Of a stretch of 37,501 nt of DNA, positions 1 to 37,501 are shown piece after piece (position 1 is the first letter of the stretch; each line of letters starts with the position of its first letter). Under the pieces are notes generated by a model, which did no database searches, was not told the origin of the DNA, and saw only the letters and a program-made list of their open reading frames with translations. This stretch comes from Acidobacteriota bacterium. Lineage in GTDB: Bacteria > Acidobacteriota > Vicinamibacteria > Vicinamibacterales > JAFNAJ01. The stretch is from assembly GCA_017860085.1 (NCBI GenBank), contig JAFNAJ010000001.1, forward strand, positions 1-37,501, read 5' to 3'. The position numbers were made by a program, and so were the translations under genes.

Positions 1-559
1 CCTCCGCGCGCTGCTGGCTCTCGGCGGCGAAACGATCCTGATCGTCGCGACCCACGCCGTAGCGGGCGCCAATCTCCTCAGCCGTCAGCCCCATGTGACA
101 CGTCTTGATCGCGCACGTCAATCCATCGTCGATCATCGTGTCGACGACCTGAGCGTGCCCCATTCGGTATCCCCACCGGGCCCCCTTGAGCAGGAAAGGC
201 GCGTTGCTCATCGACTCCGTGCCACCTGCGACGACGAGTTCGCAGTCGCCCGTGGCGATGCTCTTGGCCGCATGAACGACGGCCTGCAGGCCCGAGCCGC
301 AGACGCGGTTGACGGTCTCGGCCGGCACCTCCACCGGCACGCCCGCCTTGAGCGCGGCCTGCCTGGCGACGTTCATGCCGACGCCGGCCTGCAGGACGCA
401 CCCCATGATGACGTCCCCCACACCATCCGGGGTGGCATGCGCCCGATTCAGGGCTTCCCTGATCACGATCGCTCCCAGGTCGGCCGCGGACAGGTCCTTC
501 AGCGTGCCCCCGAACGACCCGATCGGCGTTCGGCACGCGCTCACGAGGTAGGCATCCAT
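1..559 (-). CDS. Thiolase / acetyl-CoA C-acetyltransferase (partial, N-terminal part)
   Basis: Thiolases interconvert acetoacetyl-CoA and two acetyl-CoA, or cleave longer 3-ketoacyl-CoA. The start ATG is at 559, one base after the TGA of the upstream acetoacetyl-CoA synthetase, and the protein opens MDAYLVSACRTPIGSFGG, the usual thiolase N-terminus. The nucleophilic cysteine sits in NRVCGSGLQAV at about residue 87, where biosynthetic thiolases have Cys88/89. A GGTESMSNAPFLL-type loop follows. About 186 codons are visible; the C-terminal half, with the His and second Cys motifs, lies outside the window. The neighbour makes acetoacetyl-CoA, so this enzyme probably completes the step to acetyl-CoA. 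Family assignment is secure; chain-length preference cannot be read from the sequence. Confidence 0.93.
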   Translation of the reverse strand, partial: MDAYLVSACRTPIGSFGGTLKDLSAADLGAIVIREALNRAHATPDGVGDVIMGCVLQAGVGMNVARQAALKAGVPVEVPAETVNRVCGSGLQAVVHAAKSIATGDCELVVAGGTESMSNAPFLLKGARWGYRMGHAQVVDTMIDDGLTCAIKTCHMGLTAEEIGARYGVGRDDQDRFAAESQQRAE

Positions 560-560
560 C

Positions 561-2516
561 TCAACGCTCCAGTTGGGGCAGGTTCTTGAACAGTTCGAGG
601 GCCTCCGGGTTGGCCAGCGCTTCGCGATTGCGTACCGGTCGGCCGTGGACGACGTCGCGCACGGCCAGTTCCACGATCTTGCCACTCTTCGTACGCGGGA
701 TGTCGGCGACGGCCACGATTCGAGCCGGGACGTGTCGGGGCGTGGTGCTCTCTCTCACCTTCTGCCGGATCCGCGCCTCGAGTGCCGCGTCGAGCGCCAT
801 TCCCTCGCGCAGGCGCACGAACAGCACGACCCGCTGGTCGCCGTCCCAGTCCTGTCCCACGACGAGGCTCTCCACCACCTCGTCGAGCTGCTCCACCTGA
901 CGGTAGATCTCGGCAGTGCCGATGCGAACCCCGCCTGGGTTGAGCGTGGCGTCCGAACGCCCGTGGATGACCAGCCCGTCATGCTCGGTGATCTCCGCCC
1001 AGTCGCCGTGACACCACGCGCCAGCGAAGCGCTCGAAGTATGCCGCGCGGTACTTGCGACCGTCGCCATCGTTCCAGAAACTCAGCGGCATCGACGGAAA
1101 CGGTCGCTTGCACACGAGCTCGCCGGTCTGTTGGCGCACGGGTTCGCCGCGCTCATCGAAGACGTCCACGTCCATGCCGAGCCCGCAAGCCTGAATCTCG
1201 CCACGCCAGACGGGCCCGATCGGATTCCCGAGAACGAAGCAGCTGACGATGTCGGTGCCGCCCGAGATCGACGCGAGGTGCACGTCGGCCCTGATCCGCC
1301 TGTAGACGAAGTCGAAGCTCTCCGGGGCCAGCGGCGACCCCGTCGACGTGATCGTCCGCACGGAGTCGAGCCGATGCGTGTCGATCGGCGCGAGGCCGGC
1401 CTTCTCGACCGACGCGATGAACTTCGCCGAGGTGCCGAACAGGGTCATGCGCGTCTCCTCGGCCAGATCGAACAGGACGTTGCCGTTCGGATGGAATGGC
1501 GACCCGTCGTAGAGCACGATCGTCGCGTCGGAGGCGAGGGCCGATGCGAGCCAGTTCCACATCATCCACCCACAGGTCGTGAAGTAGAAGACGCGATCGC
1601 CCGGATGGATGTCGCAGTGCAGTTGGTGCTCCTTGAGGTGCTGGAGGAGCGTGCCACCGGCGCCGTGCAGGATGCACTTCGGTGCCCCGGTGGTGCCGGA
1701 CGAGTAGAGGATGTAGAGCGGCTGATCGAACGGCCACGGCTCGAACTCGATCGGTCGCGGCCGGAAGGTGTTCAGAAGGGTCGACCATCCCACTGCGCCA
1801 CGAAGCCCACGGATGTCCGCGCTCTCGGCGACGTACGGGACGACAATCGTGCGCTCGACGGTCGGGAGCCCTGCCAGGATGGGCCCCAGTCGCGAGAGGC
1901 AATCGTGTGCCTTGCCGCCGTAGAAGTACCCGTCTGCAGCGAGGAGCACCTTGGGCGAGATCTGCCCGAAGCGGTCCAGCACGCCCCGCACGCCGAAGTC
2001 CGGTGAGCACGACGACCAGATCGCGCCGAGGGTTGCGGTGGCCAGCATCCCGATCACGGCCGCCGGCAGGTTCGGCAGATACGCGGCGACGCGATCGCCC
2101 GGGCCCACCCCGGCGTCACGCAGGGCCTGCGCCAGACGCGAAACGTCGTCGTGAAGCGCTGCTCGCGTGAGCGTCTGCCTGACGCGGCCCTCGCCCGAGA
2201 ACACGATGGCCTCACGCTCGTCGGGTCGACCCAGGAGGTTCTCGGCGAAGTTCAGGCGGGCGGTGGGAAAGAACCGCGCCCCCGGCATCAGGTGCGGATC
2301 CGAGACCGGTGGACCCTCCCCACGCGATCCGACGACACCGCAGGCGTCCCACACCTCGGCCCAGAAACGACCGAGGTCGTCGACCGACCACGCGTGCAGA
2401 TCGCGGTAGGTGGGCAGCTCACGGCCTGCCGCGATCGAGGCTCGACGCAGGAACGCCGAGAGGTGCGCCTGCGCGACCCGATCGTCCGAGGGAACCCACA
2501 GCGGCTCTCGAACCAT
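561..2516 (-). CDS. aacS: Acetoacetyl-CoA synthetase (acetoacetate-CoA ligase)
   Basis: This ANL-superfamily adenylating enzyme converts acetoacetate, ATP and CoA to acetoacetyl-CoA in the cytosol. The 651-residue length matches the family (about 650-670). The P-loop-like motif [10 protein letters not shown] is at residues 271-280, followed by HQLHCDI and the CGWMMWNWL stretch characteristic of acetoacetyl-CoA synthetases rather than acetyl-CoA synthetases. The catalytic, potentially acetylated lysine is in RTKSGK (K613). I chose the ATG at 2516 ([10 protein letters not shown]). The frame continues 20 codons further upstream, but that part runs into the end of tyrA and is not family-like. The gene follows tyrA by 10 bases and precedes a thiolase by 1 base. 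A TATAAT hexamer overlaps the tyrA stop codon nine bases before the start and could be an internal promoter. Confidence 0.93.
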
Positions 2517-2526
2517 CTCGCGCAGA

Positions 2527-3441
2527 TTATAAGTCCCGGGTCGACAGCCGAGCGCGCCAGGCGGCCGCGGCCGCAAAGGCCCTCATCACGGCATCGCGAT
2601 CACCGAGCCCGCGGCGCATGGCGGACAGCTCCTCGATGAGGCGGTCGATGGCCGCTTCCAGGTGGTCGGCATTCGTGGCGCAGATATCCGCCCAGATGTC
2701 GCCCGGGCTCGACGCGAGCCGCGTCGTGTCGAGGAGGCCGCCCGCGGCCAGGTCCAGTCCCTCGTCTCCAACGGCCTCCCCGACCACGCGCATCAGCGCG
2801 CTGGCCGTCAGCTGCGGCAGGTGACTGACGAACGCGAGCAATGCGTCGTGGCGCGCCGGGTCCATGGGCATGGGTCGCGCCCCAACGGCCTCGACGAACG
2901 CCGAGACTTTCGAGAGGACCTCGCCTGGGAGGTCACCGCTCGGGGTGAGGATCCAGCGCCGACCGACGAACAGTCCGGCGGCCGCCGAGCCCAGTCCGCC
3001 GCGAGCGGCGCCAGTGAGGGGATGACCGCCGACAAACGACAACCGCCCCGGCAAGTCCGCCGCGGCGCGAACCACCGCGCGCTTGGTACTGCTGACGTCG
3101 GTGACGACAGCGTCTCCCGCAACGACGTCTGGCAGGTCGCGCAGGATGGAGATGGTCTGCAGGACGGGGGCCGAGAGGACGACCAAGTCGGCCTCGGCCA
3201 GCATGCCGAGGTCGTCGGCCCCGACGTCGATGGCGTGGCGGACCATCGCCTGCTCGAGCACCTCCTTCCGGTCCACCCCGATCACCAGCGTCGTCGGCCA
3301 GACCTCCCGGGCGGCAAGCGCGATCGACCCACCGATGAGCCCCAGACCGACCACCCCGATCCGCGCAAAGGGCGGTGGGCCCTCAGCGGGCGTCAGCGTG
3401 GTGTCGGCCGCACGGACCGGCAGACGTCGCGCGGCGGCCAC
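2527..3441 (-). CDS. tyrA: Prephenate dehydrogenase
   Basis: Catalyses NAD(P)-dependent oxidative decarboxylation of prephenate to 4-hydroxyphenylpyruvate, the committed Tyr step. The Rossmann motif GLGLIGGS is at residues 32-39. TDVSSTK (114-120) and GGHPLTG, with the likely catalytic His at about 140, match the TyrA family. The helical C-terminal domain is present and no ACT or chorismate mutase domain is attached; mutase activity is supplied by a separate gene in the same operon. I chose GTG at 3441, one base after the DAHP synthase TAG, giving 304 residues. A start 18 codons further upstream would overlap the preceding gene and adds only low-complexity Ala/Arg residues. The missing ACT domain suggests no direct tyrosine inhibition through that module (inference). 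Confidence 0.93.
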
Positions 3442-3442
3442 G

Positions 3443-4492
3443 CTACCGGCCCCAGCCGCGCCTCGCCACCGGTTCCACGCAGATGCTGCGCCCAATGGCC
3501 GGGGCGATGATCCGAAGCTCGGCCATCAGCCGCTCGAACTGCGACGGGAACATCGACTGCGCGCCATCGCTCAGCGCGTGGTCGGGATCGCAGTGCACCT
3601 CGATGAGCAGGCCGTCGGCGCCGGCAGCGACGGCGGCCCGCGCCATGGGCGCGACCTTGTCACGACGGCCCGTGCCGTGGCTCGGATCGACGAACACGGG
3701 CAAGTGGCTCAGTTTCTTGACGACAGGAATGGCCGAGATGTCGAGGGTGTTGCGCGTGTAGCTCTCGAACGTACGGATCCCCCGCTCGCACAGGATCACG
3801 TGCATGTTGCCGCCGGCCAGCACGTACTCCGACGACAGCAACCACTCCTCGATGGTTGCCGAGATCCCCCGCTTGAGCAGGATGGGCTTGCGCGTCTTGC
3901 CGAGCTCGCGCAACAGCGTGAAGTTCTGCATGTTCCGCGCGCCCACCTGCAGGACGTCGGCGTATTGCACCACCACCTCGATCTGGCTCGCATCCATCAC
4001 CTCGGTGACCAGCGGCAACCCGTGTTGATCGGCGGCTGCGCGCAGCAGCCGCAGGCCCTCCTCGCCGAGCCCCTGGAAGCTGTAGGGCGAACTGCGGGGC
4101 TTGAAGGCCCCCCCGCGCAAGACCTTGGCGCCGGCCCGCTTGACGGCCGCCGCCGTGGCCTGCACCTGCTGCTCGCTCTCAGCCGAACAAGGGCCTGCCA
4201 TCACGATGACCTCGTCGCCGCCAATCCGCACGTCGCCGCACAGGAAGACCGTGTCGTCCTGCTTGAAGGTCCGGCTGGCCAGCTTGAACGGCTCGGTGAT
4301 GCGCACGACCTCCTGGACGCCCTCGAGCAGTTCGACCAGCCGAGGATCCCCCATCCGGGCGCCACCCACTGCCCCGATCACCGTTCGGGTCGCCCCAGTC
4401 GACCGGTGCACGTCGTAGCCCATCGTCACGAGCTGGGCCACGACCCGTTCGATCTGCTCCTCGGTCGCCCGTTCCTCCATCACGACCACCAT
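3443..4492 (-). CDS. aroF: 3-deoxy-7-phosphoheptulonate (DAHP) synthase with N-terminal regulatory domain
   Basis: First step of the shikimate pathway: condenses PEP and erythrose-4-phosphate. The 349-residue protein has an N-terminal ferredoxin-like/ACT-like domain of about 65 residues (MVVVMEERATEEQ; RTVIGAVG), as in Thermotoga-type type I-beta DAHP synthase. The barrel follows, with AGPCSAES, KVLRGGAFKPRSSPYSFQG, QVGARNMQNF, LLKRGISATIEEWL, ERGIRTFE, DPSHGTGRRD and EVHCDPDHALSDG; the metal-binding Cys, His, Glu and Asp are all present. ATG at 4492 is preceded by GGAGG at 4498-4502 with 5-base spacing. A GTG at 4507 would overlap the mutase stop but lies before this Shine-Dalgarno. In this family the N-terminal domain confers Tyr/Phe feedback inhibition, so Trp attenuation and Tyr/Phe feedback may act together here (inference). 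Confidence 0.95.
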   Translation of the reverse strand: MVVVMEERATEEQIERVVAQLVTMGYDVHRSTGATRTVIGAVGGARMGDPRLVELLEGVQEVVRITEPFKLASRTFKQDDTVFLCGDVRIGGDEVIVMAGPCSAESEQQVQATAAAVKRAGAKVLRGGAFKPRSSPYSFQGLGEEGLRLLRAAADQHGLPLVTEVMDASQIEVVVQYADVLQVGARNMQNFTLLRELGKTRKPILLKRGISATIEEWLLSSEYVLAGGNMHVILCERGIRTFESYTRNTLDISAIPVVKKLSHLPVFVDPSHGTGRRDKVAPMARAAVAAGADGLLIEVHCDPDHALSDGAQSMFPSQFERLMAELRIIAPAIGRSICVEPVARRGWGR

Positions 4493-4503
4493 GCCATCCT
4501 CCG

Positions 4504-4815
4504 TCACGCGTCCGCGCGCGTTCGGTCACCCTCGGGACCGTGCGTCGCTTGCTCGAGCGCTTCGCGCTCCAGGCGTCTTGCTTCGTCGATGATCCGCTCG
4601 AAGAGCCTCGTCATCGCCTGCCCGTCCAGCGGCCCTTTGTTCACGCCCCGCACGTGGGCCAGCACCTGCTGCTCACGGTCTGGCTGGTAGACGGCGAGGC
4701 CCAGCGCGTGCTTCAGTCGCCCAATCGCCAGCGCGCACTCGGCTCTCGCGCTGAGCAGCGCCACCAGCTCCTCGTCGAGGTCGTCGATCCGTCGACGCAG
4801 GTCGTCGATGGTCAC
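4504..4815 (-). CDS. Monofunctional chorismate mutase, AroQ class
   Basis: Rearranges chorismate to prephenate at the Phe/Tyr branch point. The 103-residue all-helical protein matches the AroQ fold: an N-terminal helix with LRRRIDDLDEELVALLSAR, then IGRLKH with the conserved Lys, then YQPDREQQVL and LFERIIDEARRLE. These supply the Arg/Lys/Glu residues that line the AroQ active site. GTG at 4815 overlaps the trpA stop (GTGA). A longer frame upstream is antisense-like Arg-rich sequence and was discarded. No prephenate dehydratase domain is fused and none is in the window, so the Phe branch must be completed elsewhere. Confidence 0.9.
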   Translation of the reverse strand: MTIDDLRRRIDDLDEELVALLSARAECALAIGRLKHALGLAVYQPDREQQVLAHVRGVNKGPLDGQAMTRLFERIIDEARRLEREALEQATHGPEGDRTRADA

Positions 4816-5645
4816 CGCGGGCCGTCCTGTTCGCCGCCGAGCGGCCTCGGAGCGCACCCCCGACGAAGCGCGCGCACGAAGGCCTCGACGTGCTCGACCA
4901 ACGCGTCCGACTGCCCCCAGCGCCCGATCACGTCCACGAGGGCACTGCCAACCACGGCGGCGTCGGCCCACTGGGCCACGTCGGCCACGTGCTCAGGGGT
5001 CGAGAGCCCAAACCCGACGGCCACCGGCAGCGCCGTCTCGCGCTTGATGCGCGCCACCAGGTCGCGCGCTCCGTCGGCCAGGGACGCGCGCGCGCCGGTC
5101 ACACCCAGGCGAGAGATCGCGTAGAGGAACCCGCGCCCGAGGCGACCCGCCTCACGAATGCGGGCCGGCGTGGTAGTCGGACTCAGCAGGAAGATGGTAT
5201 CAAGCCCCACCCCTTCGAGCGCAGCGCGCAGGCCGCCGGCCTCCTCGACGGGCAGATCGAGGACGAGCACGCCATCGACGCCTGCCTCCGAGGCTCTGGC
5301 CGCGAAGCGGTCCAGCCCCACCCTGACGACGGGGTTCGCGTACGTGAAGAGCACGATCGGGGCGCGGATGGCCGCTCGCTCGCGAGCGACCATCTCGAGC
5401 GTGGCCGCGAGCGTGGTGCCCGACGCGAGAGCCCGTTCCGAGGCTCGCTGGATCACGGGACCGTCGGCGAGCGGGTCCGAGAACGGCACGCCTATCTCGA
5501 GGATGTCGGCCCCAGCGCCGTCGAGTGCCCCGAGGACTCGTGCCGACCGCTCGAGATCTGGATCGCCGGCCGTGACGTAGGTCACCAACCCGGCACGTCG
5601 TTCGGCGCCCAGCCGCTCGAACGTCTCTCGAATTCGCGACCTCAC
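4812..5645 (-). CDS. trpA: Tryptophan synthase alpha chain
   Basis: Cleaves indole-3-glycerol phosphate to indole and glyceraldehyde-3-phosphate within the alpha2beta2 complex. The 277-residue protein shows [11 protein letters not shown] and [16 protein letters not shown], holding the catalytic Glu50 and Asp61. YANPVVRVG, the [10 protein letters not shown] stretch, [16 protein letters not shown] and [12 protein letters not shown] follow in family order. GTG at 5645 overlaps the trpB TGA by four bases, so translation is probably coupled, as expected for two subunits of one complex. Confidence 0.97.
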
Positions 5646-6898
5646 AACGACGGCTCCTGCCCCGCCGCGTCCGGGCGCAGTTGCCGTTCAACTGCCTGCA
5701 CGTCCTTGTCGCCCCGGCCCGAGAGGTTGACCAGCACGAGCTCAGGGGGTGACGACTCGCGCGCCAGTTCCCTGAGGTGCGCAATCCCGTGGGCGGACTC
5801 GAGCGCTGGGACGATGCCCTCGGTGCGGGCAAGCCACTGAAACGCCTCGAGCGCCTGTGCGTCGCTCACGTGTGCATACTCGGCGCGGCCCGACGATCGC
5901 AGCCACGCGTGCTCGGGGCCGATGGCCGCGTAGTCGAGCCCTGCCGACACCGAGTGGGTGGCGCCGATGTTGCCCGCGTCGTCTTGCAGCACGAAAGTGC
6001 GCGTGCCCTGAAGGATCCCCGGGCTGCCGCCCGCGAACCGCGCGGCATGACGGCCGGCCTCGATCGCCTCCCCTCCTGCCTCGACGCCAATCAACCGGAC
6101 GGCCGAGTCATCGATGAACGCGTCGAAGAGGCCCAGCGCGTTGCTGCCACCGCCCACGCAGGCCACCACCGCGTCAGGCAACCGCCCGTACTGTGCCAGG
6201 CACTGCGCGCGGGCCTCCTGCCCAATCACGGACTGGAACTCCCGGACCATGAGGGGGTAGGGGTGCGGCCCGAGCGCCGAGCCGAGCAGGTAGTGTGTGT
6301 CGTGCACGTTCGCGACCCAGTCGCGCATGGCCTCGTTGATCGCGTCCTTCAGGGTCCGACTTCCCGCATCGACGCCGTGCACGCGTGCGCCGAGCAGACG
6401 CATGCGGAACACGTTCAGGGCCTGACGGGCCATGTCGTCGACGCCCATGTACACGTCGCACGCCAGTCCGAGCAGTGCGCACACCGTGGCCGTGGCGACC
6501 CCGTGCTGGCCGGCGCCGGTCTCGGCCACGACGCGACGCTTCCCCATGCGCACGGCGAGCAGGCCCTGGCCGAGCGCATTGTTGATCTTGTGCGCGCCGG
6601 TGTGCGCCAGGTCCTCACGCTTCAGCAGCACCCTTGACGCGCCGAGCGCACTGGCCAGGCGCCGTGCCTCGTGGAGGGGTGTCGGGCGGCCGACGTAGTG
6701 GCGCAAGAGCGACGTGAACTGTTGCTCGAACGCCGGGTCGCTCCGGGCGTCGAGATAGGCCGCTTCGAGCTCGGCAATGGGCGCCACGAGCGTCTCGGGC
6801 ACGAAGCGGCCGCCGAACTCACCAAAGTAGCCGCGCGCGTCCGGATCGCGTCGCCCGAAGGCGCCGCGCACGGTGACGGGTGGTGCCTGGTCTTCCAT
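5642..6898 (-). CDS. trpB: Tryptophan synthase beta chain
   Basis: PLP enzyme joining indole and serine to make tryptophan. With the ATG at 6898 it is 418 residues, normal for TrpB1. The N-terminus has the family motif [15 protein letters not shown]. The PLP lysine is K104 in [14 protein letters not shown], and the catalytic Glu is E126 in AETGAGQHG. The phosphate-binding [10 protein letters not shown], the [12 protein letters not shown] stretch and the C-terminal ESAHGIAHL and LSGRGDKD are all intact. The start lies 5 bases after trpF with GAGG just upstream. The frame is open further upstream but overlaps trpF and has no family similarity there. Confidence 0.97.
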
Positions 6899-6903
6899 CG
6901 ACC

Positions 6904-7545
6904 TCAACCGTTCTCCGTCCTGGGCCCAGCCGATGCGACCCTGACGGCCTCGAAGAATGCCCGCATCCGGCCCGCGTCCTTGACACCTGGCGACGCTTCC
7001 ACGCCCGACGCCACGTCGAGCGCCCACGGCTGCACCGACCGGATGGCCTCGGCAACGTTTCCCGCCGTGAGGCCACCCGCCAGGATGCTCCTCCGTCGCC
7101 GCGCCAGCCGGGCGGCCAGCGCCCAGTCCGCGACGCGACCAGTTCCACCCCGGCGCGCGCGATCGTCGGTATCGACGAGGAGCGTGACCTCGCCGGGCCA
7201 CACCTCGGCTACGACGTCGACCGTCGTGGGCGTCAGCCGCACGGCCTTGATCACCGGTCGTGGCAATCTCGCGGCTAGCGATGGGCCTTCGTCGCCGTGC
7301 AGTTGCACGGCCGCGAGCGGAACGTGCTCGCACCATCGGCGCACCTCGTCGGCGGGCGCGTTGACGAACACGCCGACCAGTACGACGAACGGCGGCAACG
7401 CCCGCGCAATGTCCCTGGCCTGGTCGAGCGCCACGACGCGCGGGCTGCCCCTCCACGTCACCACGCCGATGGCGCTGGCCCCGAGATCGACCGCCATTTC
7501 GGCATCGGCAGGCCGCGTGACGCCACACACCTTCACGCGGGTCAC
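6904..7545 (-). CDS. trpF: Phosphoribosylanthranilate isomerase
   Basis: Amadori isomerisation of N-(5-phosphoribosyl)anthranilate to CdRP, the third Trp-pathway step. The 213-residue beta/alpha barrel starts [15 protein letters not shown] with the catalytic Cys at residue 7. AVQLHGDEG and LLVDTDD (catalytic Asp) follow, then the phosphate-binding [14 protein letters not shown] and [19 protein letters not shown] at 7545 overlaps the trpC TGA, and GGGAG lies about 8 bases upstream. trpC and trpF are separate genes here, unlike the E. coli fusion. Confidence 0.96.
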
Positions 7546-8402
7546 GGCGGCACTCCCTGGTCGGCTCTTGTCGAGCCTGACGCGAGGCACCGTCGACCGG
7601 CCCCGAGCAAGTCCGCCAACGCGGCCCCCGGGTCGGGCGACGCCATGAAATGCTCGCCGATCAGGAACGCGTCGTATCCCGCCAAGGCCAACCCTGCGAC
7701 CACTGAAGGGTCCTTGAGACCGCTCTCCGCCACGGCCACCACATGGCCAGGCAACCGTGCAGCCAGGTCTCGTGAGGTCGAGGCCGACACTTCGAGCGTT
7801 CGCAGATTCCTGTTGTTCACGCCGACGATGTCGGCCCCCGCATCCACGGCACGGGCGACCTCGGTCGCGTCGTGCACCTCGACGACGGCCGCAAGCCCGA
7901 GGCCAGAGGCCTCCCCGAGCAGCGCCGCGAGTTGGTGCTGCTCGAGCGCCGCGACGATCAGCAGCACAGCGTCGGCGCCGTGTGCGACGGCCTCGAACAA
8001 CTGGTAGCGGTCGACGATGAAGTCCTTGCGGAGCACCGGAGTGGTGACGACCCGTCGGACTGCGGAGAGGTGATCCAGCGCGCCATCGAAAAAACACGGC
8101 TCGGTCAAGACCGACACGGCCACCGCGCCGGCGGCTTGGTACGCCGAGGCAATGCGGGGCGGATCGTACGCCGCCCGCAACACTCCACGAGACGGCGAAC
8201 GCCGCTTGCACTCGGCAATCACGCGGACATGGGGCCCAGTGCCGAGCGCCGATCTGAAGGCGGACCCTCTCGGCACGTGTCCCACGCACAGCCGCTCCAG
8301 CTCCGCCAGCGGAACCCGCGCCTCTCGCGCCTCGACGGTGCGTCGCGTCGAAGCGACAATCGCCTCGAGGAGATCGCCACCAGATCCCGGGGGCACCGTC
8401 AT
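7542..8402 (-). CDS. trpC: Indole-3-glycerol phosphate synthase
   Basis: Ring-closing decarboxylation of CdRP to indole-3-glycerol phosphate. The 286-residue barrel has [13 protein letters not shown] with the catalytic Lys66, [26 protein letters not shown] with the second Lys, [21 protein letters not shown] and AVAESGLKD. All canonical residues are present. ATG at 8402 overlaps the trpD stop (ATGA), and a purine-rich GGGGAGAGG lies 5-6 bases before it. An earlier in-frame Met at 8423 lies inside trpD and is less likely. Confidence 0.97.
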
Positions 8403-9418
8403 GCGTCCTCTCCCCGCGAACACGACGCCATCCGCGCGAGCGTCGAGGCCGACCGCCCCGAATCAATCGCGTCGATCGCCTGCTCCATGCCCTCGCGCAC
8501 CGTCGCGACGACGCCCGCAATGAGGAGCGCCGCACCCGCGTTCAGCACGACGATGTCTCGGGCTGGCCCTCCCTGCCCCGAGAGCACGTTGCGCGTCAGC
8601 GTGGCATTGTCGTCGGCAGTACCGCCCGTTAGCGCGTCGAGCGTGGTCTTTCTCAGGCCGAAGTCCGCCGGATGGACATAGAAGGTGTGCACCAGACCGG
8701 CGCGGCACTCGGAGACCTTCGTGTAGCCGCACGTGGACAGCTCGTCGAGACCGTCGGCGCCGTGCACCACCCACGCCCGATGGGACCCCAGCCTCGCGAG
8801 CGCGGTCGCCACCAACTCGGTCATCTCCGGCCGCGGCACACCGACGAGTTGTCGTCGCGCGCCGGCGGGGTTGGTCAGCGGCCCGAGGAGGTTGAAGGCC
8901 GTCCGCAACCCCAGGTCTCGCCGGGCCTGGCCGGCATGTCGCATCGACGGGTGGAACGTCGGCGCGAACAGGAACGCGATCCCGGCATCGGTGAGGCAGC
9001 GTTCCACCCTGTCGGGTGGCGCGGTCACATCGACGCCCAGCGCCTCGAACACGTCCGCGCTGCCACAGCGGCTCGATACCGAGCGGTTTCCGTGCTTGGC
9101 CACCAGCACGCCGCACGAGGCGACGACGATGGCCACCACCGACGAGATGTTGAACGTCCCTGCGCCGTCGCCACCCGTGCCGCACGTGTCGAACGCCTCC
9201 GGATACTCCCGCGACAGCCGCACCGCGTGCGCGCGCATGGTCGAGGCAAATCCCACCACCTCCGCGGGACGCTCGCCCTTGAGCCTGAGGCCGACGAGCA
9301 GCCCTCCGATCTGCGCCTGGGTTGCCCGCCCCGCCATGACCTCGGCCATCGCGCTGGCGGCCTCGTCGGTCGTCAGGTCGCGCTGGAGTGCGAGCTTCTC
9401 GAGAAGACCGGCGAACAT
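8399..9418 (-). CDS. trpD: Anthranilate phosphoribosyltransferase
   Basis: Transfers phosphoribose from PRPP to anthranilate. The 339-residue protein has DTCGTGGDGAGTFNISS (PRPP loop, residues 78-94), VAKHGNRSVSSRCGSADVFEALG, FAPTFHPSMRHAG, RTAFNLLGPLTNPA and VVHGADGLDELS, the usual TrpD order. ATG at 9418 shares a base with the trpG stop (TGATG), with GGAG five bases upstream. There is no amidotransferase fusion; TrpG is the separate gene just before it. Confidence 0.97.
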   Translation of the reverse strand: MFAGLLEKLALQRDLTTDEAASAMAEVMAGRATQAQIGGLLVGLRLKGERPAEVVGFASTMRAHAVRLSREYPEAFDTCGTGGDGAGTFNISSVVAIVVASCGVLVAKHGNRSVSSRCGSADVFEALGVDVTAPPDRVERCLTDAGIAFLFAPTFHPSMRHAGQARRDLGLRTAFNLLGPLTNPAGARRQLVGVPRPEMTELVATALARLGSHRAWVVHGADGLDELSTCGYTKVSECRAGLVHTFYVHPADFGLRKTTLDALTGGTADDNATLTRNVLSGQGGPARDIVVLNAGAALLIAGVVATVREGMEQAIDAIDSGRSASTLARMASCSRGEDA

Positions 9419-9984
9419 CACAGCTCCATGAAGTTCCGCAGCATCCGGCGTCCCTCGACCGTCATGATCGACTCCGGGTGGAACTGCACGCCGTGCACCG
9501 GCCACGCCCGGTGCCTCAACGCCATCACCGTCCCATCGTCCGCCGCGCGCGCGGCCACCTCCAGGGCGGCCGGCCACCCGTCGTCGGACACGACCAGCGA
9601 GTGATAGCGTGCGGCCTCGAAGGATCCGGACAGCCCACGGAATACCCCGCGGCCGTCGTGTTCGACGGTCGACGTCTTGCCGTGCATCGGCCGAGGTGCC
9701 CTCACAACCAGACCACCAAAGGCGTGACCGATGGCCTGGTGCCCCAGGCAGACGCCCAGGATCGGCACCTCGGCTCCGAAGCGCCGAACCAGCTCGACCG
9801 AAACCCCGGCATCTTCGGGACGGCCCGGCCCCGGTGAGATGACAATCCGCGTGGGGCGAAGCCCGGCGATGTCGTCCAAGGTCACCGCGTCGTTTCGACG
9901 CACCACCACCTCGGCCCCCAGTTCGCCCAGGTACTGGGCGAGATTGAAGGTGAACGAGTCGTAGTTGTCGAGCAGCAGGACCAT
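9418..9984 (-). CDS. trpG: Anthranilate synthase component II (glutamine amidotransferase)
   Basis: Supplies ammonia from glutamine to TrpE. The 188-residue class I amidotransferase has LLDNYDSFTFNL, ISPGPGRPEDAG, the nucleophile Cys79 in GVCLGHQAIG, and the His169/Glu171 pair in GVQFHPES. The start at 9984 is 4 bases after the trpE TAG. No obvious Shine-Dalgarno precedes it, so translation is probably coupled to trpE. The subunit might also serve folate synthesis as PabA; no separate pabA is visible here. Confidence 0.96.
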   Translation of the reverse strand: MVLLLDNYDSFTFNLAQYLGELGAEVVVRRNDAVTLDDIAGLRPTRIVISPGPGRPEDAGVSVELVRRFGAEVPILGVCLGHQAIGHAFGGLVVRAPRPMHGKTSTVEHDGRGVFRGLSGSFEAARYHSLVVSDDGWPAALEVAARAADDGTVMALRHRAWPVHGVQFHPESIMTVEGRRMLRNFMEL

Positions 9985-9988
9985 GGGT

Positions 9989-11479
9989 CTAGAGGCGCTC
10001 CGTCTGGGCCAGCTCGATGGCCTTCAGCAGCGCGCGCGCCTTGTCGCACGACTCCTCGAACTCCGACGCCGGATTCGAATCGGCCACGATCCCCGCACCA
10101 GCCTGCACCAACGCCCTCCCCTCCCGCATGACCACCGTGCGGATGGCGATGCAACAGTCGAGATTGCCGGCGAAATCGAGATAGCCAACCGCCCCCGCAT
10201 AGAGGCCCCTCGGCCCCGGCTCCTGCTCTGCGATGATCTCCATCGCACGAATCTTCGGCGCGCCCGACACCGTGCCAGCCGGGAAGCACGCGACCAGGGC
10301 GTCCAGTCGATCCCGGTCCTCGTCGAGGCGCCCCTCCACCCGCGACACCAGGTGCATCACGTGCGAATAGCGCTCGAGCGCCATGAACACCGGGACGCGC
10401 ACGGTTCCGGGTTCGCACACGCGTCCCAGGTCGTTCCGACCGAGGTCGACGAGCATGACGTGCTCGGCTCGCTCCTTCTCGTCACGCTTCAATTCCTCGC
10501 CCAGCCGCAGGTCTTCCTCGTCCGACCGGCCACGGGGACGAGTGCCCGCAATGGGGTGCGTCTCGACGCGTCGGCCTTCGACGCGCACGAGCATCTCGGG
10601 CGATGACCCAACGATGGCCAACTTGCCCATGCGGACGAAGTACATGTAGGGCGACGGGTTGACGTGACGCAGGGCACGATAGACCGCAAACGGGTCAGCC
10701 GTCACCTCCGCTTCGAACCGCTGCGACAAGACGACCTGGTACACGTCGCCCCGAGCGATGAGCTCCTGCGCGGCTCGCACCGACGCTTCGAAGCGCTCGC
10801 GTGTCGTGTTCGAGTGCACCTCCGGCGCGGCAGCGGGCCCGGCCGGTGCGCGCGACAGGGCCCGATCGAGTTCGCGCTCCAGAAACGCAATCCGCGCGCA
10901 GGCGAAGTGGTACAGCGTTTCGAGATCCTCGTTCGGCGTGATGCGCGCGTTGGCGATGGCCAGGATCCGGTGCTTGACGTGATCGAACGCGAGCACCGTG
11001 TCGAAGAGCATGAACCCGGCCTCGGGACCCTCTGCCGCCTGGGCGCTGCCGTACCGCTCCCAGACCGGCCTCAGGGCCGGCTCGAACCACGGCGAGGCGT
11101 CGTACCCAAAGAAGCCCACGGCTCCGCCTGTGAAGCGCGGCAGTTCGGGAACGAAGGGCGACCGGAACTCCGACATCAGCCGGCGGAGGGCGTCGACAAA
11201 CGGCTCGGCCAACTCGGTGGTCTCTCCACTTCGTTCGAGGATGGTCCGCCCCTGCGACGCACGAAGGACGAGAAACGGGTCCTTGCCGAGAAACGAGTAT
11301 CGGGCAACCTGCTCGCCTCCTTCCACGCTCTCGAGCAGGAAGGCGTAGTCGGAGAGTTCCGCGATCTTGAGGAAGGCGGACACCGGCGTCAGCAGGTCGG
11401 CCAGGATCTCCTTGTAGACCGGGACGAACGTGCCCCGGCGGGCCAACTCCACGAACTCTTCGAAGCTGGTCTGTCTCAT
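9989..11479 (-). CDS. trpE: Anthranilate synthase component I
   Basis: Converts chorismate to anthranilate with ammonia from TrpG. The 496-residue protein carries the LLESVEGGEQVARYSF segment (residues 48-63); LLES is the tryptophan feedback-binding motif of TrpE, so allosteric Trp inhibition is expected. The chorismate-binding domain has VYQVVLSQRFE, NPSPYMYFVRM, ETHPIAGTRPRG, HVMLVDLGRNDLGRV, SHVMHLVSRVEG, FPAGTVSGAPKIRAMEII and IQAGAGIVADS-like VQAGAGIVADS. ATG at 11479 overlaps the aroDE TGA. The feedback motif and trp-operon position favour TrpE over PabB. Confidence 0.97.
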   Translation of the reverse strand: MRQTSFEEFVELARRGTFVPVYKEILADLLTPVSAFLKIAELSDYAFLLESVEGGEQVARYSFLGKDPFLVLRASQGRTILERSGETTELAEPFVDALRRLMSEFRSPFVPELPRFTGGAVGFFGYDASPWFEPALRPVWERYGSAQAAEGPEAGFMLFDTVLAFDHVKHRILAIANARITPNEDLETLYHFACARIAFLERELDRALSRAPAGPAAAPEVHSNTTRERFEASVRAAQELIARGDVYQVVLSQRFEAEVTADPFAVYRALRHVNPSPYMYFVRMGKLAIVGSSPEMLVRVEGRRVETHPIAGTRPRGRSDEEDLRLGEELKRDEKERAEHVMLVDLGRNDLGRVCEPGTVRVPVFMALERYSHVMHLVSRVEGRLDEDRDRLDALVACFPAGTVSGAPKIRAMEIIAEQEPGPRGLYAGAVGYLDFAGNLDCCIAIRTVVMREGRALVQAGAGIVADSNPASEFEESCDKARALLKAIELAQTERL

Positions 11480-12966
11480 GGTGCGTACCGCTCCTCGGGC
11501 CGGCCGTTCCTCTCGCCGTGCATGGCCGCCAGTCGCCGGGCTGCGGCCTCGCGCATGACCTCGGTCGGCGCCTGTTGTCCCGTCCACCACTCGAACTGCC
11601 GCGCCCCCTGCGCGACCAACATGTCGAGCCCGCCGATGGTGGTGCACCCGCGTCGCCGCGCCTCGGCGAGCAACGGCGTCTCCGCGGGGTGGTACGCGAG
11701 GTCGTAGACCAGGCGTCCATCGAGCGCCGTGCCTTCGACCGGGCTCGACACGCCATCGGGGCCGCTTTCGGCCGGTATGGCGTTGACCAGCAGGTCCCAC
11801 GTCCCAGGCGGGACGGGCAGAGGTCCCCACCCCGCACCGAAGGGTTCGGCCACTAGGCGGGCGCGTGTCGCGTCGCGGGCCCTCACGGTGACACGGGCTT
11901 CTCGATCGGTGAGGCCCGCCACGACGGCGCGCGCCGCACCTCCGGCTCCCACCACCGTTGCGCGGAGGCCCCCGAGCTCCAAGTCGGCCAAGGGTGCGAG
12001 GAATCCTTCGAGGTCGGTATTCGTGGACTCCCATCCCGCCAGGCTCTGAGACCACCGCAGCGTGTTCGCTGCATCGAGCCGCAACACGACGCTGTCTCGC
12101 GACACCGATGCGCGGGCTGCCGCCAGCTTGTGCGGCGCCGTCACGCTGCAGCCCTCCAGCCCCAGGACGGTTCGCGACGCGTCCACGTCCTCAAACGCCT
12201 CCGTTTCCAAAGGCAGGTAGACGGCGTCGACCTTCGTAACCGCAAATGCGGCGTTGTGCATCGCGGGCGACACAGAACGCCTGACGGATCGCCCGACCAC
12301 CCCATACACCCTCGTGCCGGGGCCCACGCTGCGAATTCGAAACTCGTCGAGGAGTCGTTCGAGCGAAAGCTGCCCGGCTGCCACGTCGCCGGCGTACGTC
12401 CACACCGACCCAAACCTCGACGGAAGGACTCGGGTCGCCACACCGGCCTCCCCCATGCCGACCAGCACGAGGCGCCCGCTGGCCCCGTGTTGGCGGCCGC
12501 ACGCGGCCAAGATCGGCAAGTCTGCCAGCCGCCCAACCAGCACGGCCATCTTGGCTCGCGCCGCGCCAGTGGCAAGCATCGCCCTCACACGTTCGGTCAG
12601 GTCGGAGGGAACGCCCCCGGACTCGTGCCACGACAGCACGATGCGGTCGGGGCACCGCGTCAGCAGGTCGTCTCGGAACGGCGCTCCCCATTCGACATCG
12701 ACGTACTCGGCACCAGCCTCGAGCGCGGCCTCCAGGATGCGGCGTCGCTCGTCCTCCCCGCCCTCGAAGCGCCCTCCATCCCAGCGAGGACGGCACGTAA
12801 CCACGGCCGGGCGCCTGCGACCTGCGAGCGCCGCGCCCGGGTCGGGCTCTTCGAGGCCATCGAGCCGCAGTTCGATCAGGTCGGCGCGGGCCGCCGCCTC
12901 GCGGTCGCGGCGCAGCTCGCCGTGACTGCCGGCCATCACGGTTGCACAGATTCGACAGTGGGTCAT
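11476..12966 (-). CDS. aroDE: Bifunctional 3-dehydroquinate dehydratase (type I) / shikimate dehydrogenase
   Basis: Catalyses shikimate-pathway steps 3 and 4 in one chain of 496 residues. Residues 1-210 are a short type I dehydroquinase with ELRLDGLE, TCRPRWDGGRFEGGE, catalytic His114 (SWHES) and Schiff-base Lys139 (AKMAVLV). Residues 218-496 are shikimate dehydrogenase: YGVVGRSVRRSVSPAMHN, SVTAPHK with Lys280, NTDLEGF with Asp318, NADP loop GAGGAARA (340-347), and IGGLDMLVAQGARQFEWWTG. I chose ATG at 12966, downstream of the attenuator hairpin. An upstream TTG in the same frame lies inside the terminator stem and is rejected. As the first structural gene after trpL it is directly under Trp attenuation. 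Similar AroD-AroE fusions are known from plants and chlamydiae. Confidence 0.94.
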   Translation of the reverse strand: MTHCRICATVMAGSHGELRRDREAAARADLIELRLDGLEEPDPGAALAGRRRPAVVTCRPRWDGGRFEGGEDERRRILEAALEAGAEYVDVEWGAPFRDDLLTRCPDRIVLSWHESGGVPSDLTERVRAMLATGAARAKMAVLVGRLADLPILAACGRQHGASGRLVLVGMGEAGVATRVLPSRFGSVWTYAGDVAAGQLSLERLLDEFRIRSVGPGTRVYGVVGRSVRRSVSPAMHNAAFAVTKVDAVYLPLETEAFEDVDASRTVLGLEGCSVTAPHKLAAARASVSRDSVVLRLDAANTLRWSQSLAGWESTNTDLEGFLAPLADLELGGLRATVVGAGGAARAVVAGLTDREARVTVRARDATRARLVAEPFGAGWGPLPVPPGTWDLLVNAIPAESGPDGVSSPVEGTALDGRLVYDLAYHPAETPLLAEARRRGCTTIGGLDMLVAQGARQFEWWTGQQAPTEVMREAAARRLAAMHGERNGRPEERYAP

Positions 12967-12984
12967 CCTGAACCCGCGAACAGC

Positions 12985-13020
12985 AAAAAGCCCCTTCAAC
13001 CGGATCGGCTGAAGGGGCTT
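12985..13020 (-). terminator. trp attenuator terminator hairpin
   Basis: On the minus strand, the arm AAGCCCCTTCAGCCG (13020-13006), an ATC loop and the arm CGGTTGAAGGGGCTT (13002-12988) form a 15-bp stem with a single G-U pair. It ends in a run of five T (12989-12985). This is a strong intrinsic terminator lying between the leader peptide stop (13047) and the aroDE start (12966), where an attenuator's 3:4 hairpin is expected. Confidence 0.93.
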
Positions 13021-13070
13021 GCTGAGTCCGCGCCGTGCTGTTCACGCTAGGCCCGCGCAGCCTCCCCTTC
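13011..13070 (-). promoter_or_regulatory. trp attenuator antiterminator (2:3 pairing)
   Basis: GAAGGGG at 13070-13064, inside the leader ORF downstream of the Trp codons, is complementary to CCCCTTC at 13017-13011, the 5' arm of the terminator. GCTG (13061-13058) pairs with CAGC (13024-13021), extending the helix after a small internal loop. The two structures are mutually exclusive. A ribosome stalled at the Trp codons (13091-13086) leaves 13070-13058 free to pair. A ribosome at the stop codon (13049-13047) would cover part of it and release the terminator. The anti-antiterminator partner is less certain: CCGCGC at 13110-13105 may pair with GCGCGG at 13058-13053. Confidence 0.8.
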
Positions 13071-13142
13071 GGTGCTGATGCCGCGCCACCACGCGCACGA
13101 CGTCGCGCGGATCACACGGCCGGGAAACTCGAAGGCAAACAT
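13047..13142 (-). CDS. trpL: trp leader peptide (TrpL), 31 codons
   Basis: A small ORF begins at ATG 13142 and ends at TAG 13047. Its peptide contains SCAWWRGI, with adjacent Trp codons TGG TGG at positions 18-19 (13091-13086). Two consecutive Trp codons in a 31-residue peptide, followed by mutually exclusive hairpins and a trp operon, identify it as the attenuation leader. Codons 2, 4 and 6 are Phe (MFAFEF); whether these also sense Phe is unknown. The predicted transcription start (about 13147-13142) is at or just before the ATG, so the leader is probably translated from a leaderless or nearly leaderless mRNA, as reported for Sinorhizobium meliloti trpL. No Shine-Dalgarno is possible in so short a 5' end. 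Confidence 0.9.
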   Translation of the reverse strand: MFAFEFPGRVIRATSCAWWRGISTEGEAARA

Positions 13143-13150
13143 CGCGTCGG

Positions 13151-13179
13151 ACGATAACAGAGCCCTTGGCCCCCGTCAA
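13151..13179 (-). promoter_or_regulatory. Promoter of the aromatic/trp supraoperon
   Basis: On the minus strand, TTGACG (13179-13174) and TATCGT (13156-13151) are separated by exactly 17 bases. The -10 box is preceded by TGT, giving an extended -10. Transcription should start around 13147-13142, at the trpL ATG. The spacing and the match to sigma70 consensus are convincing, and no other good promoter is seen between it and aroDE. Confidence 0.85.
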
Positions 13180-13208
13180 CTCGTGTGACCGGCGTGCGAC
13201 CGGCGACC

Positions 13209-13237
13209 TTGACCACCTTCGATCCGGTTGCTATAAC
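13209..13237 (+). promoter_or_regulatory. Promoter of the S55-peptidase gene, divergent from trp
   Basis: TTGACC (13209-13214), a 17-base spacer and TATAAC (13232-13237) form a near-consensus sigma70 promoter, with TGC before the -10 box as an extended element. The expected start is about 13244, leaving a short leader with AGAAGG at 13246-13251. The -35 box is 30 bp from the -35 box of the divergent trp promoter. Confidence 0.85.
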
Positions 13238-13255
13238 CGAAACATAGAAGGTAGC

Positions 13256-15100
13256 GTGACAGCACGAAATCCCATGCGATTCACGGTGGCCGCAGCCTGC
13301 GCGCTCCTCCTGCTCGGCGGCACATGCACAGACTCGCAGACGGCCTTGATGCCCGTCGACGAGGTCAGGGCCGGCATGACCGGGACGGGATACACCGTCT
13401 TCAAGGGCGAGGCTCCTGAGCCATTCACCGTCCATATTCTCGGCACGCTCCACAACGTCGTTGGCCCCCGTCGGACGATGATTCTGGCGCGACTCGAGGG
13501 CGGTCCGCTCGCCACGTCGGGCGTGATCGCGGGGATGAGCGGGAGCCCCGTCTACGTGGACGGCCGGCTCGTGGGCGCCATCGCGTACTCCCTCGGCGCG
13601 TTTCCCAGGGAGCCGATTGCGGGCATCACACCGATCGCCGAAATGATCGAGGCCGCTCGCCTGTCGACGCCGCGGTCGGCGTCGCAGCGCGCGTTGCCGA
13701 CGCGCCTCGACGCCCCCGACGCGCTCGCGTCAGCGGTGCGTGCGCTCCTGCCCGGCGCCTCGCCGTTTGCGGAGCGACTGGCGGACGTCCGCGTCGCCGG
13801 CGGCGACGTCGGGCCGTACGCCTTGAGCCTCACGCCCATCGCGACGCCGGTCTCCCTGGCAGGGTTCAGCGGTGACGCGCGAGCGGTGCTGACCAGCGTG
13901 CTCGAGCAGGGGGGGTTCGTCGCCGTCGCCGGCGGCAGCGCCTCGCCGTCCCGAGCACCGTCAGGTGACCGTGCTCTCGCGCCGGGCGACGCCGTTGGTG
14001 TGTCGCTCGTGTCGGGCGACCTGTCGCTGGCGGCCACGGGCACCGTGACCCACGTGGACGGTGACCGCGTCTACGCCTTCGGCCATCCCTTTCTCAATCT
14101 CGGTCCCATCTCGTTCCCCATGACGCGGGCCGAAGTTCACGCGGTCGTCCCCAGCCTGATGTCGTCGATGAAGCTCTCGAGCGTCGGCGCCCCGATCGGC
14201 ACGGTGCGTCAGGATCGGGCCTCGACCATCGCGGGAACGCTCGGCGCCCCTCCGCCGATGGTGCCCGTGCGGATCACGCTCGAGAGCCAGGGGGCGCCGT
14301 CGCGCCGGTTCGCCTTCGAGGTCGCCAACGACCAGGTGTTCACCCCGCTCCTCGCCTTCGCCACGGTCCTTTCCGTCTTCCAGTCGTACGAACGGGAGAT
14401 GGGGTCGGCCACGTTCGCCGTGTCGGGATCAGCCCGTGTCAAGGGGCTTGGCGCAGTGTCGCTCGAGAACGTCTTCGCGGGCGATGCTGCCTCGGCGAAT
14501 GCCGCGGCCTCGGTGGCAGCTCCCCTGACCTCTCTCCTGCGCAACGAGCTGGCCGACGTCGAGATCGAGGGGATCGACCTGGTGGTGCAGTCGACCGAGC
14601 AGACCCGCACGGCGACGATCGAGCGCGTGTGGCTCGACGGCGGCGATGTCCGAGCAGGTCGAACGCTCGTTCTCAAGATCGCCACGCGATCGTACCGTGG
14701 AGAGGAGACGGTCCGTTCACTGCCCGTCCCGATTCCCGAGCACGTGAGGGGCCCGCTGACGCTGCTCGTCGCTGACGCGAGCGCGCTCCGCGAGTGGGAG
14801 CAGCACGAGATCCGACCGGCGAGCGACGTGCAGAACATCGGGCAACTGATCCGGCAGTTGAACGAAACCCGCCGCAACAACCGCCTGTACGTGCGGCTCG
14901 CCAGCCAGTCGGCTGGTGCCGTGGTCGGCGGCGAGGCGATGCCCGCGTTGCCCCCGTCCGTGCTCACGGTGCTCGAAGCCGGCGGGACGAGTGGCAGCTT
15001 CACCCCCATCAGGAGCACCATCGTCGGCGAGTGGGACCTGCCGACCCCGGATGTGATCAAGGGTTCCCGTTCGCTCAGGCTTAACGTGGAGCCCCGTTGA
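13256..15100 (+). CDS. Secreted SpoIVB/S55-like serine peptidase
   Basis: The 614-residue protein has an N-terminal signal sequence (basic n-region, then TVAAACALLLLGG). The LGGTC stretch is not a good lipobox, so secretion rather than lipid anchoring is likely. Residues 30-115 carry the S55-type block GVIAGMSGSPVYVDGRLVGA with the probable nucleophile Ser94. Residues 261-325 carry GTVTHVDGDRVYAFGHPFLN with probable His276, then GTVRQDRASTIAG. In SpoIVB, as I recall it, the GHG block comes before the GMSGSP block; here the order is reversed. I chose GTG at 13256, 4 bases after AGAAGG; ATG at 13274 in the same frame is the alternative. Substrate is unknown. The next gene encodes another secreted protein and is probably co-transcribed. 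Confidence 0.85.
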   Translation: MTARNPMRFTVAAACALLLLGGTCTDSQTALMPVDEVRAGMTGTGYTVFKGEAPEPFTVHILGTLHNVVGPRRTMILARLEGGPLATSGVIAGMSGSPVYVDGRLVGAIAYSLGAFPREPIAGITPIAEMIEAARLSTPRSASQRALPTRLDAPDALASAVRALLPGASPFAERLADVRVAGGDVGPYALSLTPIATPVSLAGFSGDARAVLTSVLEQGGFVAVAGGSASPSRAPSGDRALAPGDAVGVSLVSGDLSLAATGTVTHVDGDRVYAFGHPFLNLGPISFPMTRAEVHAVVPSLMSSMKLSSVGAPIGTVRQDRASTIAGTLGAPPPMVPVRITLESQGAPSRRFAFEVANDQVFTPLLAFATVLSVFQSYEREMGSATFAVSGSARVKGLGAVSLENVFAGDAASANAAASVAAPLTSLLRNELADVEIEGIDLVVQSTEQTRTATIERVWLDGGDVRAGRTLVLKIATRSYRGEETVRSLPVPIPEHVRGPLTLLVADASALREWEQHEIRPASDVQNIGQLIRQLNETRRNNRLYVRLASQSAGAVVGGEAMPALPPSVLTVLEAGGTSGSFTPIRSTIVGEWDLPTPDVIKGSRSLRLNVEPR

Positions 15101-15138
15101 GGCCCACGACGCCGACGTTCTCTTCCCAGGCTTCCCGC

Positions 15139-17358
15139 ATGCCCATACGAATGACGTTCCGACTCTCGCTCGCCATGGCGGTGGGCGCCCTCGTCCCGAC
15201 GGTGTTTGCCGCGACCCCCACGTTCTGGCAAGTCTCGACGCTCGCCGAGTTCCTGAAGGGAGACACGATCGAGCACGTCGCCGTCGACAGCGACGGACGG
15301 CTGATGCTCGGCCCGCGCAACGACGTGGTCTACGCGGGCACCACGCCGGCCATCTGGACCCTCGTCGACGACGGGCAGGGTGCGTTTCTGGCTGGAACCG
15401 GCAACGACGGCCAGGTCCTCAGGATCACCCTCGATGGTCAGGCGGCCGTGGCGTTCGATGCCAGCGAGGCCCAGGTACACGCAGTCGCAGCCGGCCCCGG
15501 ACAGGCCTTCCTCGCGGGCACGGCCCCGGACGGCAAGCTGTATCGTGTGGCGCCCGACGGGGCATCGTCGGTGCTCCACGATCCGCAGGACAAGTACATC
15601 TGGGCGGTCGTCGTGGCGCCCGACGGCACCGCCTATGTGGGCACCGGTGAGAAGGCCGCCGTCTACCGTGTGTCTCCCGCAGGCCAGGCCGCCGTGCTCT
15701 ACCGGCCAAAGGCGGCCAACGTGACCGCGTTGGCGCTCGATCCGCAAGGCAACCTGCTCGTCGGCACCGAGTCGCCCGGGCAAGTCGTTCGAGTCGACAG
15801 CCAAGGCCGGCCCTTCGTGCTGCTCGATTCGCCCTTCCGAGAGATCCACAGCTTGCGCATCGATGCACGCGGCCATGTGTACGCCGTCGCGCTCGATGGC
15901 GCCGAGGACGAAGCCAAGGCTGCGCCGGCTCCGGCTTCAAAGGCGCCCCCAGCCACTCCCGTACCAGTCGTGTCGACGCAAATCACGGTGACGTCGGTCG
16001 CGGGCGTCGGCGTCGACGCCGGCGTCGCCACCCCGTCGCCTTCCGCAGACCAGGCCGGTGGCAAACCGAAGGGTGCGGTGTACCGCATTGCCCCTGACGG
16101 CTTGTGGGACACTGTCTGGCAGTCGAACGACGACCTGCCCTACGACGCCTTCCCCCAAGGAGACGGCTCGCTGCTCATCGGCACGGGGGCCAAGGGCAAG
16201 ATCTTCCAAGTCATGGAGGGTTCGGCACGGGCGACGCTCGTCGCCCGCGCGTCGGCCCAGCAAGTCACCAGATTCGCGCGCGTCGCTGGCGGGGACGTGT
16301 GCTACGCCGTCTCCAACCCCGGCAAGGTGTTCCGGCTGTCGTCCAGTGTGGCGGCCCGCGGCGAATACCAATCTGACGTCCGCGATGCCGGCACCGTTGC
16401 GACCTGGGGCGCGGTGCGGTGGCACGGACGCACGCCACCGGGCACAGCGATCGAGATCTCGACGCGCTCGGGCAACACGAAACGCCCCGACGACAACTGG
16501 AGCGACTGGTCTGTTGCCTACGCGGACGCCGCGGGCTCGCAGATTGCGAGCCCCAAGGCACGCTACCTGCAATGGCGCGCCGTGCTCACTGGAAAAGGTG
16601 TCACGCCTGTGCTGACGTCGGTCACCGCGGCGTACCTGCCGCGCAACGCAAGACCGACCGTCGAAGCCATCACGGTCCACCCGCCAGGCACGGTGTTCTA
16701 CAAGCCCTATCCCACAGGTGAACAGGATCTTGCGGGATTCGACAGCGGGACATCCGACGGCTACCAGCCCGGTCGGCTCGGGGCAGCGGCTTCGTCGTCG
16801 ACGCCGCCGGCCCTCGGCCGCCGCACCTATGAGAAGGGTCTCCAGGCCTTTGCCTGGAAGGCCACCGACGAAGGGGACGACCGGCTGCTGTTCGACGTGT
16901 TCTACCGTCACGAGGGCGACGCGACGTGGCGGCCCTTGCGTCGCGGTCTCTGGGACCCGCTCTTCACGTGGGACACCACCTCGGTGCCCGACGGCACCTA
17001 CACGATCAAGGTGGTCGCCTCCGACGCACCGTCGAACGCCCCAGGGGCAGCGCTCGTCGGCGAATTGGAGAGCGTGGCGTTCGAGATCGACAACACGTCA
17101 CCGATCATCGAGCGCGGGGCGGCCACACCGTCCGGGGATCGGACCGTTGTCCGCTTCGTCGTGCGTGATGGGCATTCGGCCGTGCAGCGCGTCGAGTACT
17201 CGCTCGACGCGAATCGCTGGCGCCTGGTCTATCCGGTTGACGGCATTGCCGATTCGCGGGAAGAGGCCTTCGAGGTCGTGCTCGAAGGCGTGGCCAGCGC
17301 CATCGTGCGCGCGTCGGATTCGCTCGGGAACATCGCGACCGAGGTCGTTGGTCGCTGA
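15139..17358 (+). CDS. Secreted beta-propeller-like protein with C-terminal beta-sandwich regions
   Basis: The 739-residue protein starts 38 bases after the S55 gene with a signal peptide (FRLSLAMAVGALVPTVFA). Residues about 40-390 contain repeated blade-like units: AFLAGTGNDGQVLRI, AFLAGTAPDGKLYRV, AYVGTGEKAAVYRVS, LLVGTESPGQVVRV and LLIGTGAKGKIFQV, resembling SMP-30/NHL or WD-type propellers. They are interrupted by an Ala/Pro-rich linker near residues 265-315. The second half (WSDWSVAYADAAGS; VPDGTYTIKVVASD) looks like Ig-like or carbohydrate-binding beta-sandwiches. No catalytic motif is visible. The linkage to the S55 peptidase suggests they act together outside the cytoplasm, perhaps as substrate or scaffold (inference). 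The first Met of the signal (15139) was preferred over a Met 4 codons later. Confidence 0.75.
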   Translation: MPIRMTFRLSLAMAVGALVPTVFAATPTFWQVSTLAEFLKGDTIEHVAVDSDGRLMLGPRNDVVYAGTTPAIWTLVDDGQGAFLAGTGNDGQVLRITLDGQAAVAFDASEAQVHAVAAGPGQAFLAGTAPDGKLYRVAPDGASSVLHDPQDKYIWAVVVAPDGTAYVGTGEKAAVYRVSPAGQAAVLYRPKAANVTALALDPQGNLLVGTESPGQVVRVDSQGRPFVLLDSPFREIHSLRIDARGHVYAVALDGAEDEAKAAPAPASKAPPATPVPVVSTQITVTSVAGVGVDAGVATPSPSADQAGGKPKGAVYRIAPDGLWDTVWQSNDDLPYDAFPQGDGSLLIGTGAKGKIFQVMEGSARATLVARASAQQVTRFARVAGGDVCYAVSNPGKVFRLSSSVAARGEYQSDVRDAGTVATWGAVRWHGRTPPGTAIEISTRSGNTKRPDDNWSDWSVAYADAAGSQIASPKARYLQWRAVLTGKGVTPVLTSVTAAYLPRNARPTVEAITVHPPGTVFYKPYPTGEQDLAGFDSGTSDGYQPGRLGAAASSSTPPALGRRTYEKGLQAFAWKATDEGDDRLLFDVFYRHEGDATWRPLRRGLWDPLFTWDTTSVPDGTYTIKVVASDAPSNAPGAALVGELESVAFEIDNTSPIIERGAATPSGDRTVVRFVVRDGHSAVQRVEYSLDANRWRLVYPVDGIADSREEAFEVVLEGVASAIVRASDSLGNIATEVVGR

Positions 17359-17368
17359 GGACGTCAGC
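17354..17368. terminator. Short inverted repeat between converging genes
   Basis: GCTGA (17354-17358), five bases, then TCAGC (17364-17368) contain the two stop codons of the converging beta-propeller and anti-sigma genes, which are only 5 bases apart. The symmetry could form a 5-bp hairpin on either transcript but lacks a T-run, so a terminator role is weak. Confidence 0.2.
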
Positions 17369-18119
17369 TGATCGTCTTGCCGCGGACCGTGGTGTGGGTC
17401 ACCACCCACACCATGTTCACGGCCACCGGTGCGCCGGCGAACGAAGCAGGGCTGAAGCGCGCCTCCGACACGGCGCGCACGAGACGCGACACGGTCTCGT
17501 GGTCGCCCGCCGAGGCCCTCAGCACAGACGGTCGTACCACCAGCCCCTCTCTCGTGACGACGGCGGCCAATGCAAAGACCACGTCGTCGTCGGTCGAAGA
17601 CGACTCCTCGACCAGGGCCGATACCGCCGGCTCGCGCACCACGCGGGGCGGGACCATGCGCTCGTCGATGCTCACCGGGTAGAGGTTCGAACCCGGCGCT
17701 GCCAGCGCGGCCAGGATGCCGGCCAAGGAGTCTGCCCGCACCTGCGGCGCCAAGTAGCCGACGCCGACGAGCAGCGCAGCGCACAGGCCCGTTGCGGCGG
17801 TCGCGGCCAGCGCAGCCCACACCAGGTGCATGTCCTCGAACGCCCGACTCATTCGCACTCTGACCGACTGCTCGCGTTCGGCTTCTGCCCGGGCCACGGT
17901 GGCCTGGCCGGCGCGTGCGATCTCGTCGAGCGGCAGTGGCAGGCCCGTCGCGGCCCGCCTGATCACCTGCCCCAGTCGCTGCAGCCGTTCCACCTCCCGA
18001 GCGCACCCCTTGCAGCGCTCGAGGTGCGTCTCAACGGCACACATCTCCTGGACCGTGAGTTCGCGGTCGCAGAACCCGGACAGGTGGCGTCTGAGGCGGG
18101 CGCAGGTCAGGCGCGTCAT
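17364..18119 (-). CDS. Membrane anti-sigma factor: zinc-finger (zf-HC2) plus TonB-like C-terminal domain
   Basis: The 251-residue protein has an N-terminal anti-sigma zinc finger with ETHLERCKGC (His32, Cys36, Cys39). A single transmembrane helix follows at about residues 98-124 (LVWAALAATAATGLCAALLVG). The C-terminal part, VVTREGLVVRPSVLRAS, LVRAVSEARFSPASFAG and PVAVNMVWVV, has the pattern of a TonB C-terminal domain (dG-x-V; W/F-x-P-A; G-x-P-V). The finger would hold the sigma factor at the inner membrane and the TonB-like domain would face the periplasm. The ATG at 18119 overlaps the sigma-factor TGA by four bases, the normal arrangement of a cognate pair. The signal sensed is unknown. 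Confidence 0.82.
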   Translation of the reverse strand: MTRLTCARLRRHLSGFCDRELTVQEMCAVETHLERCKGCAREVERLQRLGQVIRRAATGLPLPLDEIARAGQATVARAEAEREQSVRVRMSRAFEDMHLVWAALAATAATGLCAALLVGVGYLAPQVRADSLAGILAALAAPGSNLYPVSIDERMVPPRVVREPAVSALVEESSSTDDDVVFALAAVVTREGLVVRPSVLRASAGDHETVSRLVRAVSEARFSPASFAGAPVAVNMVWVVTHTTVRGKTIS

Positions 18120-18733
18120 AGGTCCACCAGTTGGGCGCGCAAGGCTTCCCGCGCGCGAGCCAGGCGAGACTTCACCGTTCCCCCCGCCACGCCCAGTGAA
18201 AACGCGATCTCCTCATAGCTCAGACCATCGATCTCGCGAAGCACGATCGCCGTGCGCTGCTCGAACGGCAGCTGCTCGAGCGCCCGCCAGACGCGGTCGG
18301 CAGTCTCCTTCTGGTCGAGAAGCCTGTCTGGGGCCGGACCGGCGTCTCGAAACGCCCGTTCACCGCGTGCGCGAACGTGCTCGTCGAGCGACACCTGGTC
18401 GCCCTGCCGGCGACGACGCCACCAGCGCTGCCGGTTCCACGCCTGGTTGACGACGATCCGATAAATCCAGGTCCGGAGACTCGACTGGCCCTTGAAGGTG
18501 CCGAGTGTCCGGAAGACGCGCAGGAAGACCTCCTGCGATACGTCGAGCGCCTCGTTGTGATCGCCCAGCAGGTGAAGCGCCAGTTGATACACCATGCGCT
18601 GGTGCTGCTCGACGAGATCGCTGCACGCCACCTCGTCGCCGGCTGAACAGCGGGCGATGAGTGCGGCCTCGCCGGTCTCGACCCCGGTCCAGGCAAGTGC
18701 GGCTGCGGGTTTGGCGGACATCCTTTCGGCCAC
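18116..18733 (-). CDS. ECF-type RNA polymerase sigma-70 factor
   Basis: The 205-residue protein has sigma-2 (SDLVEQHQRMVYQLALHLLGD, ALDVSQEVFLRVFRTLGTF, SLRTWIYRIVVNQAWN) and sigma-4 (ALEQLPFEQRTAIVLREI, GLSYEEIAFSLGVAGGTVKSR) with no sigma-3, as in the ECF/RpoE class. GTG at 18733 has GGAGAG about 7 bases upstream; the ATG four codons later has AGG directly adjacent and is less likely. It overlaps its anti-sigma gene. A weak TTGCGG-N18-TATTCT lies upstream (18779-18750). I could not identify a convincing ECF autoregulatory promoter. Confidence 0.93.
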   Translation of the reverse strand: MAERMSAKPAAALAWTGVETGEAALIARCSAGDEVACSDLVEQHQRMVYQLALHLLGDHNEALDVSQEVFLRVFRTLGTFKGQSSLRTWIYRIVVNQAWNRQRWWRRRRQGDQVSLDEHVRARGERAFRDAGPAPDRLLDQKETADRVWRALEQLPFEQRTAIVLREIDGLSYEEIAFSLGVAGGTVKSRLARAREALRAQLVDL

Positions 18734-18807
18734 CAGGCGCTCTCCGGCTAGAATACCGACGATAGATTAGAACCCGCAAGAGGCCCGGTTGTTCCGGGTC
18801 ACCAGCC

Positions 18808-20229
18808 ATGCGCCGCCTGCTGCTCGTCCTGCCCGTCGCCGCCGTGGCCGCCCTGCTCGCGTTCGCCTACGCCTCGTTCACCGCCGAGCGCCGGTACTAC
18901 GACCTGGTCCGCCAGGGAGAGGACGCGCTCGCGCGCTCGAAGTCCTCGGAGGCCGTCGAGGCCTTCAGCGGGGCGATCGCGATCCGCTCCGACCGCATGC
19001 TGGCGTGGTTCAAGCGGGGCGAGACCTACCGGGCGCGAGGTGAACTGGATGCGGCGCTGCGCGACCTGCGACAGGCGGTCGAAATCGACCCCTCGGTCCT
19101 CCCCGCGCTCGAGATGCTGGGCGACGTGCAGTACGACATGGGGAGGTACGACCGGGCGGCCGAGCGGTACGAGGCCTTTCTGGGAGTCGACGACCGGTCG
19201 GACACCGTGCTCTACAAGCTGGCGCTTGCCAGGTTCGCCGAAGGCCAGCTCGAGGCCGCCACGAAGGCCCTGCAGCGCGCGGTCGTCTTGCGCCCGCGGT
19301 TTGCCGAGGCGTACTGCTTCCTGGGTATCTGCCTGCGGGCCGCAGACAATCGCGCGGACGCGCTGGCGGCCCTGAACCGGGCCGCCGAGCTCGCCCCGGC
19401 TCTGCTGGCTGCCCGGGAGGAGCTGGCGTCGCTCGAGGCCGAGCTGGGACGACCCCAGGCGGAGCAACGCCACCTCGAAGCCCTCGTCGCCCTGGACCCC
19501 GACCGTCCCGACCGGTACACCGCGCTGGCGCTGGCGTACGCGCGCGCCGGGCGCACCGACGTCGCCGTCACGACGCTGGCCCGTGCGACCGAGCGCATGC
19601 CGGACCGACCGGAACTGCTCACCGCGCTGGCCAGGGTCTGGCTGATGGTGGGCGAGCGGGGCCCCGACCGGGTCGCCCTCGACAAAGCCATCGAGGCCTC
19701 GGCGCGCGTCGTCGACCAGAGTCCCACCAGTGAGACCATGGCGCTGCTGGGCCGGTCGCTGCTGTTGGCTGGCAAGACGGGCCAGGCCCTGCCCTGGCTG
19801 CAGCGCGCCGCCACTCGGCACCCGGTCGACCCGCTGGCATTGCCGAGCCTGGCCGATGCGGCCGAGCGGTTGGGGCGAGTTGCCGAGGCGCGTGACGCCC
19901 TCGTCAAACACGCCACGCTCGATGGCGACCGCGCCCCGGGTGCCCTGACCGCTCAGCGAGCGGTGCGCATCGCCCGACTGTGCGACCGGCTCGACGACGC
20001 GACTGGCGCAGCGCATTGGCTCGAGCGTGCGATCGCGGCATCGCCCGGCGAGCCAGAGTACCCCGCCCAGCTGGCCCGCGTTCAGTGGGGCGCCGGCTTG
20101 ACCGAGGAGGCGCTTGTCACGATCGGGCGCGCTCGGCAGCGTTTTCCAGCCGACCAGACGCTGCTCGACCTCGAGCGCCGGTTCCAAGCCTCCCCGCGCC
20201 CCAGACGTCGCGCAGCTCGCGCAACTTAG
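18808..20229 (+). CDS. Membrane-anchored tetratricopeptide repeat protein
   Basis: The 473-residue protein starts with a hydrophobic segment (LLLVLPVAAVAALLAFAYA, about residues 4-22), probably an uncleaved anchor or a signal. Roughly ten TPR units follow, for example AWFKRGETYRARGELDAAL, ALEMLGDVQYDMGRYDRAA and AYCFLGICLRAADNRADAL, with the A/G-Y-A/P spacing of TPRs. No catalytic domain is present. It is divergent from the ECF sigma gene, 74 bases away, and converges on the sigma-54 regulator with a 10-base gap. Likely a periplasmic or cytoplasmic-face scaffold; its partner is unknown. Confidence 0.85.
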   Translation: MRRLLLVLPVAAVAALLAFAYASFTAERRYYDLVRQGEDALARSKSSEAVEAFSGAIAIRSDRMLAWFKRGETYRARGELDAALRDLRQAVEIDPSVLPALEMLGDVQYDMGRYDRAAERYEAFLGVDDRSDTVLYKLALARFAEGQLEAATKALQRAVVLRPRFAEAYCFLGICLRAADNRADALAALNRAAELAPALLAAREELASLEAELGRPQAEQRHLEALVALDPDRPDRYTALALAYARAGRTDVAVTTLARATERMPDRPELLTALARVWLMVGERGPDRVALDKAIEASARVVDQSPTSETMALLGRSLLLAGKTGQALPWLQRAATRHPVDPLALPSLADAAERLGRVAEARDALVKHATLDGDRAPGALTAQRAVRIARLCDRLDDATGAAHWLERAIAASPGEPEYPAQLARVQWGAGLTEEALVTIGRARQRFPADQTLLDLERRFQASPRPRRRAARAT

Positions 20230-20239
20230 GCACAGGCTT

Positions 20240-23200
20240 TCAGCCTTCGGCCGTCGGCTCCTTGCTGTCGGCGCTCAGCCCTCGCTCGGGCAGGCCCAGG
20301 CGCGAGATCAGCTTCGAGAGCCCCTGCCGGCTGATGCCCAGTTCCCTGGCGGTGGACCCGCGGTGTCCCTGGTTGCGCAGCAGCGCATCGCGCACGAAGC
20401 CTGCCTCAAATGATCGTCGCGCGGCATCGAGACGGGCCGGCCCGCCCGCGCGCGGCGCTCCGAGCGTCCGGAGTGACGCCGGGAGCATGCCGGCGGCGAC
20501 GCGGCCTCGGCGCGGGGCCGAGACCGCGAGCAAGGCCATCACGTTCTGCAGTTCTCGCACGTTGCCCGGCCAGTGGTACCGCTCGAGGGCGCTCAGTGTG
20601 TCAGGGTCGAGCGTCGCCTTGCTGCCCGCCCGTGCCGCAGCGTCCCGCCAGAAATGCGCGGCCAGGAGGGCGATGTCTTCGCGTCGTTCCCGAAGCGGGG
20701 GAAGGGCAAGGCGTACCACGTCGAGCCGATAGCGCAGGTCATCGCGGAACCGCCCCAGCCCGACTTCGCGCGACAGCGAGCGGTTCGTGGCCGCCACGAT
20801 GCGGACGTCGACGCGTCGTGCCACGTTCTCGCCGACGCGGCGCACCTCGCCTTCCTGCAGCACCCGGAGCAACTTGGCCTGCGCACGAGGTGACAGCTCG
20901 GTCACCTCGTCCAGGAAGAGCGTGCCGCCATCGGCCTCCTCGAACACGCCGGCCCGCTCGCTGATTGCGCCCGTGAATGCGCCGCGCGTGTGGCCAAAGA
21001 GCTCCGCCTCGAGCAGATCGTCGGTGATGGCTGCGCAGTTGATCGCGCAGAACCGCCGGTGCCGCCTCGAGCCGGCTCGATGGAGTGCCCGAGCCACCAG
21101 TTCCTTCCCGCTCCCGCTTTCCCCCTCGATGAGCACTGGAAACGGCACCTGCGCCGCCTGCCGCACGCGCTGTCGCAGGTCTTCGATCACCCCGCTTCCA
21201 CCGACGATGTCGAGGTCGTCTGCCTGGGCGGCCGACGGCAGGGCACGTCGGTCGAGCACGCTGCGCACCGCTGGCGCCGCCGCTGCTGCAGCGGTGGTCA
21301 GCACCGCGAGCACGCGGCTGGGATCTGGCCGGTCGTCGAGGCACCAGCGTGCGCAGAGCGCCGCAATGGGAAGACCTCCATAGCGAACGGCCGTGGCCGT
21401 CTCCACGCCAGCGTCCACCTCGAATGGCGGGATCGACGACCCCGTGCTGACGGCGCGCTCTGCCAGCGAGAAGGCCACGCGGTTTGTCGCGCTGGCGCGG
21501 GCCAGGGGCGTTCCATCCTCCGCATCGAAGCCCACCGCAACGGCACCCAGGCGCGACCGCAGCAGCGCGCAGATTCTCCCAAGCGCGTCCCGCTCGTCAT
21601 CCGCGGCCTGGCAGATCTGCAGGACGTCGACCACCTCGTCCACCACCTCGAACCTCCTCCCTGCCCGCCACGCGACCGACGACGGCGCGCCCATGTCGTG
21701 GGTCAGCCGCGCCCGTCCGATTTGCCGGCGCGGCGCCGCGCCAGCTTCGGCCAGCGCTTGGTCGACCTGGACGCGGACCAGCGGCGGCAGTCGCGTGCGG
21801 TGTCGCATCAACCATCGGGCTGCCGCCCGTGCCTCGCGGGCCGGGCCACGCTGCAGCCGTGCGCCCACGAGTGCAGCCCTGATCGTCGCCGCGGCCACCA
21901 GGCTGTGCGCGCGGTCGGCGGCATCCGTTCCCTCTCGGGCTGCGCGGACCATGCCTTCGACGTCGGCCAGTGCCGCGTGCACGCGCAACCTGGCAGTCAA
22001 GAGCCAGGCTCTGGCAAGTGGATCGCCCCAGGGACGCGCGTGCCAGGCGTCGCGCACAGCCTCGTGCGCGCTGCGAATATCGCCACGGGTCAGTGCCACA
22101 CGCACCCGCAGAGCCCACCACTGCGCCGCGACGAGATCGTCCGTGCCGGGTGCCATGTCGACGAGGTCGAGCACCTCAACCGCACGGTGGATCTCACCCT
22201 GCCACGCACAGCATCGCGCCAGCATCACCCCGCAACCCGGGTGCCCGCGCCCATGCGCTGCCACAGAGGCGGCCCATGCACCCTCCAGCACGTCGCGCGC
22301 CGCCGCAAACTGCCCAAGGTCGGTGCGGAGGCACCCAGTTGCTGCCGCCACCTCGAAGGCGATGTCTGGCGTCCGTGCGGACGACAGGGCGAGGGTGACG
22401 TGCGCCACGGCCGACAACGCGTCGCGCGACCGCCCCTGTTGCCGCAGCCGACCGGCGAGCGCCAACGCCGCGTCGATGCTCGCCTCGGCAGCGTCACGAT
22501 CGTGAGCCAGGTACGCACGTCGTCTGAGCGCACGCTCGCAGGCGGCGAAGCGCCGGCGCGCAAGCAGTTGGGCGACCGGCGTCCGGCAGTCGCCAGCAGC
22601 CCACGCGACGGGGCTCACGGCAGGCGCGTCCCGAAGACTCGGAGACTCTGCGAGCGGCGCTGCGCCGGCACCGGCGGCCGACACGCGCACGATCGCCGCG
22701 GCGCGTGCGGGCGAACAGGCAACGAGCACGGCGCCACCCGCCAGCCCGCCCGTTCCCTCGTCTGCGGGACCGCCATCAGTGGCCAGCACCACGACTGATC
22801 GTCCTCGCCACTCGCGCAAGACGGTCCAGTGCGATGCGACGACATTCGCGTTGAGCACCGCGAGTCCTCGTTCGCGCGCCTCGAGCGCCACGCGCTCCAC
22901 GAATCCAATCGCGGCATCGGCTGGTACACTCAGGTGCACGGCACGAGCCCGCGCCGGTTCGACGGCGTCGAGCACTTCGGTCAGCCGGCGAAGCGCGTCG
23001 GCACCCGCCGCCGTACCGCACCAGGCGTCTCCACGCTCACCGACTTGCCTCGCGCGTCGCACGGTAAACGGCCGTCCATCAGGGTGTCTGCCCTCGGTGA
23101 CCACGACCGCCGCCTCGCCGCGCAGCCAACCGTCGTCTCGCTCGCGTGACAGGCTGACCGGGGTCGACTCGCCGATGGGTCCGTGGCTCCACGAGACGTC

Positions 23201-23305
23201 GACCGGCAGACCGGTGGCCAGGTCGCGCCAACGTCCGCCGACCTGGCGCGCGAATCGATCGTCCAGGTGTTCGAGCGCACCACGACGCAGGGCCGTCCGG
23301 GCCAT
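20240..23305 (-). CDS. Sigma-54-dependent transcriptional activator with large TPR/GAF-like sensory region
   Basis: A 1021-residue enhancer-binding protein. The C-terminal AAA+ domain has Walker A GESGSGKE (728-735), GAFTGA (775-780) for sigma-54 contact, Walker B GGTLFLDEV (793-801), the R-finger region RFRDDLRYRLD and WPGNVRELQN (912-921). A Fis-type helix-turn-helix (TARELGISRQGLSKLISRL) lies near 985-1005. Residues about 250-540 are Ala-rich helical repeats resembling degenerate TPRs, and about 570-690 resemble a GAF domain. The first 230 residues are unrecognised. There is no receiver domain, so activation is probably by ligand or protein binding (inference). It is divergent from aroC with 132 bases between. 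I found no clear -24/-12 sigma-54 promoter in the flanking DNA. Confidence 0.88.
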   Translation of the reverse strand: MARTALRRGALEHLDDRFARQVGGRWRDLATGLPVDVSWSHGPIGESTPVSLSRERDDGWLRGEAAVVVTEGRHPDGRPFTVRRARQVGERGDAWCGTAAGADALRRLTEVLDAVEPARARAVHLSVPADAAIGFVERVALEARERGLAVLNANVVASHWTVLREWRGRSVVVLATDGGPADEGTGGLAGGAVLVACSPARAAAIVRVSAAGAGAAPLAESPSLRDAPAVSPVAWAAGDCRTPVAQLLARRRFAACERALRRRAYLAHDRDAAEASIDAALALAGRLRQQGRSRDALSAVAHVTLALSSARTPDIAFEVAAATGCLRTDLGQFAAARDVLEGAWAASVAAHGRGHPGCGVMLARCCAWQGEIHRAVEVLDLVDMAPGTDDLVAAQWWALRVRVALTRGDIRSAHEAVRDAWHARPWGDPLARAWLLTARLRVHAALADVEGMVRAAREGTDAADRAHSLVAAATIRAALVGARLQRGPAREARAAARWLMRHRTRLPPLVRVQVDQALAEAGAAPRRQIGRARLTHDMGAPSSVAWRAGRRFEVVDEVVDVLQICQAADDERDALGRICALLRSRLGAVAVGFDAEDGTPLARASATNRVAFSLAERAVSTGSSIPPFEVDAGVETATAVRYGGLPIAALCARWCLDDRPDPSRVLAVLTTAAAAAAPAVRSVLDRRALPSAAQADDLDIVGGSGVIEDLRQRVRQAAQVPFPVLIEGESGSGKELVARALHRAGSRRHRRFCAINCAAITDDLLEAELFGHTRGAFTGAISERAGVFEEADGGTLFLDEVTELSPRAQAKLLRVLQEGEVRRVGENVARRVDVRIVAATNRSLSREVGLGRFRDDLRYRLDVVRLALPPLRERREDIALLAAHFWRDAAARAGSKATLDPDTLSALERYHWPGNVRELQNVMALLAVSAPRRGRVAAGMLPASLRTLGAPRAGGPARLDAARRSFEAGFVRDALLRNQGHRGSTARELGISRQGLSKLISRLGLPERGLSADSKEPTAEG

Positions 23306-23422
23306 GCGTCACGTCGAGCAAGAAACGCGCCCGCCCGATCGCAGCAGGATCACGCGCGGAGACGGCGCCGACAGGCCCGCGTCACCGCGAGCCGCAGCCC
23401 AGGGGAACGCAGAAACTTCGTG

Positions 23423-23428
23423 TACAAT
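23423..23428 (+). promoter_or_regulatory. Candidate -10 box for aroC
   Basis: TACAAT lies nine bases before the aroC ATG (23438), the spacing seen for leaderless or near-leaderless transcripts. No good -35 box is found 16-18 bases upstream, so this is only a candidate. Confidence 0.4.
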
Positions 23429-23437
23429 CCGGCCTCG

Positions 23438-24667
23438 ATGCTGCGTTTTCTGACTGCCGGCGAGTCGCATGGACAGGCGCTGGTGGTCATCGTCGAGGGT
23501 CTTCCTGCAGGGCTGACGATCGACATCACGCTCGTCAATCGCGAGCTTCGACGCCGACAGCTCGGCTACGGCCGCGGACAACGAATGGCCATCGAAGCCG
23601 ACGAGGCCACGGTCCTCTCGGGGATTCGCGCCGGTCAGACCATCGGCAGCCCCATCAGCCTGCTGATCGGGAATCGCGACTGGAAGAACTGGCAGAAGAC
23701 GATGCACGTCGAGCCGGAGGCGCCGAGCGACGCCACGGGTGCCCTGCGGCCACCGGTCACGCGGCCCCGCCCCGGTCATGCCGATCTCGCGGGCGGGCTC
23801 AAGTTCGACCGAACCGATCTGCGCGACGTGCTCGAGCGAGCCAGCGCGCGTGAAACCGCTGCGCGGGTCGCCGCGGGTGCGCTCGCCCGCCAGTTGCTCG
23901 GCGCCGTCGGCATCGAGGTGGTCAGTCACGTGGTCGCTGTGGGCGAGGTCGGTTCGGATCAGGCGTGCACGGTTGCGTTCGAGGACGCGAGGCGGATCGC
24001 AGACGACCGGCCGCTCCGTGCCGCGGACCCCGCGCTCGAACAGCGTATGGTCGAGGCGATCGACCGCGCGAGGGCCGCTGGCGACACGCTGGGCGGGGCG
24101 TTCGAGGTGATCGCCCACGGCGTTCCCCCCGGGCTCGGAAGCTACACGCAGTGGGATCGGAGGCTCGACGGCCTGCTCGCGCAGGCGCTGATGTCGATCC
24201 CGGCCATCAAGGCGGTCGCCATCGGGCTCGGCACCGCCGTGGCGGCTCGCCCGGGCTCGCAGGTTCACGACGAGTTCGTCCTGCGGCCGGAGGGCGACGG
24301 TCGCCCCCGAGTGGCGCGGATGACCAACCGCGCGGGGGGTCTCGAGGGCGGCGTCACGAACGGCGAAGACGTCCGGGTGACGGCCTACATGAAACCGATC
24401 TCGACGCTGATGCAGCCCCTCAGGTCCATCGATCTCGCGACCCTCGAGTGTGCCCCTGCCACTGTCGAACGCAGCGACGTGTGCGCCGTGCCGGCCGCGG
24501 CAGTGGTCGGTGAGGCCATGACCTGCCTGGTGCTCGCACGCGCACTCGGCGAGCGCTTTGCGGGCGACACCCTGGACGCCCTCGAGGCCAGCATGGCCGC
24601 AGCCCGTCGCCGTGTCGACGAACGCCTCGGCCGGGCGCCAGACGATGCCGGCGCCGACGAGTCATGA
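23438..24667 (+). CDS. aroC: Chorismate synthase
   Basis: FMN-dependent final step of the shikimate pathway, converting EPSP to chorismate, the substrate of TrpE and the chorismate mutase found in this window. The 409-residue protein has the signatures LTAGESHGQALVVIVEGLPAG, RYGRGQRM-like GYGRGQRM, RPRPGHADLAG, ERASARETAARVAAGALA and ARPGSQVHDEF, plus NRAGGLEGGVTNG. It has its own apparent promoter, about 10 kb from the supraoperon and on the other strand. Start ATG 23438 fits the family N-terminus MLRFLTAGESHG; the frame extends upstream without similarity. The gene ends with a 4-base overlap with def. Confidence 0.97.
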   Translation: MLRFLTAGESHGQALVVIVEGLPAGLTIDITLVNRELRRRQLGYGRGQRMAIEADEATVLSGIRAGQTIGSPISLLIGNRDWKNWQKTMHVEPEAPSDATGALRPPVTRPRPGHADLAGGLKFDRTDLRDVLERASARETAARVAAGALARQLLGAVGIEVVSHVVAVGEVGSDQACTVAFEDARRIADDRPLRAADPALEQRMVEAIDRARAAGDTLGGAFEVIAHGVPPGLGSYTQWDRRLDGLLAQALMSIPAIKAVAIGLGTAVAARPGSQVHDEFVLRPEGDGRPRVARMTNRAGGLEGGVTNGEDVRVTAYMKPISTLMQPLRSIDLATLECAPATVERSDVCAVPAAAVVGEAMTCLVLARALGERFAGDTLDALEASMAAARRRVDERLGRAPDDAGADES

Positions 24668-25173
24668 TCCGCCCAATCCTGCGGTTCGGCGACCACGACT
24701 TGCAGACACCGGCGCGGCCCGTCGCAGCCATCACCGGCGAAATCCAGCACTTGATCGACGACATGATCGAGACCATGTACGCCGCCCCAGGGGTAGGCCT
24801 GGCGGCGCCGCAGGTCGGCGTGCCGCTGCGACTCTTCGTGGTCGACACGTCGGTCGGCAGCAACCCGCGCGACTTGCTGGTGCTCGTCAACCCCGAGTTC
24901 GTCGAGCGGGAAGGGATGCAGATCGAGGACGAAGGGTGCCTCAGCGTGCCCGGATTCTCGGCCAACGTGGCACGTCCGGCGCGGGTGGTGATTCGCGGGC
25001 TCGACCGCACCGGCGACGTGGTTTCCTGCGAGGGAGCCGGCCTGCTGGCCCGGGCCTTTCAGCACGAGATGGACCACCTCGATGGTCGTCTCTTCCTCGA
25101 TCGCCTGCGAGGCCTGAAGCGGCACCTCATCGTTCGAAAAATCCAGAAACTCAAGCGCACGGGGAAGTGGTAG
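24664..25173 (+). CDS. def: Peptide deformylase
   Basis: Removes the N-formyl group from nascent proteins. The 169-residue metalloenzyme has the three canonical motifs: PGVGLAAPQVG (42-52), EGCLSVPG with metal-ligand Cys92, and QHEMDHLDG with His134, Glu135 and His138. ATG overlaps the aroC TGA. fmt follows immediately, the common def-fmt pair. Confidence 0.97.
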   Translation: MIRPILRFGDHDLQTPARPVAAITGEIQHLIDDMIETMYAAPGVGLAAPQVGVPLRLFVVDTSVGSNPRDLLVLVNPEFVEREGMQIEDEGCLSVPGFSANVARPARVVIRGLDRTGDVVSCEGAGLLARAFQHEMDHLDGRLFLDRLRGLKRHLIVRKIQKLKRTGKW

Positions 25174-26124
25174 ATGCTTCGCCTGCTCTTTCTCGGTACC
25201 CCCGACTTCGCCGTCCCGTCGCTGGCGCGCCTGCTGCAGTCGGAGCACCGGGTCGTCGGCGTCGTGTCGCAACCTGATCGCCCGCGCGGCCGGGGCCAAC
25301 ACGTCCAGCCCCCCCCCGTGAAGGTGCTTGCGCAGGCCCACGACCTGCCGGTCTGGCAGCCCGTGCGGTTGAAGGACCCCGACCTCATCGACGCACTGAG
25401 AGCGGTGAAACCCGACGCCGCCGTGGTGGCAGCCTACGGCCGGATCATCCCGGACGTCCTGCTCGACCTGCCGCGTCTCGGGATGATCAACGTGCACGCC
25501 TCGCTGCTGCCTCGGTGGCGCGGGGCTTCGCCCATCCAGCGTGCCGTGATGGCGGGCGACCGCGAGACAGGCATCACCATCATGCGCGTGGTTTCCGAGC
25601 TCGACGCCGGTCCCATGCTGGCGAAAGCCACGCGCCCCATCGGACCCGATGAGACCGCGGCCGACGTCGAACGCGACCTCGCGGAGATCGGCGCGGCGCT
25701 GCTGCCGCCCGTGCTCGGTGCGCTCGAATCAGGCACCGCGCGCGAGGAGCCGCAGGATGCGGCGCTCGTCACGTTCGCGCCGCGGCTCGAGAAGGGCGAC
25801 GGAGCCGTCGACTGGACCCTCACCGCGCCCGAGCTCCACAACCGCGTGCGAGGGCTGCACCCGTGGCCGCTGGCCTTCTCGTGGCTCGGTGCGGCGCGGA
25901 TCACGATTCTGCGCACGCGATCAGAGGCGGCGCGTCACACGGTGACGGAGGGCACCATCGTCGAGGCACGCGGCGACCGGATCGTCGTGGCCGCGGGGGC
26001 TGGGACGTCGCTGGCCTTGCTCGAGGTTCGCCCGGAGGGACGCCGAGCGATGACGGCTCGCGAGTTCCTGTCGGGCCACCGCGTCGAGCCGGGGACGCGT
26101 TTTCTCGTTCACCCTCCCGCATGA
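25174..26124 (+). CDS. fmt: Methionyl-tRNA formyltransferase
   Basis: Formylates initiator Met-tRNA with 10-formyl-tetrahydrofolate. The 316-residue protein has LFLGTPDFAVPSL at the N-terminus, the catalytic NVHASLLPRWRGASPIQRA with Asn106 and His108, and ITIMRVVSELDAGPM with the catalytic Asp. A C-terminal OB-like domain follows (LHNRVRGLHPWPLAF onward). The ATG abuts the def TAG with no gap, so the two are translated together. Length and domain order are typical. Confidence 0.97.
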   Translation: MLRLLFLGTPDFAVPSLARLLQSEHRVVGVVSQPDRPRGRGQHVQPPPVKVLAQAHDLPVWQPVRLKDPDLIDALRAVKPDAAVVAAYGRIIPDVLLDLPRLGMINVHASLLPRWRGASPIQRAVMAGDRETGITIMRVVSELDAGPMLAKATRPIGPDETAADVERDLAEIGAALLPPVLGALESGTAREEPQDAALVTFAPRLEKGDGAVDWTLTAPELHNRVRGLHPWPLAFSWLGAARITILRTRSEAARHTVTEGTIVEARGDRIVVAAGAGTSLALLEVRPEGRRAMTAREFLSGHRVEPGTRFLVHPPA

Positions 26125-27509
26125 CTGCGCCTGCCCGCGTCGCGGCGCACCGCGCGCTGCGCTCGGTGAACGGCCGGCGCGCCGATCTCGCCACGGCCCT
26201 CGCTCGTACACGAACAGACCTCGAGGACGACCGCGACCAGTCGCTGGCGGCCGAGATCGTCACGGGGACCCTGCGCTGGCAGGCCTTTCTCGACTGGGTG
26301 ATCGATCGTCGCCTCGACCGTTCCCCGGGCAAGCTCGACGCGACACTTCGCGACATCCTGCGCGCCGCGGTGTACCAGTTGTGGCGCCTCGAGCGGGTGC
26401 CCGCACACGCCGTGGTCTCCGATGCGGTGACACTCGTTCGGGAGGCTGGGCTGCCAAAGGCTGCCGGCCTCGTCAACGCCGTGCTCCGCAGGATTGCACC
26501 CGAACGCCACGACCTGTCGGGCCCTGGCCACCCTGGCGTCCGCCCGTCAGGACAGGTCGCTGGCGATCTGGCGGCGTGGCGCGAGCGTGCGCTCGACTAC
26601 CTGGCCATCACGTGGTCGCACCCTCGCTGGCTCGTCGCACGCTGGCTCGACCGCTTCGGACTTGACGTGACCGAGGCATGGGTCCGCTTCAACAACGCGC
26701 CGGCTCCGCTCACGCTTCGCGCCAACGGCATCCGCCTCACTCGCGAATCCCTCGCGCGCCGCCTGGCCGCCGTCGGAGTCTCGGTCGAGCCGACCACGTA
26801 CGCCCCCGACGGCCTGATCGTCACGGAAGGGAACCCGCTTCGAACGTCGCTCGCTGGCGAGGGCCTGTTTCTCGTCCAGGACGAAGCGTCGCAATTGGTG
26901 CCTCTCGCCGTGGTTCCGGCCGGCGTCTCCCGCGTGCTCGATGCGTGCGCGGCGCCCGGCGGCAAGACCACCGCGTTGGCAGCAAGCCTCGCTCCCGGGG
27001 CGCTCGTCGTGGCCGCCGACGTGAGGCCGAGGCGCGTGGCGCTGCTCCACCGCACGGTGGCAGCCTGCGGCGCACGCAACGTGCGAATCGTCGCCGCCGA
27101 TCTCGCGCGCGGGCTGCCCTTCGGCGCCGTCTTCGACGCGGTCGTCGTTGATGCACCCTGCTCGGGCTTCGGCACCGTCAGGCGTGATCCCGATATCAAG
27201 TGGCACCGCCACGAGGCAGACCTCGCCGCGTTGGCGGCCACCCAGCTCACGCTGCTGCAGCAGGCAGCAACCGCTGTCCGTCCGGGTGGATGGCTCCTCT
27301 ATGCGACCTGTTCGAGCGAGCCCGACGAGAACCGGCAGGTGGTTGCGCGATTCCTGGCGGCCTGCCCCACGTTCGCCACCTTGCGGCTGCCGCTGGCGGG
27401 CTCGGCACTGCCCCGCGCCGTGATCAGCGCCGACGGCGCCCTCGAGACGTCGCCCCACGAGCACGGCCTCGAGGCGTTCTTCGCAGCGATGCTGGTGCGA
27501 CGGCGATGA
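26121..27509 (+). CDS. rsmB: 16S rRNA (cytosine-967-C5)-methyltransferase
   Basis: SAM-dependent m5C967 methylation of 16S rRNA. The 462-residue protein has an N-terminal NusB-like helical domain (residues 1-140: ALRSVNGRRADLATAL, RDILRAAVYQLW, SDAVTLVREA). The methyltransferase domain has VLDACAAPGGKTTALA, VVDAPCSGFGTVRRDPDIKW with Cys347, and LLYATCSSEPDEN with the catalytic Cys397. The two-cysteine arrangement is that of RNA m5C enzymes. ATG overlaps the fmt TGA. A run of about 20 residues around 135-160 (PGHPGVRPSGQ) is a local insertion. Confidence 0.95.
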   Translation: MTAPARVAAHRALRSVNGRRADLATALARTRTDLEDDRDQSLAAEIVTGTLRWQAFLDWVIDRRLDRSPGKLDATLRDILRAAVYQLWRLERVPAHAVVSDAVTLVREAGLPKAAGLVNAVLRRIAPERHDLSGPGHPGVRPSGQVAGDLAAWRERALDYLAITWSHPRWLVARWLDRFGLDVTEAWVRFNNAPAPLTLRANGIRLTRESLARRLAAVGVSVEPTTYAPDGLIVTEGNPLRTSLAGEGLFLVQDEASQLVPLAVVPAGVSRVLDACAAPGGKTTALAASLAPGALVVAADVRPRRVALLHRTVAACGARNVRIVAADLARGLPFGAVFDAVVVDAPCSGFGTVRRDPDIKWHRHEADLAALAATQLTLLQQAATAVRPGGWLLYATCSSEPDENRQVVARFLAACPTFATLRLPLAGSALPRAVISADGALETSPHEHGLEAFFAAMLVRRR

Positions 27510-27562
27510 GGACCGCGGTCGGATGGGAATCGGGACGGACGCCGGTGACAGCTATACTATCC

Positions 27563-27582
27563 GGCGGACCTGAAGGTCCGCC
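27563..27582. repeat. CTGAAG-loop hairpin (REP-like)
   Basis: GGCGGACC, TGAA, GGTCCGCC forms a perfect 8-bp stem, equally read as a stem closing on a CTGAAG centre and followed by CTAC. The same architecture with a different stem is found at 37453-37470, which suggests a dispersed element family. Confidence 0.7.
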
Positions 27583-27630
27583 CTACGGGTCGGTCGAAGG
27601 TCCGCCCTGCGGGTCGGTCGAAGGTCCGCC
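27575..27630. repeat. 24-bp tandem repeat, 2.3 copies
   Basis: Unit 1 (27575-27598) and unit 2 (27599-27622) are 24 bases long and differ at one position (CTACGG versus CTGCGG). The first 8 bases, GGTCCGCC, recur at 27623-27630. Each unit starts with the 3' arm of the neighbouring hairpin, so the array looks like a local expansion of that element. It fills the gap between rsmB and the PASTA gene. Confidence 0.85.
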
Positions 27631-27636
27631 ACGTAA

Positions 27637-28359
27637 ATGGCTCTCGGACGCGGTGTGTTCAGCCTGGGACGTGTCCTCCTTGTCGCGGGAGGGCTCTGCG
27701 CCACGTTCCTGCTGTTCTTCGTCATGTCGTTGCGCGTGGCCATCCGAAGCCGCGAGGTGCCTGTGCCCGCGCTGACGGGGCGCTCTGTCAACGAGGCCAG
27801 TGCCCTGCTCGACGACCTCGGTCTGTCGCTCAGGATCGAAGCGCCGGCGCGCGCCGACGCGCGGATGCCTGCCGGCCGGGTCCTCGTCCAGGACCCGTCG
27901 CCGGGCGTGGTCACCCGACGCCCTCGCAGCGTGAAGGTGTGGCTGAGTGCAGGTCCCGCCGTCACGGTCGTCCCCGCTCTCGTGGGCGAGGCCGAACGTA
28001 CGGCGCAGTTGCGCTTGCAGGGCTCGGGACTGACGGTGACCGACGTCGCCGAGGTGCGGTCGAGCAGCCACCCCCCTGGGACCGTGATCGCCCAGTTCCC
28101 TCCGCCCGACACCCGGTCGGGCGAGGTGGCGATCCTCGTCAACCGCGAGGAGCCGTCGGGTGGGTACGTGATGCCGGACCTGATCGGGGTCGACGGTGAG
28201 CGGGCCGCCAACCTGCTCAGGAGTCGGGGCTTCCGCGTTACCGTCGTGGGCAGCCAGCCCTATCCGGGCATCCCGCCCGGCACGGTGATCCGCCAGGCGC
28301 CCACGGGGGGGTTCGAGGTCGGACCGTCCGACGGCATTTCTCTCGAGGTGAGCCGGTGA
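27637..28359 (+). CDS. Membrane protein with three extracytoplasmic PASTA domains, no kinase
   Basis: The 240-residue protein has about 8 cytoplasmic residues, one transmembrane helix (GRVLLVAGGLCATFLLFFVMS, about 11-31) and three PASTA-type repeats at about 41-107, 109-176 and 177-240. Each has the pattern VP-x-L-x-G then P-G-x-V with a final V-x-V strand. PASTA domains bind muropeptides or peptidoglycan in PrkC/PknB kinases and in some PBPs. There is no kinase, transpeptidase or other catalytic part. In Firmicutes the order def-fmt-rsmB-prpC-prkC-rsgA-rpe is common; here this gene replaces prpC-prkC-rsgA. No clear Shine-Dalgarno precedes the ATG. It overlaps rpe by four bases (GTGA). Confidence 0.9.
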   Translation: MALGRGVFSLGRVLLVAGGLCATFLLFFVMSLRVAIRSREVPVPALTGRSVNEASALLDDLGLSLRIEAPARADARMPAGRVLVQDPSPGVVTRRPRSVKVWLSAGPAVTVVPALVGEAERTAQLRLQGSGLTVTDVAEVRSSSHPPGTVIAQFPPPDTRSGEVAILVNREEPSGGYVMPDLIGVDGERAANLLRSRGFRVTVVGSQPYPGIPPGTVIRQAPTGGFEVGPSDGISLEVSR

Positions 28360-29036
28360 GCATTCGCATGGCGCCATCCATCCTTGCGGCCGACTTCGCC
28401 GCCCTGGGTGCGGCAGTCGCGGAGGCCGAGCGCGGCGGGGCCGACCTCATCCACGTGGATGTGATGGACGGGCACTTCGTGCCGAACATCACGGTCGGCC
28501 CACCGGTGGTGCGAGCACTCCACCGCGTCGCAAAGGTGCCGCTCGACGTGCACCTGATGATCGCCAGTCCCGACCGTTACCTCGACGCCTTCATCGATGC
28601 GGGCGCCGCGATGCTGTCGGTGCACGTCGAGGCGTTGCCGCACCTTCAACGAGCGATTGCTTACATCAAGAGCCGTGGCGTCCAGGCAGGCGTCGCCCTC
28701 AACCCGTCGACGCCTGCGGTAGCCCTCGAGGAGATCGCCGGCGACGTCGACTTCGTCCTCGTCATGTCGGTCAACCCGGGGTTTGGTGGCCAGACTTTTC
28801 TGCCGCGCAGCGAGTCGAAGATCAGGGCGGTGCGTCGCCTGCTGGACCAGGCGGGCAACCACGCCCCGATCGAGGTCGACGGCGGCGTCGACCTCACCAC
28901 TGTTCATGGGATCGCCGCGGCCGGCGCCGAGATCATCGTTGCTGGGCAGGCGATCTTCGGCAGCCCAGACCCCCCGGGCATGGTCAGGGCATTGCGCGAG
29001 GCCGCCGAAGCCGCTCGCGCCGCCGGACCCCGGTGA
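28356..29036 (+). CDS. rpe: Ribulose-phosphate 3-epimerase
   Basis: Interconverts ribulose-5-phosphate and xylulose-5-phosphate in the pentose phosphate pathway, which supplies erythrose-4-phosphate and PRPP. The 226-residue barrel has APSILAADFAAL, HVDVMDGHFVPNIT with the metal-binding His and Asp, LDVHLMI, VMSVNPGFGGQ and IEVDGGV with the catalytic Asp. GTG at 28356 overlaps the PASTA stop. All family motifs are intact. Confidence 0.97.
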   Translation: MSIRMAPSILAADFAALGAAVAEAERGGADLIHVDVMDGHFVPNITVGPPVVRALHRVAKVPLDVHLMIASPDRYLDAFIDAGAAMLSVHVEALPHLQRAIAYIKSRGVQAGVALNPSTPAVALEEIAGDVDFVLVMSVNPGFGGQTFLPRSESKIRAVRRLLDQAGNHAPIEVDGGVDLTTVHGIAAAGAEIIVAGQAIFGSPDPPGMVRALREAAEAARAAGPR

Positions 29037-29052
29037 GCTTCCGCGACGTCCC

Positions 29053-29451
29053 GTGCCTCCAGCCTCCAACCGCCTCCGTGTGCGATACGCCGAGACCGAC
29101 ACGATGGGCGTCGTGTACTACGCGAACTACCTCGTCTGGTTCGAGGTGGGACGCGCCGAGTGGCTCCGGGTGCGCGGGCACACTTACCGAGGGCTCGAGG
29201 CAGAAGGCATCGGCCTGCCGGTCGTGGAAGCCGCGTGCCAGTATCATGTTCCAGGGCGTTACGACGACGAGCTCGAGGTCAGGACCGAGGGGCGACTCCT
29301 CTCGGCTGCGCGCGTGCGGTTCAACTATGAGGTCGTGCGGGTGGCCGACGCGGTCGTGCTCGCCACCGGGCACACGGTGCACGCGGTGCTGAACAACCAG
29401 ACCGGTCGGCCATGTCGGCTCCCCGTGGAGATCAGGACACTGTTCCAATGA
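29053..29451 (+). CDS. ybgC: Acyl-CoA thioesterase, YbgC/4-hydroxybenzoyl-CoA family
   Basis: The 132-residue hot-dog-fold protein hydrolyses acyl-CoA. It carries the YbgC signature RYAETDTMGVVYYANYLVWFE, with the catalytic Asp at about residue 16, then RAEWLR and a C-terminal strand region. GTG at 29053 gives a normal N-terminus; I saw no better start and no strong Shine-Dalgarno. YbgC genes often sit with tol-pal; here the gene lies between rpe and an epimerase, and overlaps the latter by four bases (ATGA). Confidence 0.88.
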   Translation: MPPASNRLRVRYAETDTMGVVYYANYLVWFEVGRAEWLRVRGHTYRGLEAEGIGLPVVEAACQYHVPGRYDDELEVRTEGRLLSAARVRFNYEVVRVADAVVLATGHTVHAVLNNQTGRPCRLPVEIRTLFQ

Positions 29452-30395
29452 AGGCACTCGTCACCGGCGCCGCCGGGTTCATCGGTTCGACGCTCGCAGA
29501 GACGCTGCTCGCACGGGGAGCGGACGTCGTGGGTCTCGACTGCTTCACCGACTACTACCCGCGGGCGAACAAAGAGGCCAACCTGGCGGGTGCTCGTGCC
29601 CACCCTCGCTACACGTTCGTCGAGGACGCCGTGCAGTCGGCCGACCTGGCTCAATTGCTCGACGGGGTGACGCACGTGTTCCACCTGGCGGCCCAGGCCG
29701 GCGTACGCAAGAGTTGGGGCCGCGACTTCTCGACCTATACGAGCAACAACATCGAGGCCACCCAGGTCCTGCTCGAAGCGTGCGTCAGGCGACCGATTAC
29801 CCGCTTCGTCTACGCGTCGAGTTCCTCGGTGTACGGGGACGGGGTGCCAATCCCGATGCGCGAGGATGCGCTGCCCCAGCCGGTGTCTCCGTACGGCGTT
29901 TCCAAGCTCGCTGCCGAGCAACTCTGTTATCTCTACTTCGTCAACTACAGCGTGCCGACGGTCTCGTTGCGCTACTTCACGGTCTACGGTCCGCGCCAGC
30001 GTCCCGACATGGGATTCCACCGGTTCCTGAAAGCCGCGCACGGGGGGCTGCCCATCACCCTCTACGGAGACGGCGAGCAGACCCGCGACTTCACCTTCGT
30101 CGCTGACGCGGTCAGGGCGACGGCCGACGCGGGCACGGCGGGCGTTCCCGGCCGTGTCTACAACATCGGCGGCGGATCGCGCGTGACGGTCAACCACGTG
30201 CTCGGTATCATCGGCCAGTTGGTTCCGCGGCCCTTGGACATCCGCCGCGAAGCCCCTCAGAAGGGCGACATGCACGACACCTATGCCGATACGGCCCTGG
30301 CGCGGGCCGATCTCGGGTTCAGACCGCAGGCGACCCTCGAGGACGGCTTGCGGGCAGAGTACGAATGGCTGACTTCATCCTTCGGGCTGCGGTAG
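29448..30395 (+). CDS. NAD-dependent nucleotide-sugar epimerase (extended SDR)
   Basis: The 315-residue extended short-chain dehydrogenase has the NAD loop TGAAGFIGS (6-14), HLAAQAGVR, the catalytic Ser in YASSSSVYG and the Tyr149/Lys153 pair in SPYGVSK. RYFTVYGPRQRPDMG, the ITLYGDGEQTRDFTFVAD stretch and YNIGGGSRVTVN follow. These are typical of UDP-glucose or UDP-glucuronate 4-epimerases, the DFSTYTSNNIEATQ region being closest to the uronate type. The exact sugar cannot be assigned. It probably feeds surface polysaccharide synthesis, as the sugar-activation genes at 32828-35267 also would. Confidence 0.88.
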   Translation: MKALVTGAAGFIGSTLAETLLARGADVVGLDCFTDYYPRANKEANLAGARAHPRYTFVEDAVQSADLAQLLDGVTHVFHLAAQAGVRKSWGRDFSTYTSNNIEATQVLLEACVRRPITRFVYASSSSVYGDGVPIPMREDALPQPVSPYGVSKLAAEQLCYLYFVNYSVPTVSLRYFTVYGPRQRPDMGFHRFLKAAHGGLPITLYGDGEQTRDFTFVADAVRATADAGTAGVPGRVYNIGGGSRVTVNHVLGIIGQLVPRPLDIRREAPQKGDMHDTYADTALARADLGFRPQATLEDGLRAEYEWLTSSFGLR

Positions 30396-31249
30396 GGAGA
30401 CGGGCCTCGTCGCCCGGGCTCGAGACAGTTCGCCGTCACCGGGCGGTCACGTTTCTCCTGACATTCGTGTTTTGTTCGCTTCTGGCCTCGTGCGCCGGCA
30501 GGAAGGTCGACCTCTCGGCCGGACAGGGCGAGGCGGACAAGGTGCTGTTCGAACGTGGCTCGCTGTCGGTCGAGGACCGTAAGTGGTTGACGGCTCGGGA
30601 GTACTTTCGACAGATCGTCGACGGGTACCCGCAGAGCGCGTTCAGGGCCGACGCGAAACTCGGCCTGGCCGACACCTACTTCGGCGAGAACACGACCGCG
30701 GCGTATGTGCTGGCGATCAACGAGTACCGGGAGTTCCTGACGTTTTACCCGACGCACCCTCGTGCCGATTATGCTCAGTACAAGCTCGCGATGTGCCACG
30801 TCAAGCAGATGGCCAAGCCCGAGCGAGACCAGAGCGAAACGAAAGAAGCCTTGAAGGAGTTCGCGGCGTTCTTCGAGCGGTTTCCGAACAGCGCGCTCGC
30901 CGCTGAAGTTCGCGCGCGTCAACGCGATGCGCGCGATCGTCTCAGCCAGTCGGAGTACCGGGTCGGGCTGTTCTACTACCGTGCCCGATGGTATCCCGGC
31001 GCCATCGATCGGCTCAGGTCGCTGCTCAAGGACGATCCCGAATACACCTATCGCGACGCCGTCTATTTCCACCTGGCCGAATCGCTGGTCAAGACAGGTC
31101 GACCCGCCGAGGCACTCCCCTACTTCCAGAGGATCCTCGACGAGTTCGCCACGAGCGAGTACCTCGAACAGGCGCGCCTGCGCCTGCAGGAACTGAAGCC
31201 GGCCGAAGGCTCCGCAGTGTTGTCAGGCTCCCCGGCCACCCGAGACTGA
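30365..31249 (+). CDS. bamD: BamD-like outer-membrane assembly lipoprotein
   Basis: The 294-residue protein has a long signal sequence ending in the lipobox LLASC (Cys43). TPR-type repeats follow: TAREYFRQIVDGYPQSAFRADAKL, NEYREFLTFYPTHPRADYAQYKLA and VGLFYYRARWYPGAIDRL, which match BamD (YfiO). BamD is an essential part of the BAM complex inserting outer-membrane beta-barrels, so this implies a diderm cell. The only in-frame start, ATG 30365, lies inside the 3' end of the epimerase gene (31-base overlap). Confidence 0.88.
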   Translation: MADFILRAAVGRRASSPGLETVRRHRAVTFLLTFVFCSLLASCAGRKVDLSAGQGEADKVLFERGSLSVEDRKWLTAREYFRQIVDGYPQSAFRADAKLGLADTYFGENTTAAYVLAINEYREFLTFYPTHPRADYAQYKLAMCHVKQMAKPERDQSETKEALKEFAAFFERFPNSALAAEVRARQRDARDRLSQSEYRVGLFYYRARWYPGAIDRLRSLLKDDPEYTYRDAVYFHLAESLVKTGRPAEALPYFQRILDEFATSEYLEQARLRLQELKPAEGSAVLSGSPATRD

Positions 31250-31264
31250 CAGACGGGAGGACCC

Positions 31265-32116
31265 ATGCATCGCCTTGTCATGCCTGCACCGCTTGGACCC
31301 GTGGCCGTCGCCGCTCTGCTCACGGTCGGGAGCGCCACGCACGCGTCGGCCCAGAGTGCCGTCGCGCCCCTCTCGCCCGAAGCGCTGTCGCTCGTGTGCG
31401 CCGCCCGTCTGGCGCCTCCACCTGCCGAACCAGCCTTGCGGGTCGTGGGGAGCCGAGACACCGCACCGAGGGAGGTCTTTGGCCCGGCGGACGTCGTGGT
31501 CCTGTCGGGAGGGGACGTCGCGGCTCTGACGCCCGGCCAACAGTACGTCGTGCGGCGCCGCTTCCGGGCCCGGGTCTACGAGCGCTACAACGAGTGGCTG
31601 CAGTCGGCCGTCCATACGTCCGGCTGGGTACGCGTCGACAGCCTGCAGGGCGGTCGGGCCCTGGCCACGGTCGTCTGGGCGTGCGACGGCCTGCGCGCGG
31701 GCGACTACCTCGAGCCCTTCCAACCGCCGGTGGTTCCCGACGCGCTCGCTGAAGGCACGCCCGACTTCGCGGGCGCAGGGCGCGTGCTGTTCGACAACGA
31801 CGAACGCCGCCTCGCCTCACCCTGGAAGCTCGTCCTGGTGGAGCGCCGCGAGGGCGCGAGCGTGGCCCCAGGGCAGCGCGTCACCTTCTTCCGGCGTCTG
31901 TACGGCGACGATGGGCCCGTCTCGCCGCTTGGGGATGGCACCGTCATGGAGGTCTTGCCGACAGCGCTGATCGTGAGGGTCGACTCGGCGCGCGACGCCC
32001 CGCAGTACGCCGGCGAGTTCGCCACGCGGGCACGGGTGTCCTCGGTGAGCGACGTGCCGCGTGAAGACCGCCCCCGCGAGACGGACGATTTCGCCGCTCT
32101 GCACGTCCCCCGCTGA
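31265..32116 (+). CDS. Secreted protein with two related domains, function unknown
   Basis: The 283-residue protein has a signal peptide ending near ASAQS (about residue 30). Two copies of a beta-rich unit follow, at about 72-155 and 170-260. Each has a hydrophobic start (VFGPADVVVL; AGRVLFDN), a PGQ-x-Y/V turn (LTPGQQYVVRRRF; VAPGQRVTFFRRL), and a G-x-A/V-x-V end with CDGLRAGDYLEPF in the first. They recall SH3-like or LysM-adjacent domains in other envelope proteins, but I do not recognise a named family. GGGAGG five bases before the ATG is a strong ribosome site. It directly follows bamD and may be co-transcribed; an envelope role is likely from context only. Confidence 0.75.
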   Translation: MHRLVMPAPLGPVAVAALLTVGSATHASAQSAVAPLSPEALSLVCAARLAPPPAEPALRVVGSRDTAPREVFGPADVVVLSGGDVAALTPGQQYVVRRRFRARVYERYNEWLQSAVHTSGWVRVDSLQGGRALATVVWACDGLRAGDYLEPFQPPVVPDALAEGTPDFAGAGRVLFDNDERRLASPWKLVLVERREGASVAPGQRVTFFRRLYGDDGPVSPLGDGTVMEVLPTALIVRVDSARDAPQYAGEFATRARVSSVSDVPREDRPRETDDFAALHVPR

Positions 32117-32125
32117 CGTCAGCGG
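32110..32125. terminator. Perfect 16-bp palindrome between converging genes
   Basis: CCGCTGACGTCAGCGG is a perfect palindrome spanning the TGA stop of the secreted protein and lying 19 bases from the pgsA stop. It can form a GC-rich hairpin on either transcript but has no T-run, so it may be a bidirectional stop or an mRNA-stabilising hairpin. Confidence 0.35.
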
Positions 32126-32144
32126 ACGGGTCGCGCTCGACTTC

Positions 32145-32735
32145 CTACTTCCGCGAAGACTGGCCGGCCGCCGCGGATGCGGCGCCGGCCATCGCCTGTG
32201 CGAAGTGTCGGTAGTAGTCGAAGGCCGACACCAGGGCGAGTGCCACCACCACCCAGAGTGCAGCCTGACCCAGCAGGAACAGCTCGCGAACCGTGACGTG
32301 GCCGACGAGCAGCAGCAGAACCGCAGCCACCTCGGCCGCCATCTTGGCCTTCCCCAGCCCTGAGGCCGCGAGCGTCACACCTCTCGCCTGGGCCACGCCC
32401 CGAAGCCCTGTCACGGCGAGCTCGCGTCCGATGATCACGGCGGCCATCCAGGCAGGGGCCAAGCCGATCTGGACGAGCGACACGAGCGCCGCCGTCACCA
32501 GCAGCTTGTCGGCCAGCGGGTCGAGCAACTGACCCAGCGTGGTCACCTGCTGGCGCCGCCGCGCGAGATACCCGTCGAGCCAGTCCGTGATCGAGGCGAC
32601 GGCGAAGATGATCGCCCCGACGAGCTCCTCGCGAATCCCGAAGATGAGCCGCCCTTCGAACTTCGTCAGGAGCACGACGACGAGGAGAGGCACGAGGAAG
32701 ATGCGCCCGAGGGTCAGGGCATTGGGCAGGTTCAT
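32145..32735 (-). CDS. pgsA: CDP-diacylglycerol-glycerol-3-phosphate 3-phosphatidyltransferase
   Basis: Integral membrane enzyme making phosphatidylglycerol-phosphate, precursor of PG and cardiolipin. The 196-residue protein has several hydrophobic helices and the CDP-alcohol phosphotransferase motif DWLDGYLARRRQQVTTLG followed by LLDPLADK, with Asp51, Asp54, Asp72 and Asp76. The N-terminal NLPNALTLGRIFLVP is typical of PgsA. The ATG is at 32735, and a candidate -10 box TACAAT (32770-32765) lies upstream on this strand. It is divergent from the nucleotidyltransferase. Confidence 0.94.
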   Translation of the reverse strand: MNLPNALTLGRIFLVPLLVVVLLTKFEGRLIFGIREELVGAIIFAVASITDWLDGYLARRRQQVTTLGQLLDPLADKLLVTAALVSLVQIGLAPAWMAAVIIGRELAVTGLRGVAQARGVTLAASGLGKAKMAAEVAAVLLLLVGHVTVRELFLLGQAALWVVVALALVSAFDYYRHFAQAMAGAASAAAGQSSRK

Positions 32736-32764
32736 TGGAGCGGGTGCCGCGCTCGGGCGGGGTC

Positions 32765-32770
32765 ATTGTA
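32765..32770 (-). promoter_or_regulatory. Candidate -10 box for pgsA
   Basis: TACAAT on the minus strand, 29 bases before the pgsA start. No strong -35 box is seen, so confidence is limited. Confidence 0.35.
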
Positions 32771-32810
32771 ACCCGCGGGTCCGCGGCTGGCTACAGGGTC
32801 CGACTCCATG

Positions 32811-32816
32811 TATCAT
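32811..32816 (+). promoter_or_regulatory. Candidate -10 box for the nucleotidyltransferase gene
   Basis: TATCAT ends 11 bases before the ATG at 32828. A transcript from it would have a 5' end of only a few bases. No good -35 partner is visible. Confidence 0.35.
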
Positions 32817-32827
32817 TGCGGGTTGTC

Positions 32828-33883
32828 ATGAAAGCAATCCTCCTGGCAGGCGGGAAAGGCACGCGCCTGCGTCCCCTGACCCTCCACACGCCCAAGCCCA
32901 TCGTGCCGATCATCGATCGGCCGTTTCTGCATTACCAGATCGACCTGCTGCACCAGGTGCCCGAGATCGACGAGGTGATCCTGAGCCTCAACTACCAGCC
33001 GCGGCGCATCGAGGAGATCTTTGGCGACGGCACGAGCCGCGGCATCCGCATCCGGTATGTGGTCGAGCCGGCGCCCCTGGGCACGGCCGGTGCCGTCAAG
33101 TTCGCCGAGCGGTTCCTCGACGACTCCGTGGTGGTCTTCAACGGCGACGTCCTGACGCAGGTCGACCTGGGCGCCATCGTTCGCCTGCACCGCGAGCGTA
33201 AGGCCAAGGCCACCATCGTCCTCACGCCGGTGGAGAACCCGACCGCCTATGGCCTGGTCGAGACAGACCACGACGGCAACGTGACGCGGTTCCTCGAGAA
33301 GCCCTCCCCGGACGAGATCACCTGCGACACGATCAACGCCGGCATCTATGTACTTGAGCCCGACACGTTCGACCGCATTCCCAAGGACACGGCCTGGTCG
33401 ATCGAGCGCAGCTACTTTCCCTCGCTCATCGAGCGAGGCGAGACGTTCGTGGCCTACATCGAGCGCGGCTACTGGATCGACATCGGGACGCCCACGAAGT
33501 ACATGCAGGCGCATCGCGACATCATGGACGGGCATTTCGCGATCCCGATGTTCAGCAGCGGCCCGGCCGTCGTGGCCGCGGCCGACGGCGCCAGCATCGA
33601 CGCTGAGGCCGAGATCGTGGGCCCGTGCTTCATCGACGAGGGCGTGCACGTGAAGAAGGGCGCCCGGGTGGGCCCGTACTCGGTGCTGGGACGTCATGTC
33701 CGCGTCGAGGAAGGTGCACGCATCGAGGGCTCCCTCGTGTGGGCAGGCACCTGGGTCGGGCGTGACGCTTCGGTACGGAACGCGATCCTGGGCCGCAATT
33801 GCCATCTGGGCCGCGCCGCTGTCGTCGGCGACGGCCGGGTCCTCGGCGACAAGAGCGTGCTCACCGACTACAGCCAACTGTAA
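32828..33883 (+). CDS. Sugar-1-phosphate nucleotidyltransferase, probably mannose-1-phosphate guanylyltransferase
   Basis: The 351-residue protein has the pyrophosphorylase signature LLAGGKGTRLRPLT (5-18), then PKPIVPIIDRPFL, VVFNGDVLTQ with the metal Asp, and VENPTAYGLVE. EKPSPDEI, NAGIYVLEP and YWIDIGTPTKYM follow. The C-terminal 100 residues are a left-handed beta-helix with hexapeptide repeats (AEIVGPCFIDEGVHVKKGARVGP), as in GMPPB-like GDP-mannose pyrophosphorylases. The next gene is a phosphomannomutase/phosphoglucomutase that would supply its substrate, so GDP-mannose is the best guess; dTDP-glucose synthesis is the alternative. Confidence 0.85.
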   Translation: MKAILLAGGKGTRLRPLTLHTPKPIVPIIDRPFLHYQIDLLHQVPEIDEVILSLNYQPRRIEEIFGDGTSRGIRIRYVVEPAPLGTAGAVKFAERFLDDSVVVFNGDVLTQVDLGAIVRLHRERKAKATIVLTPVENPTAYGLVETDHDGNVTRFLEKPSPDEITCDTINAGIYVLEPDTFDRIPKDTAWSIERSYFPSLIERGETFVAYIERGYWIDIGTPTKYMQAHRDIMDGHFAIPMFSSGPAVVAAADGASIDAEAEIVGPCFIDEGVHVKKGARVGPYSVLGRHVRVEEGARIEGSLVWAGTWVGRDASVRNAILGRNCHLGRAAVVGDGRVLGDKSVLTDYSQL

Positions 33884-33908
33884 CCCCGCATCCCGGAGCA
33901 CTCACCCC

Positions 33909-35267
33909 ATGGCGTCCGTCAATCCAGGAATCTTCAAGGCCTACGACATTCGCGGCATCTACCCCACCGAGATCAACGAGGACGTCGCGCGGCTTGCGGG
34001 GCGTGCCTTCGTCGCCTACCTCGGGGCCAGGCGGATCGCGGTCTCGCGCGACATGCGGCTCTCGTCGCCGTCGGTGGCTGCCGCGTTCATCGACGGTGCC
34101 CGCGAGCAAGGGGCCGACGTCGTCGACTACGGGATGCTCGGCACCGACATGATGTACTTCGCGGTCTGCCGCGACGGCCTCGATGGCGGCGCCCAGATCA
34201 CGGCGTCGCACAATCCGAAGGAGTACAACGGCATGAAACTGGTGCGGCGCGAGGCGTTTCCGTTGAGCGGCGACGCCGGCATCAGCGACATGCGCGAGAT
34301 GATCCTGGGCGACAGCATCCCGGCGCCGTCGGGTCGTCGGGGATCGCTGCGCCAGGCCGACGTCACGGCCGACTACGTCGAGCGCATGCTCTCGTTCATC
34401 GACGTGTCGGCCATCCGTCCCTTCCGGACGGTGCTGGACGCCGGCAGCGGCATGGCTGGGGCGGTCGCGCCGGCCATCTTCGACAGGCTGCCTTGCCAGA
34501 CGACCCGCCTCTGCTTCGACGTCGATGGCACGTTTCCCAACCACGAGGCCAACCCCCTCATCGAGGAGAACCGGCGCGACATCGTCGAGCGGGTCGTGGC
34601 CGAGCGCGCCGACATCGGCATCGCCTGGGACGGCGACGCCGACCGGTGCTTCTTCATCGACGGCGGTGGCGAGTTCGTTGCCGGCGACTTCGTCACGGCG
34701 CTGCTGGCCGAGGCCTTCCTGATCAAGACCCCCGGGGCGAAGATCGTGTACGACGTCCGCGCCAGCTACGCCGTCAAGGACACGGTGGCCGCCTACGGCG
34801 GAACCGCCCTGATGAACCGCGTGGGCCACGCCTTCTTCAAGAAGCGCATGCGCGAGGACGACGCCGTGTTCGGCGGTGAGGTCACGGGTCACTACTACTT
34901 CCGCGACTTCTACTTCGCCGACAACGGCTTCATCCCGGCGCTTCTGATTCTCGAGTTGATGTCGAAGAAGGGGCAGACGCTGGCCGAGCTGCTGGCGCCG
35001 CTGCGCGAGCGCTACTTCATCTCAGGGGAGATCAACACCAAGGTCGCCAGCATGGCCGAGGTCGACCGGAAACTCGACGGCCTGGCGCGCCGCTACGCCG
35101 ACGGCCACGTCTACCGGATGGACGGGGTGTCGGTCGAGTACCCGGACTGGCACTTCAACGTGCGGCCCTCGAACACCGAGCCCTTGCTGCGGCTCAACCT
35201 CGAGGGGGCGACACCGGACGTGATGGCCGCCCGGCGAGACGACGTCGTCGCGTTCATCCGATCGTGA
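33909..35267 (+). CDS. Phosphomannomutase / phosphoglucomutase
   Basis: Interconverts hexose 6- and 1-phosphates via a phosphoserine. The 452-residue alpha-D-phosphohexomutase has the catalytic Ser100 in TASHNPKEYNGMK, the metal loop WDGDADRC (about 238-245), the sugar-binding FGGEVTGHYYF and the phosphate-binding RPSNTEP near the C-terminus. The N-terminal FKAYDIRGIYP is typical of the PMM/PGM (AlgC/ManB) type with dual specificity. It is 25 bases after the nucleotidyltransferase, and the two probably form an operon making activated sugars for surface polymers. Confidence 0.92.
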   Translation: MASVNPGIFKAYDIRGIYPTEINEDVARLAGRAFVAYLGARRIAVSRDMRLSSPSVAAAFIDGAREQGADVVDYGMLGTDMMYFAVCRDGLDGGAQITASHNPKEYNGMKLVRREAFPLSGDAGISDMREMILGDSIPAPSGRRGSLRQADVTADYVERMLSFIDVSAIRPFRTVLDAGSGMAGAVAPAIFDRLPCQTTRLCFDVDGTFPNHEANPLIEENRRDIVERVVAERADIGIAWDGDADRCFFIDGGGEFVAGDFVTALLAEAFLIKTPGAKIVYDVRASYAVKDTVAAYGGTALMNRVGHAFFKKRMREDDAVFGGEVTGHYYFRDFYFADNGFIPALLILELMSKKGQTLAELLAPLRERYFISGEINTKVASMAEVDRKLDGLARRYADGHVYRMDGVSVEYPDWHFNVRPSNTEPLLRLNLEGATPDVMAARRDDVVAFIRS

Positions 35268-35368
35268 GCCCCCGGGCAGGCCCAGTACGCGCCGACACAC
35301 CCCGTCGCCTTCCACCCGGGACGACGACGGGGCAAGTACCCGGCTCATGCTAGACTACTGGGCTTGCG

Positions 35369-35389
35369 GGGCCGCCCGACGGGCGGTCC
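35369..35389. promoter_or_regulatory. Hairpin before the tRNA-Gly gene
   Basis: GGGCCGCCC, loop GAC, GGGCGGTCC forms a 9-bp stem with one G-U pair, between the mutase stop and the tRNA. It could be a terminator for the sugar genes (no T-run) or part of the tRNA precursor leader. No other feature was seen in the 135-base gap. Confidence 0.35.
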
Positions 35390-35402
35390 GTCCGCGCCGA
35401 TC

Positions 35403-35476
35403 GCGGGCTTAGCATAGTGGTAATGCTCTGGCTTCCCAAGCCAGCTAGACGGGTTCGATTCCCGTAGCCCGCTCCA
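35403..35476 (+). tRNA. tRNA-Gly, anticodon CCC
   Basis: The 74-base gene folds as a full cloverleaf: acceptor arms GCGGGCT and AGCCCGC, D-arm AGCATAGTGGTAATGCT, anticodon arm CTGGC-TTCCCAA-GCCAG with anticodon CCC, and T-arm GGGTTCGATTCCC. A T discriminator and an encoded CCA end the gene at 35476. Gly identity follows from the CCC anticodon. Confidence 0.97.
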
Positions 35477-35792
35477 CCTTCTTGCTGATGGTGGTCTTCC
35501 CTGCCGGTGCCGCCGACGGCCCGGCGCCCTTGCGCCAGGCGATCAATTCCGCCTCGGCTGCCAGCCAGTCCTCCATCGCGTTGCCCGGCGCGAAGCCGCG
35601 CTCCATGGCGCGGAAGTACGCCCTCACGGCGATCTCCTCCGCCGTGGGCCGAAGGAACGCTGCTGCCTTTGCCGCGCGCGGAGCCCGCGGCTTGGCCACC
35701 TTGGGTGCCCCCGCCGCGGCCTTCTTGGCCGGCGCCGCCACTTTCTTCACATCTGCCGTTGGGTCCGCTTGCTTGATGGTTCGCTTTGCCAT
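35445..35792 (-). CDS. DUF2934 protein, 3' end antisense to tRNA-Gly
   Basis: The 115-residue protein has a Lys/Ala-rich N-terminus (KKVAAPAKKAAAGAPK) and then the DUF2934 core AEEIAVRAYFRAMERG and GNAMEDWLAAEAEL. Function is unknown; the basic, Ala/Pro-rich arm resembles nucleoid-associated tails (inference). The ATG at 35792 suits the family. The stop TAG lies at 35447-35445, inside the tRNA gene on the opposite strand, so the last 10 codons are antisense to the tRNA 3' half. Those residues (ERATGIEPV) are not DUF2934-like. The stop may therefore be fortuitous. Confidence 0.8.
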   Translation of the reverse strand: MAKRTIKQADPTADVKKVAAPAKKAAAGAPKVAKPRAPRAAKAAAFLRPTAEEIAVRAYFRAMERGFAPGNAMEDWLAAEAELIAWRKGAGPSAAPAGKTTISKKVERATGIEPV

Positions 35793-35885
35793 TGCTACAG
35801 TTCTTCACTCCTTCTTCACGCGCGGTTCCACCGCTACGAACGTACCAGCATAGCAGACACGCCCCCATCCCGCACGCCGCGCCGC

Positions 35886-35891
35886 TATAAT
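35886..35891 (+). promoter_or_regulatory. -10 box for the DUF2461 gene
   Basis: A perfect TATAAT ends six bases before the ATG at 35898. A transcript from it would start at or within a base or two of the initiation codon. No matching -35 box is clear. Confidence 0.5.
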
Positions 35892-35897
35892 CGCCCA

Positions 35898-36617
35898 ATG
35901 GGCACCGGCCCGAACTTCCCCCGCGGCGCGGTGACGTTCCTGCGAACACTCGCGCGGCACAACGATCGTGAGTGGTTCAGGGCCCACCGCGACGACTACG
36001 ACCGGCTCCTGCGCAGCCCGCTCGAGGCGATCGTGAACCAACTCGACCTCGATTTCCGCAGTTTCGCCCCGGAGTTGGTCGCCTCGCCCGCTGCCTCGAT
36101 CTATCGTATCTGGCGCGACACGCGGTTCAGCGACGACAAGTCGCCCCTCAAGACCCACGTGGCGGCCGTCTTTCCCCGGCGCGGCCTCCCCAAGCACCAG
36201 GGCGCAGGGCTCTACCTGGAGGTCGGCACTCGCGAGGTCCTGCTCGGCGGCGGCATCTACGCGCCGCGCACCAGCGAGATCCACGCCATCCGGCGCCACA
36301 TCGCCGCCAACTTCGGCCGGTTCCGCTCCATCATCGAGTCCCCGGGTTTCCGGCGAGCCGTTGGGCCCGTGCAGGGTGAGCGTCTGGCGCGGCTGCCGCG
36401 GGGCTTTCCGACGGAGCATCCCGCTGGCGAGTACCTTCGCCTCAAGCAGGTGCTCGCGTGGCGGGAGTATCCCGCTGGCCTGGCGTCGTCGCCCTCGTTC
36501 TACTCGACCGTGCTCCGGGTCTTCCGGGCCATGGCTCCATTGACGACGTTCTTGAACGAACCGCTGCGGCCATCGCTGCCGGATACTCGGGCGACCGACC
36601 GGTTCGGTCGGTCGTGA
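35898..36617 (+). CDS. DUF2461 family protein
   Basis: The 239-residue protein matches the conserved TIGR02453/DUF2461 family: FPRGAVTFLRTLARHNDREWFRAHRDDYD near the N-terminus, IYRIWRDTRFSDDKSPLKTHVAA, and GAGLYLEVGTREVLLGGGIY. Biochemical function is not established. The start is preceded closely by TATAAT, suggesting a leaderless transcript. It is followed 51 bases later by a sirtuin gene on the same strand. Confidence 0.88.
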   Translation: MGTGPNFPRGAVTFLRTLARHNDREWFRAHRDDYDRLLRSPLEAIVNQLDLDFRSFAPELVASPAASIYRIWRDTRFSDDKSPLKTHVAAVFPRRGLPKHQGAGLYLEVGTREVLLGGGIYAPRTSEIHAIRRHIAANFGRFRSIIESPGFRRAVGPVQGERLARLPRGFPTEHPAGEYLRLKQVLAWREYPAGLASSPSFYSTVLRVFRAMAPLTTFLNEPLRPSLPDTRATDRFGRS

Positions 36618-36668
36618 CCGACGTCGCGTGAGCCGCCGGGCCTCCGCCCCCGAGGAGGAGAGACGACC

Positions 36669-37427
36669 GTGGGTGAGATCGACCGCGCCCTCGAGGGGCT
36701 GGCGCGTCGCATTGGCGCTGGCGCAACCGTCACCGTGCTGACCGGGGCCGGGGTGTCGGCAGCCAGCGGCGTGCCCACGTTCCGTGGGGCGGATGGGCTG
36801 TGGCGTCAGCATCGTGCCGAGGACTTGGCCACCCCGGACGCCTTTGCACGGAATCCCCAGCTCGTCTGGGCCTGGTACGCGTGGCGCCGCGAGCGCATCG
36901 CCGCCTGTCAGCCCAACAGGACGCATCAGGTGCTTGCGGCCTGGAAGGCTCGCGACCACACGCTCTCGGTGGTCACACAGAACGTGGACGGACTGCACGA
37001 GCGGGCCGGGCTCGCTGACCTCGTGCGATTGCACGGGTCGATCTGGCACCTTCGGTGCTGGGCCTCGTGCCCGACGTCACCGGTACGGTGGCGCGACGAC
37101 CGTGTCCCGCTGCCCGAGATTCCTCCGCACTGCCCTCACTGTCATGGGCTCGCCCGTCCCGACGTTGTGTGGTTCGGCGAGCCGCTCGACCCCGCGGTTC
37201 TGGACGCTGCGTCGCGCGCGGCCGCCTCTGACATCTTCGTTTCCGCCGGCACGTCATCGCTCGTCTACCCGGCGGCGTCGTTTCTCCCCGTGGCACGCGC
37301 TCGCGGAGCCTACACGGTCGAGGTCAACATCGACGACACGCCGGCGAGCGACACGGTCGACCTCGTGCTGCGCGAGCGCGCCGAGGTGGTCTTCGATCGT
37401 CTCGAGCAGCTGCTCGGGGCGCGGTAG
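36669..37427 (+). CDS. cobB: NAD-dependent protein deacylase, Sir2 family (class III-like)
   Basis: The 252-residue sirtuin has GAGVSAASGVPTFRG (26-40), TQNVDGLHERAG, catalytic His122 in LHGS, and a zinc site of Cys130, Cys134, Cys155 and Cys158. WFGEPLD, SAGTSSLVYPAA and the VNIDDTP region follow. The motif YAWR (Tyr70, Arg73) matches the Y-x-x-R that in SIRT5 and CobB binds succinyl- or malonyl-lysine, so desuccinylase activity is likely. GTG at 36669 has GGAGGAG about 11-17 bases upstream. The CoA-dependent enzymes in this window could be targets, but that is speculation. Confidence 0.93.
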   Translation: MGEIDRALEGLARRIGAGATVTVLTGAGVSAASGVPTFRGADGLWRQHRAEDLATPDAFARNPQLVWAWYAWRRERIAACQPNRTHQVLAAWKARDHTLSVVTQNVDGLHERAGLADLVRLHGSIWHLRCWASCPTSPVRWRDDRVPLPEIPPHCPHCHGLARPDVVWFGEPLDPAVLDAASRAAASDIFVSAGTSSLVYPAASFLPVARARGAYTVEVNIDDTPASDTVDLVLRERAEVVFDRLEQLLGAR

Positions 37428-37452
37428 ACGGACACGCGCCGTTTGGCAGCAC

Positions 37453-37501
37453 GCAGGGCTGAAGCCCTGCGCTACAGAACCCTCGTCGCGCTGTAGCGCA
37501 G
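37453..37501. repeat. REP-like inverted-repeat pair, cut by the window end
   Basis: A hairpin, GCAGGG-CTGAAG-CCCTGC (37453-37470), runs into GCGCTACAG (37469-37477). Its reverse complement CTGTAGCGC is at 37491-37499, and the window then ends in CAG, apparently the start of a second, inverted copy. The CTGAAG centre and CTAC tail also occur in the 27563 element. Confidence 0.8.

Follow-up and report, generated by a model that had tools for sequence, protein, structure and literature searches.

A secreted SpoIVB-like serine protease of Acidobacteriota whose catalytic barrels appear to be swapped

The question raised by this locus is how a protein that carries both sequence blocks of an S55 peptidase, namely a nucleophile block (GMSGSP) and a base block (FGHP), comes to present them in the reverse of the order found in SpoIVB. 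The window analysed here, that is, the whole stretch of 37,501 nucleotides from contig JAFNAJ010000001.1 of an Acidobacteriota assembly (GCA_017860085.1), had been the subject of a preliminary description, according to which the Ser block precedes the His block in this protein and follows it in SpoIVB. Both statements were borne out: Ser89, within GMSGSP at residues 87-92, lies ahead of His271, within FGHP at residues 269-272, and in SpoIVB His236 comes before Ser378 (PMC12502668). The residues originally called Ser94 and His276 had been numbered from near an in-frame GTG at 13256, upstream of the ATG at 13274, and are the same as Ser89 and His271 of the 608-residue protein. This ATG appears to be the best start for the gene and would open a signal peptide, and the frame closes with a stop codon at 15098-15100 on the forward strand. 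Among 75 full-length relatives (35-55% identity), the frame is conserved from about residue 25 to the C-terminus, and it is a real one. The signal peptide was called by inspecting the hydrophobic N-terminus of the window protein and of about 40 relatives; these signal peptides, together with the acidobacterial host, fit the earlier suggestion of a secreted protein with no part in sporulation.

Table 1. Features of the protease locus, with positions in the window and residues of the 608-residue protein.
Feature	Position	Strand	Basis or remark
S55 protease gene with proposed barrel swap, 608 aa	13274..15100	+	stop included; translation, 208-member aligned family, PF05580 above cut-off
Predicted signal peptide, about residues 1-23, type I-like in relatives	13274..13342	+	hydrophobic N-terminus
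Ser barrel, residues 24-130	13343..13663	+	profile match to 9lnf, hhalign E 9e-13, predicted strands
GMSGSP motif, residues 87-92; Ser89 is the proposed nucleophile, equivalent to SpoIVB Ser378	13532..13549	+	
Inter-barrel linker, residues 131-225, about 95 residues, partly low confidence	13664..13948	+	model; no SpoIVB match
His barrel, residues 226-346	13949..14311	+	fragment fold (top PDB match 9lnf, prob 1.00), permuted hhalign
FGHP motif, residues 269-272; His271 is the proposed general base, equivalent to SpoIVB His236	14078..14089	+	208/208 relatives, hhalign
Asp314, proposed third triad member, aligned to SpoIVB Asn290	14213..14215	+	207/208 relatives, hhalign
C-terminal region, residues 347-608, mixed alpha/beta, confident prediction	14312..15097	+	model
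Secreted beta-propeller protein gene, putative downstream partner	15139..17358	+	Reg_prop match; mechanical ORF from TTG 15097
zf-HC2 anti-sigma and ECF sigma gene pair, convergent to the protease-propeller pair	17364-18733	-	
aroDE, fused 3-dehydroquinate dehydratase/shikimate dehydrogenase	11479-12999	-	
Anthranilate synthase component I gene, beside aroDE	9992-12055	-	

The link to SpoIVB (MEROPS S55, PF05580, TIGR02860; Bacillus subtilis, PDB 9LNF, PMC12502668) came from the Ser half. A search with PF05580, one of the checks proposed in the preliminary description, matched residues 29-106 to profile positions 116-193 of 210, with 30.2 bits over a cut-off of 25; the match is limited to the Ser half, and the window protein gave no full-length collinear match with the His block before the Ser block. 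When a profile of residues 24-130, built from 48 relatives, was compared with the PDB, SpoIVB (9lnf) was recovered at E 6.2e-9, followed by trypsins around the same motif. In hhalign this half likewise aligned to the C-terminal barrel of SpoIVB (E-value in Table 1), in agreement with the claim that the sequences flanking GMSGSP are SpoIVB-like too. The homology extends from about Glu319, in the inter-barrel linker of SpoIVB, to the SpoIVB C-terminal helix, and therefore the break falls at the barrel boundary. The NCBIfam equivalog model for SpoIVB, TIGR02860, yielded 29.4 bits, far below its cut-off of 305, so the protein is not SpoIVB proper. Moreover, SpoIVB has a PDZ domain N-terminal to the protease, whereas Pfam detected none in the window protein at E<=1, and the acidobacterial protease, unlike SpoIVB, bears an extra C-terminal region of 260 residues, in which Pfam found no known domain and which is not a second Ser barrel. 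Neither this region nor the middle segment of the protein matched SpoIVB in hhalign.

A stretch of the protein had been likened to the start of SpoIVB. The profile of the His half matched no PDB sequence, and PF05580 gave weak matches to His-half fragments in only 3 of 48 members at E<1, on which no weight was placed. Profile-profile comparison by hhalign against four SpoIVB sequences placed the His half, weakly (P 0.015), at the correct location in SpoIVB, with two collinear motifs: GTVT...YAFGH against GTMT...YGALGH, and IGTVRQDRASTIAGTLG against the SpoIVB segment IGDINRNSPFGIFGTL. When the His half was folded alone with AlphaFold2 (pLDDT 86) and compared by Foldseek with 350,542 PDB chains, the best match was SpoIVB 9lnf (prob 1.00, E 0.064), ahead of Spl, Esp, HtrA1, DegS, trypsin and thrombin, among other barrels. 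A comparison with SpoIVB that allows for permutation, as the preliminary description had advised, was made against a canonical SpoIVB profile that is thin, with four sequences (9LNF and three on 'plasmid' records). A profile re-ordered as His half plus Ser half aligned end-to-end over 173 columns, with a score of 98.8, whereas in the native order the Ser part alone aligned (87.9). None of 300 shuffles of the His columns reached 98.8, the maximum being 91.8, and segments of the C-terminal region put in place of the His half scored 90.1. Taking the permuted alignment and the fold match together, the His barrel is homologous to the N-terminal barrel of SpoIVB, a relationship that is weak by sequence alone. 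The full-length model (pLDDT 87, pTM 0.85) retrieved nothing significant from the PDB with Foldseek, a result not counted as evidence because it is what a permuted chain is expected to give.

The explanation that we favour, with a probability of about 0.78, is that the gene encodes a periplasmic or secreted serine protease, probably an active one, in whose catalytic domain the SpoIVB/S55 chymotrypsin fold has undergone a natural circular permutation (a barrel swap). The chain would run from the nucleophile barrel through a linker of about 95 residues to the barrel bearing the base and the acid; the two barrels would then pack into one active site, with Ser89, His271 and Asp314 as the triad, and the enzyme would cleave proteins. 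As to its origin, circular permutation or duplication with loss had been put forward. The profile and fold comparisons support the former, and the latter is a possible route to the barrel swap, of which no remnant was found on comparing the Ser half with the C-terminal region and the His half with the linker. Either circular permutation or domain shuffling may lie at its origin.

The reversed order extends well beyond this genome. Of 297 Acidobacteriota genomes sampled, 270 contain a PF05580 match (E<=0.001), usually a single one and for the most part in a frame near 600 residues long; all the matches listed across the 297 genomes are confined to the Ser half (roughly profile positions 102-203), and no canonical-order S55 protein was seen among these genomes. 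The Ser block lies N-terminal of the His block in every one of the 208 aligned relatives, and normal SpoIVB order, which the preliminary description had regarded as decisive against its proposal, appeared in none. The column of Ser89 holds Ser in 207 of the 207 relatives covering it, that of His271 holds His in 208 of 208 and that of Asp314 holds Asp in 207 of 208, with all three residues present together in 206 of 208; since Ser89 and His271 are invariant and the Ser block is always N-terminal, the block order is not due to chance. A simple regular expression left ten sequences unclassified, owing to residue changes next to the motifs, to a spurious additional match or to truncation; all ten nonetheless keep the His when aligned. 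Public genomes, when scanned, gave 80 loci, which belong almost without exception to MAGs or genomes of Acidobacteriota; no relatives were found in viral contigs and plasmids, in a search of which one query, an approximate Negativicutes motif, carries little weight. One contig titled Acidimicrobiia (VFYY01000175.1) contains a copy of acidobacterial type with 51% identity, and it is probably a mislabelled or mis-binned MAG.

The proposed third catalytic residue lies in the His barrel. In the full-length model, the Ser barrel is composed of three strands, Ser89, three more strands and a C-terminal helix, a strand order like that of the chymotrypsin C-terminal barrel; in both the full-length and the fragment models, the His barrel shows three strands, His271, two strands, Asp314 and a sixth strand. 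From what is known of the fold, this predicted order around His and Ser fits the two chymotrypsin barrels, the N-terminal one of which carries His57 and Asp102. The spacing from His271 to Asp314 is 43 residues, that from His57 to Asp102 is 45, and by the same fold-based comparison Asp314 is at the position of chymotrypsin Asp102. In the four SpoIVB sequences, the column of Asp314 contains N, N, S and N, the residue in SpoIVB being Asn290. On the basis of this alignment, of the near-invariance of Ser, His and Asp and of the chymotrypsin-like strand order, a triad Ser89-His271-Asp314, built from the reversed barrels, is proposed.

This proposal bears on the third-residue question in SpoIVB, which lacks a canonical third catalytic residue and whose Asp363 is about 24 A from His236 (PMC12502668), because Asp363 is also not conserved in the acidobacterial family: its column in the relatives holds E, S, D or other residues. 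Nor is Thr393, the candidate residue of the SpoIVB crystallographers (PMC12502668), kept in the relatives, which have Ser or Ala there. The mostly Asn column of SpoIVB, as opposed to the near-invariant Asp314 of the acidobacterial family, fits the crystallographers' missing canonical third residue (PMC12502668). As a separate observation, all four SpoIVB sequences have an Asp just ahead of the GTxT strand (Asp213 in 9LNF), as do 206 of 208 relatives (Asp249); the two align within one residue, and this Asp may be regarded as another candidate functional acid in S55. Mean-field DCA of 208 sequences (Meff 160) was noisy, and the lack of signal at the Ser89/His271 patch is unremarkable because these residues are invariant. 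The strongest inter-barrel coevolution patch connects residues 124-128, in the helix after the Ser barrel, with residues 314-319, around Asp314; it may reflect direct packing of the barrels, a plausible but weak reading that would hold for intra- and inter-chain contacts alike.

The gene neighbourhood was compared as well. The propeller gene lies downstream of the protease gene, on the same strand, at 64 of 72 close loci, and likewise at 18 of 20 loci taken one per family from 20 Acidobacteriota families, being the sole consistently conserved neighbour across these divergent families. Family f29 supplies one of the two loci lacking it, and the gene is also missing at several closer Pyrinomonadaceae/Blastocatellia loci. 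From this neighbourhood we infer a partnership of the propeller protein with the protease, be it as adaptor, regulator or substrate. In SpoIVB, regulation or the presentation of substrates falls to the PDZ domain, and here the linker and the propeller protein would take its place. About half of the close loci have the anti-sigma/ECF sigma pair, whereas aroDE and the trp genes, upstream of and divergent from the protease gene, are conserved in close relatives only.

The same data have been read in other ways. If the GMSGSP barrel alone were S55, and the FGHP region an unrelated beta-barrel with a look-alike motif, there would be no permutation at all, and the weak sequence-only support for His-half homology leaves some room for this; however, 9lnf is the top fold match of that half, two separate motifs are collinear with SpoIVB and no shuffle attained the permuted score, and this reading, already disfavoured, is regarded as very improbable. 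A different possibility, which we consider unlikely, is that Ser89 pairs with His271 of another molecule, in a domain-swapped dimer or oligomer whose assembly makes the reversed order tolerable. The long linker, with its low-confidence parts, permits either connection, but the pTM of the monomer model suggests a defined arrangement within one chain, and the coevolution patch may represent direct packing, even if it does not separate intra- from inter-chain contacts. Inactive homologues usually lose their catalytic residues, whereas nearly all the relatives here keep the three of them, and this makes it doubtful that the protein is a catalytically dead S55 relative turned into a binding or structural module, for instance a scaffold for the beta-propeller protein; on the other side stand a gene that travels with the propeller gene, a protein for which no activity has been reported and the unusual active site of SpoIVB itself (PMC12502668).

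Compatible with the barrel swap, yet assigned a low likelihood, is a role as a site-1 protease of regulated intramembrane proteolysis, with the nearby anti-sigma factor (17364-18119 in the window) as its substrate. SpoIVB and DegS are site-1-type proteases in their own pathways, and the convergent zf-HC2 anti-sigma and ECF sigma genes beyond the propeller gene recur in 28 of 57 and 33 of 56 close loci with enough flank, respectively. However, the anti-sigma gene runs on the other strand, and conservation as a neighbour throughout the phylum is seen for the propeller gene alone.

Returning to the barrel-swapped protease, its common ground with SpoIVB comprises the GMSGSP nucleophile block with its flanks, the GTxT...GH base block, the IGxIxxxxxxxIxGxL strand, the predicted two-barrel PA-clan architecture and secretion, and the two differ in barrel order and in the tie to sporulation, which the acidobacterial protein lacks. 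HtrA, DegS, DegP and the staphylococcal Spl proteases (PA clan, S1) have in common with it the expected Ser-His-Asp triad and the fold of the His half, which matches HtrA1, DegS and Spl, presumably at their N-terminal barrel, but they show the canonical order, a GNSGGP-type motif and, in HtrA, C-terminal PDZ domains. Few enzyme folds have been studied as thoroughly as that of chymotrypsin, and we know of no natural circular permutant of it; none was found in the open-access library searched, and the rearranged SpoIVB-like protease appears to be undescribed. S55 peptidases have been widely detected in acidobacteria, in a report that, where it deals with them, counts them without comment on their architecture (PMC8841776). 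Circularly permuted papain-like cysteine proteases, such as PPPDE and LupA, offer a precedent for a naturally permuted protease (PMC10318531), although their fold and mechanism are unrelated to those considered here.

If true, a permuted fold fixed in about 90% of the sampled Acidobacteriota would mean that the barrels can be re-threaded with the catalytic residues kept, and the protease and the propeller would form a secreted system of two genes, as yet unstudied, in a phylum that is abundant and poorly understood. The odds seem to us about even for the broader proposal of a catalytically active natural permutant, mostly single-copy and phylum-wide in diderms, with a canonical Ser-His-Asp triad absent from SpoIVB, a dedicated secreted beta-propeller partner and a place in non-sporulation envelope biology, possibly shared with diderm Bacillota. 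In the latter, Vpar_0521 of Veillonella parvula, a non-sporulating diderm, is a protein of the outer-membrane fraction that, like the acidobacterial protease, is secreted and has an N-terminal SpoIVB domain, and it differs in its host phylum and in an annotated C-terminal DUF1090 (PMC5491611); compared by description alone, it may be a relative from the same permuted family.
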